The notes beneath the pieces are model-generated. The model was not told where the DNA came from. It made no database searches and saw nothing but the letters and a program-made list of their open reading frames with translations. A program made the position numbers and the translations under genes. A stretch of 64,000 nt of DNA, from assembly GCF_039533965.1 (NCBI RefSeq), contig NZ_BAAAUN010000001.1, positions 2,454,950-2,518,949 of the forward strand, given 5' to 3'. Positions 1-64,000 of this stretch are shown here, piece after piece (position 1 is the first letter of the stretch; each line of letters starts with the position of its first letter). Origin of the DNA: Microbacterium luteolum. GTDB taxonomy: Bacteria > Actinomycetota > Actinomycetes > Actinomycetales > Microbacteriaceae.

Positions 1-1088
1 TGATGCGCACCGCGCGCGGCGCGAACTCGCTGACCGTGTGGGTGCTCGTGGCGGCCTTCCTGATCCGCGGCATCGGGAACGCGGCCGGCACGCCGAACGA
101 CGACCTCTCCGGGATGAAGAGCGCATGGTTCGCGTGGCTCTCGCCCTTCGCCTGGGCGGAGCAGACCCGGCCGTACGACGCCGACCTCCTCGGACCGGTG
201 TTCCTGGGACTCGGTCTCGGTCTCGTGCTCGCCACGGCATCCGTCGCTCTGCAATCGTTGCGCGACATCGACGCGAGCTTCGTGGCCGAGCGCCCCGGTC
301 GGGTGTCGGCGCGGCCCGCCCTCGCGTCTCCCCACGCACTGGTCTGGCGGCTCACCTCGGGCGCGATCGTCGGATGGGCGGTCGGCGGTGCGGTCACCGG
401 CATCCTCGCCACCACGCTGAGCGGACTCGTCGACCAGATCTCCGGCGAGAACCCGGCCGTCGCCGACATCCTGAAGAAGATCGGCGGCGCGACCGGCGGC
501 CTCGACGAGGTCGTGATCACGGTGTTCTTCACGCTCCTCGGCATCCTCGCCGCGTGCTGCGCCGTGCAGACGGTCGTGCGCGCCCGGCAGGAAGAGGCGC
601 GCGGCACCGTGGAGGCCGTTCTGGCCTCACCGGTCGGCCGCGTGCGCTGGCTCGCCGACTACGTGATCGTCGGGACGGCCGCGGTGCTGATCGTCGTCGC
701 GGCGGCCGTGCTGGCCGGGTGGGCGGGGATCCGGTCGACGGATGCCGACGACTCGCTCTACCGGATCGTCGCGGTCGCGGGGCTCGGGCAGGCGGTCGCC
801 GCCTCGGTGTTCACCGTGCTCACCGCGCTGGTGCTCGTGCTCGTGCCGCGCGCGACGATCGGGGTGGCCTGGGCTCTCGTGCTCGTCGCGACCATGCTCG
901 GGATGTTCGGCCCTCTGTTCGGCCTTCCGGAGTGGACCGCGAACATCTCCCCGTTCGCGGTGACCCCGGTGGTCGATGGCGACGGCGTCGATGTCCGCGG
1001 ACTCTGGTGGCTCGTGCTCGCCGTGGGCGCGGGACTCGCAGCATCCCTCTCGCTCATGCGACGCCGCGAGCTTGCGACGGGCGGATGA
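1..1088 (+). CDS. ABC exporter permease (polyketide/multidrug type), 5' end outside window
   Basis: This is a hydrophobic integral membrane subunit of an ABC exporter. The readable 361 residues hold about six membrane segments and a cytoplasmic stretch rich in Arg/Glu near residue 200 (RARQEEARGTVEAVLASP), which is typical of permeases annotated as exporters of polyketide antibiotics. Such proteins are normally around 530 residues with a duplicated six-helix half, so the first half is missing and the frame very likely continues to the left. The ATG at base 3 is therefore probably an internal Met. The ATPase partner would be expected upstream, outside the window. The MarR-like gene starts 10 bases after the stop and probably controls the operon. 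The substrate cannot be read from sequence. Confidence 0.8.
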   Translation, partial: MRTARGANSLTVWVLVAAFLIRGIGNAAGTPNDDLSGMKSAWFAWLSPFAWAEQTRPYDADLLGPVFLGLGLGLVLATASVALQSLRDIDASFVAERPGRVSARPALASPHALVWRLTSGAIVGWAVGGAVTGILATTLSGLVDQISGENPAVADILKKIGGATGGLDEVVITVFFTLLGILAACCAVQTVVRARQEEARGTVEAVLASPVGRVRWLADYVIVGTAAVLIVVAAAVLAGWAGIRSTDADDSLYRIVAVAGLGQAVAASVFTVLTALVLVLVPRATIGVAWALVLVATMLGMFGPLFGLPEWTANISPFAVTPVVDGDGVDVRGLWWLVLAVGAGLAASLSLMRRRELATGG

Positions 1089-1098
1089 GGGGAGCGTG

Positions 1099-1605
1099 AT
1101 GGCGGACGACGAGAAGGCGGATGCGGCGGCATCCGACTCTGTCGCGCATCGCGCGACCGGGCCGGCCGAGCAGGCCGCAGCCATGCTGACCGCCGCGGGG
1201 ATGCCGCGGATGCCGGCACGCGTGATGATGGCGCTGGTCGCCGCCCCTGACGGCGGATACACGGCAGCCCAGATCGGCGACCGCCTCGGCGTCTCAGCGG
1301 CTGCCGTCTCGGGCGCCGTCCGCTACCTGCAGCAGCTCCACTTCATCCAGCGCCGTTCCTGGCCCGGCGATCGCCGCGACCGCTACGAGTTCGTGCACGA
1401 CACGTTCTCGAGCTCGATGGTCGGGAACATCCCCGTGTACACGCGCCTGGCCGCGTACATCGACGAGATCGCCACCGAACACGACGACGACCCGGGCGCT
1501 CAGGATCGGGCGACCGAGCTCGCCGAGTTCTTCCGCTATCTCAGCGAACGGATGCTGCAGATCGTCGAGGACTGGCGCGAGCTGCGTCGCGACGCGACGG
1601 GCTGA
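1099..1605 (+). CDS. MarR/GbsR-type winged-helix regulator
   Basis: This is a 168-residue DNA-binding protein. A winged helix-turn-helix lies at about residues 40-105, with the recognition-helix region IGDRLGVSAAAVSGAVRYLQ, followed by a helical C-terminal dimer region. It resembles MarR/GbsR-like regulators that sit next to ABC exporters in actinomycetes. The ATG at 1099 is preferred because GGGGAG lies just before it; a GTG three bases upstream is also possible. It follows the exporter permease by 10 bases, so it is probably co-transcribed and may regulate that exporter. Ligand and operator are unknown. Confidence 0.8.
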   Translation: MADDEKADAAASDSVAHRATGPAEQAAAMLTAAGMPRMPARVMMALVAAPDGGYTAAQIGDRLGVSAAAVSGAVRYLQQLHFIQRRSWPGDRRDRYEFVHDTFSSSMVGNIPVYTRLAAYIDEIATEHDDDPGAQDRATELAEFFRYLSERMLQIVEDWRELRRDATG

Positions 1606-1629
1606 ACGACCCGTTCTGCGATCAGGACC

Positions 1630-1691
1630 TTGCGGATGACACGCGAACGAAACACAATGGACATCAAATAGATCACTTTGATCTGTTTGAT
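1630..1691 (+). promoter_or_regulatory. Promoter and palindromic operator of the amidase/permease/gntR operon
   Basis: A possible -35 TTGCGG (1630-1635) and -10 CACAAT (1653-1658) are 17 bases apart. An inverted repeat lies at the expected transcription start: ATCAAATAGATC (1663-1674), a five-base spacer, and GATCTGTTTGAT (1680-1691), with 11 of 12 positions pairing. Its placement suggests repression, most simply by the FCD-GntR protein encoded at 4027-4737 in the same operon. That link is inferred. Confidence 0.6.
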
Positions 1692-1720
1692 AGGTGCATC
1701 GACGCACGAGGAGCATCCGC

Positions 1721-2500
1721 ATGACCCTGACCATCGCCGGACTTCAGCATCACGGCACGCCCGGCGATGTCGATGCCAACCTCGCGGTCATCGCCGCGGC
1801 GGCGGGCGAGGCGGCCGCGAAAGGGGTGCGCATCCTCGTCACCCCCGAGATGTTCGTCACGGGCTACAACATCGGCGACCGCCTGGCACCGCTGGCGACA
1901 CCGGACCTCGTCGACCGGATCGCCCGCATCGCCCAGGACAGCGGGATCGCCATCGTCGCCGGCCTCCCGGAGTCCCTCGAGGGCGGTGGCATCACGAATT
2001 CCCTGGTGATGATCGACCGCGACGGCTCGGAGCTGCTGCGCTACCGCAAGACCCACCTCTTCGGCGCGCTCGACCGCAGCCTGTTCACCCAGGGCGACGC
2101 CCTCCCCGGCATCGTCGAGATCGACGGCGTGCGTGTGTCGGTGCTCATCTGCTACGACGTCGAGTTCCCCGAGACCGTGCGTCGGGCCGCCCTCGACGGA
2201 GCGGATGCCGTCATCGTGCCGACCGCGCAGATGGAGCCCTTCGCGCACATCGCCGAGCGGCTCATCCCGGTGCGGGCGTGGGAGAACCAGATCCACGTGA
2301 TCTACGTCAACCGCGTCGGCATCGAAGGCGATCTCACCTACGTCGGACGCAGCAGCATCGTCGCTCCCGACGGCGAGGTGCTCGCTTCCCTCGGAGCGAC
2401 AGACAACGGCCTCATGATCGCCACGATCGATCCCGAAGCGACCCGGCGCGCCCGGCAGGAGAACCCGTACCTCGCCGACCGTCGACCCGAGCTCTACTGA
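1721..2500 (+). CDS. Carbon-nitrogen hydrolase (nitrilase-superfamily amidase)
   Basis: This 259-residue cytosolic amidase/nitrilase-fold enzyme hydrolyses a non-peptide C-N bond through a Glu-Lys-Cys triad. All three residues are visible: Glu43 in TPEMF, Lys110 in YRKTHLFG and Cys144 in ICYDVEFPE. The length is normal for a stand-alone family member. ATG 1721 follows GAGGAG by a few bases and removes a spurious N-terminal extension. It is followed by an APC-type permease and an FCD-GntR regulator in the same direction, so the three probably import and deamidate one amide or polyamine-like compound. The exact substrate cannot be assigned. Confidence 0.88.
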   Translation: MTLTIAGLQHHGTPGDVDANLAVIAAAAGEAAAKGVRILVTPEMFVTGYNIGDRLAPLATPDLVDRIARIAQDSGIAIVAGLPESLEGGGITNSLVMIDRDGSELLRYRKTHLFGALDRSLFTQGDALPGIVEIDGVRVSVLICYDVEFPETVRRAALDGADAVIVPTAQMEPFAHIAERLIPVRAWENQIHVIYVNRVGIEGDLTYVGRSSIVAPDGEVLASLGATDNGLMIATIDPEATRRARQENPYLADRRPELY

Positions 2501-2550
2501 ACGCCCTCCCCTCCCGCGTCCGTCACCGGACCCTCTGCGAAAGCGACACC

Positions 2551-3993
2551 ATGACCGTCTCCCCTCTTGTCGAGCCGCGCCAGCGCCTCGACGGCCAGCT
2601 CGGCACCGGCGCCATCGTCTTCATGGTCATCGCCGCGGCCGCTCCCCTCACCGTCATCGGCGGCAACGTGCCCATCGCCATCGGCGCGGGCAACGGACCA
2701 GGGGCGCCGATCGGCTTCGCGCTCGCCGCCGTCATCCTGCTCGTCTTCTCCGTGGGGTTCGTCACCATGACGCCGTTCGTGAAGGAGGCCGGCGCGTTCT
2801 TCTCGTACGTGACCGCCGGTCTCGGCTCGCGACTCGGGCTGGGCTCCGCCTTCACCGCCCTGGTCGCCTACACGGCGATCCAGGTCGGGATCTACGGCTA
2901 CATGGGCTGGGCGGTCGACGATCTCGTCACGTTCTTCGGCGGCCCGAGCCTGCCGTGGTGGCTGTACTCGTTCGCGACGATGGCGATCGTGGCCGTGCTC
3001 GGATATCGCCACATCGACCTGAGCGCCAAGGTGCTCGGGGTGGCGCTCGCGCTCGAGATCCTGGTGGTCGTCGTGCTCGATGTGGTCATCTTCGCGACCG
3101 GCGGCGCCGAGGGCATCGCACTGGAGACCTTCGACCCGTCGTACGTGTTCTCGGGCGGCATCGGGGTCGCCGTGCTCTTCGCCCTCACCGGGTTCATCGG
3201 CTTCGAGGCCACGGCCGTCTTCCGCGACGAGGCCCGCAACCCGGAGAAGACGATCCCGCGCGCGACCTACCTCGCCGTCATCATCATCGGCGTGTTCTAC
3301 GCCATCTCCTGCTGGGCACTCGTGACCGGCGTCGGCGCGAGCAATGCGGTCGCGGTCGCGCAGCAGACGCTCGCCGGCGAGGGCAACCTGCTGCTCGACA
3401 CCACGACGCAGTACCTCGGGCCGATCCTGCGCGACGTCGTTCAGGTGCTGCTCATCACGAGCCTCTTCGCGTGCGTGCTGTCGTTCCACAACGTGATCGC
3501 CCGCTACCAGTTCACCCTCGCGCAGAAGGCCGTGCTCCCCGCGCGACTCGGCCGCCGCCACGCCTCGCATCACTCGCCGGCGTTCTCGTCGGTCGTGCAG
3601 ACGATCACCGCTGCGGTCCTGCTCGCGGTCCTCGCACTCCTCGGGCTCGACCCGCTGGTCGGCGTGTTCGGCTCGATGGCCGGCGTCGCCACCGTCGGCA
3701 TGGTGCTGCTCATGCTGACGACGTCGATCGCCGTTCTCGTGTTCTTCGTCCGCCGTCCGGGGCTCGCCGCCGGACGCTCCTTGGGCGCGAGGGTCTTCCC
3801 GATCCTCTCGGTCGTCGGACTCGCCTTCGCGCTCTGGCTGGTGCTGTCGAACTTCACGCTCGTGACCGGCGGAAGCGTCGCCGTGAGCGTCGCACTCGCG
3901 CTCATTCCCGTCGCGGCCATGGTCATCGGTATCGTGTTGGGCAGGCGCTTCCGACTCGACACCCAGCCGGTCGAGGAGACCACGGCGGACTGA
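2551..3993 (+). CDS. APC-family amino acid/polyamine permease
   Basis: This 480-residue inner-membrane transporter has about twelve hydrophobic segments. The N-terminal region carries the Gly-rich helix 1 motif typical of the APC superfamily (GTGAIVFMVIAAAAPLTVIGG, about residues 14-34). The conserved GFIGFEATAVFRDEARNPEKTIPRA segment at about 213-237 fits the helix 6/loop region. It lies 50 bases after the amidase stop and 33 bases before the GntR gene. Likely role: uptake of the substrate of the neighbouring amidase. Substrate specificity is unresolved. Confidence 0.88.
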   Translation: MTVSPLVEPRQRLDGQLGTGAIVFMVIAAAAPLTVIGGNVPIAIGAGNGPGAPIGFALAAVILLVFSVGFVTMTPFVKEAGAFFSYVTAGLGSRLGLGSAFTALVAYTAIQVGIYGYMGWAVDDLVTFFGGPSLPWWLYSFATMAIVAVLGYRHIDLSAKVLGVALALEILVVVVLDVVIFATGGAEGIALETFDPSYVFSGGIGVAVLFALTGFIGFEATAVFRDEARNPEKTIPRATYLAVIIIGVFYAISCWALVTGVGASNAVAVAQQTLAGEGNLLLDTTTQYLGPILRDVVQVLLITSLFACVLSFHNVIARYQFTLAQKAVLPARLGRRHASHHSPAFSSVVQTITAAVLLAVLALLGLDPLVGVFGSMAGVATVGMVLLMLTTSIAVLVFFVRRPGLAAGRSLGARVFPILSVVGLAFALWLVLSNFTLVTGGSVAVSVALALIPVAAMVIGIVLGRRFRLDTQPVEETTAD

Positions 3994-4026
3994 GACGCGC
4001 CGACCGACACGAGACGGGGGAGTGCG

Positions 4027-4737
4027 ATGGACCTGGCCTCCCCCGCCCTCGGCTCGATCCGCCGCACGACCGCTGTCGACACGGTTCGAGCGCGGATCTC
4101 GCTCGCCGTCGAGCTCGGAATGCTCATCCCCGGGCAGCGCCTCCCCGGACCGGAAGACACGGCACGGGCGTTCGAGGTCAGCGAGATGACCGTGCGGCGG
4201 GCCTATCGACTGCTCAGCGACGAGGGCGTCGTGGTGCGGCGCCCGGGTCACGCCGGCGGCACGTTCATCGCTGACGCGCCCACGGTCGGCACCGTGGTCG
4301 AGATCGACGCGTACCGGGCGGATGCCGCGCACGTTCACGCGCTCATCGATCAGCGCGCCACGATCGAGGCGGGGCTCGCAGCCCTCGTGAGCACGCATCC
4401 GGATGAGGACTCGCTGGCGCGCATGGACGCACTGGTCGAAGACATGCGGAGTGCGGCGGACTGGACCGGCTTCCGTACCGCAGACAGCGCCTTCCACGCC
4501 GCCCTCGCCGAAGCATCCGGGGTCAGCGGCGCAGCCGAGCTCCACCACCGGGTGTCGCACGAGCTCTACGCGTACTTCATCCCGTACCGGATCGACTACC
4601 TCCGCGCCTCGAACGATGAGCACGCCCGCCTGGTCGCAGCCCTTCGGGCGCAGGATGCCGCCACCGCGAGCCGTCTCGCCTTCGACCACGTCGCAGAGCT
4701 GCACGCCTCGATGTACGTCGGCCTCCCCCGCACCTGA
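4027..4737 (+). CDS. GntR regulator with FCD ligand domain
   Basis: This is a 236-residue transcription factor. The N-terminal GntR winged helix is at about residues 12-80 (TARAFEVSEMTVRRAYRLLSDEGVV). The all-helical FCD domain is at about 95-230 and includes the Asp and His residues (DSAFHAALAEASG, DEHARLVAAL, FDHVAELH) that bind a metal and organic acid in the family. It is the third gene behind the palindrome at 1663-1691 and probably autoregulates the operon. In FCD proteins a carboxylate or amino acid effector usually releases DNA; which one here is unknown. Confidence 0.88.
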   Translation: MDLASPALGSIRRTTAVDTVRARISLAVELGMLIPGQRLPGPEDTARAFEVSEMTVRRAYRLLSDEGVVVRRPGHAGGTFIADAPTVGTVVEIDAYRADAAHVHALIDQRATIEAGLAALVSTHPDEDSLARMDALVEDMRSAADWTGFRTADSAFHAALAEASGVSGAAELHHRVSHELYAYFIPYRIDYLRASNDEHARLVAALRAQDAATASRLAFDHVAELHASMYVGLPRT

Positions 4738-4745
4738 CGGCCTCC

Positions 4746-4816
4746 GGCATCCCCTCGCCCCGCGGCATCCGCCCCTCGCCCCCCCCGGCATCCGTCCCTC
4801 ACCCCCCGGCATCCGC
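4746..4816. repeat. Imperfect tandem repeat, GGCATCC plus C-rich spacer, four units
   Basis: Four units of 18-23 bases each begin GGCATCC and continue with CCTCGCCCC or a close variant. It is the densest local cluster of the GGCATCC word in the window and has no ORF. It lies directly after the gntR stop and may act as a loose terminator, but no strong stem with a T-run is present. Confidence 0.5.
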
Positions 4817-4962
4817 CGGCCGTGCACGGCTTCGGAGTCCGGACGCGACACGCCGACCGCCCGGTCGCCGTCTCGGCGCGCCGCGGGGAATCTCCGAAGT
4901 CGTGCAGTCGCCTGCTCCGAAGTCGTGCCCGGCCGACGACATGGTGCGCGATGCGGAAGGGG

Positions 4963-5008
4963 TTGACACCCCCTCGGGTTCTATGGTTAGTTAGTCATGT
5001 AAGTAACC
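4963..5008 (+). promoter_or_regulatory. TTGACA promoter with inverted-repeat operator of the GntR/ABC operon
   Basis: A perfect TTGACA (4963-4968) is followed 18 bases later by a weak -10, TTAGTT (4987-4992). The inverted repeat GGTTAGTTA (4985-4993), GTCATG, TAAGTAACC (5000-5008), with one mismatch, covers the -10 and start site. YtrA-type GntR repressors bind such A/T-containing palindromes in front of their own operons, so autoregulation by the first gene is likely. Confidence 0.7.
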
Positions 5009-5030
5009 CATCAACCACCTCGGAGGACCC

Positions 5031-5438
5031 GTGATCGAAGAAGGCAAGCCGCTCTTCCTCCAGATCGCCGAACAGATCGAGGACTCGATCGTCGACGGTT
5101 CCCTCGCCGAGGAAGCCCAGGCACCGTCGACGAACGAGCTCGCCTCGTTCTACCGGATCAACCCCGCCACCGCAGCGAAGGGAGTCGCCATGCTCACCGA
5201 CAAGGGAGTGCTGTACAAGCGCCGAGGCATCGGCATGTTCGTCGCAGAGGGCGCCAGGGACCTGCTCCTCGGCGAACGCCGCTCGGCATTCGCCGACCGC
5301 TACATCGAGCCGCTCCTCGCCGAGGCCCGCACGCTCGGCCTCAGCCCAGACGACCTCGCGGCGCTGCTCCGACAGCGCGCCGCACAGACCACCGAAGAAA
5401 CCCCGGCCACCATCGCAGAAGGGAAGACCCCCGCATGA
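5031..5438 (+). CDS. YtrA-subfamily GntR regulator
   Basis: This is a short 135-residue GntR protein: one winged helix (about residues 8-78, PSTNELASFYRINPATAAKGVAML) plus a short helical dimerisation tail and no effector domain, which is the YtrA layout. The GTG start at 5031 is preceded by CGGAGGA at a good distance. Its last four bases overlap the start of the ABC ATPase gene. It probably represses its own operon through the palindrome at 4985-5008. YtrA systems often respond to cell-wall or membrane stress; the inducer here is unknown. Confidence 0.9.
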   Translation: MIEEGKPLFLQIAEQIEDSIVDGSLAEEAQAPSTNELASFYRINPATAAKGVAMLTDKGVLYKRRGIGMFVAEGARDLLLGERRSAFADRYIEPLLAEARTLGLSPDDLAALLRQRAAQTTEETPATIAEGKTPA

Positions 5439-6352
5439 CCGCCGTCATCGAGGTGCAGAACCTCACCAAGCGCTACAAGGAGAAGCGAGCGCTCGACAAC
5501 GTCTCGCTCACCATCGAGGGAAACGCCATCTACGGCCTCCTCGGCCGCAACGGCGCCGGCAAGACCACGCTCATGTCGATCCTCACCGCCCAGAACTTCG
5601 AGTCCTCCGGCTCCATCAAGGTGTTCGGCGAGCACCCGTACGAGAATGCGCGCGTCCTCGGCCGGATCTGCTTCGTCCGCGAGAGCCAGAAGTACCCGGA
5701 CGACGCCTATCCCAAGCACGCGTTCAAGGCAGCCAGCCTGTTCTTCCCGAACTGGGACCAGGCGCTCGCCGACGAGCTCGTCGCGGAGTTCCAGCTGCCG
5801 ATGAAGCAGACGATCAAGAAGCTGTCCCGTGGCCAGCTCTCGGCGGTCGGCGTGATCATCGGCCTGGCGTCCCGTGCCGAGATCACCTTCTTCGACGAGC
5901 CCTACCTCGGGCTCGACGCGGTCGCCCGCCAGATCTTCTACGACCGGCTCGTCGAGGACTATGCGGAGCACCCGCGCACTGTGATCCTGTCGTCGCACCT
6001 GATCGACGAGGTCTCCAACCTCATCGAGAAGGTCATCGTGATCGACAACGGCCAGATCCTCCTGAACGAGGACACGGATGCCGTCCGCGAGCGCGCCGTC
6101 ACGATCGTGGGCGACGCCGCCAAGGTCGACGCCTGGGTGGCCGGCCGGGAGGTGCTGCACCGCGAGGCGCTCGGCCGCGTGGCATCCGTCACCGTGCTCG
6201 GTCGACTCTCCGCCGAGGAACGCGCCGAGATCACGGCATCCGGTTTGGATCTCGCACCGGTATCCCTGCAGCAGCTCGTCGTGCGACTCACCCAGAAGGC
6301 CGAGGCGCACGCTGCCACGGAAGCCACCACCACGAAAGAGGAGGTCCGCTGA
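5435..6352 (+). CDS. ABC transporter ATP-binding protein
   Basis: This 305-residue ATPase probably powers the membrane protein encoded next. Walker A GRNGAGKT is at residues 37-44, and Walker B ends in FFDEP. The signature is LSRGQ in place of the usual LSGGQ, a variant seen in several YtrB/BcrA-type exporters. A C-terminal extension of about 80 residues follows the nucleotide-binding domain. The ATG overlaps the regulator stop by four bases, and the stop overlaps the permease start (TGATG), indicating translational coupling. Cargo is unknown. Confidence 0.92.
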   Translation: MTAVIEVQNLTKRYKEKRALDNVSLTIEGNAIYGLLGRNGAGKTTLMSILTAQNFESSGSIKVFGEHPYENARVLGRICFVRESQKYPDDAYPKHAFKAASLFFPNWDQALADELVAEFQLPMKQTIKKLSRGQLSAVGVIIGLASRAEITFFDEPYLGLDAVARQIFYDRLVEDYAEHPRTVILSSHLIDEVSNLIEKVIVIDNGQILLNEDTDAVRERAVTIVGDAAKVDAWVAGREVLHREALGRVASVTVLGRLSAEERAEITASGLDLAPVSLQQLVVRLTQKAEAHAATEATTTKEEVR

Positions 6353-7038
6353 TGCGACGCACCGTCAACGTCATCCGCCTGCAGCTGATCAACAAGGGCA
6401 CCTTCCTCTGGTACCCGCTGATGATCCTCGGAGCGGCGACCCTGATCTCGATCCTCATCTACGCGATGATCCCGGTCGACACCCCGAAGTACGGCGGCGG
6501 CGGCCAGGCTCCGCTCTGGTACTTCTTCGCCATCGGGATGTCGGCGATGACCCTGACCTTCCCGTTCTCGCAGGCGATGAGCATCACCCGTCGGGAGTTC
6601 TTCTTCGGCACGATGCTCACCGCGATCCTCGGCAGCGCCCTCATGGGTGCGCTGTTCCTCATCGGCGGCGGCATCGAGGTCGCCACGAACGGATACGGGG
6701 TCAACGGCTACCTGTTCTATCTGCCATGGCTGTGGGATGCCGGACCGGGCGGCGCCTTCGTGGTCTTCTTCACCCTCGCGCTGTTCTTCTTCGTGCTCGG
6801 CTTCACCGGAGCGACGATCTACAAGAGCTGGGGGCAGCTCGTGCTCATCATCGTGAGCGTCGCGCTCTCCCTGGTGCTGATCGGACTGGTGTTCCTGGTG
6901 ACGCGACTGGACCTGTGGAACAACGTCGGCGCGGGGATCATGGACCTCGGCGCGCTCGGTCTCGCGCTCTGGGGGCTCCTCCTCACCGCGGTGCTGACCG
7001 GTGTCTCGTTCCTCGCGTTCCGGAGGACGATCCCCTGA
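6352..7038 (+). CDS. ABC exporter membrane subunit
   Basis: This 228-residue integral membrane protein has about six hydrophobic helices and no recognised enzymatic motif. It is the natural partner of the preceding ATPase, sharing a TGATG stop/start overlap. It is followed by a strong stem-loop terminator at 7056-7087, which ends the three-gene operon. This arrangement (YtrA-type GntR, ATPase, small permease) is common in Gram-positive bacteria. Direction (export) is inferred from operon type. Confidence 0.85.
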   Translation: MRRTVNVIRLQLINKGTFLWYPLMILGAATLISILIYAMIPVDTPKYGGGGQAPLWYFFAIGMSAMTLTFPFSQAMSITRREFFFGTMLTAILGSALMGALFLIGGGIEVATNGYGVNGYLFYLPWLWDAGPGGAFVVFFTLALFFFVLGFTGATIYKSWGQLVLIIVSVALSLVLIGLVFLVTRLDLWNNVGAGIMDLGALGLALWGLLLTAVLTGVSFLAFRRTIP

Positions 7039-7055
7039 TCCGTCGCCGATCCTTC

Positions 7056-7087
7056 GACGCCGGTCGCCCCTCGGGGCGGCCGGCGTC
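7056..7087 (+). terminator. Stem-loop terminator after the ABC operon
   Basis: GACGCCGG, then CGCCCC, a two-base loop, GGGGCG and CCGGCGTC form an almost perfect stem of about 15 pairs that starts 17 bases after the permease stop. A long T-run is absent, as is usual in GC-rich actinomycetes. Confidence 0.65.
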
Positions 7088-7175
7088 GTCGTGTGAGCGG
7101 GCGCGCGCTACCTGCCACCGGCTTCCGACGCAACCGGGTGCCCGCGTCGGATGCCGACGACTAGCGTCACTGCAC

Positions 7176-8282
7176 GTGAAGACATCCTCCGTGCGCACGC
7201 GCCGATCCGGCATCGCGCTCTCCCTGCGCGAGGCCGTCCTCCCCGCCCGCCTGCTGTTCGTCGCGAAGACGACGCTCGCCGCGGGGCTCGCCTGGACGAT
7301 CGCCCCGCACATGCCCGGGGTCACCGACGAGTATCCGTACTACGCACCGCTCGGCGCCCTGGTGAGCATGTATCCGACGCTGATGGGCTCGGTGCGGTCG
7401 AGCCTCCAGACGCTGTTCGGGCTGGCTACCGGCATCGGGCTGGCCACGCTGGTCGTGCTGACGATCGGCCCCACCTGGTGGACGGTCCCGCTGATCATCG
7501 GCATCGGCGTGCTGCTCTCCGGCACCGGCTGGTTCGGCGTCGGTCGCGAATACGTCCCGATGGCGGCCCTGTTCGTGCTCGCCGTCGGCGGACAGGATGC
7601 GGAGGACTTCTCGCTCGGCTACCTGACGCAGATGGCGGTCGGCGTGGTGATCGGCCTGCTCATCAACGTCGTGATCGCGCCCGCACCGCTCACCGGCGAG
7701 GCCGAAGCGCGCGTCCGCGCCTTCCGCGAGCAGCTGGCACAGCACCTGCACGACATCGGATCCGCCGTGTCGGAGTCCTGGCCTCCCGAACATGAGCAGT
7801 GGGCCGACGACGCGGCGTCCCTCGCCGACACCACCGCCATCCTGCGTGCCGCGCTCGCGGAGGCGGACGAGAGCCGCCTCGGCAATCCGCGAGCCCGCGG
7901 CCCGCGCGGCGAGACGCAGCACATCCACGACGAGCTGGCTGCCCTGGATCGGATCGCCCACCTCATCCGCGACATCTCGGATGCCACCGCCGACACGATC
8001 TGGGATCGGCCGGCCGCGATGCCCCTCGATCCCGTCCTCCCCGAACCCCTGTCTGCGGCGTGCCATGCGGTCGCGGATGTGATCGCACGGGGAGAGCCGT
8101 CCTCCAGCGAGAGTCATCGGGAGCGCGGCGAGGCGGCCCGGGCCATCCGGCTCCTGCTCGAGCAGGTCGACGACCGCACGTTGGATGTGCGCCGCACCAT
8201 GGGCCCTGGCGTGCTGACGGCGATGCACCTGCGCCGCATCCTGATCCTCAGCGCCGGTCCCGCGAAGACCGACGACGAGTAG
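7176..8282 (+). CDS. FUSC-type / aromatic acid exporter family membrane protein
   Basis: This 368-residue protein has an N-terminal half with about five or six membrane helices (PARLLFVAKTTLAAGLAW; YAPLGALVSMYPTLMGSVRSS) and a helical cytoplasmic C-terminal half. The layout matches actinobacterial relatives of the FUSC/ArAE efflux family. The GTG at 7176 is chosen because the coding signature begins there; there is no clear ribosome site, and a leaderless start is possible. It is a stand-alone gene after a terminator and converges with the quinone reductase gene. The transported compound is unknown. Confidence 0.75.
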   Translation: MKTSSVRTRRSGIALSLREAVLPARLLFVAKTTLAAGLAWTIAPHMPGVTDEYPYYAPLGALVSMYPTLMGSVRSSLQTLFGLATGIGLATLVVLTIGPTWWTVPLIIGIGVLLSGTGWFGVGREYVPMAALFVLAVGGQDAEDFSLGYLTQMAVGVVIGLLINVVIAPAPLTGEAEARVRAFREQLAQHLHDIGSAVSESWPPEHEQWADDAASLADTTAILRAALAEADESRLGNPRARGPRGETQHIHDELAALDRIAHLIRDISDATADTIWDRPAAMPLDPVLPEPLSAACHAVADVIARGEPSSSESHRERGEAARAIRLLLEQVDDRTLDVRRTMGPGVLTAMHLRRILILSAGPAKTDDE

Positions 8283-8303
8283 CGCCGAACCTGCAGTGCG
8301 GTC

Positions 8304-9263
8304 TCAGATGCGCAGCACGATCTTGCCGAGGTGATGCCCCGCCAGCATCCGATGCGCCTCCCTCACCTGATCGAGGTCGAAGCGGTGCGCGAGGTGCAGT
8401 CGAAGAGCGCCTGATTCGACGGCCTCGCTCACCCGCCGCAGGGCAGCCTGCCTCCGATCGCCGTCGTAGTACTGCACCCGAGCATCGTCGACGGCGGGAT
8501 CGAGGCGCACGCCGTGCGGCACCGCCACCCTGCCCGACGGCTTCACGCCGCGCAATGCGGCGAGCGCACCCGCTCCGCCGGCGGTGATCAGAGCAGCGTC
8601 GGCGCCGTCCGGTGCGAAGTTCCGGACGGCCGCTTCGATGTCGTCGACGCGTCCGTCGAACGCGAGGTCGGCACCCAGTTCGCGACTCAGCTCGATGCCG
8701 TCATGCCCCGACGCGACCGCGATCGTCCGCGCGCCTCGGAGTCGCGCGAACTGGAGGGCGAGGTGGCCGATGCCGCCGCTGGCGCCGAACACGATCACGG
8801 TCGACCCCTCGGCGGGGTTCAGGAGATCCACGCCGCTCTGCGCGGTGACCGCGTCCCATGCGAGGGCGCCCGCCTCTTCGATGGGCAGGCCGGCGGGGAC
8901 GGGAGACACATGGGCTTCCGGCACCACCGCGAACCGGGCGTAGAAGCCGCCTCGAGGCACGGGCGTCGAAGCCGCGTAGACCCGATCGCCGGGCACGAAG
9001 TCCTGCACCGCGTCCCCGACCTGCGCCACGACCCCCGCGCCGTCCCACCCGAGGACGTACGGGAAGGCGGATGCGACACCGAACACGCCGTCGTAGCCGC
9101 CCTCGCGCTCCGTCGCGTCCCAGGAGCCCACGCCAGCGGCCTGGACTTCGATGAGGACGTCGTGATCTCCGACCTGCGGCACGGCGATGCTGCGCAGGTG
9201 CAGTTCCTCGATTCCACCGAAGCGGTCCAACACGACCGCCTGCATCTGCTCCGCCTTCGTCAT
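8304..9263 (-). CDS. Zinc-independent MDR-type quinone reductase / NADPH oxidoreductase
   Basis: This 319-residue medium-chain dehydrogenase/reductase of the quinone oxidoreductase type reduces small electrophiles with NAD(P)H. The nucleotide motif is GASGGIGHLALQFA at about residues 144-157. The catalytic zinc cysteines of alcohol dehydrogenases are absent. ATG 9263 is preferred over an upstream TTG at 9290, because the TTG lies in the -10 box of the promoter read here. It is divergent from a MarR gene across two palindromes, which suggests a regulated detoxification response to quinone or aldehyde stress. Confidence 0.85.
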   Translation of the reverse strand: MTKAEQMQAVVLDRFGGIEELHLRSIAVPQVGDHDVLIEVQAAGVGSWDATEREGGYDGVFGVASAFPYVLGWDGAGVVAQVGDAVQDFVPGDRVYAASTPVPRGGFYARFAVVPEAHVSPVPAGLPIEEAGALAWDAVTAQSGVDLLNPAEGSTVIVFGASGGIGHLALQFARLRGARTIAVASGHDGIELSRELGADLAFDGRVDDIEAAVRNFAPDGADAALITAGGAGALAALRGVKPSGRVAVPHGVRLDPAVDDARVQYYDGDRRQAALRRVSEAVESGALRLHLAHRFDLDQVREAHRMLAGHHLGKIVLRI

Positions 9264-9277
9264 GACGACCCCAATCC

Positions 9278-9338
9278 TTGAGTTGCTCAATTAAATCCAC
9301 AATTCCTTGAGACAGTCAAGGACTCTCTTCGGTACACT
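9278..9338. promoter_or_regulatory. Divergent promoters with two MarR-type palindromes
   Basis: Two palindromes share the half-site TTGA(G): TTGAGTTGCTCAA (9278-9290) and TCCTTGAGACAGTCAAGGA (9304-9322, seven-base arms, five-base centre). For the reductase, minus-strand TTGACT (9314-9319) and TTTAAT (9290-9295) are 18 bases apart. For the MarR gene, a -10 TACACT lies at 9333-9338. Both palindromes overlap promoter elements, so binding should repress both directions. Confidence 0.75.
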
Positions 9339-9344
9339 CGGGTC

Positions 9345-9767
9345 ATGGCTCTTCCGAGCGGCCCGACAGCCCCCTCCTCCACCGCCGAGGCGGTGCTCTT
9401 CGAGCTGGTCGACGATTACGACCGCGCCTACGAGTCCGCTGCGGAACAGCTCTCGCTCACCGCCGCACAGGCCTGCGTGCTCGGCCGGTTGCACGAGCGC
9501 CGAGGGATGGGCTCGCTGGCCGAGGAACTCGGATGCGACGCCTCCAACATCACGCAGCTCGTGTCCCGACTCGAGGCAGTCGGGCTCGTGACACGCGAGC
9601 CAGATCCGTCCGACCGCCGAGCTCGTCTCGTCAAGCGCACGAGACGCGGTCACGCGGTCAACAGGCGGTTCGAGGAGGCGTTCGCCTTCGGGCGCACCGC
9701 CGTGAGCCGCTTGACGGATGCGGAGCAGCAGCAGCTCACCTTCCTCCTGAAGAAGGCCCTCGGGTGA
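9345..9767 (+). CDS. MarR-family regulator
   Basis: This 140-residue winged-helix dimer has the MarR core LAEELGCDASNITQLVSRLEAVGLVTREP and the wing DPSDRRARLVKRT. It is transcribed away from the quinone reductase and likely controls both promoters through the palindromes at 9278-9322. No obvious redox Cys pair is seen: two Cys occur, one near residue 44 and one in GCDAS near 65. Its stop overlaps the next gene by four bases (GTGA). Confidence 0.9.
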   Translation: MALPSGPTAPSSTAEAVLFELVDDYDRAYESAAEQLSLTAAQACVLGRLHERRGMGSLAEELGCDASNITQLVSRLEAVGLVTREPDPSDRRARLVKRTRRGHAVNRRFEEAFAFGRTAVSRLTDAEQQQLTFLLKKALG

Positions 9768-10453
9768 GCGGGTCGCCGCACCGGCTGCCACCAGGACAGC
9801 GTGCCGTCGTCGGATTTCCCCGGTTCGGCATCGACCTCCACGCGCCCCCACCGGTGACGGCATCCGAGATCTCCATCGTCGTCGGCGGCGACGTGGCCGA
9901 GGCGCTCGTCATCTCCGACGCTCTCCTGGGATCCTTGCCCCGCACGGCGGTCGACGCCGACCTCCACTGCGTCGCCGGCTGGTCGGCGACGGACCTGAGG
10001 TGGGAGGGGTGGCGCTTCGACGACGTACTGAACCGGCTCATCCTGCCTCAGACGCTCGAGGGCGAACGCATCGCCTTCCTCGTGTTCATCGGAGCGGACG
10101 GCTACCGCTCGATCGTGACCCGGGAGGATGCTGTCCGCGCGAACGTGCTCCTCGCCGACCGGCTCGACGGCGAACCGCTCACGCCGGAGCACGGCGCGCC
10201 GATCCGGCTGGTGAGCCCCGATCAGTACGGCTACATCAACACGAAGCACCTGACGCGCATCGAGCTGCATGTCGAGCAACCCGAGCCGATCTTCCATCCG
10301 CGACGCAGCGTGCAGCGCGCGCTCCGCGCAGTGCATCCGCACGACCGGGCTCGCGTCTGGCAGGAGGAGCGGCACCGGTACCTCCCCTCATGGCTCACGC
10401 GGCCGCTGTACCGGCTCGTCGTGCGGCTGCCTGCTCCGCGAGCCGATCACTAG
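9764..10453 (+). CDS. Small sulfite-oxidase-fold (molybdopterin-binding domain) protein
   Basis: This 229-residue protein has the oxidoreductase molybdopterin-binding fold. Cys69 in HCVAGWSATDLRWEGWRFDDVL (residues 68-89) is at the place of the Cys that binds molybdenum in sulfite oxidase/YedY proteins, and a typical later segment reads LVSPDQYGYINTKHL. It lacks a Tat signal, a heme domain and the dimerisation domain, so it is a single-domain form. The GTG start overlaps marR by four bases, so it belongs to the MarR operon. The substrate is unknown; a role in reducing oxidised sulfur or reactive compounds would fit the neighbours. Confidence 0.75.
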   Translation: MSGSPHRLPPGQRAVVGFPRFGIDLHAPPPVTASEISIVVGGDVAEALVISDALLGSLPRTAVDADLHCVAGWSATDLRWEGWRFDDVLNRLILPQTLEGERIAFLVFIGADGYRSIVTREDAVRANVLLADRLDGEPLTPEHGAPIRLVSPDQYGYINTKHLTRIELHVEQPEPIFHPRRSVQRALRAVHPHDRARVWQEERHRYLPSWLTRPLYRLVVRLPAPRADH

Positions 10454-10517
10454 GGGGCGACGATCATGGCGATCGCGGACGGGAAGCGACCTGGGGAGGG
10501 GCTGCGGAAGTCCGGAA

Positions 10518-11099
10518 TCAGATCGTGTCGTCAGCTGCGATCAGATCGATCTGCCAGAACCGGCCGTCCGGATCCTTCTCGTCGTGCGCCTCGTCCGCGG
10601 CGGACGCCGCCTCGTCGAAGACCCGCACGAGGGCGGAGAACTCCGCGTCTGTGAGCCGGATGGTCCGCTGTTGGAAGAGGGCGTGGATCTCGGTCGAACG
10701 CCCCTCGAAGTACTCCGGCGACCACGCGATCACACGCTGCACGAGGTCCTGATGCTCGGAAGCGATGGCCCGGAGGACGGCGCCGCCGAGTTCCGCGTCG
10801 GCGACGGGGTGCTCGGGATCACCGACGCTCATCGCACCCTTGACGTGCGTCCACACCCGGTCGCGTCGGTCCCGTGCACGGTCCGGCGCCTCGACGATCA
10901 GACCGGCGTCGGCAAGGGTGCGCAGGTGGAAGCTCGCACTGTTCGGAGCGACGTCGAGCTCGGTGGCGATGTCGGCGGCGCGCAGGTACTCCCGCCGCGC
11001 GAACAGTCGCAGGATCTGCCGTCGGAGCGGATGCGTGTAGGCCTTCAGCATCGCCGAAGTCATCCACACCGGATCCTTCTCCGCGTCGACGCCCGCCAT
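10518..11099 (-). CDS. ArsR-type helix-turn-helix regulator
   Basis: This is a 193-residue regulator. The winged helix at about residues 13-85 contains AYTHPLRRQILRLFARRE and ELDVAPNSASFHLRTLADAGLI, typical of ArsR/HTH_20 proteins. The remaining 100 residues are helical and carry no metal-binding Cys motif. A start at 11099 is used; an in-frame ATG at 11111 is an alternative. It is divergent from an MFS transporter with a 12-bp-arm palindrome between them, so it most likely represses that transporter and itself. Confidence 0.85.
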   Translation of the reverse strand: MAGVDAEKDPVWMTSAMLKAYTHPLRRQILRLFARREYLRAADIATELDVAPNSASFHLRTLADAGLIVEAPDRARDRRDRVWTHVKGAMSVGDPEHPVADAELGGAVLRAIASEHQDLVQRVIAWSPEYFEGRSTEIHALFQQRTIRLTDAEFSALVRVFDEAASAADEAHDEKDPDGRFWQIDLIAADDTI

Positions 11100-11121
11100 G
11101 GGCACGAGCATACCCGCACCC

Positions 11122-11168
11122 GGAGTTGCGCAATGATACTTGCGCAACTCCGCTTGCGCATTTACGAT
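11122..11168 (+). promoter_or_regulatory. MFS promoter with long palindromic operator
   Basis: A perfect inverted repeat GGAGTTGCGCAA (11122-11133), six bases TGATAC, TTGCGCAACTCC (11140-11151) sits between the divergent arsR and MFS genes. The right arm contains -35 TTGCGC (11140-11145); -10 TACGAT (11163-11168) follows after 17 bases. A third half-site CTTGCGCA (11153-11160) lies in the spacer. On the other strand the spacer includes a possible -10 TATCAT for arsR. Confidence 0.8.
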
Positions 11169-11174
11169 CAGAGC

Positions 11175-12470
11175 ATGACGAGCCTCCGCGCACCGCACCG
11201 ACTGTGGCGGAATACCCGCTATCTCACCTGGCTCGTCAGCGACACGAGCCGAGGGCTCGCCGCGACGCTGTTCTCCTTCGCGATCCCGCTGCTCGCACTC
11301 ATCATCACGAACGACCCCGCCCAGGCCGGCGTCATCGGCGGCGCGGGGATGGTCGCCCGTCTGCTGACGACCCTGGCCGGTGGGATCCTCGCCGACCGTC
11401 ACGGGCGCATCCGTCTCATGCTGATCGGTTCGCTGCTCGGCATCCTGCTGGCGGGAGCATTCACGCTGCTCGCCATCGGCGACGCCCTCACCTTCGGCTC
11501 GCTGCTCACCATCGAAATCCTCCTGGCGGCCCGCAGCGGACTTTTCGACGTCGCCGGAGAGAGCGCGATCAAGGAGATCGTCCCGGACGAGGCGATGGGG
11601 CGGGCGCAAGCGGCGAATCAGGGGCGGGATGCTGCGTTGCAGCTCGCCGGCGGACCGATCGGCGGCCTGCTGCTCGGTGTCGGCGGGTGGCTGGTCGGCG
11701 TCGCCATGACGTTGTGCCACGCGATCGCCGCCGTGTCGGCCTGGGCGCTCGGACGCGAGGCTCGGCACGCAGGGATCGTCGACGCGGGAGCGGAGGCGGA
11801 ACCCGCACTGCCGGCGCGCGCGAAGCCGAACGCCTGGGCGGAGCTGCGCGAGGGTTTCGTCTGGTTGTTCTCACGCCCCGACCTCGGCGGGGTGCTACTG
11901 ATCATCACGGTCATCAACCTGGGCTTCAATGCCGCGATCACCACCGTCATGTACGGACTGCAGCAGGACGGATACTCGACGTTGCTGATCGGCACGCTGG
12001 GCGCCGGGGTCGGCGCCGTCATGCTGGTCGGTGCCGTCGTGGCCCCCTTGCTCGTGCCGCGCTTCAGCGCGGGGCTCATCACCGTCGTCGGGCTCTCCGG
12101 CGCCACCGTCGGCGCCGTCGCCCTCTCGATGGTCACCGAACCCTGGGCGATCGTCCTGGTGCTGGGGGCATCGGTATTCCTGCTCCCCGCGCTCAACGCG
12201 TCGATGATGGGCTACTTCATGGTCGCGACTCCGACCGAGCTTCTCGGCCGGGCGAACAGCGCCGCCGGCGTGCTCGGCATGGGCGCCCTGCCGCTCGCGC
12301 CGCTCATCGCCGGGTTCGGTCTCACCTGGGTCGGGCGGGAGTGGACGCTGCTGGCGTGCGCCGGGCTCTGCCTGATCGCTGTCGCCCTCGCCCTCGGCAA
12401 CCGCGCGCTCCGTGCACTGCCCGTCGAGTCGCAGTGGGCCGCGCACGCGAAACAGTACGAATCGGCCTGA
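11175..12470 (+). CDS. MFS transporter, probable drug/solute exporter
   Basis: This 431-residue protein has about twelve membrane segments. Motif A-like GGILADRHGRIRL is near residue 71, between helices 2 and 3. The N-terminus WRNTRYLTWLVSDTSRGLAATLFSFAIPLLAL is common in actinobacterial MFS efflux proteins with an ArsR-type partner. It is expressed from its own promoter under the palindrome at 11122-11151. Export of a toxic small molecule is a likely role, not demonstrated. It ends just before the convergent SCO4848-like gene. Confidence 0.85.
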   Translation: MTSLRAPHRLWRNTRYLTWLVSDTSRGLAATLFSFAIPLLALIITNDPAQAGVIGGAGMVARLLTTLAGGILADRHGRIRLMLIGSLLGILLAGAFTLLAIGDALTFGSLLTIEILLAARSGLFDVAGESAIKEIVPDEAMGRAQAANQGRDAALQLAGGPIGGLLLGVGGWLVGVAMTLCHAIAAVSAWALGREARHAGIVDAGAEAEPALPARAKPNAWAELREGFVWLFSRPDLGGVLLIITVINLGFNAAITTVMYGLQQDGYSTLLIGTLGAGVGAVMLVGAVVAPLLVPRFSAGLITVVGLSGATVGAVALSMVTEPWAIVLVLGASVFLLPALNASMMGYFMVATPTELLGRANSAAGVLGMGALPLAPLIAGFGLTWVGREWTLLACAGLCLIAVALALGNRALRALPVESQWAAHAKQYESA

Positions 12471-12476
12471 TCGGCG

Positions 12477-12737
12477 TCAGATGGCGCCGGTGAGCGCCGC
12501 GATCCCGAGGAGCACCGAGACCAGCGCGAGCACGAGGGCGATCGAGATGAGCACGACATGCACGGTGAGGAACGTCGTCGCCTTGCCGTTCTCGTCGCGC
12601 GCACGCGGATCCCTTGCGACCCGCTTGTAGAACTGCGGCCACACGATCGCGTTGAAGGCGGCGTTGAGGAAGAGCACGATGGCGAGGGGGATCACTCCTC
12701 CACCGTAGCGACTGCGGGAATTCTTGGACGCGGACAT
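12477..12737 (-). CDS. SCO4848-family small membrane protein
   Basis: This is an 86-residue protein with two hydrophobic helices (VIPLAIVLFLNAAFNAIVWPQF and VLISIALVLALVSVLLGIAAL) linked by a charged loop. It matches the small actinobacterial membrane family named after Streptomyces SCO4848. Its function is unknown. It is divergent from the sigma-factor gene and convergent with the MFS gene, with only six bases to the MFS stop. Confidence 0.75.
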   Translation of the reverse strand: MSASKNSRSRYGGGVIPLAIVLFLNAAFNAIVWPQFYKRVARDPRARDENGKATTFLTVHVVLISIALVLALVSVLLGIAALTGAI

Positions 12738-12780
12738 GTATCAGGATGCTCTTGCCGTGCTCCTGGTAGGTGTGATCACA

Positions 12781-13416
12781 ATGGGCTTCATGATCGACGG
12801 TGCACCCGGCGCCGCTCTCGATCCTGCTTCGGGCGGTGGCCCTGCGCGCTGGCAGCGAGCCGCGGACCTGTTCGACGCATGGCGCGAGGGCGACGGTCAC
12901 GCGATGGACGAGCTCGTGCGTCTGATGACGCCCGTGCTCTGGCACGTCGTGCGCGCCTACGGCCTCGAGCGCACCCTCGCCGAAGACGCCGTGCAGACGA
13001 CGTGGCTGCAGCTCGTGCGCGGGCACGGCTCGATCGCAGACCCGCGGGCCGTGTCGGCCTGGCTCACCACCACCGCGCGACGCGAAGCCTGGAAGGTGGG
13101 CAAGGCGAACGGCCGCGTGGACACGACGGATGCCGACGACCTCGACGCCCTGCTCCCCGAGCAGGTCTCCGCCGAGGAGCACGCGACCATCGGCGACGAG
13201 AACCGCCGGCTCTGGTCGGCGGTGCGACGACTCGCCGAACGCTGCCAGCGCCTGCTGCGCGTGATCGCGTTCGAGGAGCGGCCCGACTACGCACGGATCG
13301 CCGCTGACCTCGGAATGCCGGTCGGCAGCATCGGACCGACCCGCAACCGCTGCCTCGCCAAGCTGCGCGCCCTCTTGGACGCGCCGCCCGCGCCGAAGAC
13401 GGGAGGACTCTCATGA
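12781..13416 (+). CDS. ECF-like sigma-70 family RNA polymerase sigma factor
   Basis: This protein of about 211 residues has sigma regions 2 (about 24-95; LVRLMTPVLWHVVRAYGLERTLAEDAVQTTWLQL) and 4 (about 145-205; RLLRVIAFEERPDYARIAADLGMPVGSIGPTRNRCLAKLRALL), and no region 3, as in ECF sigma factors. The ATG at 12781 is used; ATG 12790 is an alternative, and neither has a clear ribosome site. It overlaps the next gene by four bases and heads the subtilase/CHAT cassette. No classical anti-sigma gene (zinc ASD) is adjacent; the beta-sandwich protein next door takes that position. Confidence 0.88.
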   Translation: MGFMIDGAPGAALDPASGGGPARWQRAADLFDAWREGDGHAMDELVRLMTPVLWHVVRAYGLERTLAEDAVQTTWLQLVRGHGSIADPRAVSAWLTTTARREAWKVGKANGRVDTTDADDLDALLPEQVSAEEHATIGDENRRLWSAVRRLAERCQRLLRVIAFEERPDYARIAADLGMPVGSIGPTRNRCLAKLRALLDAPPAPKTGGLS

Positions 13417-13868
13417 GCGACCACGAGGACGCCGAGGTCTTCGCCCGACTGCGCACGCTCTGGCGCGAGGTCGACCCGGTGCCCGCCGACCTGATCGACC
13501 GCATGGTGGCGGCGGTCGCCGCCGACGGCCTCACGCGCGAGTACGCCCTGCTCACCCTGGTCGAGGGAGAGCTCGGCGCGGTGCGCGGCGAGGCGGATGC
13601 CCTCACGCTGCAGTTCAGCGACGGCACCACCAGCATCCTGCTGCACGTCACGACCACGGCCACTGGCCGACGGAGGGTCGACGGGTGGGTCGACACGGCC
13701 ACGGCCGAGATCGTGCTGACCCAGGGGGAGAGATCGGCGACGACGTCTCCGGCCGAGACCGGGCGCTTCGTCTTCGACGAGGTGCCGGCCGGCCTCACCC
13801 GCGTGCGACTGACGACGGGCGACGGCGACGCGACGCGCACGCTGTCGACCCCGCAGTTCGAGCTGTGA
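13413..13868 (+). CDS. Small protein with C-terminal carboxypeptidase-regulatory-like beta-sandwich
   Basis: This is a 151-residue cytoplasmic protein with no signal or membrane helix. The first 45 residues are helical (FARLRTLWREVDPVPADLIDRMVAAVAA). The C-terminal half alternates beta strands with Gly/Thr turns (DGWVDTATAEIVL, GRFVFDEVPAGLTRVRL), like a CarboxypepD_reg-like domain. It is translationally coupled to the sigma factor (ATGA). Its place makes it a candidate sigma-binding regulator or a substrate of the adjacent protease; both ideas are inference. Confidence 0.7.
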   Translation: MSDHEDAEVFARLRTLWREVDPVPADLIDRMVAAVAADGLTREYALLTLVEGELGAVRGEADALTLQFSDGTTSILLHVTTTATGRRRVDGWVDTATAEIVLTQGERSATTSPAETGRFVFDEVPAGLTRVRLTTGDGDATRTLSTPQFEL

Positions 13869-13925
13869 CGCCGGGCGCTGCCCGTCGATGACACCGCGGG
13901 GAGACCCGCACGGAGAGGATGATCC

Positions 13926-15485
13926 ATGGAGCAGCCCAAGGGATGGAGCTGGCAGGACCGCGCGGAGGGTTCGATCCGCCGTGGCACGGCTCTGGATCCG
14001 AGTCTCGAGCCGGTCGACGGCATCCGCGCCTTCCCGACCGCGTACCTGCCGCAACGGCTGCTGATCACCCGGACCGACGACGATCACGAGGAGTACGACC
14101 AGGAGGTGCGCACTCTCCGCGATGCCGCCGACACCTTCGGCTGGCAGCTCGTGATCGAAGGCGAGTCCCGACGAGCACGCACGCTCGCCGCCGGCGTGCC
14201 CGGATTCCTGCGCGCGTACCTGACGACGCCCGATGAGCCCGCCCGCGGCGAATCACCGGTCGCCCCTGATGCCTGGCGGGTGCTGCAGCGGGCGCGGCGC
14301 ATGTCGCGCTCGACGATGCCGCGCACGAGCCTCGAGCACGTGCTGTCGATCGATCCGGTCGGACTCAATCCGTTCACCCGCACGAACCCGTTCACCCGGA
14401 CGAACCCCTTCACCCGCACCAACCCGATCCGCGGGGCCGGAGCGGGCGGCAGCGATGACTACCTCGAGCCCGGCCGCGGCGCCAGGCAGCCGGTCAGCTG
14501 GCTGGGCCCTGAGCCGCAGCGCGGACCCGATCCGAAGCGCGGGCGGCGACCTGTCGTCGCGGTGCTCGACACCGGCTGCGGCGAGCACGCCTGGCTGCCC
14601 GCCGACATCGTCACCCGTCACGTCGAGCTCGACGGCGTGCCGGTGGGGCTCACTGACGAGGCCGATCCCGAGCGGTATCCCGATCTGTACGGTCAGCTCG
14701 ACGGCGAGATCGATGCGGTCGCCGGGCACGGCACCTTCATCGCCGGCATCGTGCGGCAGGCGGCGCCGGATGCCGACATCCTCTCGGTGCGCGTCGCCGG
14801 AGCACTCGGCGTGATCGACGAGAGTGCACTGCTGGAGACGGTCGCCCAGGTCGTCGAGCTGCTGCGCCGGCATCGCGAGGATCCGCGCACCGGCTTCCCG
14901 ATCGACGTGCTGAACCTCTCGCTCGGCTACTACCACGAGACACCGACCGACGGACTGTTCAGCATGACGCTGTTCGCGCTGCTGGCGAAGGCGCGCGAGC
15001 TCGGCTGCGTGGTCGTGTGCTCGGCCGGCAACGACGCGATCGATCGTCCGTCGTTCCCTGCCTCGCTCTGGCCGTGGCCGGGATCGGACAACGGCATCCG
15101 TCCTGACTCCGCCGCACCGCACGTGTCGGTCGGCGCGCTCAACCCGTCCGCGCAGTCGGTCGCGCTCTTCTCCAATGTCGGCCCGTGGGTGCAGACCTAT
15201 GCGCCGGGGGCGGCCGTGGTGAGCACGTCGCCCGCCTTCATCGGCGGCGAGCAGGCGACATCGCGGGCGGACTTCGACGGCCTCCGCCGCGAGACCCTGG
15301 ATCCGGACGACTACCGCGGCGGGTTCGCGGTGTGGAGCGGCACCTCGTTCGCGGCGCCCTACGTCGCCGGGCGCATCGCGGCCGAGCTCGGCACCGTGCC
15401 GGTCGGAGGAGCGAAGACGGATGCCGCCGCCGCAGCCGTGGCCGCCGTGTTGAAGACCCTGCCCGCCCCAGGGGATCGGGGCTGA
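13926..15485 (+). CDS. Cytoplasmic S8 (subtilisin-like) serine protease of the CHAT cassette
   Basis: This is a 519-residue subtilase. The triad is complete: Asp215 (VAVLDTG), His268 (GHGTFIAG) and Ser474 (SGTSFAAPYVAG), with the oxyanion Asn369 in SAGND. There is no signal peptide or membrane anchor, which is unusual because most subtilases are secreted. An N-terminal region of about 140 residues could be a propeptide or recruitment domain. It is joined by three tandem NPFTRT repeats (148-165) and a Gly/Pro linker to the protease. GAGAGG precedes the ATG. It lies between the beta-sandwich gene and the TPR-CHAT gene, so a proteolytic cascade is plausible. Confidence 0.92.
   Translation: MEQPKGWSWQDRAEGSIRRGTALDPSLEPVDGIRAFPTAYLPQRLLITRTDDDHEEYDQEVRTLRDAADTFGWQLVIEGESRRARTLAAGVPGFLRAYLTTPDEPARGESPVAPDAWRVLQRARRMSRSTMPRTSLEHVLSIDPVGLNPFTRTNPFTRTNPFTRTNPIRGAGAGGSDDYLEPGRGARQPVSWLGPEPQRGPDPKRGRRPVVAVLDTGCGEHAWLPADIVTRHVELDGVPVGLTDEADPERYPDLYGQLDGEIDAVAGHGTFIAGIVRQAAPDADILSVRVAGALGVIDESALLETVAQVVELLRRHREDPRTGFPIDVLNLSLGYYHETPTDGLFSMTLFALLAKARELGCVVVCSAGNDAIDRPSFPASLWPWPGSDNGIRPDSAAPHVSVGALNPSAQSVALFSNVGPWVQTYAPGAAVVSTSPAFIGGEQATSRADFDGLRRETLDPDDYRGGFAVWSGTSFAAPYVAGRIAAELGTVPVGGAKTDAAAAAVAAVLKTLPAPGDRG
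14367..14420 (+). repeat. Three 18-bp tandem repeats coding NPFTRT in the subtilase linker
   Basis: Three consecutive units each encode Asn-Pro-Phe-Thr-Arg-Thr (residues 148-165), with a fourth partial unit NPIR. Silent differences between copies show that the peptide rather than the DNA is conserved. They separate the N-terminal region from the catalytic domain and include repeated Arg-Thr bonds. Confidence 0.85.
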
Positions 15486-15690
15486 CGCCGCGGCATCCGT
15501 TCTTCTCGGCGTCGGCCGCCCGCTCGAATTCACCCGTCGGCCGAGATGACAGTCGCAGGTCGAAACGGGCCGAATGGACCTGCATCCGTGATCTCGACCT
15601 GCATCCGGACAGCGCGCACCGAGGAGAAGACCGACGGATGCCGGGTGTCGCACTCTTCCGCGGAACCTCGGCGCACGGCATCCTGGACGG
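15486..15690. other. Intergenic spacer with dispersed repeat element between subtilase and CHAT genes
   Basis: This 205-base gap has no ORF. It includes ACCTGCATCCGTGATCTCGA plus CCTGC (15578-15602), a 25-base word found again in inverse orientation at 42420-42444, and a second ACCTGCATCCGGA copy that starts directly at its end. Whether a separate promoter for the CHAT gene lies here is unclear; none is obvious. Confidence 0.6.
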
Positions 15691-18216
15691 ATGCCCCTGT
15701 CTGCGAGCGAGCTGCATCGGCGTGGCGTCGAAGCGGCGAACGCGCGGCGGTTCACGCAGGCGCGGCGCGCACTCGACGCGGCATCCGCTCGCACCGACGA
15801 CCCCGATCTGCGCGCCCGCATCGACGGGACCATCGCGTATGTGCTCGGTCAGACGGGTGAGCCGGCCGCGGCCGAGCAGCTGTGTCGCGCGGCGCTCGCC
15901 CGCCCCGGCCTGACCACCGAGACGGTCACGGTGCTCAGCGGCCAGCTCGGCACCCTGCTCTCGCACGCGGGTCGGCTGGACGAGGCCGAGGCGATGCTCA
16001 CGCAGGCGATCGACGCGCTGACGGCCGTCGGCGCCGAGACCATCGAGCTCGCCAACTGCCTGATGAACCGCTCGGTCGTGCGGATGCAGCGGCACGAACT
16101 CGACGCCTGCACCGCCGACCTCCAGCGCGCGGTCGCGGTCTACGAGGCCGCCGATGCGACGGAGCCCCTCGCCGAAGCGCAGCACAACCTCGGCTATACG
16201 GCGCTGCTGCGCGGAGACCTCGTCACCGCGCTCACCCTCATGACGCGCTCCCGGCCGACCCTGGCCGCGACCAGCGACCTCGCCGCCGCGATCAGCGACC
16301 TCGACCGCGCCGAGGTGCTCCGCGATGCCGGGCTCACGACCGAGGCGGAGACGCTGCTCGCGCAGGTCGCTCGCGAGTTCGGGGCGCAGCGCATGCGCCA
16401 GGCCCGCGGCGAGGCGGAGTTCCATCGTGCGCGATCGCTCCTGCGCCATGACCCGGCCGCGGCCGAGCGCGCCGCACGCACGGCGGTCCGGCGCTTCGCT
16501 TCCCTCGACAATCACGGCTGGGCTGCGCGTGCAGATGCCATGCGGCTGGAGGCGCAGCAGCGGTCGCGATCCCGGAATCCCCCCGACGCCGCGGAGTTCG
16601 TCCGCGTCGCGAAGGCGCTCGACCGCAGCGGCTTCCGCAGCGAGGCCGCCGGCCTCCGTCTCAGCGCGCGACGCGACGGGACGGGACGGATGCCGCGGCT
16701 CGACCCCGCCGCACCCACGCCCCTGAAGCTGCGGGCCCACGAGGTTCGCGCGGCGCGCGCATCCGCCGCCGGACGCGATCGGGATGCGCTCCGCGCCGCG
16801 GCCGAGGGCCTCGACCTGCTCACGGCCTGGCAGCGGTCGTTCGGCGCTCTCGACCTGCAGGCCTCGGTCGCCATGCACGGCAGTGACCTGATGTTCGCGG
16901 GGCTGTCCGCGGCCGCGCGCCTCGGCGACCCCGAGGTGCTGTTCGAGTGGTCGGAGCGCGCACGGCACCTCAGCCAGCAGGTCGCTCCCGTGCGGCCCCC
17001 GCACGATGACGACCTCGCGGGGGATCTCGCGGAGCTGCGGATGCTGCGCGCCGAACTCGCGGGGCAGGACTGGACGACCGACGCCCGGGTGCGGAGCCTG
17101 CGCGACCGCGTGCGCGAACGGCAGTGGGCGACGACGGGGTCAGGCGGCACCCGCGACCGGCTCGGACTGGCCGAGGCGAGGGCCGCGCTCTCCCCCGACA
17201 CGGCCGTGCTCTCCTACGTGTTCACCGGCACCGACCTGCTCGCCGTCGTGGTGACGGCATCCGGGGCGACGGTCGTCGGGCTCGCCTGGAAGCGCCTGCG
17301 GGCCGCGCTCGACGGGCTGCGCGCCGACCTCGACATGGCGGCGCTCACGCGCGGCGGGGTGATGGGTGCCGTGACCGGGCGGGCGCTCGCGGCACGGCTG
17401 CAGCTGCTCGACGCCGAGCTCCTTGCTCCGGTGCGTGGTGCCGCCCCGCACGCCGAACGGCTCGTGATCACGGTGCCCGGTGCGCTCGGCGGGGTGCCGT
17501 GGGCGATGCTGCCCGGCATGGCCGGAACCCCTTTCACGCTCGCGACCTCGGTGTCACGGTGGCTCGCCGTGCACAGTGCGGCAAGAACTCGCGCTGCAGT
17601 GCGGAAATCCGCCCTCACGGGGAGAGGCGGCGCCGATCTTGCTGAATCGTGGACGGTCGGCCGCGGTGCCGGATCTTCGCGGGTCGCCTTCGCGGCGGGT
17701 CCGCGGGTGCCTCGTGCGGGGGAAGAGGTCCGGCGGGCGGCGGACGCCTGGCCTGCGGACGAGACGCGGATCCTCGAGGGACCGGACGCCACGGTCGCCG
17801 CGGTGACCGCTCTCGCCGCCGACGTCGAGGTGCTCCATATCGCCGCCCACGGGCGTCACGCGGTCGACAACCCGCTGTTCTCCGGTTTCGAGCTGGCCGA
17901 CGGCACCCTGTTCGGCTACGACGTCGACCTGATCCCCCGCGTGCCCGCGACGGTCATCCTCTCGGCCTGCGAGCTCGGCCGTTCCTCGATCCGGTGGGGT
18001 GAGGAGGCGCTCGGGATGACGCGGGTGTGGCTGCACGCTGGAGCGGACTGCGTGATCGCCGCCCCGGTGGCCGTGCCCGACGACGACGCGTGCGAGCTGC
18101 TCAGCGCCGTGCACCGGGGGCTGGCGCAGGGCGTCGCGCCGGCGATCGCGCTGGCCGCGGCATCCGATTCGACCGGCGTGCGGGCCCCGTTCCAGTGCCA
18201 CGGGAACGGATTCTGA
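15691..18216 (+). CDS. TPR-CHAT protein (caspase/HetF-associated protease domain)
   Basis: This is an 841-residue cytoplasmic protein. About 300 N-terminal residues form TPR-like helix pairs (AEQLCRAALARPG, AEAMLTQAIDALTAVG, LAEAQHNLGYTALLRGDLVTAL). A helical middle follows, then a CHAT caspase-fold domain from about residue 500. The His/Cys dyad is present: His720 in HIAAHGR and Cys760 in VILSACELG, followed by the usual WGEEALGMTRVWLHAGADCVIAAPV segment. The domain is expected to be a cysteine protease whose activity is gated by the TPRs. Its gene lies in line with the sigma, beta-sandwich and subtilase genes. Confidence 0.92.
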   Translation: MPLSASELHRRGVEAANARRFTQARRALDAASARTDDPDLRARIDGTIAYVLGQTGEPAAAEQLCRAALARPGLTTETVTVLSGQLGTLLSHAGRLDEAEAMLTQAIDALTAVGAETIELANCLMNRSVVRMQRHELDACTADLQRAVAVYEAADATEPLAEAQHNLGYTALLRGDLVTALTLMTRSRPTLAATSDLAAAISDLDRAEVLRDAGLTTEAETLLAQVAREFGAQRMRQARGEAEFHRARSLLRHDPAAAERAARTAVRRFASLDNHGWAARADAMRLEAQQRSRSRNPPDAAEFVRVAKALDRSGFRSEAAGLRLSARRDGTGRMPRLDPAAPTPLKLRAHEVRAARASAAGRDRDALRAAAEGLDLLTAWQRSFGALDLQASVAMHGSDLMFAGLSAAARLGDPEVLFEWSERARHLSQQVAPVRPPHDDDLAGDLAELRMLRAELAGQDWTTDARVRSLRDRVRERQWATTGSGGTRDRLGLAEARAALSPDTAVLSYVFTGTDLLAVVVTASGATVVGLAWKRLRAALDGLRADLDMAALTRGGVMGAVTGRALAARLQLLDAELLAPVRGAAPHAERLVITVPGALGGVPWAMLPGMAGTPFTLATSVSRWLAVHSAARTRAAVRKSALTGRGGADLAESWTVGRGAGSSRVAFAAGPRVPRAGEEVRRAADAWPADETRILEGPDATVAAVTALAADVEVLHIAAHGRHAVDNPLFSGFELADGTLFGYDVDLIPRVPATVILSACELGRSSIRWGEEALGMTRVWLHAGADCVIAAPVAVPDDDACELLSAVHRGLAQGVAPAIALAAASDSTGVRAPFQCHGNGF

Positions 18217-18241
18217 CCTCGATCGAGCGAGATGACGCGAC

Positions 18242-18559
18242 TCAGATCGACGTTCCCACCGCCCGAGCGAGGCGGGCGATCTGCTCCTCGTTGCGCTGGT
18301 AATGCGACCACTGCCCCACTCGGGTGCATGTCACGAGGTCCGCGCGCTGCAGCGTCGCCATGAATTGTGAAGCGGTCGACTGAGACACGTTCGCTCTCGC
18401 CTGGATGTGCTTGAGGCACACACCGACGTCCTCCGCGGGCTGATCCTGCGGAGGGAACGAGGTGGGTTCCTTCAGCCAGCCGAGGATGGCCAGACGCGTC
18501 GGATGGGCGAGCGCCTTGAAGACCGTGACCAGCTCATCCCCCGCATGCTCATCGACCAT
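18242..18559 (-). CDS. ArsR-family regulator
   Basis: This 105-residue winged-helix protein has the ArsR core FKALAHPTRLAILGWLKEP (about residues 14-32) and HIQARANVSQSTASQFMATLQRADLV. A single Cys (near residue 48, VGVCLKH) and one near 78 (VTCTR) are present, but there is no CxC metal motif. It is divergent from the PRISE-type reductase and likely represses it through repeats in the 85-base spacer. The inducing ligand is unknown. Confidence 0.88.
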   Translation of the reverse strand: MVDEHAGDELVTVFKALAHPTRLAILGWLKEPTSFPPQDQPAEDVGVCLKHIQARANVSQSTASQFMATLQRADLVTCTRVGQWSHYQRNEEQIARLARAVGTSI

Positions 18560-18580
18560 GCGTCGATCATATCGCAGTAT

Positions 18581-18635
18581 CGCGATTTACCGATTATGTG
18601 ATAGTTCTTAGATCGTAAAAACGCGATTTACCGAT
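18581..18635. promoter_or_regulatory. Paired direct repeats between arsR and the reductase gene
   Basis: CGCGATTTACCGAT occurs twice, at 18581-18594 and 18622-18635, 41 bases apart (about four helical turns). The second copy ends ten bases before the reductase ATG, inside the expected leader. A TATGAT -10 for arsR lies on the minus strand close to its start. The repeats are the best operator candidates for the ArsR protein. Confidence 0.65.
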
Positions 18636-18644
18636 GGGAGCGAC

Positions 18645-19694
18645 ATGGACAGGACAGCGTTGGTGGTGGGAGCGCGGGGAGTGATCGGCGGGAACCTGAT
18701 CGCGCACCTCGAGAAAGAGGGCGGATGGAAGGTCATCGGGCTCTCGCGTCGCGGCGGACCCGATGTCGGCGCGGTCCGCCATATCGCCGTCGACCTGCTC
18801 GATCGCGACGACACCACTGCTCGACTGTCCGGTCTGACCGATGTCACGCACGTGTTCTACGCCGCCTACCAGGATCGACCGAGCTGGACAGAACTGGTGG
18901 CGCCCAACCTGGCCATGCTCGTCAACGTCGTGGACGCGATCGAACCGGTCGCACCGCGGCTGGAGCACATCAGTCTCATGCAGGGATACAAGGTATACGG
19001 CGCGCACCTGGGTCCGTTCGCCACCCCTGCCAAGGAGAGCGATCCCCCGCACATGCCGCCGGAGTTCAACGTGGATCAGCAGCAGTTCCTCGAAGGGCGA
19101 CAAGCAGGCGCCTCGTGGTCGTGGTCGGCGCTCCGGCCGTCCGTCGTCGCCGGTGTGGGGCTCGGGAATCCGATGAACCTCGCGATGGTGATCGCGATCT
19201 ACGCCTCCATCAGCAAGGAGCTCGGGATTCCGCTGCGCTTCCCTGGAAAGCCCGGCGCGTACACGAGCCTGATCGAGATGACGGACGCCGACCTGCTGGC
19301 TGCAGCGACCGTCTGGGCGGCCACCTCGCCGGGCAGCCGCAACGAGGCCTACAACATCACGAACGGCGACATGTTCCGCTGGTCGAGCATGTGGCCGAAG
19401 ATCGCGGCCTTCTTCGAACTCGAGACGGCACCACCGCTCCCGATACGACTGAGCGAGATCATGGCCGACAAGGCGTCCCTGTGGGAGACGATGGTGGAGC
19501 GCCACGGGCTGCGTCCCACGCCGTACAGCGACGTGTCCTCGTGGGAGTTCGGGGACTTCGTCTTCGCCTGGGACTACGACGTCATCGCCGACACATCCAA
19601 ATCTCGTCGCGCGGGTTTCCACGGCTACGTGGACAGCGAGCAGATGTTCCTCCGGATCTTCCAGGACCTCCGCGATCGGCGACTCATTCCCTGA
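18645..19694 (+). CDS. Atypical SDR of the PRISE (progesterone 5-beta-reductase / iridoid synthase-like) family
   Basis: This 349-residue NADPH-dependent enzyme is likely to reduce an enone or related carbonyl. The Rossmann motif is GARGVIGGNL at residues 9-18. The family-specific active-site segment LMQGYKVYGAH (residues 111-121) places Lys and Tyr as in PRISE proteins, rather than the classical YxxxK. ATG 18645 follows GGGAGCG. It is controlled by the divergent ArsR protein. The natural substrate in bacteria of this type is mostly unknown. Confidence 0.85.
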   Translation: MDRTALVVGARGVIGGNLIAHLEKEGGWKVIGLSRRGGPDVGAVRHIAVDLLDRDDTTARLSGLTDVTHVFYAAYQDRPSWTELVAPNLAMLVNVVDAIEPVAPRLEHISLMQGYKVYGAHLGPFATPAKESDPPHMPPEFNVDQQQFLEGRQAGASWSWSALRPSVVAGVGLGNPMNLAMVIAIYASISKELGIPLRFPGKPGAYTSLIEMTDADLLAAATVWAATSPGSRNEAYNITNGDMFRWSSMWPKIAAFFELETAPPLPIRLSEIMADKASLWETMVERHGLRPTPYSDVSSWEFGDFVFAWDYDVIADTSKSRRAGFHGYVDSEQMFLRIFQDLRDRRLIP

Positions 19695-19867
19695 AAGCCG
19701 CGAATCTTTTTCTCCATTCGATGTATCAGAACAGATGCGGAGCGCTCCTGTCTTTCAGAAGGTGCCATGCGAAGGACCTCGAAGGTGTGAGGTGCGAGGA
19801 GGCGCAGTCGGCTGGGGACATCCGCTCGCTGGGGAGCGCGGATACGACACGACACCCTCTGCTCTGG

Positions 19868-19897
19868 GAGTGCCGCGGCTGGGAGGCCGCGGCACTC
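19868..19897 (+). other. Strong 12-bp hairpin
   Basis: GAGTGCCGCGGC pairs perfectly with GCCGCGGCACTC across a six-base loop. It sits five bases before the next hairpin. Confidence 0.7.
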
Positions 19898-19902
19898 TCG
19901 CA

Positions 19903-19937
19903 GGGCCTCGGCGATCTGGGGACGCCGAGGCCCTTTT
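19903..19937 (+). terminator. Rho-independent terminator
   Basis: GGGCCTCGGCG (19903-19913), a nine-base loop, and CGCCGAGGCCC (19923-19933) are followed by TTTT. It most simply terminates transcription from the PRISE reductase gene, 209 bases upstream, or from an unrecognised RNA in the gap. Confidence 0.8.
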
Positions 19938-19952
19938 GGGGTGCACGGGCGA

Positions 19953-20007
19953 CACACGCTGCCGACTGGGCCGTGGTGGCCGTCGACACCGCCAGGGGCA
20001 GCGTGTG
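19953..20007 (+). other. 11-bp stem with large loop
   Basis: CACACGCTGCC (19953-19963) pairs with GGCAGCGTGTG (19997-20007). The 33-base loop is G/C-rich and can fold further. Its role is unknown. Confidence 0.55.
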
Positions 20008-20051
20008 GGCAGCCGAGACGTACGGTCGCATGATCTGCTCGTACCTCCGGA

Positions 20052-20156
20052 ATGCAGCGGCATGATCGCCGCGCGCACGAGTTCGACCTCCAGCGCCTGC
20101 TCGACGGGATCGAGACCTGGCTGGCAGCGAGCCTTCACACCGACGAGGTTTCGTAA
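20052..20156 (+). pseudogene. Possible C-terminal remnant of a TetR-family regulator
   Basis: A 34-codon reading frame ends in TAA at 20154 and contains EFDLQRLLDGIETWLA, which resembles the last helix of TetR regulators (typically FEFGLxRLLDGIE). Nothing upstream in the frame looks like the rest of a TetR gene; the frame is closed by TGA at 20031. It may be a relic of a deleted gene. The resemblance is short, so chance cannot be excluded. Confidence 0.35.
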
Positions 20157-20162
20157 TACGAT
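20134..20162 (+). promoter_or_regulatory. Antitoxin promoter with small palindrome
   Basis: TTCACA (20134-20139) and TACGAT (20157-20162) are 17 bases apart. The palindrome TCGTAATACGA (20151-20161) overlaps the -10. Ribbon-helix-helix antitoxins commonly bind such sites to autoregulate. The start codon at 20170 is so close that the transcript would be leaderless or nearly so. Confidence 0.65.
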
Positions 20163-20169
20163 ACTGGAC

Positions 20170-20433
20170 ATGGCGAGGAAGATGCAGGGACGGGAAGTCT
20201 CCGAGGAGCAGGTCGATGCTTGGGTAGCCGAAGCCGAGGCGGGCTACGATCCGGAGGAATTGCTGCGTCGCGCCGGCGGGCGGCCGGCGCGCGCAGACCA
20301 GGCGTCTCACGTCGTGCCCGTGCGACTCACCGAAGCGGAACTCGCTGCGGTGATGGAACGCGCCGAACGAGAGCATCTCAACCGATCCGATGCGATCCGC
20401 GCGGCATTGGCGGCCTGGTCGCACGCCGCGTGA
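20170..20433 (+). CDS. Ribbon-helix-helix antitoxin
   Basis: This is an 87-residue acidic protein. The C-terminal half has an RHH (CopG-like) pattern: VPVRLTEAELAAVMERAERE followed by LNRSDAIRAALAAW. The N-terminal half (EEQVDAWVAEAEAGYDPEELL) is a plausible toxin-binding arm. The stop overlaps the next gene by four bases (GTGA), the usual antitoxin-before-toxin coupling. It should neutralise the neighbouring toxin and repress the promoter at 20134-20162. The toxin reading frame next to it is broken. Confidence 0.8.
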   Translation: MARKMQGREVSEEQVDAWVAEAEAGYDPEELLRRAGGRPARADQASHVVPVRLTEAELAAVMERAEREHLNRSDAIRAALAAWSHAA

Positions 20434-20668
20434 TCATCCGCAAGTCGGCCCTCAAGCATGGAATCAATGAGGACGACTGCCGCAACGCCGCCGCCTGGGC
20501 GGCACTGACGGTTTCGCTCGACAATGAGAACCCAGGGCGGCAACTCCGCCTCGGATTCGACAGCAGCGGTCGCCTGCTGGAGCTCATCGTTCTGGTGTGG
20601 GATGCGGAACCGAAGAACTCATCCACTCCATGCGAGCGCGCCCGCAGTATGTCCGTCTCCTCGGTTGA
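20430..20668 (+). pseudogene. Frameshifted toxin gene of the RHH toxin-antitoxin pair
   Basis: From GTG 20430 the frame reads IIRKSALKHGINEDDCRNAA and RQLRLGFDSSGRLLELIVLVWDA, as in small toxins paired with RHH antitoxins (BrnT-like layout). At about 20603-20608 (GCGGAACC) the frame changes. One base later the sequence reads EELIHSMRARPQYVRLLG and stops at TGA 20666, which is the expected C-terminus. In the unshifted frame the protein instead runs to a TAG ending at 20720 with unrelated residues. A single missing G (GCGGGAACC) would restore it. Either the toxin is inactive or the base is a sequencing error. Confidence 0.75.
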
Positions 20669-20796
20669 CGGCGACCCGCGCGACGACATGGGCTCGCGTC
20701 TCGCGGATTGTTGCACCTAGGGTAAAAAGGTCGGTGCGCCCCGGACACATATCCCCGCCTACGTCTATACACATACTGCGCCGGCATGGAGGTTCC

Positions 20797-21537
20797 ATGT
20801 TCATCCAACGACTGACGGATCATGCTCGCCGTCACAGCACGTGGTGGAGCGCCGTGAGCGCACTCCTGCTGATCGCCACCTTCTGCGGTCACTACTCCCT
20901 CACCCAGAGCGTCGCGCCGCCGGCAGCGGCGCACTCGGCCGAACCGACGGCTGCGCCCACGGCTCAGCCCACGCCAACGCCGAAGCCCACGCAGGCCCCC
21001 TCGCCGACACCGACAACCACCCCGGCCCCGGAACCCGCCCCAGCCCCGGCACCGGTTCCCGAACCGGCCCCCGCCCCTGCACCGGCTCCCGAGCCGGCGC
21101 CGGCACCGGAACCCGCCCCTGCACCGGAATCGGCACCCGCAGCGACGGATGCCGATTCCGCCGCGGCAGCCGAGGTGCTGCGGCTGGTCAACGTCGAGCG
21201 CGCCGCGGCCGGATGCGCGGCCGTCACGGTCAACCCGGTCCTCGCCGAGGTCGCTCGCGCACACAGCCAGGACATGGCGGATCAGGCGTACTTCAGCCAC
21301 ACCTCGCTCGACGGCCGCTCGCCCTGGGATCGCCTGGCAGGCGCAGGGTACTCCGACGGGAGCGGCGAGAACATCGCGGCGGGTCAGAGCACCGCCCAGG
21401 ACGTGATGTCGAGCTGGATGAACAGCTCAGGACACCGGTCCAACATCCTGAACTGCGGCAGCACGACGATGGGAGTCGGCATCGGCCATGGCGGCCCGTA
21501 CGGCATCTACTGGACGCAGGTGTTCGGCCGCTCCTGA
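20797..21537 (+). CDS. Secreted CAP/SCP-domain protein with Pro/Ala-rich linker
   Basis: This is a 246-residue exported protein. An N-terminal hydrophobic segment (about residues 17-33) acts as a signal or anchor. Residues 45-120 are a low-complexity Pro/Ala/Glu/Thr spacer with repeated PAPEPAPAP units, suited to crossing the cell wall. The C-terminal CAP domain (about 125-246) carries ARAHSQDMADQAYFSHTS, GENIAAG and MNSSGHRSNIL, with the conserved His and Glu residues of the fold. GGAGG precedes the ATG at 20797. The function of bacterial CAP proteins is mostly unknown. Confidence 0.9.
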   Translation: MFIQRLTDHARRHSTWWSAVSALLLIATFCGHYSLTQSVAPPAAAHSAEPTAAPTAQPTPTPKPTQAPSPTPTTTPAPEPAPAPAPVPEPAPAPAPAPEPAPAPEPAPAPESAPAATDADSAAAAEVLRLVNVERAAAGCAAVTVNPVLAEVARAHSQDMADQAYFSHTSLDGRSPWDRLAGAGYSDGSGENIAAGQSTAQDVMSSWMNSSGHRSNILNCGSTTMGVGIGHGGPYGIYWTQVFGRS

Positions 21538-21568
21538 CGGTCGGTCGCAGCGCATGTGAGGATGCGTG

Positions 21569-21605
21569 ACGAGGGTCCGGGGCCGTGCGGCCTCGGACCT
21601 TCGTC
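21569..21605. terminator. Bidirectional terminator between CAP gene and deoR
   Basis: ACGAGGGTCCG and GGCC pair with GGCC and CGGACC plus TTCGT around a GTGC loop, nearly uninterrupted over about 15 pairs. It serves the convergent CAP and DeoR genes. Confidence 0.7.
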
Positions 21606-21615
21606 GTGATCGCGG

Positions 21616-22392
21616 TCAGGCGAGCAGAACCTCGTGTCCGGCCTCTCGAAGAGCGTCGACGGCGCCGGCATCCGCTGCGGCATCCGTGATCACCGTGGGG
21701 AACAGGTCCACTCCGCCCACGGCGGCGAACGCCACGACGCCGAGCTTGCTGCCGTCGGTGACGACGACGGCGCGACGCGCACGCTCGGCCATCATCCGGT
21801 TGACGGCGGCCTCGCGCTCATCCTGCGTGGTGGCTCCGGCAACGGCATCCATCCCGTTCACGCCGATGAAGGCGATGTCGAGGCGCACGCCCCGCAGCAG
21901 CTGCTCGACGAACGGCCCGACGAGCTCGTAGCTGCGCGAATGGATCACCCCGCCGGTCACGACGACCTTGATGTCCGGGCGCGTGGCCAGCTGCGCAGCG
22001 ATGTTCACGGCGTTGGTGACGACGGTGATGCCGCCGTTCGCCGCGAGATCGTCGCGGGCCGCGAGGGCTGCCGCGATCGCGGTGGTCGTGGTGCCGCCGG
22101 ACAGCCCGACGACCGTCCCCGGCACGACGAGCGCGGCCGCGGCCTGAGCGATGCTCGCCTTCTCGTGCGCGCGCAGGTGGCTCTTGTAGCGGATGGGCAG
22201 CTCGTACGCGACGGTCTGAGCGACGGCGCCGCCGTGCGTGCGGGTGAGCAGGCGCTGCTCGGCCAGGCTGTCGAGGTCGCGCCGCGTGGTCGCAGCCGAG
22301 GCGCCGAACCGGTCGACGAGCTCATCGATCGTGACCTCGCCGGCCTCGGCGAGCTGATCGAGGATCGCGTTGAGTCGCGCCGCCCGTTTCAT
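21616..22392 (-). CDS. DeoR/AgaR-family repressor
   Basis: This is a 258-residue sugar-operon regulator. The DeoR helix-turn-helix is at about residues 5-57 (AILDQLAEAGEVTIDELVDRFGASAATTRRDLDSLAEQRLL followed by THGGAV), then a DeoRC sugar-phosphate sensor domain with VGLSGGTTTTAIA. It is the last gene of the minus-strand operon and overlaps the aldolase stop by four bases. It probably senses a sugar phosphate of the pathway (AgaR type) and represses the divergent promoters near 26.1-26.2 kb. Confidence 0.92.
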   Translation of the reverse strand: MKRAARLNAILDQLAEAGEVTIDELVDRFGASAATTRRDLDSLAEQRLLTRTHGGAVAQTVAYELPIRYKSHLRAHEKASIAQAAAALVVPGTVVGLSGGTTTTAIAAALAARDDLAANGGITVVTNAVNIAAQLATRPDIKVVVTGGVIHSRSYELVGPFVEQLLRGVRLDIAFIGVNGMDAVAGATTQDEREAAVNRMMAERARRAVVVTDGSKLGVVAFAAVGGVDLFPTVITDAAADAGAVDALREAGHEVLLA

Positions 22393-23246
22393 CCCGCCAC
22401 CGTATCGCTCCCGGCCAGCGCGAAGAGACGCAGCATCCGCGCGGCCTCGTCAGCCAGGGCGTCGCGTGCGGGCGCGAGGTATTTGCGCGAGTCGACCAGC
22501 TGCTCGTCGGCGGCCAGCTTCTCGCGGATCGCCCGCGTGAAGAACCCGTTCAGATGCGTGGAGACGTTGATCTTCGTCATGCCCGCGCGCACCGCATCCG
22601 CGATCACGGCATCAGCCACGCCGGAGGATCCGTGCAGCACCAGCGGCACGGGCAGTGCCGCGCGCAGGCGGGCGATCAGCTCGAGGTCGAGTGACGCCGT
22701 GCGATCGGTCATCGCGTGCGAGGAGCCCACGGCGACGGCCAGGGCGTCGACGCCGGTCGCGGCGACGAAGGCCTGCGCCTCATCGGGGTCGGTGCGGACA
22801 CCGGGCGCATGCGCCCCGTCCTTGCCGCCGACCTCGCCGAGTTCGCCCTCGACATAGACGTCGGCCGCGTGCGCGCGCGCCGCGACCTCGGCCGTGAGCG
22901 CCACATTCTCGTCGTACGGGAGCGCACCGCCGTCGAACATCACGGAGCCGAACCCCAGGGCGATCGCCTCGTCGACCAGCTCCGGGCGCTCCGCATGGTC
23001 CAGGTGCACGGCGACCGGCGTCTGCGCGCGTCGGGCGATCGCGAGCGCGGCCAGGGCGACCGGTTCGAGGCCGCCGTGGTAGTCCGCGCAGTTCTGCGAG
23101 ATCTGCAGGATGACGGGAAGCTGTGCGAGCGCCGACGCGCGCACGAGCCCCTCGGCCGTCTCGAGATGGATGACGTTGAAGGCGCCGATGCCGGTGCCGG
23201 CGGCGGATGCCGCGGAGACGAGTTCGCGGGCGGAGACGAGGGTCAC
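22389..23246 (-). CDS. Class II ketose-bisphosphate aldolase (tagatose/fructose type)
   Basis: This 285-residue zinc aldolase splits a ketose 1,6-bisphosphate into dihydroxyacetone phosphate and glyceraldehyde 3-phosphate. The zinc ligands are visible: His in VHLDHAE (with the catalytic Asp), His in VGSSHAM and His in LVLHGSSG, plus Glu in VEGELGEVGG. The GTG start at 23246 has GAAAGGA at the right distance. The size and NVSTHLN segment fit the KbaY/GatY/AgaY group more than glycolytic Fba. Neighbouring PfkB, ROK and AgaS-like genes suggest tagatose 1,6-bisphosphate as substrate. Confidence 0.88.
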   Translation of the reverse strand: MTLVSARELVSAASAAGTGIGAFNVIHLETAEGLVRASALAQLPVILQISQNCADYHGGLEPVALAALAIARRAQTPVAVHLDHAERPELVDEAIALGFGSVMFDGGALPYDENVALTAEVAARAHAADVYVEGELGEVGGKDGAHAPGVRTDPDEAQAFVAATGVDALAVAVGSSHAMTDRTASLDLELIARLRAALPVPLVLHGSSGVADAVIADAVRAGMTKINVSTHLNGFFTRAIREKLAADEQLVDSRKYLAPARDALADEAARMLRLFALAGSDTVAG

Positions 23247-23257
23247 GAAGGGTCCTT

Positions 23258-24202
23258 TCAGGACGATGCGGGCCGGAACGACGAAGGATCGGGGTGCGTG
23301 ACGCGGATCTGCTGCTCGAGCGCGGTCCAGCGCGGGGAGATGTCGCCGGCGAGGGGCATCAGCACGGCTGCGGCCGACCATGCCGTGGCCCGACGGAGGA
23401 TCTGCTCGGGGTCGCGGACCCCGGCCGCGTAGAGCACGGCGCAGGCTGCCACGCCCGCGTCGCCGGCGCCCGTCGGGTTGCCGGCCAGCGGTTCGTCGAG
23501 ACGGGCATGGACGAGGGCGGATGCCGTGACGGCGAGCATCCCGTCCGCCCCGAGCGACAGCAGCACCAGCTCGGCGCCGCGGTCGATCAGCGACCGCGCC
23601 CCCTCGACCGGGTCGGCGATGCCGGTGGCGTCGGCGAGCTCGGCGGCGTTCGGCTTGAGCACGGTCGCTCCGGCATCCGCCGCGCGCAGGAGCGCGGGGC
23701 CGGAGGTGTCGGCGATGACCGGCACGCCGGCATCCTTCCCGACCGCGATCAGCATCGGCAGCAGGGCGTCGGGCGCGCCCGGCGGCAGGCTCCCGGAGAT
23801 CACGAGCACCCTCGCACTCGGAAGCCGTTCGACGACCTCGCCGAGCACGGCCGCCCATTCGACGTCGCTCGGGTTCATGCCGCGCTCGTTGATGATGGTC
23901 GTGTCGCCGAGCGCCTCATCGACCACGGCGATGCTGCGGCGGGTCTCGGCGGCGACCGGAACGAGCGCATGCGGGACGCCGCTCGCGCCGAGCTCTGCAG
24001 CGAACTCCTCGCCGACGCGCCCGCCGGTCGTGGTCACCGCGAGCACCTGCTCACCCTCCGCGTGCGCCACGCGCGCGACGTTCAGGCCCTTGCCGCCGGC
24101 ACGGGCGATGCCGGCATCCGCGCGGTGCGTGCCGCCTTCGACGAGCCGATCGACGCGCCAGGTCAGGTCGAGCGCCGGGTTCGGAGTGACCGTCAGGATC
24201 AC
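23258..24202 (-). CDS. PfkB-family hexose-phosphate kinase (tagatose-6-P or fructose-1-P kinase type)
   Basis: This 314-residue sugar kinase has N-terminal TPNPALDLTW and GGKGLNVARVAHAEG, typical of the 1-phosphofructokinase/tagatose-6-phosphate kinase subgroup, and the C-terminal PfkB signature NPTGAGDAGVA with the catalytic Asp. The GTG start overlaps the ROK stop (GTGA). With the adjacent aldolase it forms the kinase-aldolase pair of tagatose-6-phosphate breakdown. Fructose-1-phosphate cannot be excluded from sequence, but no PTS gene is nearby. Confidence 0.88.
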   Translation of the reverse strand: MILTVTPNPALDLTWRVDRLVEGGTHRADAGIARAGGKGLNVARVAHAEGEQVLAVTTTGGRVGEEFAAELGASGVPHALVPVAAETRRSIAVVDEALGDTTIINERGMNPSDVEWAAVLGEVVERLPSARVLVISGSLPPGAPDALLPMLIAVGKDAGVPVIADTSGPALLRAADAGATVLKPNAAELADATGIADPVEGARSLIDRGAELVLLSLGADGMLAVTASALVHARLDEPLAGNPTGAGDAGVAACAVLYAAGVRDPEQILRRATAWSAAAVLMPLAGDISPRWTALEQQIRVTHPDPSSFRPASS

Positions 24203-25191
24203 GTGAGCTCCCTCGCACGAAGCGCAGCGCCGAGCAGCCCCGCGTTGCCCGAGAGCTCGGCCGGAACGAGTTCCGGAATCCGGTGGAAGCTCAACCGTGC
24301 CGCGAGCCGCTCGCGCAGCTCGTCGAACAGCGCCCCGCCGGCGCGGGAGAGCCCGCCGCCGATGACCACCGCCTCGGGCGCGACGACAGCCGTGAGCTGA
24401 GCGAGCGACATGGTCAGGGCGTCGAGCGCCGAGTTCCAGATCTCTGCGGCGACCTCGTCGCCGGCGGCAGCACGGGCGATGACGTCCTTCGCACCGTCCG
24501 GAGTGATTCCGGTGGCGTCGCGGTAGCGGCGCGCGATCGCCCCGGCGGACGCGACCGCTTCGAGGCAGCCGCGCGCACCGCACGCGCAGATCGGTCCGTC
24601 GGCGATCGGGGAGTGGCCGATCTCGCCCGCATACCCTCCGGCGGTGTAGGGAACCCCGCCGACGAGCAGAGCGCCGGCGATCCCCGTGCCGATCACGAGG
24701 ACGACCGCGTCGGCGTAGTCGCGCGCCCCGCCGAGTCGGCGCTCCGCCCAGCTCGCGGCGCGGACGTCATGGTCGAAGGCGACCGGCAGCGCGAGTCGTG
24801 CGGTGGCGAGGTCGCGCAGCGGAGAGTCGTGCCACCCCAGGTTGCTCGCGAAGACGCCGAGCCCGGCATCCGCATCCACGATCCCGGGGACGACCAGACC
24901 GGCCGCCATCGGCATCACGCCGGGGTGCGCGGCGCGGAGCTCACCCGCCAGCACCTCGAGACGGTCGAGGAGCACGTCGGTGCGGTCGCCGTCGGCGATC
25001 GGGGTCGGCGTGCGCCGCAACCCGAGGGCGTTTCCCTCCGCGTCGAACAGCGCCGACTTGATGTCGGTGCCGCCGACGTCGAAGGCGAGCACGGGAGAAC
25101 CCGCACCCAGCGTCCGCACGGCGGCGAGCCTCTCGCCCGCCACGTCGCGTTCGACGTCGGGGACGGATGCTGCGCCGTCAGGTCCGGTCAT
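24199..25191 (-). CDS. ROK-family sugar kinase
   Basis: This 330-residue ATP-dependent kinase has no DNA-binding domain. The phosphate motif is FDVGGTDIKSALFD (about residues 38-51), and the ROK zinc motif includes GEIGHSP and CACGARGCLEA. The N-terminal extension of about 30 residues is variable. It lies between the SIS enzyme and the PfkB kinase. In the inferred GalNAc pathway it would phosphorylate the free amino sugar after ABC uptake. Glucose or GlcNAc kinase activity is an alternative. Confidence 0.88.
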   Translation of the reverse strand: MTGPDGAASVPDVERDVAGERLAAVRTLGAGSPVLAFDVGGTDIKSALFDAEGNALGLRRTPTPIADGDRTDVLLDRLEVLAGELRAAHPGVMPMAAGLVVPGIVDADAGLGVFASNLGWHDSPLRDLATARLALPVAFDHDVRAASWAERRLGGARDYADAVVLVIGTGIAGALLVGGVPYTAGGYAGEIGHSPIADGPICACGARGCLEAVASAGAIARRYRDATGITPDGAKDVIARAAAGDEVAAEIWNSALDALTMSLAQLTAVVAPEAVVIGGGLSRAGGALFDELRERLAARLSFHRIPELVPAELSGNAGLLGAALRARELT

Positions 25192-25203
25192 TGATGGATC
25201 CGC

Positions 25204-26100
25204 TCATGCATCCAGGATGACGGATCGCGTGAGGTTGCGGGGCTGATCGGGGTCGAGGCCGCGGGCGACGGCGCGGTCGAGGGCGAGCCGGTGCAGACGC
25301 ACGAGGTCGGCCATGGGGTCGATCGCACGGTGCTCGAAACGGGCGCCGGTCGCCTCGACCTGTGCGGCCAGTCCCTCCGGAGCGTCGCCGAAGTGCCAGG
25401 TCACTCGGCCGGGAGCGGCGATCGCGATCGGACCGTGCCGGTAGTCCATCGAGGGGTAGGACTCGGTCCACGACTGCGACGACTCCCGCAGCTTCAGCGC
25501 CGCCTCGTGTGCGAGACCGGTCGCCCAGCCGCGGCCGAGGAACGTGTACTGCTCGGCATCGCGGAGGGCCTCGTCGTCGGTGTCGGTCAGCACGGCAGCG
25601 GCGTCGGCGATGGCCGCGGTGAGGTCTTCGCCGAGAGACGCGCGGAAGAGCGCGAGGGCCGTGGTCGCGAAGCGGGTCTGCACGACCGAGGTCTCGTCGG
25701 CGAACGGCAGGAGCACGGCCTCGTCGACCATCGAGACGAGCGGCGATGTCGGGTCGCCGATGACGCCGATCGTGGGGATGCGGCCCTTGATGCGGTCGAC
25801 GAGCTCGAGCACCTCGGTGGTGGTGCCGGAGCGGGTGAGTGCGACGACAGCGTCGTACCCGCGGTCGATGAACGCCTCGGAGGCGGCGAAGGCGTCGGTC
25901 TCGCCCTGACCAGAGGTCTCGCGCAGAGCGGCGTACGACTGGGCCATGAACCACGAAGTTCCGCAGCCGACGACGGCGACGCGGGCCCCGAGGGCGGGAA
26001 GCAGACCCTGCTCGGCCTTCATGTCGGCGGCCGTCGCCCAGGTCTGGGGCTGCGAGCGGAGCTCTTCGCGCATGTGTGCGCCGGGCAGCGATTCAGTCAT
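25204..26100 (-). CDS. SIS-domain sugar isomerase/deaminase (AgaS-like)
   Basis: This 298-residue protein has two SIS domains, at about residues 25-150 (VAVVGCGTSWFMAQS, ALTRSGTTTEVLELV) and 180-290, and no glutaminase domain. It therefore resembles AgaS or the isomerase half of GlmS. AgaS converts galactosamine 6-phosphate to tagatose 6-phosphate plus ammonia, which would feed the PfkB kinase and aldolase downstream. ATG 26100 follows GAAAGG. It is the first gene of the five-gene operon. Confidence 0.85.
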   Translation of the reverse strand: MTESLPGAHMREELRSQPQTWATAADMKAEQGLLPALGARVAVVGCGTSWFMAQSYAALRETSGQGETDAFAASEAFIDRGYDAVVALTRSGTTTEVLELVDRIKGRIPTIGVIGDPTSPLVSMVDEAVLLPFADETSVVQTRFATTALALFRASLGEDLTAAIADAAAVLTDTDDEALRDAEQYTFLGRGWATGLAHEAALKLRESSQSWTESYPSMDYRHGPIAIAAPGRVTWHFGDAPEGLAAQVEATGARFEHRAIDPMADLVRLHRLALDRAVARGLDPDQPRNLTRSVILDA

Positions 26101-26421
26101 CGGAGTGCCTTTCTCGGGCGGATGTTGCATAGTTGTGATTGTTTGTAGCTTGATTCGATCATAGTATGTCGATCAGGAACATCAAGATCAGGTTTCTCTT
26201 GATTTGTTTGTTCCCTTGACAAATAATCGAACAAGTTCCACCACCCTGGCGGCGATTCCTGCCGTCGAACTCCGAGCCTCGGCTTGAACGATCGCAGCTG
26301 CCCCCGGCGAAGCGATCACCACGCACTGTCGCGTGATCGTGCTTGCGACTGTGCACCACACCCCGTCCGGACACGGGCTCCGCATCCGGAGCGGACACTC
26401 ACAGTGAGGAATGCAATACAC
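26101..26421. promoter_or_regulatory. Divergent control region of the amino-sugar operon and ABC importer
   Basis: This is 321 bases without a gene. On the minus strand TTGATG (26180-26185) and TATGAT (26158-26163), 16 bases apart, form a promoter for the SIS-led operon. TGATTGTTTGT (26136-26146) and TGATTTGTTTGT (26200-26211) are similar words placed on either side of it, and are candidate DeoR sites. CGATCAC (26313-26319) and GTGATCG (26333-26339) form a spaced palindrome upstream of the binding-protein gene. The importer promoter itself is not clear, although TTGACA (26216-26221) is present. Confidence 0.6.
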
Positions 26422-27663
26422 ATGAAGAAGTCACTGCGGTTCGGCGCCGCCGCCATTGCGGCCGTCGCCACGCTCTCGCTCGCTTCGTGCGGGTTCGGCG
26501 GCTCGGCCGGAGACGGCGGAGGAGAGGACTCGAACACCATCGATCTCCTCGTGCCCAGCTACTCCGACGGGACCAAGGCGAACTGGGAGACCGTGATCGA
26601 GGGGTTCGAGAAGGCCAACCCCGACATCAAGGTCAAGCTCGAGGTCCAGTCGTGGGACAACCTCGAGAAGGTCGTCTCGACGAAGATCCAGGCGGGCGAG
26701 GCACCCGACATCTACAACGGCGGTCCGTTCGCCGGTTTCGTCGGCGATGAGCTGCTGTACCCGGTCGAGGATGTCGTGTCGAAGGACACGTTCGCCGACT
26801 TCCAGGACTCGTTCATCAAGAACGCCGAAGTCGACGGCACCGCGTACGCGCTGCCCCTGATCGCCTCGGCTCGTGCCCTGTTCGTCAACAACGCCCTGCT
26901 CGCGCAGGCCGGCGCCACGGCGCCCACCGACTGGGACTCGCTGCTCGACGCCGCGACGAAGGTCTCCGCGCTCGGTGGCGGTGTCGCCGGTTACGGCATG
27001 CCGCTCGGATCCGAAGAGGCGCAGGCCGAAGCGGCCGTGTGGCTGTGGGGCGGCGGCGGCTCGTTCGGCGACGCGTCCGAGATCACGATCGACACCCCCG
27101 AGAACCTCGTCGGTGCCGAGCAGATCAAGAAGATGATCGACGCCGGTGCGACCCAGGCTGACCCCGGCTCCACGCAGCGTTCGCCGCTGATGGACATCTT
27201 CATCCAGGGCAAGATCGGCATGCAGGTCGGCCTCCCGCCGACGGTCGGCCAGATCGAAGAGGGCAACCCCGACCTGGACTACTCCATCGTCCCGATCCCG
27301 ACCAAGGACGGCTCGCCGTTCACGCTCGGCGTCATGGACCAGCTGATGGCGTTCCAGAACGACGGCGACAAGAAGGACGCGATCACCAAGTTCTTCGACT
27401 ACTACTACTCGGCCGACGTCTACGTGCCGTGGGTGCAGGCCGAGGGCTTCCTGCCCGTCACGAAGTCCGGGTCCGAGCAGCTGTCCGGCGAGGAGGCCCT
27501 CAAGCCGTTCCTCGACGTGCTGCCCGACGCCCAGTTCTACCCGTCGACGAACGCGAAGTGGTCCGCCGCCGACGGTGCTTTCAAGTCGCTGTTCGGTCAG
27601 CTGCAGTCGAAGCCGGCTCAGGATGTCCTGACCGAGATCCAGGCGCAGGTCGACGCGGGCTGA
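26422..27663 (+). CDS. ABC sugar-binding lipoprotein (CUT1 family)
   Basis: This is a 413-residue extracellular solute-binding protein. The lipobox L-A-S-C ends at Cys23, so the mature protein is lipid-anchored. The mature part has the family-1 binding-protein pattern (NWETVIEGFEKANPDIKVKLEVQ; GEAPDIYNGG). It works with the two permeases downstream. The ATPase is missing locally, and CUT1 systems often share one MsmK-type ATPase encoded elsewhere. A ligand from amino-sugar glycans is suggested by context only. Confidence 0.92.
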   Translation: MKKSLRFGAAAIAAVATLSLASCGFGGSAGDGGGEDSNTIDLLVPSYSDGTKANWETVIEGFEKANPDIKVKLEVQSWDNLEKVVSTKIQAGEAPDIYNGGPFAGFVGDELLYPVEDVVSKDTFADFQDSFIKNAEVDGTAYALPLIASARALFVNNALLAQAGATAPTDWDSLLDAATKVSALGGGVAGYGMPLGSEEAQAEAAVWLWGGGGSFGDASEITIDTPENLVGAEQIKKMIDAGATQADPGSTQRSPLMDIFIQGKIGMQVGLPPTVGQIEEGNPDLDYSIVPIPTKDGSPFTLGVMDQLMAFQNDGDKKDAITKFFDYYYSADVYVPWVQAEGFLPVTKSGSEQLSGEEALKPFLDVLPDAQFYPSTNAKWSAADGAFKSLFGQLQSKPAQDVLTEIQAQVDAG

Positions 27664-27694
27664 GCCCGCTGAACGGAGAGGTTCGGGTATTCCC

Positions 27695-28663
27695 ATGAGC
27701 CAGACGAAAGAGTCCTCGAACCTCGCGGGGGCGGCCACCGGCCGCCCCCGCACCCCCCGACGGAACGCCGTGCGCGGCAGGTCCGGGGGGAAAGATCTTC
27801 TTCAGGCGTTGCCCTGGATCGCGCCCGCGCTGCTGCTCATCATCGGCGTGGTGTTCTTCCCCGCCGGGGTGATGTTCTTCAACTCCACCCGCGACATCTC
27901 CCTCTCGGGCCTCGACAAGGGCTCGGTCGGGTTCGACAACTTCGCCACCGTGTTCGCGTTCGCGGAGTTCTGGCCGATCCTGGGCCGCACGGTCATCTGG
28001 GTCGTGTCGGTCGTCACGTTCACCGTCGTGATCTCCCTCGCCCTCGCACAGATCCTCAACAAGGCGTTCCCCGGGCGGCAGATCGTCCGCATGGCCGTCA
28101 TCGTGCCGTGGGCAGCATCCGTCGTGATGACGACCATGGTGTTCTACTACAGCCTCGAGCCGTACTTCGGGGTGTTCAACAAGTTCCTCTACGACATCGG
28201 CCTCTCGGACGACGCCGTCGGATACGGGTGGACGAAGAACCCCGCGACCGCATTCGCCTGGTCGATCGTGATCGCGATCTTCGTATCGCTCCCGTTCACC
28301 ACCTACACGATCCTCGCCGGCCTCCAGTCGGTGCCCGCGGATGCGATCGAGGCGGCGAAGATGGACGGCGCCGGTCCCGCCCGCACCTATTGGTCGATCG
28401 TGCTCCCGCAGCTGCGCAGCGCCCTGGCCGTGGCGGTGCTGATCAACATCATCAACGTGTTCAACTCCCTGCCGATCCTGAAGGTCATGACCGGGTCGAT
28501 CCCGGGATACGGGGCCGACACGATCATGACGATGATCTTCAAGTACATCGAGCTGCAGAAGAAGGTCGACGTCGCCAGCGCCCTGTCCGTCGTCGCGTTC
28601 CTGATCGTGATCGTGATCGTCGCGATCTACGTCAAGGTCGTCAAGCCCATGAAGGAGGTCTGA
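27695..28663 (+). CDS. ABC sugar permease, MalF/LacF-like
   Basis: This 322-residue protein has six or seven membrane helices after a charged N-terminal tail of about 35 residues. The EAA loop that contacts the ATPase reads DAIEAAKMDGAGPARTYWSIVLP (about residues 217-239). It lies 31 bases after the binding-protein gene and two bases before the second permease. It forms a heterodimer with the next gene product. Confidence 0.92.
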   Translation: MSQTKESSNLAGAATGRPRTPRRNAVRGRSGGKDLLQALPWIAPALLLIIGVVFFPAGVMFFNSTRDISLSGLDKGSVGFDNFATVFAFAEFWPILGRTVIWVVSVVTFTVVISLALAQILNKAFPGRQIVRMAVIVPWAASVVMTTMVFYYSLEPYFGVFNKFLYDIGLSDDAVGYGWTKNPATAFAWSIVIAIFVSLPFTTYTILAGLQSVPADAIEAAKMDGAGPARTYWSIVLPQLRSALAVAVLINIINVFNSLPILKVMTGSIPGYGADTIMTMIFKYIELQKKVDVASALSVVAFLIVIVIVAIYVKVVKPMKEV

Positions 28664-28665
28664 TC

Positions 28666-29592
28666 ATGACCGTGACCGAGACCGAACTCGTCACCACCAC
28701 CGGCCGCGGCGGACGCGCCCTCCCCCCACTGAACGGCCGCAAGCGCCGTTACACCGAAGACCAGGTCACCCTCCCGCGGGTCATCCTCCGCATGGCCGCC
28801 GGGTTCCTCGTCCTCGCGATCTTCGTGCTCCCGTACCTGATCATGTTCTTCGGGTCCGTGAAGACGAAACCGCAGATCCGCTCCGTCGACCCCACGTATC
28901 TCCCGATCGAATGGCACTGGGAGAACTACCTCACGATGTGGTCGACGCCCGAGACGCCCCTGCCCTACAACCTCATCTCCACGATCATCATCGCCGTGTT
29001 CGCGACCCTGCTCGTCCTCGTCGTGTCGCTGCCGGCCGCGTACTACACCGCCCGGTTCAAATTCCCCGGCCGCATGGTGTTCCTGTTCCTCGTCATCGTC
29101 ACCCAGATGCTGCAGCCCGCGGTGCTCACCTCGGGCCTGTTCCGACAGTTCACAACCCTCGGCCTCGGTGACACGTGGGCGGCGATGATCTTCATCAACG
29201 CCGCGTTCAACCTCTCCTTCGCCGTCTGGATCATGCACTCCTTCTTCGCCGGCATCCCCAAAGAAGTCGACGAAGCAGCCCAGATCGACGGCGCCGGACG
29301 CTTCACCGTCCTGTTCAAGATCAACCTCCCCCTCGTCTGGCCCGGCATCGTCACCGCCATCGTGTTCACCTTCGTCGCCTGCTGGAACGAGTTCGCCGCC
29401 TCCCTCGTGATCCTCTCCACCGACAAGAACCAACCACTCTCCGTCGCGCTCACCAAGTTCGTCGGTCAGTACGAGACCAGCTGGCAGTACGTGTTCGGCG
29501 TCTCGATCGTCGCGATCCTGCCCGTCGTCATCCTCTTCATGCTCATCGAGAAGCGACTCGTCGGCGGACTCACCGCGGGCAGCGTCAAGTAG
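28666..29592 (+). CDS. ABC sugar permease, MalG/LacG-like
   Basis: This 308-residue protein has six membrane helices. The EAA loop is VDEAAQIDGAGRFTVLFKINLPLVWPG (about residues 202-228). It ends in VGGLTAGSVK, a C-terminus typical of MalG-type subunits. GAAGGAGG precedes the ATG at 28666. It completes the importer, which still needs an ATPase from elsewhere in the genome. Confidence 0.92.
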   Translation: MTVTETELVTTTGRGGRALPPLNGRKRRYTEDQVTLPRVILRMAAGFLVLAIFVLPYLIMFFGSVKTKPQIRSVDPTYLPIEWHWENYLTMWSTPETPLPYNLISTIIIAVFATLLVLVVSLPAAYYTARFKFPGRMVFLFLVIVTQMLQPAVLTSGLFRQFTTLGLGDTWAAMIFINAAFNLSFAVWIMHSFFAGIPKEVDEAAQIDGAGRFTVLFKINLPLVWPGIVTAIVFTFVACWNEFAASLVILSTDKNQPLSVALTKFVGQYETSWQYVFGVSIVAILPVVILFMLIEKRLVGGLTAGSVK

Positions 29593-29610
29593 GGCAGTTC
29601 ACACGCTCGA

Positions 29611-29687
29611 GTTCTGCGGCCATCGCTAACTTCTGCGGCCATCTCTACCCGGAATGGCCGCAGAAGTCACGCACGGCCGCGGAAGTC
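29611..29687. repeat. Inverted repeat element TTCTGCGGCCAT, possible terminator
   Basis: ACTTCTGCGGCCAT (29629-29642) pairs perfectly with ATGGCCGCAGAAGT (29654-29667) around an 11-base loop. One more direct copy of the core (TTCTGCGGCCATCG, from 29612) and a degenerate inverse copy (GGCCGCGGAAGTCG, about 29674-29687) flank it. It lies between the convergent permease and ROK genes and could terminate both. Confidence 0.65.
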
Positions 29688-29704
29688 GCTCCGGTCGGGC
29701 ACGC

Positions 29705-30904
29705 TCACGTACGCGCGGAGGGGCGCATCAGCGCGACGCCGAGCACACTGCCGAGCACGTGCCGACCCGGCCCCAGAGCCGGGTCGGAGTCGTGCGCGTA
29801 GCGGATCGGCGGGGATGCCGTCCCCTTGGGCCGGTTCTGCTCGAACCCGGAGCGCACAGCCGTCAGGAACGGCTCGCCGAGCAGCGGGGCACGCCCCACG
29901 ATGACGATCTCGTGGGGGTCGGTGAGCCCCGAGAGGATCCGCAACGCGGCGGCGACGGACTCGGCGCCGAGCAGCATCCGATCCTCCGCGCCGTCGGCCC
30001 GCAGCAGCGCCTGCACGCCCTCCGGCTCCAGCTCGTCGTGGAAGTCGGGGCCGAGGATGGCGGTGAGGGAGGCGACCGCCTCGATGCACCCGTAGCCGCC
30101 GCACCGGCAGCGAACGCGGGAGCCGTTGCCGCCGAAGGCCACATGACCGATCTCACCCGCCCGATTGGTCGCGCCGGGGAGCACGCGGCCGTCGATCGTC
30201 ACGGCGGCGCCGATGCCCTCGCCCATGCGCAGCACGAGCCGCTGCACCCCCGCGGCCTCGTCGATCACCGATTCGGTGAGAGCCTCGCCGTCGGCGTCGT
30301 TGAGGATGACGATGGGGAGGTCGGCCTCCGCTCGGACGAGTTCCGCCAGCGGCACATCCCTCCAGCCCAGGAGCACGCTCTCGCGCACGACAGCTCCGTC
30401 GGTGACGCCGGGGGACTGCAGGCACACGGCGAGAACGCGGTCGGGGAAGTCGCGCACGAGCTCGCCGGTCACCCGAGCGACATCCGCGGGCTGCACGCCG
30501 GACGCGTAGGTCGTCACGCGTGTGAGGACGCGCGTGCCGCTCAGATCGAGCAGCACGGCCTCCACGCTCTGCGCGCGGACGATGACGACGCACACGACGT
30601 AGTACGCGCGGTTGAGCTCCACGCGTGTGCCCGGCTTGCCGCCCGTGCTCTCGGCCTGCTCGCCCTCGACGACGAGACCGAGCGCGATCAGCTCGTTGAC
30701 GAGGGATGACGTGGTGGCGGTCGTCAGGCCGGTCAGCCGGGCGAGGCTCGCGCGGGTCACCGAGTCGTCGGAGCCGATGAGCGCGAGCGCACGACGCAGG
30801 TGATCGCGGCGGATCTTCCCCTTGCCGTCCAGGAGGCCCTCCGCACCGCCGCCGAAGACCGACCGCTCGAGCCGCGCCCTCGTCCCTTGCACCTCTGCCA
30901 GCAT
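29705..30904 (-). CDS. ROK-family transcriptional repressor (first)
   Basis: This is a 399-residue repressor: an N-terminal winged helix (about residues 30-90, VTRASLARLTGLTTATTSSLVNELIALGLV) fused to a ROK sugar-binding domain with GEIGHVAFGG and CRCGGYGCIEA zinc residues. ATG 30904 has GGGGAG upstream and is preferred to an earlier frame opening. It is divergent from the GH123-like glycosidase gene and likely binds the operator at 30998-31012. The sensed sugar is unknown; amino-sugar context is suggestive. Confidence 0.9.
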   Translation of the reverse strand: MLAEVQGTRARLERSVFGGGAEGLLDGKGKIRRDHLRRALALIGSDDSVTRASLARLTGLTTATTSSLVNELIALGLVVEGEQAESTGGKPGTRVELNRAYYVVCVVIVRAQSVEAVLLDLSGTRVLTRVTTYASGVQPADVARVTGELVRDFPDRVLAVCLQSPGVTDGAVVRESVLLGWRDVPLAELVRAEADLPIVILNDADGEALTESVIDEAAGVQRLVLRMGEGIGAAVTIDGRVLPGATNRAGEIGHVAFGGNGSRVRCRCGGYGCIEAVASLTAILGPDFHDELEPEGVQALLRADGAEDRMLLGAESVAAALRILSGLTDPHEIVIVGRAPLLGEPFLTAVRSGFEQNRPKGTASPPIRYAHDSDPALGPGRHVLGSVLGVALMRPSART

Positions 30905-30954
30905 CGACGTCCCGCTCCCCTTCGCGCCTGTTCGCGCCCGTTCGCCGCGGAACC

Positions 30955-31012
30955 TTGACACGCAGCCGCTCCAAACTCTACGCTAGCCCCACTTCGCTTA
31001 CTCACTAAGTAA
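30955..31012 (+). promoter_or_regulatory. Promoter and operator of the surface glycosidase gene
   Basis: TTGACA (30955-30960) and TACGCT (30979-30984) are separated by 18 bases. TTACT, CACTA, AGTAA (30998-31012) is a palindrome just after the expected start site. The core TTACTCACTAA matches the pattern TTAYTCAYTRA, also found at 35400-35410 by the second ROK gene, so both ROK repressors may read related sites. Confidence 0.75.
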
Positions 31013-31064
31013 AGTCCCCCATCACGAGTTCCCCGCTTTCTCGATGCCGACAAGACAGGACCCG

Positions 31065-34043
31065 ATGAACGTGCCCGAGACCTTGCTTCCCCCACGCCGC
31101 TCGCGTGCCCGATCCCTCCGCAGAGGCGGGGCGGCGATCCTCGCCCTCGCACTGACGCTTCCCCTCCTCCCGATGCTGTCCGCACCCGCGGCGGCGGCGG
31201 AGACGACCGTGATCGTCGACGACGCCGTCACCTCCACGACCGAGGGGTTCGAGTTCCCCGCCAAGTGGGTGGGAGACGCCGATCTCGATCCCACCAAGTG
31301 GATGAACGGCACGGAGCATTGGGTCCGCGCCGGCGACACCCCGAGCATGACCTTCCGCTTCACCGGCGTGCAGGCCGAGCTCCTCGGGAACACGGACCCC
31401 GCCCACGGCACCTACGCGTTCTCGGTCGACGGAGGCCCGGAGACGATCGTCGACGCGTACTCCGCGACGCGCCAGTATCAGCAGCTGCTCTTCTCGACCG
31501 GCGTCCTGCCGTCCGGGCCGCACACCGTCGTGCTGCGCGTGACCGGGGAGAAGAACCCCGCCGCCGCCCGCGCCGGCGCACAGATCGACTTCGCCCGCGT
31601 GACGAAAGAGCTCGTCGCCGCCACCGGTGTGTCCCTGGATCAGTCGCCGCTGACGCTCGAGGCGACCAGCACGGCGAAGGTCGAGGCGACGGTCACCCCG
31701 GCCGACGCGACCGACAAGACCGTCACGTGGTCCTCCGATGACGAGGGCGTGGCCGCGGTCGCAGCCGACGGCACGATCACCGCGGTCGCGGCGGGCGAGG
31801 CGACCATCACCGCCACCACGCGAGACGGCGGATTCACCGCCCACCGCACCGTCACCGTGACCGCCGCGCGCACAGAGCTGTCCGGAGCCGTGGCGGACAC
31901 CAACTTCCACTACGTGACCACCAAGTCCTTCGACGACTACCGCCGCAAGTACTACTCCGATGTCGTGACGATGACCGAGACGGCATGGCAGGGGACGGCA
32001 TGGCAGCAGGACCGCGTCAACGCGCAGTTCGTGCTCTGGAGCGCCGGCGAGGCCAAGACCGGCGTCCGCGTGGAAAGCGTGCACCTGACCGGCGCCGACG
32101 GCGCATCCCTCGACGACGGCATCACCGCCACCCTGGTCTCGACCGTGATGGCCGGACGCGGACGCCCGTCGCTCGGAAAGCCCCAGGAGCCGATCCCGGA
32201 CATCCTCAAGCCCATCGCCTCTGTCGAGATGGCACCCCGCTCGGTGCAGCCTGTCTGGATGACGGTCGACGTGCCTGCCGATGCCGCGCCCGGCGTCTAC
32301 GACGGCACGGTCGTCGTGGTCAGCGACCAGGGCGATCGCATCGAGCTGACCCTCGGACTCGAAGTCCTCGACCTCCGACTCCCGGCCGCAGGCGACTGGG
32401 AGCAGTTCGTCGACCTGTGGCAGAACCCGTACGCGGTCGCCCGCACCGAGGGCATCCCGCACGACCAGCTCTGGAGCGACGCGCACTTCGCCGCCATGCT
32501 GCCGCACTACCAGCGCCTGCGGGACGCCGGTCAGGACGTCATCACGACGACCGTGGTCAAGGACCCCTGGGCGTCACAGACCTACGACCCGTACGAGTCG
32601 ATGGTCGAGTGGACGAAGAACGCCGACGGCACCTGGTCCTTCGACTTCAGCGTCTTCGACCGATGGGTCGAGTTCATGATGGACGACGTCGGGATCGACG
32701 GCCAGATCGATGCGTACTCCATGGTCAACTGGGCGAGCAAGGTCGAGTACTTCGACGTCGCGCAGGACCGCCGGATCACCGCATCGGTGTCGGTCGGCAC
32801 TCCCATCTGGCGTGAGATGTGGACCGCGTTCCTGGAGAAGTTCGGCCCGCACCTCGAGGAGAAGGGCTGGTTCGACATCACCTACATGGCGATGGACGAG
32901 CGCGCACTGGACGACATCCTCCAGGCGGTCGATCTCATCGACGAGGCAGCACCCGGCCTCAAGGTCGGCGCCGCGATGAACTACAACAGCCTGCATGATC
33001 CGCGCCTCGACCGGATCGACAAGATCTCGGTCTCGGCGGACAACGTGCTCATCGGCGACGAGGAGTTCGAGACCGTCGCCGCGCACCGCCGCGAGCTCGG
33101 ACTGATCACGAGCATCTACTACTGCGTCGGCATCTACCCGAACACCTTCGTGCGATCGAACCTCGCCGAGGCGGTCTGGGGGCAGTGGAAGACGACGGCG
33201 ACGGCATCCGACGGCTACCTCCGCTGGGCGTACGACAGCTTCGTCGAGGATCCGTTCACCACCGTCGACTTCAAGACCTGGGAATCGGGAGACGCGGCGC
33301 AGGTGTACCCGCACGACATCTCATCGGTCCGCTGGGAGCACATGAACGAGGGGATCCGAGACGCCGAGAAGGTCCGGTGGCTCTCCGCCAGATCGACGGA
33401 TGCCGCAGCCACACTGAACGCCGCCATGGCGGAGATGGCGAACCCCGGCTTCAAGAAGGATCCCTTCGGCGGCGTCATCGACCCGGGTGACGTCGACATC
33501 CCCGCCGAGGTCGACCGGCTGCAGGCGGCGCTCGACGCGGCGACGCGGACGTATCTCGCCGACCGGGAAGCGGCCTTCGACGTGTCGATCTCGGACACCG
33601 CGCTCACGGTCGAGACTCCGGCCACCGCGACGGTGACCGGGCTCGAGCCGGGGACGACCGCGACGTTCGAGCTGCACTCCGACCCGGTGCTGCTCGGCAC
33701 AGCCACGGCGGATGCCGATGGCACGGCCCGCCTCGCCTTCACGGTGCCGACGGTGCCGGTCGGTGCGCATGCCCTGGTGGTGAGCGCACGCGACGCGGCG
33801 GGCACACCCGGCAGCATCTCGGTCGCCGTCACGGTGCGTGCGGCGCCGAACCCCGGCGGAGGCGGCGACGGCTCCACCGGGTCCGGGTCCGGCGCGGGCT
33901 CCGGCTCCGGCTCATCGAACGGCAGTGCTCTGGCCACCACCGGCCAGGACCCTGCACTGATCACGACGGCCATCCTCCTGGCAGTGCTTCTCCTCGCAGG
34001 AGGCGCCGTCGCCGTCCGACGCAGGCGTTCCCCCCGCGCCTGA
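31065..34043 (+). CDS. Cell-wall-anchored glycoside hydrolase of GH123/DUF4091 type
   Basis: This is a 992-residue surface enzyme. It has a signal peptide (1 to about 44), a galactose-binding-like beta domain (about 45-183), a BIG2 Ig-like domain (184-266), the GH123-like catalytic region (to about 775; adjacent Asp611-Glu612 in YMAMDER), and an Ig-like domain (839-925). A Gly/Ser linker, sorting signal LATTG (956-960), membrane helix and Arg-rich tail complete it. GH123 enzymes are beta-N-acetylgalactosaminidases with an adjacent Asp-Glu pair, which fits the amino-sugar genes nearby. ATG 31065 has AGGA upstream; ATG 31044 is an alternative. Sortase-linked display is inferred. Confidence 0.85.
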   Translation: MNVPETLLPPRRSRARSLRRGGAAILALALTLPLLPMLSAPAAAAETTVIVDDAVTSTTEGFEFPAKWVGDADLDPTKWMNGTEHWVRAGDTPSMTFRFTGVQAELLGNTDPAHGTYAFSVDGGPETIVDAYSATRQYQQLLFSTGVLPSGPHTVVLRVTGEKNPAAARAGAQIDFARVTKELVAATGVSLDQSPLTLEATSTAKVEATVTPADATDKTVTWSSDDEGVAAVAADGTITAVAAGEATITATTRDGGFTAHRTVTVTAARTELSGAVADTNFHYVTTKSFDDYRRKYYSDVVTMTETAWQGTAWQQDRVNAQFVLWSAGEAKTGVRVESVHLTGADGASLDDGITATLVSTVMAGRGRPSLGKPQEPIPDILKPIASVEMAPRSVQPVWMTVDVPADAAPGVYDGTVVVVSDQGDRIELTLGLEVLDLRLPAAGDWEQFVDLWQNPYAVARTEGIPHDQLWSDAHFAAMLPHYQRLRDAGQDVITTTVVKDPWASQTYDPYESMVEWTKNADGTWSFDFSVFDRWVEFMMDDVGIDGQIDAYSMVNWASKVEYFDVAQDRRITASVSVGTPIWREMWTAFLEKFGPHLEEKGWFDITYMAMDERALDDILQAVDLIDEAAPGLKVGAAMNYNSLHDPRLDRIDKISVSADNVLIGDEEFETVAAHRRELGLITSIYYCVGIYPNTFVRSNLAEAVWGQWKTTATASDGYLRWAYDSFVEDPFTTVDFKTWESGDAAQVYPHDISSVRWEHMNEGIRDAEKVRWLSARSTDAAATLNAAMAEMANPGFKKDPFGGVIDPGDVDIPAEVDRLQAALDAATRTYLADREAAFDVSISDTALTVETPATATVTGLEPGTTATFELHSDPVLLGTATADADGTARLAFTVPTVPVGAHALVVSARDAAGTPGSISVAVTVRAAPNPGGGGDGSTGSGSGAGSGSGSSNGSALATTGQDPALITTAILLAVLLLAGGAVAVRRRRSPRA

Positions 34044-34057
34044 TCGGGCTTCCCCAT

Positions 34058-34096
34058 GGGCCGTCACCGCCTCCCCCTCAGCGGCGGTGACGGCCC
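34058..34096 (+). terminator. Strong terminator after the glycosidase gene
   Basis: GGGCCGTCACCGCC (34058-34071) and GGCGGTGACGGCCC (34083-34096) form a perfect 14-bp stem with an 11-base loop, followed by TTCTTCG. It begins 14 bases after the stop codon. Confidence 0.88.
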
Positions 34097-34162
34097 TTCT
34101 TCGCGCTCACGCGCGTCGAACGGTCACAGAGGCAAGAGCCGCAGGACGCGACCCCGCTCGCG

Positions 34163-35329
34163 TCAGGGGCGAGGAGCGGATGCCGCGAGCAGCTGCTCCG
34201 GGCTCCATCGCACGCCGAGCGCCGACGTCAGCGCGGCCTGGGCGGCACCGGCGGAGAGCGCGACGCGCGGGTCGGCGTAGCGGATGGGCACCTGCGCTGT
34301 ACCCCGCGACGAATAGTCCGTCTCGCTGCGCACGCGCTCGAGGAAGCGGGGCCCGAGTACGGTGGCCGGACCCCCGATGACGACCTCCGTCGGATCGAGG
34401 AGCGCGCTGATGAGCTTGACGGCGCGGGCGAGCGCGCGGGCGCCGTCGTCCAGCTGCCGCGGGTCGGCACGAGCGGCGAGCACCGCGATCTCCGCAGCAT
34501 CCATCGCGTCGGAGAAGCCCTCGCCGAGCATGGCGCCCATGGCGGATGCCGATTCGAGGCACCCGCGCCGTCCGCAACTGCAGTCCCGCGCCGCCTCACC
34601 GAACACCACCTGCACGTGGCCGATCTCCCCGGCCCGGTCGCGCGGCCCCGGGGCAAGCTCGCCGTCGAGGGTCACCGCGGCGCCGATCCCGCCGCCGATG
34701 TGGATGAAGAGCCGGTAGCCCGCGGGGGACTCCTCCCGCCCCGCCTCGGCGATGGCCTCGGCATCGACGTCGTTGACCAACAGGACCGGTGCCTTCAGGA
34801 CGCGTTCGAATCGCTCGGCCAGGGGCAGGTCCTGCCACTTCAGCTGCACGCTCTCGAGCACCGAACGGCCGTCCGTGGTGCCGGGGAGCTGCACTCCGGC
34901 GGCGAGCAGGCGGTCGCCGAACTCGACGGCCACGGCCGCGACCGCGGCATCGAGCACGCGGTCGCGGTCCTCCGCCGAGTAGGTCACGCGCCGGACATCG
35001 ACCTCGGTGCCGTCGAGGGCGACGAGCGCGATGTGCGCATGGCGGGGCTGGATCACGATGACGAGGATGAGATGGTGACTCGCGTCGATGCTGAGGGTCG
35101 TCGCCCGCTTTCCGCCGGTGCTCGCCGCCTGTTCCCCCTCGACGATGAGGCGGTTCTCGAGCAGCTCGGCGACCAGCGACGACGCGGTGGCCGCGGTCAG
35201 CCCCGTCGACCGTGCGATCCCGGCCCTGGTCTGCACGCCGGGATTGCGGAAGACCAGCTGCAGCGCCCGCCGCAGGTTGGCGCGCCGCACCGAGGCCTGG
35301 GTGTCGAGGGCGTCATCCGAGTTGAGCAT
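34163..35329 (-). CDS. ROK-family transcriptional repressor (second)
   Basis: This 388-residue paralogue of the ROK repressor at 29705 has a winged helix at about residues 20-78 (VQTRAGIARSTGLTAATASSLVAELLENRLI) and a ROK domain with GEIGHVQVVFG and CSCGRRGCLES. The same helix positions are conserved between the paralogues, in agreement with related operators. It starts at ATG 35329. Its upstream region holds a plus-strand promoter with a ROK-like operator but no gene. Confidence 0.9.
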   Translation of the reverse strand: MLNSDDALDTQASVRRANLRRALQLVFRNPGVQTRAGIARSTGLTAATASSLVAELLENRLIVEGEQAASTGGKRATTLSIDASHHLILVIVIQPRHAHIALVALDGTEVDVRRVTYSAEDRDRVLDAAVAAVAVEFGDRLLAAGVQLPGTTDGRSVLESVQLKWQDLPLAERFERVLKAPVLLVNDVDAEAIAEAGREESPAGYRLFIHIGGGIGAAVTLDGELAPGPRDRAGEIGHVQVVFGEAARDCSCGRRGCLESASAMGAMLGEGFSDAMDAAEIAVLAARADPRQLDDGARALARAVKLISALLDPTEVVIGGPATVLGPRFLERVRSETDYSSRGTAQVPIRYADPRVALSAGAAQAALTSALGVRWSPEQLLAASAPRP

Positions 35330-35360
35330 GGGTTCCGTTCAGGCTCTCGCGAGCGAGCTG

Positions 35361-35415
35361 TTGACAGATCGAGCTACGATCCGTAGTCTCTCCGTAAGTT
35401 TATTCATTGAACTTA
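35361..35415 (+). promoter_or_regulatory. Orphan plus-strand promoter with ROK-like operator
   Basis: TTGACA (35361-35366), 17 bases, and TAGTCT (35384-35389) make a good promoter. The inverted repeat TAAGTT (35395-35400), AACTTA (35410-35415) begins at the expected start site and contains TTATTCATTGA, which fits the same TTAYTCAYTRA core as the glycosidase operator. The layout matches the promoter at 30955-31012, but the only downstream sequence before a terminator is about 80 bases with no ORF. Confidence 0.7.
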
Positions 35416-35485
35416 GTTGGCCGAAAGGCCTCCCCCAGCTCCGGACGGGCGAGTGCTGCACACACCGTCGCCCGTCCGGCACTTC
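35396..35485 (+). ncRNA. Candidate small RNA under ROK control
   Basis: The expected transcript starts near 35396 and ends at the terminator 35441-35479. It would carry GGCCGAAAGGCC (35419-35430), a short stem with a GAAA tetraloop, then the 12-bp terminator stem. No start codon with a ribosome site gives a sensible peptide. It may instead be the leftover promoter of a deleted glycosidase gene. The call rests on signals only. Confidence 0.4.
35441..35479. terminator. 12-bp stem terminator, probably bidirectional
   Basis: CCGGACGGGCGA (35441-35452) pairs with TCGCCCGTCCGG (35468-35479) around a 15-base loop. On the minus strand it lies nine bases after the chorismate mutase stop; on the plus strand it ends the orphan transcript, with a CTTCTTCT tail. 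Confidence 0.8.
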
Positions 35486-35488
35486 TTC

Positions 35489-35788
35489 TCAGCGGCCCTC
35501 AGCCGCCTCGGTGTGGTGGCGGATGACCTCGGCCACCACGAAGTTGAACCACTTCTCCGCGAACTCCGGATCGAGATGCGCCTCTTCCGCGAGCGCACGG
35601 AGGCGCGCGACCTGCTGCTCCTCCCGATTCGGATCGGATGCGGGCATCTCGTGCTCGGCCTTCAGATGCCCGACCTGCTGGGTGGCGCGGAAGCGCTCGG
35701 CCAGCATGAAGATCAGCGCGGCGTCGATGTTGTCGATGCTGGCGCGAAGTCGGAGCAGTTCGGCCTTCGGGTCCTCAGCGGCTGTCAT
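35489..35788 (-). CDS. AroQ-class chorismate mutase
   Basis: This 99-residue all-helical enzyme converts chorismate to prephenate, the first step to phenylalanine and tyrosine. The pattern ELLRLRASIDNIDAALIFMLAERFRATQQVGHLKAE (about residues 10-45) carries the Arg, Asp and Lys active-site positions of the AroQ fold, and WFNFVVAEVIRHHTE near residue 80 closes it. It lacks a signal peptide, so it is the cytosolic form. It is a single gene, divergent from the AI-2E-like transporter. Confidence 0.9.
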   Translation of the reverse strand: MTAAEDPKAELLRLRASIDNIDAALIFMLAERFRATQQVGHLKAEHEMPASDPNREEQQVARLRALAEEAHLDPEFAEKWFNFVVAEVIRHHTEAAEGR

Positions 35789-35850
35789 TCCCCTACTCTA
35801 GAGCCGCCGAACGCCCGTGTTCCGACGACGCCCACCGCTATCGTGAGCAC

Positions 35851-37035
35851 ATGAGCAACGAAGAGTCGCCGGCCTCCGCACCCACCGACGGCGTGGCATC
35901 CGAGACCCCGACCGATGCCCCCGGCGGACCGACGACCGAGACTGTTCCGCGTCCCGTCGTCGAGCCCATGGCACCGCGTGGATCGTTCTGGACCCGCATC
36001 GATCGCCCCTTCGTCTTCGGCTTCCTCGTGACACTCGGCGGCCTCGGCGCGGTCGTGCTGGGCCTGGCCCTCACGAGCCTCTCGACGGTCCTCATCTACA
36101 TCGCCCTCGCCCTCTTCGCGGCTCTCGGTCTCGACCCCGCGGTTCGCCTGCTCGAGCGTCGCGGCCTGTCCCGGGCCATCGCGGTCCTCGTCGTGACCCT
36201 CGGCCTCATCGTGGTGTTCGCCCTCCTGCTGTGGATGGTCATCCCGATCGTCGTCGACCAGATCTCGAGCTTCGTCCGCTCGGTGCCCGGCATGGTCCAG
36301 GAGTTCACCCGGAGCGATCTCTACGCCACCCTGGAGAGGCAGTTCGGCGAGCAGTTCCAGGATCTGGTCGCGGAGGTGCAGAAGTTCCTCTCGGACTTCG
36401 GCAACCTCGCCACCATCGGCGGCGGTGCGCTGAAGGTCGGCGCATCGATCGCCACCGGGATCTCTGGCACGATCATCGTGATCGTGCTGACGCTCTACTT
36501 CCTCGCGAGCCTCTCCGGGATCAAGGCCAGCCTGCTGCGTCTCGCGCCGGCCCGCGACCGCGCCCGCGCCGGTGACATCACCGACCAGATCACCGACTCG
36601 GTCGGCGGCTATGTCATGGGGATGGTGGTGCTCGCGTTCTTCAACGCGCTGCTCGCCTTCCTGCTCTACTTCTTCCTCGGCCTGCCGTTCCCCCCGCTGA
36701 TGGCGACCGTCGCCTTCTGCATCACGCTGATCCCGCTCGTCGGCTCCGTGATGTTCTGGATCATCGGCACCGGCATCGCGCTCTTCACCAACCCGATCGG
36801 CGCGCTGGTCTTCGCGATCGTCTACCTGATCTACATGCAGATCGAGGCCTACGTCATCACGCCGCGCGTCATGAACCGCGCGATCTCGATCCCCGGCTCG
36901 CTCGTGGTCATCGGCGCCCTCGCCGGCGGCACTCTGCTCGGGCTGCTCGGCGCGCTCGTGGCCGTGCCGGTCACGGCATCCATCCTCATCATCATCAAGC
37001 AGGTCTGGGTCCCGCGCCAGGACGCCCGGATCTAG
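35851..37035 (+). CDS. AI-2E-family transporter
   Basis: This is a 394-residue membrane protein. A 45-residue Pro/Thr-rich cytoplasmic start is followed by about eight membrane helices. The central soluble helical region (DQISSFVRSVPGMVQEFTRSDLYATLERQFGEQFQDLVAEVQKFL) and late motifs LIPLVGSVMFWIIGTGIAL and IEAYVITPRVMNRAISIPG are hallmarks of the AI-2E (TqsA/PerM) family. Members export or antiport small molecules; AI-2 export is shown for only a few. It ends at a bidirectional terminator. Confidence 0.9.
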   Translation: MSNEESPASAPTDGVASETPTDAPGGPTTETVPRPVVEPMAPRGSFWTRIDRPFVFGFLVTLGGLGAVVLGLALTSLSTVLIYIALALFAALGLDPAVRLLERRGLSRAIAVLVVTLGLIVVFALLLWMVIPIVVDQISSFVRSVPGMVQEFTRSDLYATLERQFGEQFQDLVAEVQKFLSDFGNLATIGGGALKVGASIATGISGTIIVIVLTLYFLASLSGIKASLLRLAPARDRARAGDITDQITDSVGGYVMGMVVLAFFNALLAFLLYFFLGLPFPPLMATVAFCITLIPLVGSVMFWIIGTGIALFTNPIGALVFAIVYLIYMQIEAYVITPRVMNRAISIPGSLVVIGALAGGTLLGLLGALVAVPVTASILIIIKQVWVPRQDARI

Positions 37036-37050
37036 CACCCGAAAACGCAG

Positions 37051-37095
37051 AAGTGCCCGGACCGCTGCAGGAATCAGCAACAGGTCCGGGCACTT
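37051..37095. terminator. Bidirectional terminator
   Basis: AAGTGCCCGGACC (37051-37063) and GGTCCGGGCACTT (37083-37095) form a perfect 13-bp stem with a 19-base loop between the convergent transporter and osmoprotectant genes. A and T flanks serve either strand. Confidence 0.88.
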
Positions 37096-37109
37096 CTTGA
37101 ACGAGAGAC

Positions 37110-38033
37110 TCAGACGAGGTCGTTGTCCTCGAGCCACTTCTTCGCGATGTCGGCCGACGACTGCTGGTCGACCGTGCTCAGCACGTTCAGCGACACGAGC
37201 TCCTCGGCCGTCAGCTTCGCGCTGATGGCGTTGAGCACATCCGACACCTTGTCGGCGATGTCGCTCGAGACGATCGGCACGACGTTCGACGAGATGATCA
37301 GGTTCTTCGGGTCTTCGAGCGCGACGATGTCCTCGGTCTCGAAGGCAGGGTCTGCGGTGTAGATGTCCGCGACCTGGATCTCACCGGCGAGCAGCGACTC
37401 GAGCGTCGTCGGGCCGGTGGCCGAGAACGCCAGGTCGACGCCGTAGACCTCCTTGGCGGCGGCCGGGTTGTACGGACGCTGCTCGAACTCCGGCGGGGCG
37501 CCGATCGTGACGGTCGAGGTGACGTTCTTGAGGTCTTCGATCGTCTTGAGGTTGTTGGCCTCGGCGAAGCTCTTGAGCACCGTGTAGGTGTCCTGGTCGG
37601 ACGCCTCGGCGTAGTCGAGGGCGGTCAGGCCCTCGGGCAGCGCCTCGGTGAGGGCCGTGTAGACGTCTTCCGGCGAGGTGACATCGATCTCGTCGTCCGA
37701 GAGGTACTCCAGCAGGCTGCCGGTGTACTCGGGGAAGACGTCGATCTCACCGGACTCGACCTCGGGCATGTACGCGTCGCGCTGACCGATGTTGAGCTTC
37801 GTCTCGACCGTGAAGCCGGCACCCTCGAGCGCCTGGGCGTAGATCTCGGCGATGATCTCGTTGGAGTAGTACCCCTGCGAGCCGACGACGATCGTCTCGG
37901 AGTCGCCCGATCCGGATCCGGCGTCGCTCGACGGCTCGTCGAGCGGGTTGCCGCCGCAGGCGGACAGGGCGAGTGTCGCCGCGGCCACCAGGCCGACGGC
38001 GAGGACGGAGCGCTTGCCTCGTGCTGTGAACAT
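37110..38033 (-). CDS. Osmoprotectant (glycine betaine/choline) ABC binding lipoprotein
   Basis: This is a 307-residue lipoprotein with lipobox LSAC ending at Cys26. The mature domain has the OpuAC/ProX pattern (IVVGSQGYYSNEIIAEIYAQALEGAGF; GEIDVFPEYTGSLLEYL), the class that binds betaine, carnitine or choline in an aromatic box. It is the last gene of a four-gene operon read as ATPase, permease, permease, binding protein. Control by osmotic stress is expected but no signal is visible. Confidence 0.92.
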   Translation of the reverse strand: MFTARGKRSVLAVGLVAAATLALSACGGNPLDEPSSDAGSGSGDSETIVVGSQGYYSNEIIAEIYAQALEGAGFTVETKLNIGQRDAYMPEVESGEIDVFPEYTGSLLEYLSDDEIDVTSPEDVYTALTEALPEGLTALDYAEASDQDTYTVLKSFAEANNLKTIEDLKNVTSTVTIGAPPEFEQRPYNPAAAKEVYGVDLAFSATGPTTLESLLAGEIQVADIYTADPAFETEDIVALEDPKNLIISSNVVPIVSSDIADKVSDVLNAISAKLTAEELVSLNVLSTVDQQSSADIAKKWLEDNDLV

Positions 38034-38090
38034 GGACTTCCTCTTCTTCTCTGGGACTTCTTCTGGTGCTGTGAGTGCGGGACGGAGAGA

Positions 38091-38825
38091 TCAGGCGGTG
38101 GATGCCGCCGGCGCGGGAGCCGGGGTGAGCGGACGGGTGCGCCGGCGTGCCGGGCGACCGGTGCGGAGCCCGCGCGGAACCGCAGCGTGTTGTGCGGCGG
38201 CGAGGAGCAGGTCGACGAGCAGCGCGAGCACCGCGACGATGAGCGCGCCGCCGAGAACCTGATCGAATCGACGCAACGGGATGCCCTGGATGATCGGCCA
38301 GCCGAGTCCGCCGAGGTTGACGTAGGCGGCGATCGTGACGGTCGCGATGACCTGCAGGAGCGCGGAGCGGATACCGCCGACGAGCAGGGGCAGGCCGAGG
38401 CGCACTTCGACCTTCCAGAAGATCTGCCACTCGGTCATGCCCATGGCCCGCGCCGCATCGATCACGCGGCGGTCGATCGCCTCGAGGCCCGTGTAGGCGC
38501 CGGCGAGGAGCGAGGGGATCGCGAGGAGCACGAAGGTGGCGATGGCCGCCTCGGGAACTCGGAGCACTCCGAGAAGGAGGACCAGCAGCACCATGAGACC
38601 GAAGGCGGGGATGGCCCGCGCTGCGCCCGAGACCGCGACGGCGATCTCGCGGCCGCGGCCGGTGTGACCGATCAGCCAGCCGAGCGGCAGGGCGATGATC
38701 GCGGCGATCAGCACCGAGATCGCGGTGAGGGCGAGGTGCTCGCCGAGGAGCTTGGGCAGCGCGTAGTTCCCCGTCCACTGCGCCGGGGCGAGCATCCACG
38801 CGATGGCGTCTGCGAAGAGATTCAT
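38091..38825 (-). CDS. Osmoprotectant ABC permease (second)
   Basis: This 244-residue OpuCD/ProW-like permease has about six helices and the conserved AMGMTEWQIFWKVEVRLGLPLLVGGIRSALLQVIATVTIAAYVNLGGLG region, which includes the EAA-like loop. Its C-terminus is rich in Arg and Pro. The ATG at 38825 overlaps the stop of the preceding permease by four bases. Confidence 0.9.
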   Translation of the reverse strand: MNLFADAIAWMLAPAQWTGNYALPKLLGEHLALTAISVLIAAIIALPLGWLIGHTGRGREIAVAVSGAARAIPAFGLMVLLVLLLGVLRVPEAAIATFVLLAIPSLLAGAYTGLEAIDRRVIDAARAMGMTEWQIFWKVEVRLGLPLLVGGIRSALLQVIATVTIAAYVNLGGLGWPIIQGIPLRRFDQVLGGALIVAVLALLVDLLLAAAQHAAVPRGLRTGRPARRRTRPLTPAPAPAASTA

Positions 38826-39502
38826 GCGGCTGCCCTCACCGGAACGGCGCGGCTCGCGGAGACACGACTCGTGGCCGTCGTCCACGGCATCAGCGCGCGT
38901 CCGATCAGCAGCAGGATCAGGTCGATCACGAGCGCGATGATCACGACAGCGACGACGCCGGCGAACACCTCGGCGATGATGCGGCGCTCGAGCCCGTTCG
39001 TGAAGAGGTAGCCGAGGTTGGTGACGCCGATCAGGATGCCGACGGTCGCGAGCGAGATCGTGCTGACGGCGGCGACTCGAAGTCCCGCGAGGATCACGGG
39101 GCCCGCGAGCGGGAACTCGACGGCCCAGAAGCGGCGGAACGGTGCGAAGCCGGTGGCGGTCGCCGCCTGGCGGACGCCGTCGTCGACCGAGTCGAGGCCG
39201 TCGGCGACCGCGCGGACCAGGATCGCTACCGCGTAGATCGTCAGGGCGATCACGAGGTTGGTCTCGCTGATCGCGGAATAGCCGAGCGTGGCCGGCAGCA
39301 GGATCAGCAGGGCCAGCGAGGGGATCGTGTAGAGCAACCCCGTGAGCACGATGATCGGACCGCGCACGAGCCGGTAGCGCCACGCGACCCAGCCGAGCGG
39401 GAGCGACAGCACGAAGCCGAGCACGATCGGCGCGATGCTCTGCCGCAGGTGCACCAGCGTCAGCTCGAGGATCAGGCCGAGGTTGTCGGTGACCCAGTTC
39501 AC
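38822..39502 (-). CDS. Osmoprotectant ABC permease (first)
   Basis: This 226-residue OpuCB/ProW-like permease has six helices and contains LPLGWVAWRYRLVRGPIIVLTGLLYTIPSLALLILL and the EAA-like VRQAATATGFAPFRRFWAVEFPLAGPVILAGLRVAAVSTISLATVG. It overlaps both neighbours by four bases and pairs with the second permease. Confidence 0.9.
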   Translation of the reverse strand: MNWVTDNLGLILELTLVHLRQSIAPIVLGFVLSLPLGWVAWRYRLVRGPIIVLTGLLYTIPSLALLILLPATLGYSAISETNLVIALTIYAVAILVRAVADGLDSVDDGVRQAATATGFAPFRRFWAVEFPLAGPVILAGLRVAAVSTISLATVGILIGVTNLGYLFTNGLERRIIAEVFAGVVAVVIIALVIDLILLLIGRALMPWTTATSRVSASRAVPVRAAA

Positions 39503-40362
39503 GACAGTCCGTCCTGCCCGGCGGTCGTGGCGACGGCATCCGTCTCGGCCTCTGCCACGATCGCTCCCTGCGTGCGCCCCTCGGAGTCGACGACGACGGT
39601 GCCGTGCGGCGTCTCCTTGAGGTGCAGCGCGCGGCGTCCGCGGTCGGCGCCGATGAACGCGGCGACGAAGTCATCCGCCGGGTTCTCGATGATCTCGCTC
39701 GGGCTGCCCACCTGCACGATGCGCGCGCCCTTGTCGAGGATGACCACCTGGTCGCCAAGCAGGAACGCCTCGTCGATGTCGTGCGTGACGAAGACCACCG
39801 TCTTGTCGAGCTCGTGCTGCAGTCGCAGGGTCTCCTGCTGCAGGTCGGCGCGGACGATCGGGTCGACGGCACCGAACGGCTCGTCCATCAGCAGAATGTT
39901 CGGGTCGGCGGCGAGGCCTCGGGCGACGCCGACGCGCTGCTGCTGCCCGCCGGACAGCTGGCTCGGATACCGCTCGGCGAGCGCCTGATCGAGGCCGACC
40001 GTGTCGAGCAGGGCACGTGCCCGCTTGTGCGCCTCGGGCTTCTTCACACCGGTCAGCCGCAGCACGGTGGCGACGTTGTCGATCACCGAGAAGTGCGGCA
40101 TCAGGCCCGAGTTCTGCATGACGTAGCCGATGCGGCGGCGCAGCTGCACCGGATCACCGACGAGCACGTTCTCCCCGTCGATCTCGATGTCGCCTGAGGT
40201 CGGCTCGACCATGCGGTTGATCATGCGCAGCAGGGTGGTCTTGCCGCACCCGGAGGAGCCGACGAAGACCGTGGTCTTGCGCGACGGCAGGACCAGGCTG
40301 AAGTCATCGACGGCGACGGTGCCGTCGGGGAACTGCTTCGTGACGTTGCGGAACTCGATCAT
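39499..40362 (-). CDS. Osmoprotectant ABC ATPase (ProV/OpuCA-like)
   Basis: This 287-residue ATPase has Walker A GSSGCGKT (35-42), signature LSGGQ (136-140), and Walker B ILLMDEP (156-162). After the nucleotide-binding domain there are only about 50 residues, ending in KETPHGTVVVDSEGRTQGAIVAE. This looks like one short CBS-like strand region rather than the paired CBS domains of OpuCA. Osmosensing by CBS domains may thus be reduced here. First gene of the operon. Confidence 0.92.
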   Translation of the reverse strand: MIEFRNVTKQFPDGTVAVDDFSLVLPSRKTTVFVGSSGCGKTTLLRMINRMVEPTSGDIEIDGENVLVGDPVQLRRRIGYVMQNSGLMPHFSVIDNVATVLRLTGVKKPEAHKRARALLDTVGLDQALAERYPSQLSGGQQQRVGVARGLAADPNILLMDEPFGAVDPIVRADLQQETLRLQHELDKTVVFVTHDIDEAFLLGDQVVILDKGARIVQVGSPSEIIENPADDFVAAFIGADRGRRALHLKETPHGTVVVDSEGRTQGAIVAEAETDAVATTAGQDGLS

Positions 40363-40427
40363 GGGTCACTTTCCAGTCGGTCGATCGACGAGGCGGACAT
40401 CAGCGCCCCGGCGCCGGCATACGGAGG

Positions 40428-40730
40428 TCATTCGGAGATCTGCACGCGCGGATCGAAGGCCACGTAGCCGGAGAAGTCCTTGCCGACGCGGTCGAACGCG
40501 GTCGGGTACGGGTTCGGGTACGACCAGGCGTAGTCGGTGTGCAGCTCGTCTCCGGTCTGCACCGAGAAGTACTGGGCCGCGCCCTTCCACGGACAGGTGT
40601 ACGGCGTGGGGCTCTCGACGAGGGCGCCCTGCGCGATGGATGCCGGCGGGAAGTACCAGTTGCCCTCGATGCGGACGAGATCGCTCTCGTCGGCTTCGGC
40701 GATGACGGTTCCTGCGAGTACAGCCTTCAT
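40428..40730 (-). CDS. DUF427 domain protein
   Basis: This is a 100-residue single-domain protein. The family pattern is intact: NWYFPPASI, PTPYTCPWKGAAQYFSVQTGD, DYAWSYPNPYPTAFDRVGKDFSGYVAFDP. ATG 40730 follows AGGCAGGACC. DUF427 proteins are small beta-barrel enzymes or binders with no settled role. It is a stand-alone gene between the osmoprotectant operon and the flavoprotein gene. Confidence 0.88.
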   Translation of the reverse strand: MKAVLAGTVIAEADESDLVRIEGNWYFPPASIAQGALVESPTPYTCPWKGAAQYFSVQTGDELHTDYAWSYPNPYPTAFDRVGKDFSGYVAFDPRVQISE

Positions 40731-40883
40731 GGTCCTGCCTCCTCGGATGTGGGTTCGAGCGTATAAGACGGCTGCGACATCCGGGTCGGGGTTGCGCGGG
40801 ATGCCGTCAATGTGAGAAACATTCCTGGACCTGTTCGGTGCCGAGGCGTCAACGGATTGCATGATCCCGTCGGCATCCGCCTC

Positions 40884-42320
40884 TCACGCGGACTGGCGGC
40901 CGTAGCCCTCCAGCAGACGGAGCCAGATCTCGCTGATCGTCGGGTATGCCGGCACCGCGTGCCAGAGCCGTGCGATCGGCACCTCTCCCACGATCGCGAC
41001 CGTGGCGGCCTGGATGAGCTCGGCCACCTCGGGGCCGACGAAGGTCGCCCCGATCACGACGTCGCGGGCGGTGTCGATCACGAGCCGCGCCTGGCCCTCG
41101 AACCCGTCCTCGTACACGCTGGCGCCGGCGACCCAGCCCAGGTCGTAGTCGACGACCGCGACCTCGTGCCCCGCCTCGCGGGCAGCGGCCTCGGTGAGAC
41201 CGGCGGAGGCGACCTCGGGGAACGAGAAGGTGACCTGCGGAACCGCCGCGTGATCGGCGGTGGCGACATGCCGACCCCACGGGGCGTCGTCGACCTCCTC
41301 GCCCTTGGCGCGCGCGGCGATGACGTCTCCGGCCGCCCGCGCCTGGTACTTGCCCTGATGCGTCAGGAGCACGCGGCCCGTCACGTCGCCCACCGCGTAC
41401 AGCCAGTCGCTCCCTGGCACGCGCAGCGTGTCATCCGTCTCGATCCACTTCCCGGGCTCGAGGCCGACCGTCTCCAGACCGATGTCGCGGTTGTGCGCGG
41501 AGCGACCGGTCGCGGCGAGCACCTCGCTCGCGGTGATCTCCTCGCCGCCCTCCAGCGTGATCGTGACGCCGTCATCGCCGCGGCGGACGGAGGTCGTGCC
41601 GGTCGAGGTGCGCACGTCGACGCCCAGCTCCTTCAGACCGGCGGCCACGCGCTCACCGGCGAAGGGCTCCATCGACGAGAGCAGCTCGCCCCGGGCGATG
41701 AGCGTCACGGTCGAGCCGAGCGATGCGTAGACCGTGGCCATCTCGACGGCCACGACACCACCGCCGATGACGGCGAGGCTCTTCGGCAGCTCCTCGGCGC
41801 TCGTCGCCTCCCGACTGGTCCACGGCGCGGCTTCGCGCAGCCCGTCGATCGGCGGGATGACGGCTTCCGACCCGGTGCTGATCGCGACCGCGTGACGGGC
41901 GCGCAGCACGCGCGTTCCGCCGTCGGCATCCGTCACGGTGACCTCGCGCTCACCGGTGAGCCGGCCGAAGCCGCGGGCGAGGTCGATGCCGGCCGAGTCG
42001 AGCCACTTCACCTGGCCGTCGTCCGACCAGTTGCTCGTGAACGAATCGCGACGGTCGAAGACGGCCCGCACGTCGAGCGTCCCGGTCACCGCCTGCGATG
42101 CGCCGCCCACGTGCTGCGCGGCGCGCAGAGCCTGGGCCGGACGCAGCAGCGCCTTCGAGGGCATGCACGCCCAGTACGAGCACTCGCCTCCGACGAGCTC
42201 GCTCTCCACGATGATCGCGGTGAGCCCGCCCTGCACGGCGCGATCGGCGACGTTCTCGCCCACGGCACCTCCGCCCAGGACGATCAGGTCGTACTCGTCG
42301 GTCTTCTCGGCAGCAGTCAT
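40884..42320 (-). CDS. Pyridine nucleotide-disulfide oxidoreductase (flavoprotein)
   Basis: This is a 478-residue FAD enzyme of the lipoamide dehydrogenase/mercuric reductase group. The FAD motif is VLGGGAVGENVADRA near the N-terminus. The redox-active disulfide is CSYWAC, where the usual CxxxxC spacing is kept. A second NAD(P) motif is VIGGGVVAVEMATVY, and the C-terminal dimerisation domain ends the protein. The C-terminal His-Glu pair of lipoamide dehydrogenase is not obvious (LWHAVPAYPTISE). The substrate is unknown. Confidence 0.88.
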   Translation of the reverse strand: MTAAEKTDEYDLIVLGGGAVGENVADRAVQGGLTAIIVESELVGGECSYWACMPSKALLRPAQALRAAQHVGGASQAVTGTLDVRAVFDRRDSFTSNWSDDGQVKWLDSAGIDLARGFGRLTGEREVTVTDADGGTRVLRARHAVAISTGSEAVIPPIDGLREAAPWTSREATSAEELPKSLAVIGGGVVAVEMATVYASLGSTVTLIARGELLSSMEPFAGERVAAGLKELGVDVRTSTGTTSVRRGDDGVTITLEGGEEITASEVLAATGRSAHNRDIGLETVGLEPGKWIETDDTLRVPGSDWLYAVGDVTGRVLLTHQGKYQARAAGDVIAARAKGEEVDDAPWGRHVATADHAAVPQVTFSFPEVASAGLTEAAAREAGHEVAVVDYDLGWVAGASVYEDGFEGQARLVIDTARDVVIGATFVGPEVAELIQAATVAIVGEVPIARLWHAVPAYPTISEIWLRLLEGYGRQSA

Positions 42321-42410
42321 GTCGCACCTCTCCGTCGCCAGTCTCGCTCAAGAGCAACGCAGAGTCACGGGTGTGTTGTTCCCTGTCGGGCGTTTGCGGC
42401 GTCGTCCGGG

Positions 42411-42492
42411 CCTGCATCCGCAGGTCGAGATCACGGATGCAGGTGCGTACCGCGGCGTGTCGTCCTGCACTCGTGATCCGAACCTACGGATG
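42411..42492. repeat. Palindromic intergenic element with dispersed 25-bp word
   Basis: GCAGGTCGAGATCACGGATG plus CAGGT (42420-42444) is the exact reverse complement of 15578-15602. A degenerate opposite copy (CCTGCACTCGTGATCCGAAC followed by CTACGGATG, about 42464-42492) can pair with it to form a long imperfect hairpin. It resembles a REP/BIME-type element. It lies in the 227-base gap between the divergently oriented 3' end of bioY and the 5' end of the flavoprotein gene. Confidence 0.65.
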
Positions 42493-42547
42493 TACCCGAG
42501 GGACCGGATCGACGGCGGCCGCAGCGGATCCCCCCGATGTCGACGCC

Positions 42548-43132
42548 TCAGGCCGCGACGGGCTCCGGCGGCGTGCGATGGGCGGGGAACGCCCGCGGAT
42601 AGGCGCGCTTCAGCGCGACGACGACCAGCGTGGCCGCCGCCACCTTGATGAGGTCTCCGGGCAGGAACGCCAGGCTCGACAGGGCCGTGAGATCCAGGGG
42701 AACGCCCGTCACGAGCGCCTGCACCGGGATGCCGACGGCGTAGACGACGAGCACACCGCCGAGCAGGGATGCCGTCGCCGCGCGCCACCACGTGAAACGG
42801 CCCGTGCGCATGAGGAGTCCGATCACCACGACGCCGGCGACCCAGCCGAGGAGGTAGCCGGCACTGGGGCCGACGAACACGCCGAGTCCGCCGCGGCCGC
42901 CGGCCAGCACGGGGAGCCCGATCGCGGCGAGCGCGAGGACGAGGAGGACAGCGAGGGGCGCGACCCGGGGGCCCAGCACGAGTCCGGCAAGCATGACCCC
43001 CAGTGTCTGCGCGGTGATCGGCACGCCTCCGGGCAGCGGCACGATGACGGTGCCGAGCACGACGATCAGCGCGGAGAAGACCGCGATGCGACCGAGCACG
43101 GCGCTGGAGCGGGCGGGGTGGGATGTCGACAT
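42548..43132 (-). CDS. bioY: Biotin transporter BioY
   Basis: This is a 194-residue ECF-type S component with about six helices and the BioY pattern VPLPGGVPITAQTLGVMLAGLVLGPRVAPLAVLLVLALAAIGLPVLAGGRGGLGVFVGPSAGYLLGW. It imports biotin, alone or with the EcfA/T energising module, which is not in this window. AGGAGGA precedes the ATG. The divergent acyl-CoA ligase and ketosynthase genes share its upstream region, which has two TGAAC-N3-GTTCA palindromes. Confidence 0.92.
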   Translation of the reverse strand: MSTSHPARSSAVLGRIAVFSALIVVLGTVIVPLPGGVPITAQTLGVMLAGLVLGPRVAPLAVLLVLALAAIGLPVLAGGRGGLGVFVGPSAGYLLGWVAGVVVIGLLMRTGRFTWWRAATASLLGGVLVVYAVGIPVQALVTGVPLDLTALSSLAFLPGDLIKVAAATLVVVALKRAYPRAFPAHRTPPEPVAA

Positions 43133-43141
43133 GAATCCTCC

Positions 43142-43169
43142 TGAACACTGTTCACCTGAACGGTGTTCA
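43142..43169. promoter_or_regulatory. Two tandem TGAAC-N3-GTTCA palindromes (BioQ-like operators)
   Basis: TGAACACTGTTCA (43142-43154) and TGAACGGTGTTCA (43157-43169) are perfect palindromes with centres 15 bases apart. They lie 10 bases upstream of bioY and directly before the ligase leader. The half-site resembles the reported actinobacterial BioQ site (TGAAC, three bases, GTTAC). Biotin-dependent repression of both directions is a reasonable inference. Confidence 0.75.
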
Positions 43170-43217
43170 CTAGAGTAGGGGGCGTCATCGAAGTCCTGCA
43201 AACCCGCCCGAGGAGCG

Positions 43218-44696
43218 ATCACGTCCATCACCCCGACGCTGCGTCGTCTCGCCGTCGAAGACCCCGCCCGATCCGCGATCGTCGCGAAGGACGCCCGCCT
43301 GACGTACGGCGAGCTCTACGCGGAGTCGCAGCGGATCTCGACGGCCCTCGACCACCTGCTCCGGGGCACCGCGGTCGGCACCGCCCTGCCGCCGATCGTC
43401 GCCGTCTGCCTGACCACCGCGTTCGACACCGCCCGCCTCGTCGTGGCGGCGGAGGCCGGCGACCGCATCGTCACCGTGATCGACGCGCACGGGCCCGTCT
43501 CGCTGCAGAGGCAGCAGCTCGCCACGACCGGGGCGACCGTCGTCATCACGGATTCGCCCGCCCTGCGGGATGCGCTGCGCGCCGACGACTGGCCCGGGCT
43601 GATCCTCGGCCTCCCCGAGCTGATGCGGACCGACCGGCTGCCGGCCGACCCGACGCCGAGCGCCGACGACGCCCCGTTCCTCCTGCTGACCTCCTCGGGG
43701 ACGACCGGGGCGCCCAAGGCCTTCCTGAAGACGCGGGCACAGTACGCGGCGAACATCGACGTCTCCCTCCGTCACTTGGGTGCGATGGACGACATCGCCA
43801 CCTTCGCGCCCGGACCCATGTCGTACAGCCTGACCCTGTACACGCTGTTCGAGGTCCTCGCGACCGGCGGCCGGCTGCACGTCGCCGACCGCCTCGAGGA
43901 GCTGTGGCTCACCTCCCGCGTGCGCGACGAGGGCATCACGCGCCTGGTCACGGTACCCGCGGCACTGCACGCACTCGCCGACGCCGCGACCCGCAAACCC
44001 CGACGATACGACGGCATCGAACGGATCATCACCGGCGGCGCGGCGCTCTCATCGCACGCCCGCGCCCGGATCGCCGAAGCACTCCCGGGCGCCGACGCCA
44101 CCGGCTATTTCGGCACCGGCGAGCTCGGCTTCATCGGCGACGATCGTGCGGGGGGAAAGATGATCCGTCTCTATCCGCAGGTGGAGGCGCAGGTGCGCGA
44201 CGATCACGGTGCGGTGCTGCCGCTCGGCGCGTTCGGCACTCTCTGGGTGCGCTCGCGCTCCTGCTCGACCGGATACCTCCCCGGCACGACGACGTCATCG
44301 CTGACGGATGCCGACGGCTGGGCGAGCGTGCACGATCAAGGTCACCTGCGGGGCCGGGACTTCACCTTCGTCGGCAGACGCGGCGACGTCGTCACCACGG
44401 GTGGGCACACGGTCGCGCTCGACGAGGTGGAGCGTGCGTTCGACGGCATGCCCCAGCTCGGCGTCGTGTGCGCGATCGCCGAGGCTCAGCCTGCTCTCGG
44501 CGTGCGCATCGCGCTGGTCGTCGAGGGAGAGGCGCCGCCCCGGGCGGAGTTGCGCGCCTGGGCGGGCGACCGGCTGGCCCCGGCATCCGTTCCTCGCCGC
44601 TGGTACGCCCTGCCGGAGCTTCCGCGGACCTCCGGCGGCAAGGTCCGCCGCGCCGCCGTCGCCGAGCTCATCGTCCGTGGACAGGGGCGACGATGA
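43218..44696 (+). CDS. AMP-dependent acyl-CoA synthetase/ligase, start codon non-canonical
   Basis: This ANL-superfamily protein of about 492 residues activates a carboxylate as acyl-AMP. Motifs: LLTSSGTTGAPK (about residues 156-167), GYFGTGELGF and the C-terminal GGKVRRAAVAEL with its catalytic-Lys position. The coding pattern (LRRLAVEDPARSAIVAKDARLTYGELY) begins before any ATG, GTG or TTG; the first GTG in frame is at 43443, already inside the domain. An ATC at 43218 or 43227, after GAGGAG, is the likely start or a changed ATG. It overlaps the ketosynthase start by four bases. Possible role: pimeloyl or fatty-acid precursor activation for biotin. Confidence 0.75.
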   Translation: MTSITPTLRRLAVEDPARSAIVAKDARLTYGELYAESQRISTALDHLLRGTAVGTALPPIVAVCLTTAFDTARLVVAAEAGDRIVTVIDAHGPVSLQRQQLATTGATVVITDSPALRDALRADDWPGLILGLPELMRTDRLPADPTPSADDAPFLLLTSSGTTGAPKAFLKTRAQYAANIDVSLRHLGAMDDIATFAPGPMSYSLTLYTLFEVLATGGRLHVADRLEELWLTSRVRDEGITRLVTVPAALHALADAATRKPRRYDGIERIITGGAALSSHARARIAEALPGADATGYFGTGELGFIGDDRAGGKMIRLYPQVEAQVRDDHGAVLPLGAFGTLWVRSRSCSTGYLPGTTTSSLTDADGWASVHDQGHLRGRDFTFVGRRGDVVTTGGHTVALDEVERAFDGMPQLGVVCAIAEAQPALGVRIALVVEGEAPPRAELRAWAGDRLAPASVPRRWYALPELPRTSGGKVRRAAVAELIVRGQGRR

Positions 44697-45934
44697 GCGC
44701 CCGGAGGTCCGCCGTCGTGACGGGCGTCGGCGCCGTGACCCCCAGTGGCCAGACGGCACCGGCGCTGTGGGCGTCCGTGCGGGCCGGACGCAGCGGCATC
44801 ACCCGCCTGCCGCCGGAGCTCTCCGGATCGGTGCAGGTCGGCGGAGTCGTCCGCGGTTTCGCGGCTCCCGTCGAACTTCCGGCACCGCTCGTCCGCCACC
44901 TCACGCCGATGCAGCAGTGGGCGATCACCGCGGCCAACGAGGCCATGACGACCGCGGGCGCGACGCCGGGCCTCGGCCTTCCGTGGAGCCCGCCTGAGGT
45001 GCAGGTGGTCGTCGCCACGGGCTCCGGACCGGTCGACGCGGTGCTGCGCGCGGACGCGACCCTGCGCGAACGCGGCCCCCGCGCGGTGCCGCCGGGACTC
45101 ACGGTCTACGGAACGGCGGATGCCGTCGCCGGCGTCCTCAGCCGTCGATACGGAATCCTCGGCCAGACCCACGCCGTCACCGCGGCCTGCGCGAGCGGTG
45201 CCGTCGCGATCGGGGAGGGTCTCCGGCGGATCCGTCACGGATACGCGGATGCCGTGCTGGTCGTCGGGATGGACGACTGCCTCGGTCCGCTGCATCTCGC
45301 GGCGCACGCGAACCTCCGTTCCGTGGTCACGGGCTTCGCCGACGAACCGGCATCGGCCTCCCGGCCCTTCGACCGCGCACGCCGCGGCTTCGTCATGTCG
45401 CAGGGCGCGGCCGCGGTGCTGCTCGAGGCCGGAGACCTCGCGAGGCGGCGCGGTGCGCGACCGGTCGCGACGGTGGCCGGGTTCGGCGCGACCGGCGATG
45501 CGCATCACGCCACGGCCCCGGACCCTGTGGCCGCCGGCGCGACCAGGGCGATCGAAGCCTGCCTCTCGGATGCCGGTGTCGCCGCATCCGAGATCGATCA
45601 CGTGAACACGCACGGCACGGGCACGGTCCTCGGCGACGACGCCGAGCTCGTCGCGCTGCGGAATGCGCTCGGCCGTCGTGCGCCGGCCGTCCCGCTCACG
45701 GCGACCAAGTCCACCACCGGACACCTGCTCGGCGCGGCCGGCGTCGTCGAGGCCGTCATCGCCGCGATGAGCCTGCGCGACCAGCTGCTCCCACCGACGA
45801 TCAACCTGTCCGATCCCGCGGACGGCTGGGACTTCGTCCGCGACACCGAGCGATCGCATCCGGTCGACGCGATCCTGTCGACCTCGTTCGGCTTCGGCGG
45901 TCACAACGCGGCCCTCCTGCTCACCGGCCCCTGA
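44693..45934 (+). CDS. Beta-ketoacyl synthase (FabF-like)
   Basis: This is a 413-residue condensing enzyme of the KAS I/II fold. The catalytic triad is Cys166 (TAACASG), His307 (NTHGTG) and His344 (TTGHLLGAAG). It ends with the FabF-like TSFGFGGHNAALLL. No carrier protein or other FAS gene is adjacent. It is coupled to the acyl-CoA ligase (ATGA). Placed behind biotin-type operators opposite bioY, it may elongate an acyl chain toward the pimeloyl moiety. General fatty-acid synthesis is less likely because that set normally clusters elsewhere. Confidence 0.88.
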   Translation: MSARRSAVVTGVGAVTPSGQTAPALWASVRAGRSGITRLPPELSGSVQVGGVVRGFAAPVELPAPLVRHLTPMQQWAITAANEAMTTAGATPGLGLPWSPPEVQVVVATGSGPVDAVLRADATLRERGPRAVPPGLTVYGTADAVAGVLSRRYGILGQTHAVTAACASGAVAIGEGLRRIRHGYADAVLVVGMDDCLGPLHLAAHANLRSVVTGFADEPASASRPFDRARRGFVMSQGAAAVLLEAGDLARRRGARPVATVAGFGATGDAHHATAPDPVAAGATRAIEACLSDAGVAASEIDHVNTHGTGTVLGDDAELVALRNALGRRAPAVPLTATKSTTGHLLGAAGVVEAVIAAMSLRDQLLPPTINLSDPADGWDFVRDTERSHPVDAILSTSFGFGGHNAALLLTGP

Positions 45935-45966
45935 CTGAGCCCGCACACCGCGGAAGAGCCAGCACA

Positions 45967-46998
45967 CTACGGCACCAGCACGACCTTCCCGCGCTGCCGA
46001 CGCTGCTCGATGGCGTCATGCGCCGCCGCGGCATCCTCGAGTCGATACTCGTCGACGGGCGGAACGGTACGCCCTTCCGCCACCGCGGCGAGCGCTCGGG
46101 TCTCGAGCAGCCGCAGGTCCGGCAGAGCTCGTCCGAGCGGAACGGTGACGGTGAGGGAGCGCTCGACGATGTCGTCGGAGTCGAGGCGCAGAACCTCGCC
46201 GCTCGACCAGCCGATGATCACGACGCGGGCCCCGCGGCCGAGTGTCTCGAGCGCTGCTCGACCCGTCGCGCCGCCGACGCCGTCGAGCAGGACCGAGGGC
46301 TGCTGCTCGCCGAGGAGCTCGGCCATCCGCGCCGGCCACGACTCATCGGTCGCGTCCAGCGGCAGCAGTCGGCCTCCGGCGAGCCTCTCGCCGCGTGCGA
46401 GCTGCTCGACCACGGCGCGCTTCGCCTCGCCGCCGTGCAGTGCGACGACCGTGGCCCCGACCGACAGGGCGAGCTGCGCGAGCTGGCTTCCGAGGCCGCC
46501 CGATGCCCCGGGGATGACGACGACGTCTTCCGGCCCGATCTCCACGGAATCCAGCACGAGCTGAGCCGTGCGTCCGGTGCCGATCGTGGCGACGGCCTGC
46601 GGGAAGGTCACGCCGTCGGGGACGGGGTGGAGGGACTCGACCGGTGCCAGCGCGAACTCTGCGTATCCGCCGCTGCGGAAGCCCACGTGGGCGACGACCC
46701 GCGATCCGACGATAGCCGCGTCGACGCCCGGCCCCACGGCATCCACGACACCGGCAACTTCGCGCCCCGGCGTCATCGGAAGCACAGGTCTCGGCATCGA
46801 CGGCGGACCGGCGTCGCGACGGATGGCGGTGTCGACCGCGTGCACACCGGCGGCGGCGATGCGCACACGCACCTCCCCCTCCGCGGGTTCGGGCAGCGGC
46901 ACCTCTTCGACCTGCAGCACCTCACTCCCCCCGAACGTCCGCTGCACGACCGCCCGCATGGTCCGCGACTCGACTTCCGTCACAGCATCCGCGCTCAT
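45967..46998 (-). CDS. MDR-type quinone oxidoreductase
   Basis: This 343-residue NADPH:quinone reductase-like protein has the nucleotide-binding GASGGLGSQLAQLAL near residue 160 and the MDR N-terminal GroES-like domain. Catalytic zinc ligands are absent. The start at 46998 overlaps the MFS stop by four bases, so both are read from the promoter at 48422-48452. The pairing of reductase and exporter with a redox-type promoter suggests a response to redox-cycling compounds. Confidence 0.88.
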   Translation of the reverse strand: MSADAVTEVESRTMRAVVQRTFGGSEVLQVEEVPLPEPAEGEVRVRIAAAGVHAVDTAIRRDAGPPSMPRPVLPMTPGREVAGVVDAVGPGVDAAIVGSRVVAHVGFRSGGYAEFALAPVESLHPVPDGVTFPQAVATIGTGRTAQLVLDSVEIGPEDVVVIPGASGGLGSQLAQLALSVGATVVALHGGEAKRAVVEQLARGERLAGGRLLPLDATDESWPARMAELLGEQQPSVLLDGVGGATGRAALETLGRGARVVIIGWSSGEVLRLDSDDIVERSLTVTVPLGRALPDLRLLETRALAAVAEGRTVPPVDEYRLEDAAAAHDAIEQRRQRGKVVLVP

Positions 46999-48413
46999 GC
47001 GCCGACCTCCTCGTGCGTCTCATCCGCTCCGGCCCGCGTCCTCATCCGTGGCGCCAGCACAGCCGCGGCGACAGCCACGACGGCCGCGAGGGCGAAGACA
47101 GCGGTGAACGGATCCGCGACCGCGGCGACGGCGGTGAAGAGCGTCCCGGTCACGGCCAACGCCAGCGCGCTGCCGAACGAGTCGGCGACCGTCATCGCGC
47201 CGCTGTTGAAGCCCTGGTTCTCGGGCGTCGACATCGAGAGCGTCAACGCGCTGGTGCGGGGGCTCATCAGTCCCATCCCCACTCCCGCGACGACCCAGGC
47301 GACGGCGATCATCGCGGCATCCCAGCCGAAGCCGGCGGTCGCGACGGTCAGGGCGATGCCGATCAGGACGAGGATCGTCCCCACCCGCACCGCGGTGATG
47401 CTCGACAGCCGCGTGCCCATCCGCCCCTGCACTGTCGCGGCGGCCGACCAGGCGAGCGCCCCGCCGGTCAGGGAGAGCCCGGCGAGCGTCGGGGTGAGGT
47501 CGTAGCGGTCGGTCAACAGGTACGGCAGGTAGACCTGCGCACCGAAGAAGGCGGCAGCGGCGAGCCCGCGGACGAGGATGACAGAGGGCAGCCCTCGACG
47601 AGCTCGAAGCGTGCCGCGGGGCACGAGCGGCCGCACGGCGATGAGCGCGACCACGACCGCGACGGCCGCGAGCGCCGTGCCGACTCCGGGGATGTCCCCG
47701 ACCAGGTTCAGGGCGAGCACCGCCACGGCTGCCAGCACCGACCAGCCGAGCCGCCCGAACGCCCACGGCGTCGTCGCATCTCCGTCGTTCGAGAGCCCGC
47801 GCAGTGCGGGGATCACCATGAACAGGGCGACGAGCACCAGGATGACCACGCCAAGGAAGACCCAGTGCCAGCTCCAGAGTTCCGTCACGGCGCCCGCCAC
47901 CGTCGGGCCGATGAGCGACGGGATGACCCAGGCCGCGGCGAACCCGGCGAAGACGGCGGGATGCAGCGCCTGCGGGTACACCCGGGCGACGACCACGTAC
48001 AGGGCCACCATCAGCCCTCCGCTGCCCAACCCCTGGGCGAAGCGCCCGGCGACGAGGATCTCCATGCTCGGCGCGAGGCCCGCGATGAGCAGCCCGACGA
48101 CGAACATGGCGACCGACGTGTACAGCGGCGCGACGGGACCCCGGCGATCCGACCAGTTGCCCGCGATCACCATGCCGATCACGCTGGTGGCCAAGGGCCC
48201 GGCGAAGGCGAGCGCGTACAGCCGCTCGCCGTCGAGGTCGGCGCTGACCGTGGGCATCACGGTCGTCACGGCCAGCGACTCGAAGGCCCCGAGGAACACG
48301 AGCGCGCACGCGCCGATCGTGATCCAGAGGTACTCGCTGCTCATGATGCGCGGCGGGGCGGGGTTCGGCGCGTCGGTGCGCGTCGTCGGCACCGCTCCTG
48401 TTTCCGTGGTCAT
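46995..48413 (-). CDS. MFS multidrug exporter
   Basis: This 472-residue transporter has 12-14 helices. The motif A region is GNWSDRRGPVAPLY (about residues 78-91) and motif C-like segments occur near AAWVIPSLIGPTVAGAV, as in proton-driven drug antiporters. The start at 48413 is very near the predicted transcription start, so the mRNA may be leaderless; ATG at residue 24 is an alternative. It is followed by the quinone reductase in one transcript. Confidence 0.88.
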   Translation of the reverse strand: MTTETGAVPTTRTDAPNPAPPRIMSSEYLWITIGACALVFLGAFESLAVTTVMPTVSADLDGERLYALAFAGPLATSVIGMVIAGNWSDRRGPVAPLYTSVAMFVVGLLIAGLAPSMEILVAGRFAQGLGSGGLMVALYVVVARVYPQALHPAVFAGFAAAWVIPSLIGPTVAGAVTELWSWHWVFLGVVILVLVALFMVIPALRGLSNDGDATTPWAFGRLGWSVLAAVAVLALNLVGDIPGVGTALAAVAVVVALIAVRPLVPRGTLRARRGLPSVILVRGLAAAAFFGAQVYLPYLLTDRYDLTPTLAGLSLTGGALAWSAAATVQGRMGTRLSSITAVRVGTILVLIGIALTVATAGFGWDAAMIAVAWVVAGVGMGLMSPRTSALTLSMSTPENQGFNSGAMTVADSFGSALALAVTGTLFTAVAAVADPFTAVFALAAVVAVAAAVLAPRMRTRAGADETHEEVGA

Positions 48414-48421
48414 GAGACCTG

Positions 48422-48452
48422 ACGATAAGACCTCAACAAAGGTTGAGGTCAA
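48422..48452 (-). promoter_or_regulatory. MerR/SoxR-type promoter with 19-bp spacer
   Basis: On the minus strand TTGACC (48447-48452) and TATCGT (48422-48427) are 19 bases apart, which is too long for normal sigma-70 use. The spacer holds a palindrome: GACCTCAAC and GTTGAGGTC around four bases (48429-48450). Long spacers filled by a dyad are the hallmark of MerR-family activation, and the CCTCAA half-site is close to SoxR sites. No merR/soxR gene is adjacent. Confidence 0.78.
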
Positions 48453-48462
48453 GTCCGTGGGA

Positions 48463-49575
48463 TCAGCGCACGGGAAGGAAGTGCGTCGGCGCCGGCACCT
48501 GGGCCTCGTGGCGGATGCCGAGCGCCGCGCCCGTGCGCTCGTCGAGGTCGAGCAGCGTGACGGTGTCGGAGCGCTGCCCGGCGACGAGCATCTTGCCCTC
48601 GTGCACGAGATGGTGGCGCGGCCAGTCGACGCCGGAGTCGGCGAGCGCGACCGACTCGAGGGCCTCGCCGCCGCCGCGCACCCGCAGGGTCGCGATCGTG
48701 TTGCTGCCGCGGAGCGCGGTGTAGAGGAACTGCCCGTCGCGGGAGCGCGCGAGCTCGGCCGGGAAGTCGGTGCCGATCTCGGCGATCGGGCTCGACAGGG
48801 TCGACGACACGACGCGCCAGGTGCCATCGACACCCGCGGCGAGGGTGAACACCTCGCACGAGTACTCGGTCACGACATGCAGGTGTCCGCTGGGGTGCAC
48901 GACCATGTGGCGAGGCCCGGTGCCGAGCGGCAGGACCACCTCATGATCGAGGATCAACCCGTTCGCACTCTGCTTCCAGAACCGCACGAGGTCGAACCCG
49001 AGGTCGGTGGTGGCGATGCGGCCGTCGGGCAGGAACGCCGCGGCGTGCGCGTGCGATACCCGGTCGGCGCCGGCCGCGTGCGGGTCGGATGCGGCGACGC
49101 CGTCGCCCGGAGGGGTCGCCGCCGGTGCGTCCGGGTCCTCATCGCCGAACAGGGCTGCGCGCAGCGCCGCCGCGGCATCCGCCTTCCCGTGCGCCGGGAC
49201 GAGGCGGCCGGCCGCGTCCAGACCGATCCGCACCACGCGTCCGTCGCCGTAGCAGCTCGCGATCAGGAAAGCGCCGTTCGGGGCGACGGCCAGGTGGCAG
49301 ACGTTCTCGCCGACCGCGACAGGGTCGCCGAGCGGGGAGAGCGCTGCTTCGCCGGTGCGTGCGAAGGCCTGCACCTGGGCGTCCGCCTCCAGCGCCGCGT
49401 AGACGACGTCGAGAGACGGATGCTGCGCCAGCCACGACGGCGACGGCGTCTCGGCGACCGCGCCGCGGTAGGCGAGCGTGGTGGCCTCGCGCCCTTCGTC
49501 GCCGGCGAGCAGGCCGATGCCGTCGGCCTGCCCGTCCATCGCGGGGCCGTAGCCGCCGAGCCAGAACCGTGTCAT
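48463..49575 (-). CDS. Lactonase-family beta-propeller protein
   Basis: This 370-residue protein has repeating beta-propeller blades (HLAVAPNGAFLIASCYGDGRVVRIGLD; HAAAFLPDGRIATTDLG; ARSRDGQFLYTALRGSNTIATLRV), as in the Pgl-type 6-phosphogluconolactonase (YbhE) family. It has no signal peptide. Hydrolysis of 6-phosphogluconolactone is possible, but many members act on other lactones. Its stop lies only 11 bases before the MFS promoter. The gene follows purA by 16 bases on the same strand. Confidence 0.8.
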   Translation of the reverse strand: MTRFWLGGYGPAMDGQADGIGLLAGDEGREATTLAYRGAVAETPSPSWLAQHPSLDVVYAALEADAQVQAFARTGEAALSPLGDPVAVGENVCHLAVAPNGAFLIASCYGDGRVVRIGLDAAGRLVPAHGKADAAAALRAALFGDEDPDAPAATPPGDGVAASDPHAAGADRVSHAHAAAFLPDGRIATTDLGFDLVRFWKQSANGLILDHEVVLPLGTGPRHMVVHPSGHLHVVTEYSCEVFTLAAGVDGTWRVVSSTLSSPIAEIGTDFPAELARSRDGQFLYTALRGSNTIATLRVRGGGEALESVALADSGVDWPRHHLVHEGKMLVAGQRSDTVTLLDLDERTGAALGIRHEAQVPAPTHFLPVR

Positions 49576-49591
49576 GCGGTCGCTCCCGGGA

Positions 49592-50878
49592 TCAGTCGAG
49601 CAGGTCGTGGCGCACGATGACCTGGTCGCGCTCGGGGCCGACGCCGATCACGGAGATGCGCGTGTTGCTCATCTTCTCGAGCGCCAGCACGTAGTCCTGG
49701 GCGTTCTGCGGCAGATCCTCGAAGGTGCGCGCGGTCGAGATGTCCTCGCTCCAGCCCGGGAAGTACTCCAGCACCGGCTTCGCGTGGTGGAAGTCGGTCT
49801 GGTTCACCGGCACCTCGTCGAAGTGCTCGCCGTCGACGTCGTAGGCGACGCAGACCGGGACCTGCTCGAGACCGGTGAGGATGTCGAGCTTGGTCAGCAC
49901 GAGGTCGGTGATGCCGTTGATGCGCGTGGCGTAGCGGGTGATCGGCGCGTCGTACCAGCCCACCCGGCGCGGGCGGCCAGTGGTGGTGCCGAACTCGAAG
50001 CCCTGCTTGCGCAGCCACTCGCCCTGCTCGTCGAACAGCTCGGTCGGGAACGGGCCCGAGCCGACGCGGGTCGTGTAGGCCTTGACGATGCCGACGATGC
50101 GGTCGAGGGCCCCGGGGCCGACGCCGGAGCCGGTCGCAGCACCGCCCGCGGTCGCCGACGACGAGGTCACGAACGGGTAGGTGCCGTGGTCGATGTCGAG
50201 CATCGTGGCCTGGCCTCCCTCGAAGACGACGACCTCGCCGCGTCCGAGAGCCTCGGCGATCAGGTAGCCGGTGTCGGCGACCATCGGGCGCAGGCGGTCG
50301 GCGTAGGAGAGCAGGTCCTCGACGACCTCGTCGGCGGTGATCGCGCGACGGTTGAAGATCTTGACCAGCAGGTGGTTCTTCTGGTCGAGGGCGCCCTCGA
50401 CCTTCTGCCGCAGGATGTTCTCGTCGAAGATGTCCTGCACGCGGATGCCGACGCGGTTGATCTTGTCGGCGTAGGCCGGGCCGATGCCGCGGCCGGTGGT
50501 GCCGATCATCCGCTTGCCGAGGAAGCGCTCGGTGACCTTGTCGAGCGTGCGGTGGTACTGCGTGATGATGTGCGCGTTCGCGCTCACCTTCAGTCGGGAG
50601 ACGTCGATGCCGCGGGCGGCGAGCGCCTCGAGCTCGAAGAACAGCACCTCGAGGTCGACGACGACCCCGTTGCCGATCACCGGCGTCACGCCGGGAGACA
50701 GGATGCCGGACGGCAGGAGGTGCAGCGCGTACTTCTCGTCGCCGACGACGACGGTGTGCCCGGCGTTGTTGCCGCCGTTGAACTTCACCACCCAATCGGT
50801 GCGCTCACCGAGAAGATCGGTGGCCTTGCCCTTTCCTTCGTCGCCCCACTGCACGCCGACGATCACGATTCCTGGCAT
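49592..50878 (-). CDS. purA: Adenylosuccinate synthetase
   Basis: This 428-residue enzyme joins IMP and aspartate with GTP to give adenylosuccinate, the first committed step to AMP. The N-terminal signature WGDEGKGK includes Asp13, and His41 in NNAGHTVVV is the second catalytic residue. Later [13 protein letters not shown] and VGSGPFPTE are also conserved. Length and start are standard. It is a housekeeping gene, probably followed in the same transcript by the lactonase gene. Confidence 0.98.
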
Positions 50879-51170
50879 GGGTGTCCCCCCTGCTTTCGCC
50901 GGGTTTGCACCGGCCGATGAGCTGGCCCTCTTCGGGCGGTCCCATCCTATCGGGAGGGGGTTTCGGGGCTGTTTCGGGGCGTTCGCGTCGCACTCCGGTC
51001 GCAGTTCGTGCCGGTGGGCGCGGCTCCGGTCGCAGTATGCGCCGCCTCGGCCGCTTGCGAGCGACCGAATCTGCGACCAGGACGGCCTCGGCGGGACGTG
51101 GCGGGAAAGCGACGGATGCTGTCGGTCCGGCCGATCGACGAATGTCGGAGGCCCCTGTCAGGATCGGGGG
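50879..51170. other. Intergenic region between divergent purA and EamA genes
   Basis: There is no ORF of note in 292 bases. It contains CTCCGGTCGCAGT twice (50993-51005 and 51024-51036) and related TGCGACC words on the other strand. No clear TTGACA/TATAAT pair is seen for either gene. Confidence 0.5.
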
Positions 51171-52106
51171 ATGCCACAAGCAGCATCCGGCGACGCCGGC
51201 GTTCGCGCGAGCGCCGACGCATCCAAGAAGCAGGGTCCGCTCGTCCTCCTCGCAGCCCTCGTGACCGTCGTCCTCTGGGCGTCCGCGTTCATCGGCATCC
51301 GGGGTGCCGGACCGCACTACGACCCCGGTGCGCTCGCCCTCCTGCGCATGGCCGTCGGCACGGTCGTGCTGACGATCCTCGCCGTGCGCCACGGCATCCG
51401 TCTCCCGGAGCGCCGCCACTGGTGGTTGATCGCGGTCTGGGGCGTCGGATGGTTCTGCGTCTACAACCTGGCGCTGAACGCCGCCGAGCGCACCCTCGAT
51501 GCCGGCACCGCCGCGATGGTCGTGAACCTCGCGCCGCTCATGGTCGTCGTCTTCAGCGGACTGTTCCTGCGCGAGGGCTTCCCGAAGCCCCTCGTGATCG
51601 GGGCCCCGATCGCCTTCCTCGGCGTCGTGCTCATCGGCATGAACTCGTCCACGAGCGAAGGACCCGACATCACCGGGCTGCTGCTCGCGCTCCTGGCTGC
51701 GGTGATGTACGCCGGATGCACGCTCCTGCAGAAGCGCCTCCTCACCGCCGGGACCGACGCGACGACGCTGACCTGGCTCGGTGCCGCGGCCGGAACGATC
51801 GCACTGCTGCCGTGGACGGGCAGCCTCATCGGCGCCCTGCAGACCGCACCGCTCGACGCGACGCTGTGGGTCGTCTACCTCGGCATCTTCCCGACGGCGA
51901 TCGCCTTCACCACCTGGGCGTATGTGCTGCAGCGCAGCACCGCGGGACAGACCTCGGCGACCACCTACGTGGTGCCGGCGATCGCGATCCTCATGTCGTG
52001 GGCGATCCTGGGCGAGGTGCCGACACCGCTGATGTTCCTCGGCGGCGCGCTGTGCCTGCTCGGCGTCCTCGTCACCCGCATGCGCTGGCGGCGCCGGGAC
52101 GCGTGA
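51171..52106 (+). CDS. EamA/DMT-family transporter
   Basis: This 311-residue protein has ten hydrophobic helices in two five-helix repeats (VTVVLWASAFIGIRGAGPHYDPGALALLRM at the start of the first; LLALLAAVMYAGCTLLQKRLLTAG at the second), the EamA duplication. It probably exports a metabolite or amino acid. ATG 51171 follows GGATCGGGGG. It is convergent with the MscS-type channel gene. Confidence 0.88.
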   Translation: MPQAASGDAGVRASADASKKQGPLVLLAALVTVVLWASAFIGIRGAGPHYDPGALALLRMAVGTVVLTILAVRHGIRLPERRHWWLIAVWGVGWFCVYNLALNAAERTLDAGTAAMVVNLAPLMVVVFSGLFLREGFPKPLVIGAPIAFLGVVLIGMNSSTSEGPDITGLLLALLAAVMYAGCTLLQKRLLTAGTDATTLTWLGAAAGTIALLPWTGSLIGALQTAPLDATLWVVYLGIFPTAIAFTTWAYVLQRSTAGQTSATTYVVPAIAILMSWAILGEVPTPLMFLGGALCLLGVLVTRMRWRRRDA

Positions 52107-52132
52107 CCGGAAGCAGACCGACGGTGCTGCGC

Positions 52133-53557
52133 TCAGCGCTCGCCGATGACGTTCCGCGCGATGCCGAGCTCGGCGAGCCGCGCGGCGGCCAGCGTGCGCT
52201 TGAGCTCGAGCGCCTCGCCGATCTCGCCCGCCAGGCGTGGACGGCTCTGGATCAGTGCATCCACCGTCGACAGCGGCAGCACCACGACCGTGAGGACCTC
52301 GCCGGCGATCGTGACCGCCTGGGTACGCTCGCGGGTGAGGGCGGTGTGCCCGACGATGTCGCCCTTCTCGGCGCTGGCGAACTCGATGCGGCCGCCGTCG
52401 GCCTCGATCGCGAGCACGGCCCGGCCTGAGACGACCACGCGCACCTCGTCGGGGACGATGCCGCTGCCGAGCACCGTCTCGCCGACGCCGTAGCGCTCGA
52501 GGCGCGCACCCGCGGTCACGGCCTCGATGTCGTCATCGCGAAGATGCAGCGTCGGCGCGATCGCGGCCATCGCCTCGACCAGACGCTGAGGTTCGGCGAG
52601 CGGGTCGGTCGCATCCCCGTCGAGCGCGAATCCGCGGCGACGCGCGGCGTACCAGAGCCAGGAGAGGTACATCGAGAGCGCACGGGACGCGTCGGCAGGC
52701 CCGGCGACCGGGATCGAGACGGCATACGCACCGGCACCCGAGTAGTGCACGGTGGCGCGCTCGCGCGGAAGCTTCATCGGCAGGGCATCCGCGATCGCGA
52801 CCAGCAGCGACATGACCTCGTGCGGCGGATCATCGGTAGAGAACTTCACCGGCGTCTCGGCGGAGTACGGCCCTTCGGGCTCGCTCATGTTCGTGAACGA
52901 GGCTCCGGACAGCGACGAGTTCGGGACGATCTGGATGCCGCCGCCGGTCTCGATGTGCACGGCACGCCAGTTGACCTCGACGACCCGGCCCTTCACGCCC
53001 GCTGCGTCGAGCCAGTCGCCGATCTTGAACGGCTGCTCGAAGAGAAGCAGGAGCCCCGAGATCACGCCGCCCACGGCGTTCTGCAGCGCGAGGCCGATCA
53101 CGATCGACCCGACGCCGAGAGCGGTGAAGAGGCCGCCGACATCGGCATCCCACACCCAGGAGAACAGGAGCGCGAGCCCGACGCCCACGAGGATCAGCCG
53201 CGCGATCTCGACGAAGATCGTGGGGATGCGCCCGCGCCAGGAATCCTTCTCCGCGTTGGCGAACAGTGCGACGTTGAAGGCGGAGAGCACGAGCAGGATG
53301 ACGAGGAAGCCGAACACGGTCGCGACGACGCGCGTCCACACCTGATCGGCCGGCGACTGGATCGCGAACGCCAGGAGCCCGAACAGCGCGCCGACCGGCA
53401 CGACGCCGTTACGCAGCATCCGCAGCGGCTTGGCGACCGGATTGCCTCGACGCGTGAGCGTTCCGATGATCTCGGTCAGCACGACGAGGATCACGGGCAC
53501 GCCGACGGCGAGCCCGATCACCCACCAGGCCCAGCCGTCCTCGAACGCGTCGGCCAC
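52133..53557 (-). CDS. MscS-type channel with C-terminal cyclic-nucleotide-binding domain
   Basis: This is a 474-residue membrane protein. It has three to four N-terminal helices, then the MscS pore-lining and beta regions (GVGSIVIGLALQNAVGGVISGLLLLFEQPFKIGDWLDAAGVKGRVVEVNWRAVHI; about residues 145-200), a cytosolic vestibule, and a CRP-like cNMP-binding domain at about 345-450 (LERYGVGETVLGSGIVPDEVRVVVSGRAVLAI). Such fusions are known as bacterial cyclic-nucleotide-gated MscS homologues. The phosphate-binding cassette is not strongly canonical. The GTG start lies two bases after the stop of the cyclase-like sensor, so the pair is likely functional. Confidence 0.88.
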   Translation of the reverse strand: MADAFEDGWAWWVIGLAVGVPVILVVLTEIIGTLTRRGNPVAKPLRMLRNGVVPVGALFGLLAFAIQSPADQVWTRVVATVFGFLVILLVLSAFNVALFANAEKDSWRGRIPTIFVEIARLILVGVGLALLFSWVWDADVGGLFTALGVGSIVIGLALQNAVGGVISGLLLLFEQPFKIGDWLDAAGVKGRVVEVNWRAVHIETGGGIQIVPNSSLSGASFTNMSEPEGPYSAETPVKFSTDDPPHEVMSLLVAIADALPMKLPRERATVHYSGAGAYAVSIPVAGPADASRALSMYLSWLWYAARRRGFALDGDATDPLAEPQRLVEAMAAIAPTLHLRDDDIEAVTAGARLERYGVGETVLGSGIVPDEVRVVVSGRAVLAIEADGGRIEFASAEKGDIVGHTALTRERTQAVTIAGEVLTVVVLPLSTVDALIQSRPRLAGEIGEALELKRTLAAARLAELGIARNVIGER

Positions 53558-53559
53558 GG

Positions 53560-55722
53560 TCAGACCACCTTCCAGACGGTCTCGGTCCGGCCCTGGGTCT
53601 CCACCGTCCCCGCCTCGACGTAGGTGACCAGCTCCTGCGTGCGGTCGCGCACGTTCTGGCTCACGTAGATCCCGGGCTCGCCGGTGACCGAGCGCACCCG
53701 GTAGGCCAGGTTCACGGCATCGCCCCACAGGTCGTAGGCGAGGCTCGTGCGCGCGACGAGGCCGCTGGTCACGGTGCCGGCGTCGACGCCCGCGCGCAAC
53801 CCGATCTGGGTCCCGTGCTGGGAGTTGAAGCGCTCGAGCACGCCCAGCAGGTTGCGGGCGAACTCGACGCTGCGGCGGATGTTGTCCACGCGCGGCACGA
53901 TCAGTCCCGACGACGCGAGGTACCCGCCGCGCAGCGTGCGCACCTTCTCGACCCCGGCCTTCTCGGCTGCCTCGTCGAAGCCCCGCATGAGCGTGTTGAG
54001 GAGTCCGATCTCCTCTTCCGCACTCTTGCCGCGGACGGCATCGTCGAATCCGACCAGCTCGGCGAAGACGACCGACACGTTCTCGTGCGCCTCGGTGATG
54101 GCCTCGTCGCCCTGCTTGTACTTCGTCGCGACGCTCTCCGGCATCAGCGTGTGGAGCAGCTTCTCGTTCTCCTTCTGCTGCTCGTCGATGAGGTCCTGCT
54201 TGATCCGCAGGCTCGACGCCATGTCGTTGAACGCGCTGCCGAGGTCGCCGAACTCGTCGCGCGAGCCCTGCGGGACCTGCACGTCGAGGTCGCCCTCCGC
54301 GACGCGGTGCACGGCACCGACGAGCCGATGGATCGGACGGGTGAACACCTGGGCGAGGAGCAGCGAGAGCAGAGAGACGCCGAGCATGATGCCGAGCAGC
54401 GACAGCAGCACGTTGCGCGTGAAGTCGTTGACCGGCTCGAACGCCTCTGCGGTGTCGATGCGCGCGACGATGACCCAGTCGAGCCCGTCGATCTCCAGGG
54501 GCGCGTAGGCGGTGACACTGTCGCCGCCGATGTAGTCGCGGCCGATGACCGTGCCGCTGCGTCCGGCCTGCGCCTCGGACACCGCGAAGGTGTCGACGGG
54601 CTGCAAGAGCACGGTCCCCTTGACCTCGCCGATGCGGTTGGCGATCGTCGGAGCGATCCCTCCGCTGATGAGCCGCTTGACGTAGTCCTCGGGATCTTCG
54701 ACCAGACGTCGGGAGGTGCTGCGCATGAGGTCGTCGCGACCTACCAGGTACACCTCGCCCGTGTCGCCGAGGCCCTGCGCCTTCCATCCCTCACTGCCGG
54801 TCATCACGGCGTTGATCGTGTCGACCGGCACCTGGAGCGCCATGGCGCCCGTGATGCCGCTGTCGTTGCCGACCGGGGAGATGACCCACATCGTGGGGAT
54901 GTTCAGCGAGGGGATCCAGCGCTCGAAGTCGGTCAGCCCGATGGAGTCGACCGAGTTGGTCGCGATCGTGTCGCGGTACGTCTGCGCGAAGACGGTGTCG
55001 CGATACGGACCGGTGTTCACGTTCGTGCCCAGTTCGATGCCCTTGTAGGCGGAGAAGACGACGTCACCGTCGAGGTTGAGCAGCAGCGCATCTTCGTAAC
55101 CGGCCTGCTGCACCAGCCGTGTGAAGTAGTCGCCGTATCGTTCGGCCCCAGCCGCGTAGCTCGTGCCGTCGCCGCTGTCGTTGGTCACGAGCAGCTCGTC
55201 GAAGTCGGCGTCGAAGTCCTCGTTCTTCGTCGTGTACTGCAGCTGCAGGTAGCGACCGGCGTTCGACTCGGGGATGAACGCCTCGGTGCCGTACTCCTCT
55301 CCGGCGCGCGCCTCGAGCGTCGGGATGAAGGTGTCGGCGTAGTAGGCCTCGAGCTGCGCGGACTGCTCGTCGGTGACCACCTGCTGCTGCAGTTCGTCCC
55401 ACGCGGCGTTCATCGTGTTCGAGAGCGTCTGCGCGCTGAGGTTCCGCGACTGCAGGGAGGCTTCGCGCTTGACGTCATCGATCGCCTCGGTGATCTCGAC
55501 CGCTCTCATCGAGCGGATCGTGATGAGTTGATCGACGGCCGCGTCGTGCAAGGACTGCCGGCCGTTGATGAACCCGATCGCTCCCACGACGACCGAGGAG
55601 ACCAGGCTCACCGCGAGGAGCATGATCAGCAGCTTCGACTGGATGCTGAGCCCGCCTCCGCGGAATCGGCGCGTTCGCGTCGCAGCCTCTGCGCTGCTGT
55701 TACCGGTCCCGCTCTCGCTCAT
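53560..55722 (-). CDS. Membrane sensor with HAMP and degenerate class III nucleotidyl cyclase domain
   Basis: This is a 720-residue protein. The first membrane helix is at about residues 30-52, then a large extracellular sensor region with Cache-like features (to about 430), a second helix, a HAMP domain (about 455-510), a short coiled coil, and a class III cyclase domain (from about 545). The cyclase metal Asp residues are changed: FAELVGF has Glu555 in place of the first Asp, and TLRGGY has Gly599 in place of the second. The base-recognition segment YDLWGDAVNLAYRV is kept. Catalysis is therefore doubtful. It lies directly upstream of the cNMP-domain channel. Confidence 0.88.
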   Translation of the reverse strand: MSESGTGNSSAEAATRTRRFRGGGLSIQSKLLIMLLAVSLVSSVVVGAIGFINGRQSLHDAAVDQLITIRSMRAVEITEAIDDVKREASLQSRNLSAQTLSNTMNAAWDELQQQVVTDEQSAQLEAYYADTFIPTLEARAGEEYGTEAFIPESNAGRYLQLQYTTKNEDFDADFDELLVTNDSGDGTSYAAGAERYGDYFTRLVQQAGYEDALLLNLDGDVVFSAYKGIELGTNVNTGPYRDTVFAQTYRDTIATNSVDSIGLTDFERWIPSLNIPTMWVISPVGNDSGITGAMALQVPVDTINAVMTGSEGWKAQGLGDTGEVYLVGRDDLMRSTSRRLVEDPEDYVKRLISGGIAPTIANRIGEVKGTVLLQPVDTFAVSEAQAGRSGTVIGRDYIGGDSVTAYAPLEIDGLDWVIVARIDTAEAFEPVNDFTRNVLLSLLGIMLGVSLLSLLLAQVFTRPIHRLVGAVHRVAEGDLDVQVPQGSRDEFGDLGSAFNDMASSLRIKQDLIDEQQKENEKLLHTLMPESVATKYKQGDEAITEAHENVSVVFAELVGFDDAVRGKSAEEEIGLLNTLMRGFDEAAEKAGVEKVRTLRGGYLASSGLIVPRVDNIRRSVEFARNLLGVLERFNSQHGTQIGLRAGVDAGTVTSGLVARTSLAYDLWGDAVNLAYRVRSVTGEPGIYVSQNVRDRTQELVTYVEAGTVETQGRTETVWKVV

Positions 55723-55827
55723 GCGCCCTCCGCCGTGCATCGTGCGCGTCCCCGCTGGAACACTATCGATATACCGGTACGACGGTCTACACACGGGTTC
55801 CGCTACAGTGACCGGCGGAGGCGAACA

Positions 55828-56529
55828 ATGACGACCTGGTGGCCCTTTGCACGACTCGCGGCATCCGCACTCGCCCTGGCCGCGATCATCGCGCAGCTGA
55901 GCCGTTCCATCGAGAACGGGCTCGCGGCGACCACCGAGTGGGGCAGCCACATTCCCACGGTCGCCGCGAACTTCCTCAGCTTCTTCACGATCGAGTCGAA
56001 CCTCCTGGCCGCGATCGTGCTCGCCATCGCCGCGATCTGGGCGCTCCGCAACCGCGACAACACCGATCCCGAACCGCGCTGGCTCGCGATCCTCCTCGTC
56101 TGCGCGAGCACGTACATGATCGTGACGGGCATCGTCTACAACACGCTCCTGAGGGGCGTGCCGCTGCCTCAGGGCGTCACGGTCCCCTGGTCCAACGAGG
56201 TGCTGCACGTCGTCATCCCGCTGCTGCTGCTGCTCGACGTGCTGTTCGCGCCGCGGCGGCGCGCGCTCGGCTGGAACACGATCTTCCTCGCCGCGATCTT
56301 CCCGATCGTGTGGGTCGTCTACACGCTGGTCCGCGCGAATCTGATCATCGCCCCGGCGACCGGGAACCCGTACTGGTACCCCTACCCGTTCCTCGACCCG
56401 CACCAGCCGGGCGGCTACGGCGCCGTCAGCCTCTACGTACTCCTGATCGCTGCGATCATCATCGGCGCCGCTGCCCTCGTGGTCTGGGTCGGCCGCAAGC
56501 GCGGCACCCGCCCCGCCGTCTCCGCCTGA
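55828..56529 (+). CDS. Pr6Pr-family membrane protein
   Basis: This 233-residue protein has six hydrophobic helices and the family pattern FFTIESNLLAAIVLAIAAI, HVVIPLLLLLDVLF and NPYWYPYPFLDPHQPGGYGAVSLYVLLI. It belongs to the Pr6Pr/FAR-17a-like group of unknown function. GGCGGAGGCG precedes the ATG. It is divergent from the cyclase-like sensor. Confidence 0.85.
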   Translation: MTTWWPFARLAASALALAAIIAQLSRSIENGLAATTEWGSHIPTVAANFLSFFTIESNLLAAIVLAIAAIWALRNRDNTDPEPRWLAILLVCASTYMIVTGIVYNTLLRGVPLPQGVTVPWSNEVLHVVIPLLLLLDVLFAPRRRALGWNTIFLAAIFPIVWVVYTLVRANLIIAPATGNPYWYPYPFLDPHQPGGYGAVSLYVLLIAAIIIGAAALVVWVGRKRGTRPAVSA

Positions 56530-56632
56530 CCCGGGCACCCCTGCCCGCCGGACTCCGGCCCGGATGCGATTACGCTGGTGCGCGGGGGATGGCCGTGACG
56601 CGTGGTCCCCGTGTGACTGAGGGAGCCACCAC

Positions 56633-57754
56633 ATGAACGAGCCCTACACGCAGGACCCGCAGGCGAGCTCTGCGCCGCCGCCCCCGCCGCCTCCTCCCGC
56701 CCCTTCGACAGGCTCAGGGACCCAGGGCGCAAGCACGACGGCGGGCGTGTCCGGGTCGAAGAACCAGGGCGCCCCCACCGACGCCGAGATGTCCCGCGCA
56801 GCCGCCGTCCTCACGGTCATCTCGGACTCCTACTCCGCGAAGATGGTCGGTCAGGACCGCCTGCGGATGAGCCTGCTCGTGTCGCTCATCGCCGGCGGCC
56901 ACATCCTGCTCGAGAGCGTGCCCGGTCTCGCCAAGACGACGGCGGCCAGCACTCTCGCCGACACCGTGAAGGCGCAGTTCAAGCGCATCCAGTGCACGCC
57001 CGACCTGCTCCCGAGCGACATCACCGGCAGCCAGATCTACGAGTCGGCGACCGGCACGTTCCGCACGGTCCTCGGCCCGGTGCACGCGAACTTCGTGCTG
57101 CTCGACGAGATCAACCGCTCGAGCGCGAAGACGCAGAGCGCCATGCTCGAGGCGATGCAGGAGCACCAGACCACGATCGGCGGCGAGATCCATCACCTCC
57201 CGAAGCCGTTCCTCGTGATCGCGACGCAGAACCCCATCGAGCAGGAGGGCACGTACGAGCTGCCCGAGGCGCAGATGGACCGCTTCCTGCTCAAGGAGAT
57301 CGTCGAGTACCCGAGCCCGGCCGAGGAGTTCGAGATCCTCAGCCGCATCGACTCGGGCGTGCTCGACCCCGACCGTCACGTGACGAGCGCGGTCACCCTC
57401 GACGACGTGCACCTGCTGCAGGATGTCGCGAGCCGGGTCTACGTCGACCCCGCGATCCGCAACTACATCGTGTCGATCGCCTATGTGACCCGGAACCCCG
57501 CGCCGTACATCGGCGAGGAGCGCGCACGCCTCATCAAGTACGGGGCGAGCCCGCGCGCGAGCATCGCCTTCCTTCAGGCCTCGCGGGCTCTCGCGCTGCT
57601 GAACGGCCGCGCGCACGTGCTGCCCGAGGACATCCGGGCGCTCCGCCACCTGGTGCTGCGCCACCGTCTGCTCCTCACGTTCGAGGCCGACGCCGAGGGC
57701 ATCCGCAGCGAGGAGATCATCGACGAGATCTTCGCCGCCGTGCCGACTCCCTGA
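56633..57754 (+). CDS. MoxR-type AAA ATPase
   Basis: This is a 373-residue chaperone-like ATPase. Walker A lies in ESVPGLAKT (to about residue 102), Walker B LLDEINR has Asp158 and Glu159, and sensor segments ATQNPIEQEGTYELPEAQMDRF follow. About 45 N-terminal residues are a Pro/Ser/Gly-rich tail that includes a REP-like insert (PSTGSGTQG). It is the first gene of a seven-gene operon with DUF58 and VWA proteins, a MoxR/Bat-like system thought to act on metal-dependent (MIDAS) assembly at the membrane. Confidence 0.95.
   Translation: MNEPYTQDPQASSAPPPPPPPPAPSTGSGTQGASTTAGVSGSKNQGAPTDAEMSRAAAVLTVISDSYSAKMVGQDRLRMSLLVSLIAGGHILLESVPGLAKTTAASTLADTVKAQFKRIQCTPDLLPSDITGSQIYESATGTFRTVLGPVHANFVLLDEINRSSAKTQSAMLEAMQEHQTTIGGEIHHLPKPFLVIATQNPIEQEGTYELPEAQMDRFLLKEIVEYPSPAEEFEILSRIDSGVLDPDRHVTSAVTLDDVHLLQDVASRVYVDPAIRNYIVSIAYVTRNPAPYIGEERARLIKYGASPRASIAFLQASRALALLNGRAHVLPEDIRALRHLVLRHRLLLTFEADAEGIRSEEIIDEIFAAVPTP
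56701..56727 (+). repeat. REP-like element within moxR 5' coding region
   Basis: CCCTTCGACAGGCTCAGGGA followed by CCCAGGG is almost identical to 60195-60221. It is read in frame as PSTGSGTQG. Elements with this core are abundant in Microbacteriaceae genomes. Here it adds residues to the disordered tail. Confidence 0.75.
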
Positions 57755-57760
57755 CCCGCC

Positions 57761-58648
57761 ATGCCCAGCCTGATCACGCAGGTGAAGAGCAAGCTCTTCA
57801 TCCACTCGTCGCGCAAGTCGCTGCACGCGCTCGACGGCGCCTACGCGTCGCTGCTGCACGGGCGCAGCCTCGACTTCGAGGACCTGCGCAAGTACGAGTA
57901 CGGTGATCAGGTCCGCGACATCGACTGGCGGGCGACCGCGCGACTGGGTGCTCCGCTGGTGAAGCGCCATCGCGCGATGCGCATGCACACGATCATGTTC
58001 GTGGTCGACACCGGGCGCTCGATGGCCGCGCTCGCTCACGACGAGAAGTCCAAGAAGGATCTGGCGATCCTCGCGACCGGCGTTCTCGGGGTGCTCGCCC
58101 TGCGCCACGGCGACGACTTCACGATGGTCTACGGCGACGCGGAGCGTGTGCGTCGGCGCGCGCCAGGACGCAGCGAGGGCGCGCTCGAGCACGCCCTGCG
58201 CACGATCGACAAGGCCATCGACGAGAGCACCGCATCGAGCGATCGCGACGCCCTGCTGTCCTACGTCACGCGCACCATCTCGCGGCGCATGATCGTCGTC
58301 GTGATCACCGATGAGGCGCCGATCACCGACGAGACGGAGCGGATGCTGCGCCGCCTGCGCGTGCAGCACGACGTACTGTGGCTCACGGTGCGCGACGCCG
58401 ACCCGGTGCTCGACCACACCACGCGCACCATCCGCAGCGACGTCGACAGCCGGTGGGACGTTCCGGACTTCGTGCAGGGCGACCTCGGCATCGTCCGCGA
58501 GCTCACGGCGCAGACCGAGGCGGACGCCGCCCGTCTCGCCGAGACCCTGAAGCGAATGGAGATCAGCCACGCCGCGCTCGACGGGCAGGACGACGCCGTC
58601 TCCCAGCTGCTGCAGCTGCTCAACCGGAGGTCTCATGCCGGGATCTGA
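57761..58648 (+). CDS. DUF58 (BatC-like VWA-fold) protein
   Basis: This 295-residue cytosolic protein has the DUF58 motif KYEYGDQVRDIDWRATAR (44-61) and a VWA-like fold with FVVDTGRSMAAL. It lies 6 bases after moxR. In MoxR operons DUF58 proteins bind the ATPase and VWA partners. Its stop overlaps the next gene by 14 bases. Confidence 0.92.
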   Translation: MPSLITQVKSKLFIHSSRKSLHALDGAYASLLHGRSLDFEDLRKYEYGDQVRDIDWRATARLGAPLVKRHRAMRMHTIMFVVDTGRSMAALAHDEKSKKDLAILATGVLGVLALRHGDDFTMVYGDAERVRRRAPGRSEGALEHALRTIDKAIDESTASSDRDALLSYVTRTISRRMIVVVITDEAPITDETERMLRRLRVQHDVLWLTVRDADPVLDHTTRTIRSDVDSRWDVPDFVQGDLGIVRELTAQTEADAARLAETLKRMEISHAALDGQDDAVSQLLQLLNRRSHAGI

Positions 58649-59126
58649 CGAGCTCTACCCGCCGGCGCAATACGGCTGGGGATGGATGCTGCTCGCCATC
58701 GGCATCCTCGCCCTGCTGGTGCTCGGCGCATGGCTGCTGATCGTGCTCACCCGTCCGCGGCGCGCCCTCTCGACCGCCGGAGAAGCGCAGGGGCCCACGC
58801 TGCTCACGGTCGACGTGCTCTCGCAACTGCGCACCGAGTACCTCGAGCGCATCCGGATGGTCGAGACGGACTACCGGGAGCGGAAGCTCTCGGCGAGGAA
58901 CGCGAACTTCGAGCTGAGCCGGGTCGTGCGCACGTTCGTGAACGAGTACAGCGGCCTGGAGGCGCCGGTGCTCGCGCTCGACGACCTCAAGGCCCGCGGC
59001 GTGCACCCCGCGCTCATCGACGCGATGGGCCGGCACTACTACCCGAGCATCTTCCGCCAGGGACCGGCGATCGACCCGATCGCCGGCGCCGAGGCGGCGC
59101 GGACGGTGGTGCGCACATGGCACTAG
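58635..59126 (+). CDS. Membrane protein of the MoxR/VWA operon (DUF4381-like)
   Basis: This is a 163-residue protein with one N-terminal membrane helix (about 15-37, WMLLAIGILALLVLGAWLLIVLT) and a helical cytosolic part (TEYLERIRMVETDYRERKLSARNANFELSRVVRTFVNEYSG). Position and topology match the small DUF4381-like member of such operons. It overlaps both neighbours. No catalytic motif is seen. Confidence 0.75.
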   Translation: MPGSDELYPPAQYGWGWMLLAIGILALLVLGAWLLIVLTRPRRALSTAGEAQGPTLLTVDVLSQLRTEYLERIRMVETDYRERKLSARNANFELSRVVRTFVNEYSGLEAPVLALDDLKARGVHPALIDAMGRHYYPSIFRQGPAIDPIAGAEAARTVVRTWH

Positions 59127-60103
59127 CCAACTTCTGGATGATCATCGTCGCGCTCGCGGTCGTGCTGATCGCGCTCGGCATCGGCCTCGCGCTGGGCCTC
59201 CGCCGCGCCGGACGCGGCGAGGCCGGCGAGCGGGCGCGGGTCGCCCGCGCAGAGCGTCTGCGCGCGCTGCCGTCGTTCCGCCAGGCGCTGACGCGGCGGG
59301 TGCTCGCGCTGTCCGGCATCCTCGTCCTCGGTACCGTGGCGACCGTGGCGGCCGGTGTGGTGGCCGCCCGGCCGATGTCGTCGCAGACCATCCAGCCGGT
59401 GAACACCAGCCGCGACATCATGCTGTGCCTCGACGTGTCCGGCTCGATGACCGAAGTCGACGTCGAAGTGCTGAGCGTGTTCGAGGAGCTGCTGGAGGAC
59501 TTCGAGGGCGAGCGGATCGGTCTGACGATCTTCAACAGCTCGCCCGTGCAGATCTTCCCGCTGACCGACGACTACGACTTCATCCGCGAGCACCTCGCGA
59601 GCATCAAGGAGAGCTTCGACTACGTCGATCAGATCCCCGAGCACTGGGTCGGCACGCTCAACGGCGAGGGCGCCTCGCTGATCGGCGACGGACTCGCCGC
59701 GTGCACCATGGGCTTCGACCGCCCCGACGACGAGCGGTCGCGCTCGGTGATCTTCGCCACCGACAACGAGATCAACGGCGCCTCGATCGTGACGCTCGAG
59801 GAGGCCGCCGGCTACGCCAAGTCCAAGGGCGTGCGCGTGTTCGCGCTCAATCCGGTGCAGGGCAAGGACGCCGAGGTCAGCGCCGAGCTCGCCGCCGCGG
59901 CCGAGACGACCGGGGGCGCCGCCTACGGCCTGCGCGACACGACGACCGTGTCCGACATCGTGACCGAGGTGCAGGAGCAGGAGGCCACCGAACTCCGCGG
60001 CGAGGCGCAGGTCGTCTGGACCGACACCCCGAACCTCTGGATCGTGGTGCTGTCGGTCGCACTGCTCTCGTTCGCCGTCGTGCTGTGGAGGGTGAGACTG
60101 TGA
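59117..60103 (+). CDS. VWA-domain membrane protein (BatA-like)
   Basis: This is a 328-residue protein with helices at about 8-28, 62-84 and 310-327 around a VWA domain with an intact MIDAS DVSGSM (Asp106, Ser108, Ser110). The VWA part would face the outside or the cytosol depending on topology, which is not settled. It probably works as a client or scaffold with the MoxR ATPase. The stop overlaps the next gene (GTGA). Confidence 0.92.
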   Translation: MALANFWMIIVALAVVLIALGIGLALGLRRAGRGEAGERARVARAERLRALPSFRQALTRRVLALSGILVLGTVATVAAGVVAARPMSSQTIQPVNTSRDIMLCLDVSGSMTEVDVEVLSVFEELLEDFEGERIGLTIFNSSPVQIFPLTDDYDFIREHLASIKESFDYVDQIPEHWVGTLNGEGASLIGDGLAACTMGFDRPDDERSRSVIFATDNEINGASIVTLEEAAGYAKSKGVRVFALNPVQGKDAEVSAELAAAAETTGGAAYGLRDTTTVSDIVTEVQEQEATELRGEAQVVWTDTPNLWIVVLSVALLSFAVVLWRVRL

Positions 60104-61251
60104 TCTTCCAGCCCGTCCTGCATCCGCTGCTGCTCGTCCTGCTGTTCGTGCCCGTGATCGCCCTCGCCGTCTGGCTGACCGTGCGCGGGGGCGGCCCTTC
60201 GACGAGCTCAGGGACCCAGGGAGCGGGCTCCGGCACCGCGGGAGCGAAGTCCGGCACCCGCGCTCTGTGGGCGCTGCGCGTTCTCCTTCTGCTCGCCTGC
60301 TTCGTGATGCTGCTGCGTCCCGGCATCCCCGGCGGAGCGACGCAGACGCTCGCCACCGATACCGACATCGTGCTCGTGGTCGACACCACCGCGAGCATCG
60401 TGGCGGAGGACTGGGGCGACGGGCAGCCCCGCATCGACGGCGTCCGCGAGGACGTGCGGGCCATCGTCGAGGAGTACCCGGGCGCACGGTTCGCCCTCAT
60501 CACGTCCGATGCCGCGGCCGAGCTGCGAATGCCGCTGACCACCGACACCACGGCGCTGATGGGTTCGCTCGAGGTGCTGCGACCCGAGGTGACCAGCCAG
60601 TCGCGCGGCAGCTCGATCGGCATCTCCGCGCCGCTGGTGTCCGAGACGCTCGCCTCGGCCGCCGAGTCCTCCCCTGATCGCTCGCGCATGGTGTTCTACT
60701 TCGGCGACGGCGAGCAGACCGTCGACACGCCGCCCGAGCCGTTCAGCGGCAGCGCGAAGTACACCGACGCCGGCGGCGTTTTCGGCTACGGCACGGCCGA
60801 GGGCGGCCCCATGCGCATCACGGGCGGAGGCGTGGACGACGACGAGGGATACATCGAGTACCAGGGAGAGGATGCGCTCTCGGTCATCGACGAGCAGAAC
60901 CTCGAGGCGCTCGCCGAGCAGCTCGGCGTCGAGTACCAGCACCGAACGGCGGATGCCGCGCCGACCCTGCCGGACGCCCCCTCGACCACGACGAGCTACG
61001 CGGAGTCCGGCGAGGTCGGCAACGTCACCGAGCTGTACTGGATCGCCGCGCTGGTGATCATCGCGCTCCTCGGCGTCGAGCTCACGCGCGCGACGCTGCT
61101 CATCGCGCGACTCCGTCAGCTGCGGTCGCCCCGTACCAATCGGTCCCTGAGCGAGCGCAGCGAGACGAAGGGCGCTCGTTCCGCGGTTCCTGAGCGAGCG
61201 CAGCGACGAGACGAAACGCCCGCATCGACCGGCGAAGGAGGTGCGTCATGA
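60100..61251 (+). CDS. VWA-domain membrane protein (BatB-like), with REP-derived segments
   Basis: This is a 383-residue protein with membrane helices at about 8-28, 55-72 and 310-332. The VWA MIDAS reads Asp95-Thr-Thr97-Ala-Ser99, with Thr in place of the first Ser, so metal binding may be altered. Two REP-like elements are translated: PSTSSGTQG (about 33-41) between the first helices and SLSERSETKG plus VPERAQRRDET (about 349-373) near the C-terminus, after the last helix. They look like tolerated insertions in loops and the tail. The GTG start overlaps the previous stop. Confidence 0.88.
   Translation: MIFQPVLHPLLLVLLFVPVIALAVWLTVRGGGPSTSSGTQGAGSGTAGAKSGTRALWALRVLLLLACFVMLLRPGIPGGATQTLATDTDIVLVVDTTASIVAEDWGDGQPRIDGVREDVRAIVEEYPGARFALITSDAAAELRMPLTTDTTALMGSLEVLRPEVTSQSRGSSIGISAPLVSETLASAAESSPDRSRMVFYFGDGEQTVDTPPEPFSGSAKYTDAGGVFGYGTAEGGPMRITGGGVDDDEGYIEYQGEDALSVIDEQNLEALAEQLGVEYQHRTADAAPTLPDAPSTTTSYAESGEVGNVTELYWIAALVIIALLGVELTRATLLIARLRQLRSPRTNRSLSERSETKGARSAVPERAQRRDETPASTGEGGAS
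60195..60221 (+). repeat. REP-like element inside the second VWA gene
   Basis: CCCTTCGACGAGCTCAGGGA followed by CCCAGGG differs from 56701-56727 at two central bases and is read in the same frame. Confidence 0.75.
61142..61218 (+). repeat. Two REP-like elements at the 3' end of the second VWA gene
   Basis: GGTCCCTGAGCGAGCGCAGC continuing GAGACGAAGGG (61142-61172), and GGTTCCTGAGCGAGCGCAGC continuing GACGAGACGAAACG (61185-61218). The same family recurs at 63121-63239. Both are in frame and lie after the last membrane helix. Confidence 0.75.
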
Positions 61252-61997
61252 CACCTCAGGACGAGGCGGCCGCGGCGCTGCTGCGGTCGAACCGCCGACG
61301 GCGCAGCATCCGCCGCTGGGTCGCGATCGGAACCCTCCCTCTCACGCTCGCCGCGCTGTTCTTCGTCGGCAAGCTGCTGAGCATGTACGCGTTCGCGCAT
61401 CAGGCGGTGACCGCCTACGTGGTCGACGACTACGCCGGCTCCGAGGCCTCGGCCCGCGGGCAGGAGTTCCTGAACTGGTTCGAGCCGTACAAGGCGCCCT
61501 TCAACATCGGCACGGCGCTCGGCGCGGCCGAGAAGCTGCCCGAGGCGCGGGCGAAGCTCGAGGAGGCCCTGGAGCTCGCGCACGGCCTCGAGGTGTGCGG
61601 CGTCCGGATCAACCTCGCCCTCGTCGTGGAGCGCATGGGCGATGCCGCCCGGGCCGGCGGCGACGGCGCGACCGCGGCGCAGCTGTACGGCGAGGCGCTG
61701 ACGATCACGGTCGAGACGCCCGAGGAGTGCAAGAGCGACGAGGCGCAGGAGCAGTCCTCGGATCCGGAGCGCGACATGTCGGACTCGCTCGAGGGCACCG
61801 AGGAGCGGCTCAAGCAGAAGCAGCAGGAACAGGAGCAGGAGCCGCAGCCGCAGGAGCCGCAGCCCGAGGACGAGGAGCCGCAGCCGTCCGAGGACAAGCT
61901 GGAGGACCTGCAGGACAAGCTCGAGCAGGGCACGCAGGAGCGCGACCAGCAGCAGAACGACGACCCCGGCAGCTCGGGAACGGACAAGCCATGGTGA
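61248..61997 (+). CDS. Membrane protein with Gln/Glu/Pro-rich tail (TPR-like BatC position)
   Basis: This is a 249-residue protein with one membrane helix (about 25-45), a helical TPR-like region (AEKLPEARAKLEEALELAHGLEVCGVRINLALVVERMGDAARAGGDGATAAQLYGEAL) and a highly charged tail from about 165 with repeated EPQPQEPQPEDEEPQPSEDK. In Bat operons the TPR protein takes this place. It overlaps both neighbours. Confidence 0.75.
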   Translation: MTPQDEAAAALLRSNRRRRSIRRWVAIGTLPLTLAALFFVGKLLSMYAFAHQAVTAYVVDDYAGSEASARGQEFLNWFEPYKAPFNIGTALGAAEKLPEARAKLEEALELAHGLEVCGVRINLALVVERMGDAARAGGDGATAAQLYGEALTITVETPEECKSDEAQEQSSDPERDMSDSLEGTEERLKQKQQEQEQEPQPQEPQPEDEEPQPSEDKLEDLQDKLEQGTQERDQQQNDDPGSSGTDKPW

Positions 61998-63106
61998 TGG
62001 ATCACGAGAAGCAGCGGGCGCGCTACATCGCCGGCACCGAGGGGGCGCCGCCCGTGCCTCCGCCCGGAGGCTACCGCGGCGCGCGACGCCAGCAGGCACC
62101 GGTGGCCGGGGCTCCGCTGCCGCCGACGCCCGGAGCCACCGCGACGCTCGACGTGGAGAAGAAGCCCGCCAACACGCTCGGATGGATCGCGCTGGCGGCA
62201 TCCGTCCTGTTCGCGCTGATCCTGCTCGGCACGCTGGTCGCGGGCGGCACCGACATCCTCTACGGCGTCACGATGCTGGCCCTGCAGCTCGTGGTCGTCG
62301 CGGTGATCATCGCCGCGCTGTTCTCCGCGCGAGGACGGATGCTGGGCGCGATCGCGCTCATCGTGACGATCCTGTTCAACGTCGCGACGGTCGGCGGCAT
62401 GAGCGCCCTGCAGACCTCCGCCTCCGGCAACTACGAGGGCGTCAAGAGCGACGAGCAGAAGCACGAGGAGGCGTACCCGGCGATCAAGGGCACCGACCCG
62501 CAGCAGACGCTGAGCCAGCAGTCGCTCGAAGAGGTGCGCGCCCAGTCCGACGCACTGTTCGCCGACATCCGCGACAGGCTGACCGCCGAGTTCGGGTTCA
62601 CGTGGGTGCCGGTCGGCGACGAGGACCTGCGCCCCGAGCGCAACGGCTACGGCGGCGAGTCGATGCTCGTCGAGTTCACGTCCACGGGCTGGGCGACGAA
62701 CGAGCCGATCCAGGACTACGCGCAGAAGCTCGACGTGATGGCCGCGATCGACGACGTCGTGCTCGAGCACGGCCTGTGGGACCTCTACTCGTTCAACGAC
62801 CCGACCAACTCGGGCATCGACCCGTCGATGATCGCGAAGCTGTACGGCAGCGATGATCCGCGCACCCAGAACACCTGGGAGTACTACACCGAGAACTACC
62901 CCGATCCGCTGCGGTTCTACGCGAACATCTACGACCTGTCGAAGGACTCCGACGGCGGTTTCCTGGCCGCCCGCCAGGCGCAGAACGCGCGCACCGGGGA
63001 GCCGCTCGAGGGGCTGCAGCTCGTCGTGATCGCCAGCGGCGTGCTCAGCGAGGCCGACCGCGCGGAGTTCGAGAAGAAGCTCGAGGAGTACCCCGGGTTC
63101 GGGTGA
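61991..63106 (+). CDS. Membrane protein of unknown function, last gene of the MoxR operon
   Basis: This is a 371-residue protein. A Pro-rich cytosolic tail (about 1-55) is followed by three membrane helices (about 57-145) and a 220-residue soluble domain (QSDALFADIRDRLTAEFGFTWVPVGDEDLRPERNGYGGESMLVEFTSTGWATNEPI). No known motif was recognised. It is coupled to the preceding gene by a seven-base overlap. Transcription probably ends in the palindromic repeats after it. Confidence 0.7.
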   Translation: MVMDHEKQRARYIAGTEGAPPVPPPGGYRGARRQQAPVAGAPLPPTPGATATLDVEKKPANTLGWIALAASVLFALILLGTLVAGGTDILYGVTMLALQLVVVAVIIAALFSARGRMLGAIALIVTILFNVATVGGMSALQTSASGNYEGVKSDEQKHEEAYPAIKGTDPQQTLSQQSLEEVRAQSDALFADIRDRLTAEFGFTWVPVGDEDLRPERNGYGGESMLVEFTSTGWATNEPIQDYAQKLDVMAAIDDVVLEHGLWDLYSFNDPTNSGIDPSMIAKLYGSDDPRTQNTWEYYTENYPDPLRFYANIYDLSKDSDGGFLAARQAQNARTGEPLEGLQLVVIASGVLSEADRAEFEKKLEEYPGFG

Positions 63107-63120
63107 GTCCCCCGCGTTCG

Positions 63121-63239
63121 GCGTTTCGTCTCGCTGCGCTCGCTCAACGAACAGCCCGGTCGTCGAGCGACGAGACGAAACGCGTCAGCACCCACAGCCC
63201 GGTCGTTGAGCGAGGAGCGCAGCGACGAGACGAAACGCC
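63121..63239. repeat. Cluster of three REP-like inverted elements
   Basis: GCGTTTCGTCTCGCTGCGCT continuing CGCTCAACGA (63121-63150) is inverted relative to CGGTCGTCGAGCGACGAGAC continuing GAAACGCGTC (63157-63186) and CGGTCGTTGAGCGAGGAGCG continuing to 63239. They can form a long hairpin between convergent genes and may act as a terminator. Confidence 0.8.
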
Positions 63240-64000
63240 TCAGTCGGCGAGGCGGAGCAGCATCCGCGCGACGACGAAGCGGGCGTGCCCCCGAGAGGTG
63301 CGCGGGTCGTACCCGAGCGTCTCGGTGAGCACCGAGAGGCGATCCTGCACGCTCGAATGATGCCGTCCTAGGCGCACGGCCGCGGCCCGCACGCTCTGCT
63401 CGTCGACCACGGCATCGAGGAGTTCGAGGCTGCGGGCATCCAGGCCGGCGAGGGTCGCGGCATCCGGATGGAGGGCGCCGGAGTCGGCCTTCTCGGCGAC
63501 CAGCAGCAGTGCGCCCAGGTCGGCGGCGGCGAGCACGGGTTCTGCGGGGGTGGTCAGTCGCACCGCGATGAGCGCGGACGACCACGAGGCGGGAAGCTGC
63601 CCCTCCAGCCCGGGCATGCCGATACCCCGCCGCGCGTCGTCAGCCGGATCCCAGGCCTCTGCCGCTGCCCGCTCCGCCGGGAGGATCGTCGCCCTGGTCA
63701 GCCCGTGCCGGGTGGCGATGACGGCGGACGGATGCTGCGCCTGGGGCGCCGGGTCGGGCGGCGAGGCCACCACGCACAGCGGGCCGGGCGGCAGCCGGAG
63801 ACGCGACAGCGCGGTCATCCGCTCATCGACGCCCGCGTAGGAGCTGATCGCGAGTTCGACCGCGCTCGCCGTGCCCACGGATCGGCGCGCACGGATGATG
63901 CCGAGCGCGAGAGCGAGCCGTTCGAGGATCATCGCGTCGTTGGTGTGCTCCTGGCCCTCGCGTTCGATCCAGACGACGGCATCGGGTCCGCTGTCGCGCC
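63240..64000 (-). CDS. PucR/CdaR-type regulator, N-terminus outside window
   Basis: The frame is open to the right edge (253 codons visible), so the gene is truncated by the window; the Met codon at 63932 is internal. The C-terminal part holds the PucR helix-turn-helix (LELLDAVVDEQSVRAAAVRLGRHHSSVQDRLSVLTETLGYDP, the last 60 residues), with GGDEF-like/activator regions before it. Such proteins often control purine or sugar-acid genes. The target is not visible here. Confidence 0.85.
   Translation of the reverse strand, partial: RDSGPDAVVWIEREGQEHTNDAMILERLALALGIIRARRSVGTASAVELAISSYAGVDERMTALSRLRLPPGPLCVVASPPDPAPQAQHPSAVIATRHGLTRATILPAERAAAEAWDPADDARRGIGMPGLEGQLPASWSSALIAVRLTTPAEPVLAAADLGALLLVAEKADSGALHPDAATLAGLDARSLELLDAVVDEQSVRAAAVRLGRHHSSVQDRLSVLTETLGYDPRTSRGHARFVVARMLLRLAD

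Follow-up and report, generated by a model that had tools for sequence, protein, structure and literature searches.

A tandem peptide array inside the subtilase of an ECF54-like sigma factor cassette: a possible handle for proteolytic control

How is an extracytoplasmic function (ECF) sigma factor controlled when its gene is accompanied by genes for two proteases? This question is raised by a locus in Microbacterium luteolum, within the window analysed here (the whole stretch of 64,000 nucleotides), where four open reading frames on the forward strand encode a sigma factor (SIG), a small beta-sandwich protein (BSW), an S8 subtilase and a TPR-CHAT protease (Table 1). The initial annotation had described them as a one-strand set, which the reading frames bear out, with a 4-base overlap between the SIG and BSW genes. 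All four families are present in 170 of 191 loci, each of which was retrieved via a match to one family, and thus the cassette is not a chance assembly. The initial annotation had also made its proposal depend on a conserved four-gene order; across relatives this order is kept, in the two versions SIG-BSW-S8-CHAT and S8-SIG-BSW-CHAT. A fifth conserved gene was sought among the flanking open reading frames and rejected (50 loci, 14 largest clusters): the largest cluster covers 14 of the 50 loci, all of one family, and some clusters of 7-10 loci mix clades without one fixed place and strand. The cassette is a four-gene switch of some actinobacteria, consisting of a sigma factor, its probable inhibitor and two proteases.

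Table 1. Features of the cassette, in positions of the window
Feature	Position	Strand	Basis
Conserved promoter/operator-like block	12737..12780	+	Directly before SIG; aligned in Microbacterium relatives
ECF sigma factor (SIG)	12781..13416	+	Profile matches
Small protein (BSW)	13413..13868	+	About 50 residues helical-looking by eye, then CarboxypepD_reg-like beta-sandwich
S8 subtilase without visible signal peptide	13926..15485	+	Peptidase_S8, E 3.9e-22
Propeptide-like domain, beta-alpha-beta-beta-alpha-beta	14040..14348	+	S8 residues 39-141; AlphaFold2, mean pLDDT 89.3
Hexapeptide array, NPFTRT x3 + NP	14367..14426	+	S8 residues 148-167; predicted disordered
S8 catalytic domain	14541..15380	+	Asp215, His268, Ser474
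TPR-CHAT protease	15691..18216	+	CHAT, E 3.2e-28, plus TPR_12
TPR region, residues 1-385	15691..16845	+	TPR repeats
CHAT protease domain	17398..18165	+	Profile match; conserved residues His720 and Cys760

SIG matches Pfam Sigma70_r2 with 30.9 bits (cut-off 24) and the NCBIfam sigma70-ECF model TIGR02937 with 60.9 bits (cut-off 42.9) over positions 1-163 of 165; by this full-length profile, covering sigma2 and sigma4, it is an ECF sigma factor. The gene set itself has a precedent, because passages of PMC8999054 on the ECF54 group already describe carboxypeptidase-like, subtilase and CHAT proteins around an ECF sigma factor and propose proteolytic control. Genes of all three kinds are found in the cassette, which therefore fits ECF54 by gene context, and no ECF54-named model was found among the best 25 of the 32 NCBIfam matches listed. 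Directly upstream of SIG, the conserved block reads TGTATCA-N19-TGGTAG, followed by TGTGATCACA adjoining the ATG. Of 108 sigma genes, 23 are preceded by the pattern TGTATCA-N17-21-GGTA. A stricter pattern matches once in the genome, the window has one match, and the attempt to define a regulon by this motif was abandoned at that single genomic match.

The initial annotation had stated that the cassette lacks a classical anti-sigma factor. This is doubtful, because the BSW gene overlaps or abuts SIG in 139 of 177 SIG-BSW neighbours, as the genes of sigma factors and their inhibitors often do. BSW itself matches CarboxypepD_reg weakly (E 0.058), and 43 of 75 relatives match this beta-sandwich family at E <= 0.1. 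BSW is probably the inhibitor of the sigma factor.

Both proteases appear to be intact. The subtilase triad claimed by the initial annotation, together with Asn369, is kept in 111 of 111 relatives (Asp215/His268/Asn369/Ser474), and a signal peptide, which had been reported as missing, is not visible by eye. Likewise, His720 and Cys760 of the CHAT domain are retained in 108 and 109 of 111 relatives, respectively; the exceptions (L013, L028, L040) look cut or damaged. The subtilase is neither a recognizable mycosin, the protease of type VII secretion (67.6 bits against a TIGR03921 cut-off of 278.75), nor an S8 anti-phage peptidase (24.7 bits against an NF042956 cut-off of 900). For the propeptide-like domain, Pfam I9 has no match in 83 members.

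Between the propeptide-like and the catalytic domain, the AlphaFold2 model places a tandem array of short peptides, and residues 145-170 around it are the sole segment with pLDDT below 50. The NPFTRT copies are not mentioned in the initial annotation, and the literature searches turned up no published account of such an array. Arrays were detected in 109 of 111 and in 63 of 67 related subtilases of two sets; L115 and a Nonomuraea subtilase (L151) have none. Elsewhere the unit is GYWGGVG, NPFKG, HPFWGG, GETHGV or another peptide of 5-11 residues in identical copies, numbering 2 to 12 (the irregular array of L202 excepted), and the units of one clade are glycine-rich. F, Y, W or H is present in 164 of 168 units. 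In paralogous subtilases, a single fixed CPATEP motif occupies the place of the array (9 of 9 examined). A search for the array peptide in another protein led nowhere, as the NPFTRT DNA pattern occurs in the genome in the array alone (3 matches).

In 168 distinct arrays with 85 units, a count conditioned on repeats being found and with array ends trimmed at mismatches, neighbouring copies differ by 1502 synonymous versus 22 non-synonymous codons (pN/pS 0.005), and the synonymous differences are near saturation. Codon likeness between copies of the same index in different loci, of different index in different loci, and within one locus was 0.617, 0.611 and 0.595 for NPFTRT, 0.717, 0.694 and 0.633 for NPFSRT, 0.577, 0.546 and 0.590 for GYWGGVG, 0.750, 0.694 and 0.750 for NPYTKS (two loci) and 0.633, 0.653 and 0.683 for NPFKG. 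For the last three units, the likeness within a locus slightly exceeds that of different-index copies between loci. Since it is not clearly higher within than between loci, marked homogenisation of the DNA can be rejected, and the codon counts therefore point to selection at the level of the peptide. The copies stay identical by strong selection on the peptide, while the unit changes between lineages. Identical peptide copies under selection that differ between lineages are the mark of peptide-hormone precursors, a feature that would be unexpected inside a bacterial protease without a visible signal peptide. A periodic structural repeat, such as a solenoid or an elastic linker, is disfavoured, because the five GYWESH copies of L202 are irregularly spaced by unrelated spacers and the arrays of L098, L102, L198 and L199 combine constant cores with variable spacers. 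We infer that the array serves as a short recognition motif present in several copies.

A candidate reader of this motif is the groove in the TPR part of the CHAT protease. According to PMC1261162, TPR positions 2, 5, 9, 12, 13, 33 and 34 are the most variable, and positions 2, 5, 6, 9, 12 and 13 are used in co-crystals; our groove set {2,5,9,12,13} was chosen ahead of the computation and compared with this source afterwards. A polar position 6 in TPR2-6 (Thr, Gln, Asn, Asn, Asp) is common across relatives. Covariation with the array unit was calculated for a first set of 99 loci that carry an array and in which each of the four proteins is single-copy, for a hold-out of 58 loci (59 passed, L167 was dropped as a duplicate, and L202 was left out) and for the pooled 157 loci. 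A first look at domain level gave mean z values of 0.68 for the S8 catalytic domain, 0.72 for S8 N, 0.25 for the TPR region and about zero for SIG and BSW. In the first set, the groove gave p 0.0023, reached by 0 of 378 controls and 69 of 20000 random position sets (p 0.006 with positions 33 and 34 added); values were p 0.15 (22 of 456 controls) in the NP clade, p 0.0019 (0 of 359) in the G clade and p 0.022 (29 of 679) with copy number as the trait. The hold-out gave p 0.33 (117 of 463 controls), p 0.20 with positions 33 and 34, and p 0.54 for {9,12,13}. Pooling yielded p 0.096 (11 of 421), p 0.013 with position 6 (1 of 421) and p 0.41 with positions 33 and 34. After realignment, the pooled values were p 0.039 and, with position 6, p 0.004, next to 0.39 and 0.43 in the hold-out (G part 0.09 and 0.04, NP part 0.34 and 0.68).

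In the final variant, the TPR4 anchor was corrected by one position and two position sets were used. TPR2-6 gave p 0.0036/0.0021 for the pooled loci (reached by 2 and 1 of 498 control columns), 0.058/0.026 for the first set, 0.39/0.56 for the hold-out, 0.0066/0.011 for NP and 0.26/0.17 for G; for TPR1-9 the corresponding values were 0.024/0.0047, 0.059/0.064, 0.41/0.54, 0.051/0.015 and 0.17/0.079. Thus, in the pooled 157 loci the groove positions of TPR2-6 co-change with the unit significantly more than other TPR positions; the signal fails when the hold-out of 58 loci is considered by itself (p 0.20-0.56 across all position sets used) and, for TPR2-6 with the final anchors, in the G-type clade (p 0.17-0.26). 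Nor is the groove hypervariable: it is more conserved than the remaining non-core TPR positions, and this conservation is weaker in the paralogues with the fixed motif, a pattern opposite to what a simple ligand-receptor relation would predict. Among independent pairs, excess change accompanying a unit change is clearest in the S8 catalytic domain (p 0.009, versus 0.08 for TPR, in seven uncorrected tests). Taken together, these comparisons offer mixed evidence for covariation between array and TPR groove.

Our preferred reading, to which we assign a probability of about 0.45, is an ECF54-like sigma cassette controlled through a relay of cytoplasmic proteases, with the array as a multi-copy recognition peptide. 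The triggered subtilase would cut itself at or beside the array and thereby expose or release several copies of the peptide. These would be read by a partner, for which the groove formed by the TPR repeats of the CHAT protein is the likeliest candidate. The activated CHAT protease would then cut BSW, which until then would hold the sigma factor inactive, and the freed sigma factor would switch on its target genes. Control of the sigma factor by proteases, as in the initial annotation, is plausible, and one protease may activate the other, for which the array offers a physical handle, although the covariation evidence is mixed. A more tentative version takes the subtilase as a multi-copy precursor of a lineage-specific peptide of 5-11 residues, released upon activation as a second messenger for the TPR-CHAT protease and so freeing the sigma factor; if true, this would be a new architecture of intracellular peptide signalling.

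Somewhat less probable still is a subtilase that addresses only itself, the array being a row of its own processing sites or pseudosubstrates that occupy the active site in turn and delay activation like a fuse, with no second reader. Subtilisins cut themselves right after the propeptide fold, where the array lies in the model, and both the prominence of the catalytic domain among the independent pairs and the near-constant aromatic residue or histidine agree with it. However, positions of the substrate cleft (mapped by eye) co-change with the unit no more than the rest (p 0.97), and no residue is fixed across the units, in contrast to the conserved catalytic residues of S8. The published idea for ECF54, that the proteases degrade the sigma factor and keep the system off until a signal stops them, draws on its placement among proteolysis-held sigma factors in section 3.3 of PMC8999054; it does not need the array and leaves the identity of its copies unexplained, and we regard it as unlikely. 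The anti-phage or programmed-death role suggested by the initial annotation finds no support here and is improbable: the TPR-CHAT protease Csx29 does sit in a CRISPR locus (PMC10028731), but PADLOC yielded distant matches only (IetS and a subtilase model for S8, BovA for 5 of 33 CHAT members) and none for the SIG, BSW and CHAT proteins of the window itself, and none of the 14 largest flanking clusters from 50 loci has a fixed place across clades. Least likely, and already disfavoured, is a flexible low-complexity linker expanding by repeat slippage, for which the varying copy number, the glycine-rich clade and the predicted disorder could speak, but not the purifying selection between copies, their near-saturated synonymous differences or the irregularly spaced yet identical GYWESH copies.

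Returning to the protease relay, control of ECF54 is only a proposal in the relevant passages of PMC8999054, and the array adds a concrete handle, namely a defined peptide and a defined candidate groove. NPFTRT and NPFTRTNPFTRT would be candidate peptides for this groove, GYWGGVG and NPFSHT are foreign units, and the 85 natural units form a ready-made specificity panel.

Four known systems invite comparison. As in subtilisin propeptide autoprocessing, the model shows a propeptide-like fold connected with the catalytic domain where a cut would be expected; the difference is that the connecting segment of S8 consists of identical peptides in a lineage-specific array. The ECF54 group, described as a mainly actinobacterial mechanism, shares the neighbouring genes and the proposed proteolytic control, but the relevant passages of PMC8999054 do not mention a peptide array in the subtilase. 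In the type III-E module, as PMC10028731 describes it, Csx29 cuts Csx30, an inhibitor of the ECF sigma factor CASP-sigma, and thereby relieves inhibition; the cassette likewise unites a TPR-CHAT protease with catalytic His/Cys, a probable inhibitor and an ECF sigma factor in one locus. It differs in its fourth gene, a subtilase, and in BSW, a different, small beta-sandwich protein; none of the four proteins is Cas7-11, and comparing the CHAT protein and its profile with solved structures did not return Csx29. Finally, RRNPP receptors are TPR proteins that bind a short peptide after its export and re-import. RRNPP(A) quorum-sensing systems use short peptides, some of them tandem, that are proteolytically matured and whose backbone is contacted by a conserved Asn of the TPR receptor (PMC11343458, PMC3601957), and tandem pheromone propeptides serve Rap receptors (PMC11343458). 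The cassette resembles them in its short tandem peptides, in their possible proteolytic maturation and in a candidate TPR receptor, whose groove has a polar position 6, and it differs in that the peptides lie inside a protease without a visible signal peptide and that the putative receptor is itself a protease.

The apparently new element of this cassette is an array of tandem identical peptides of 5 to 11 residues in its subtilase (S8), with three NPFTRT units in the window; the cassette itself and the idea of protease control have already been published. According to PMC8999054, proteolytic control without an anti-sigma factor has been proposed for the sigma-factor group ECF54 from the carboxypeptidase, subtilase and CHAT genes in its context. 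The 'carboxypeptidase' of ECF54 is accounted for by the small beta-sandwich protein (BSW), because 43 of 75 BSW relatives match CarboxypepD_reg. Among the matches listed for ECF54 were this review, two unrelated papers and no experiment on the group, and in the array literature listed no title or abstract opening linked peptide repeats to a sigma factor together with CHAT and a subtilase.

The initial annotation had described four genes on a single strand, which an ORF check bore out, and profile searches agreed with it on an ECF sigma factor (SIG), a Peptidase_S8 subtilase and a TPR-CHAT protein. The second protein is small, and its match to CarboxypepD_reg is marginal in the window. The proposed catalytic residues are correct and conserved: all 111 S8 relatives retain the subtilase triad Asp215/His268/Ser474, and of 111 CHAT relatives 108 keep His720 and 109 keep Cys760; the exceptions (L013, L028 and L040) are truncated or damaged-looking. 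L028 and L040 carry CHAT or S8 copies that appear cut or frame-shifted. The pattern of a strongly conserved non-coding block upstream has one match in the 4.14 Mb genome, which also encodes a second CHAT-domain protein. The nearest named relatives belong to Microbacterium, and the genome is taken to be of this genus.

Coordinates of the cassette and of related features
Feature	Location	Strand	Remark
Four-gene cassette	12781-18216	+	
Conserved non-coding block	12737-12780		palindrome TGTGATCACA abuts sigma start codon
S8 first domain (predicted)	S8 residues 39-141		
Peptide array	S8 residues 148-167		NPFTRTNPFTRTNPFTRTNP
S8 segment of low model confidence	S8 residues 145-170		
CHAT-domain protein L002, same genome	G000:C1:3523403-3524359		41.3 bits
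Related locus L081	9237-13363		~4 kb other DNA separates S8 from CHAT

Gene neighbourhoods, compared for co-occurrence of the four families, showed two conserved orders among 191 loci, which were selected through a match to one family, so that the counts describe co-occurrence given one member and not prevalence. In the first set of 111 loci (31 found by BSW and 80 by BSW, S8 or CHAT), cassette genes were present in 110 and lacking in L077; all four families occurred in 105, and the genes lay on a single strand in 110 of 110. Of these loci, 63 follow the order SIG-BSW-S8-CHAT, 37 follow S8-SIG-BSW-CHAT, and the others are cut, rearranged or doubled. The second set of 80 further loci contained all four families in 65 and a single strand in 71, with S8-SIG-BSW-CHAT in 42 and SIG-BSW-S8-CHAT in 18. 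Of 177 neighbouring SIG/BSW pairs, 139 overlap or adjoin (0-40 bases), as do 69 of 81 S8/SIG pairs. TPR-CHAT was found in 81/149 genomes of the genus and BSW in 6/150 of the family; in another family of the same order, S8 occurred in 47/99 genomes and BSW in 103/186 (a few by the paralogue only). Within the phylum, S8 was found in 8/396 genomes (three candidates scored per genome). L074 and L075 have one sigma gene but two S8-CHAT sets per stretch, and the array units differ between these sets (HPLYDG or HPMYDG, and GGPFTS).

Relatives carry the array at the equivalent S8 site with differing units, including the 6-mers NPFSRT, NPFSHT, NPYGST, NPYGKT, HPFWGG, GYGDGV and GETHGV, the 5-mer NPFKG, the 7-mer GYWGGVG and the 9-mer GGLYWGGQT. 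It was detected in 109/111 S8s of the first set and in 63/67 further S8s. Of the six counted without it, L040 carries the array in a different frame of a damaged-looking gene, L172 is a fragment, L225, L227 and L231 are paralogues, and L115 has none; a Nonomuraea S8 (L151) also lacks it. The array behaves as a motif and not as a periodic structure: in L202 GYWESH occurs five times, at intervals of 15, 30, 34 and 6 residues, the spacers being unrelated and four of the five copies having the same codons; L098 and L102 combine 7-residue cores with variable 4-residue spacers, and spacer length varies in L198 and L199. For the S8 of the window, an AlphaFold2 model built on an alignment of 83 sequences (mean pLDDT 89.3, pTM 0.91) predicts a beta-alpha-beta-beta-alpha-beta first domain, the order found in subtilisin propeptides; this domain gave no Pfam I9 match (83 members). 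The array is predicted to be the sole segment with pLDDT below 50, between this domain and the catalytic domain. Mixed-strand loci are paralogous, with CHAT opposite SIG and BSW in the eight listed. All nine paralogous S8s examined (L223-L232) have no array and a single CPATEP motif past the corresponding strand, as if a fixed one-copy motif replaced the array.

Judged from their codons, the copies are held identical at the protein level by selection while the unit changes between lineages. Between neighbouring copies of 168 distinct arrays (duplicates and L202 left out), 2504 codons were identical, 1502 synonymous and 22 non-synonymous (pN/pS 0.005). The arrays, 156 of them perfect, represent 85 distinct units, and F, Y, W or H is present in 164 of the 168. 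The repeat search presupposes likeness between copies and cuts the array ends back where a mismatch occurs, while tolerating inner mismatches; we think that this bias alone cannot yield the 68-fold excess, non-synonymous sites being three times as many. The copies show no marked homogenisation at the DNA level, since codon likeness is similar within and between loci. For NPFTRT (21 loci), copies taken from different loci score 0.617 when they have the same index and 0.611 when the index differs, and copies from a single locus score 0.595; three of the five unit classes have a slightly higher value within a locus.

The leading candidate for the reader of the array is the TPR region of CHAT. On a cassette tree, columns changing on unit-change branches were scored with correction for column rate and branch length, using TPR ligand-groove positions chosen before the computation and afterwards checked against PMC1261162. 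In the first set, of 99 loci, the groove changed together with the unit (p 0.0023, a value reached by none of 378 control columns), and the S8 substrate cleft showed no such co-change (p 0.97). The groove effect was absent from 58 hold-out loci (p 0.33); in the pooled 157 loci with revised repeat anchors (TPR2-6), p was 0.0036 and 0.0021 (2 and 1 of 498 controls), a signal driven by the NP-type clade. Among 68 independent pairs (44 with the same unit, 24 with different units; seven uncorrected tests), the S8 catalytic domain diverged in excess with unit change (p 0.009) and the TPR excess was weak (p 0.08); none was seen for SIG, BSW, the S8 N-domain, or the middle and catalytic parts of CHAT (p 0.28-0.92). 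The groove is not hypervariable, which counts against a TPR reader, as does its lower conservation in CHAT of the fixed-motif paralogues. Position 6 of TPR2-6 is, in this order, Thr (118), Gln (154), Asn (120), Asn (155) and Asp (147) out of 157; Asn6 also belongs to the TPR consensus. An Asn contacting the peptide backbone is a known TPR feature (PMC3601957). The NPFSHT lineage (L016) has a CHAT protein whose TPR and middle parts are far more diverged than the remaining cassette: its residues 1-560 are 63-68% identical to four relatives, as against 80-85% in two NPFTRT pairs and 71-80% in two NPFSRT/NPFTRT pairs, and the catalytic domain is unremarkable (69-76% vs 73-77%).

In Bacillus phages, according to PMC11343458, tandem pheromone propeptides serve Rap receptors. 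The nearest worked-out parallel to the cassette is type III-E CRISPR, where the TPR-CHAT protease Csx29 cleaves Csx30, an inhibitor of the ECF-like CASP-sigma (PMC10028731). By analogy, BSW would play the part of Csx30 as sigma inhibitor, and the role of trigger would fall to the array-bearing subtilase.
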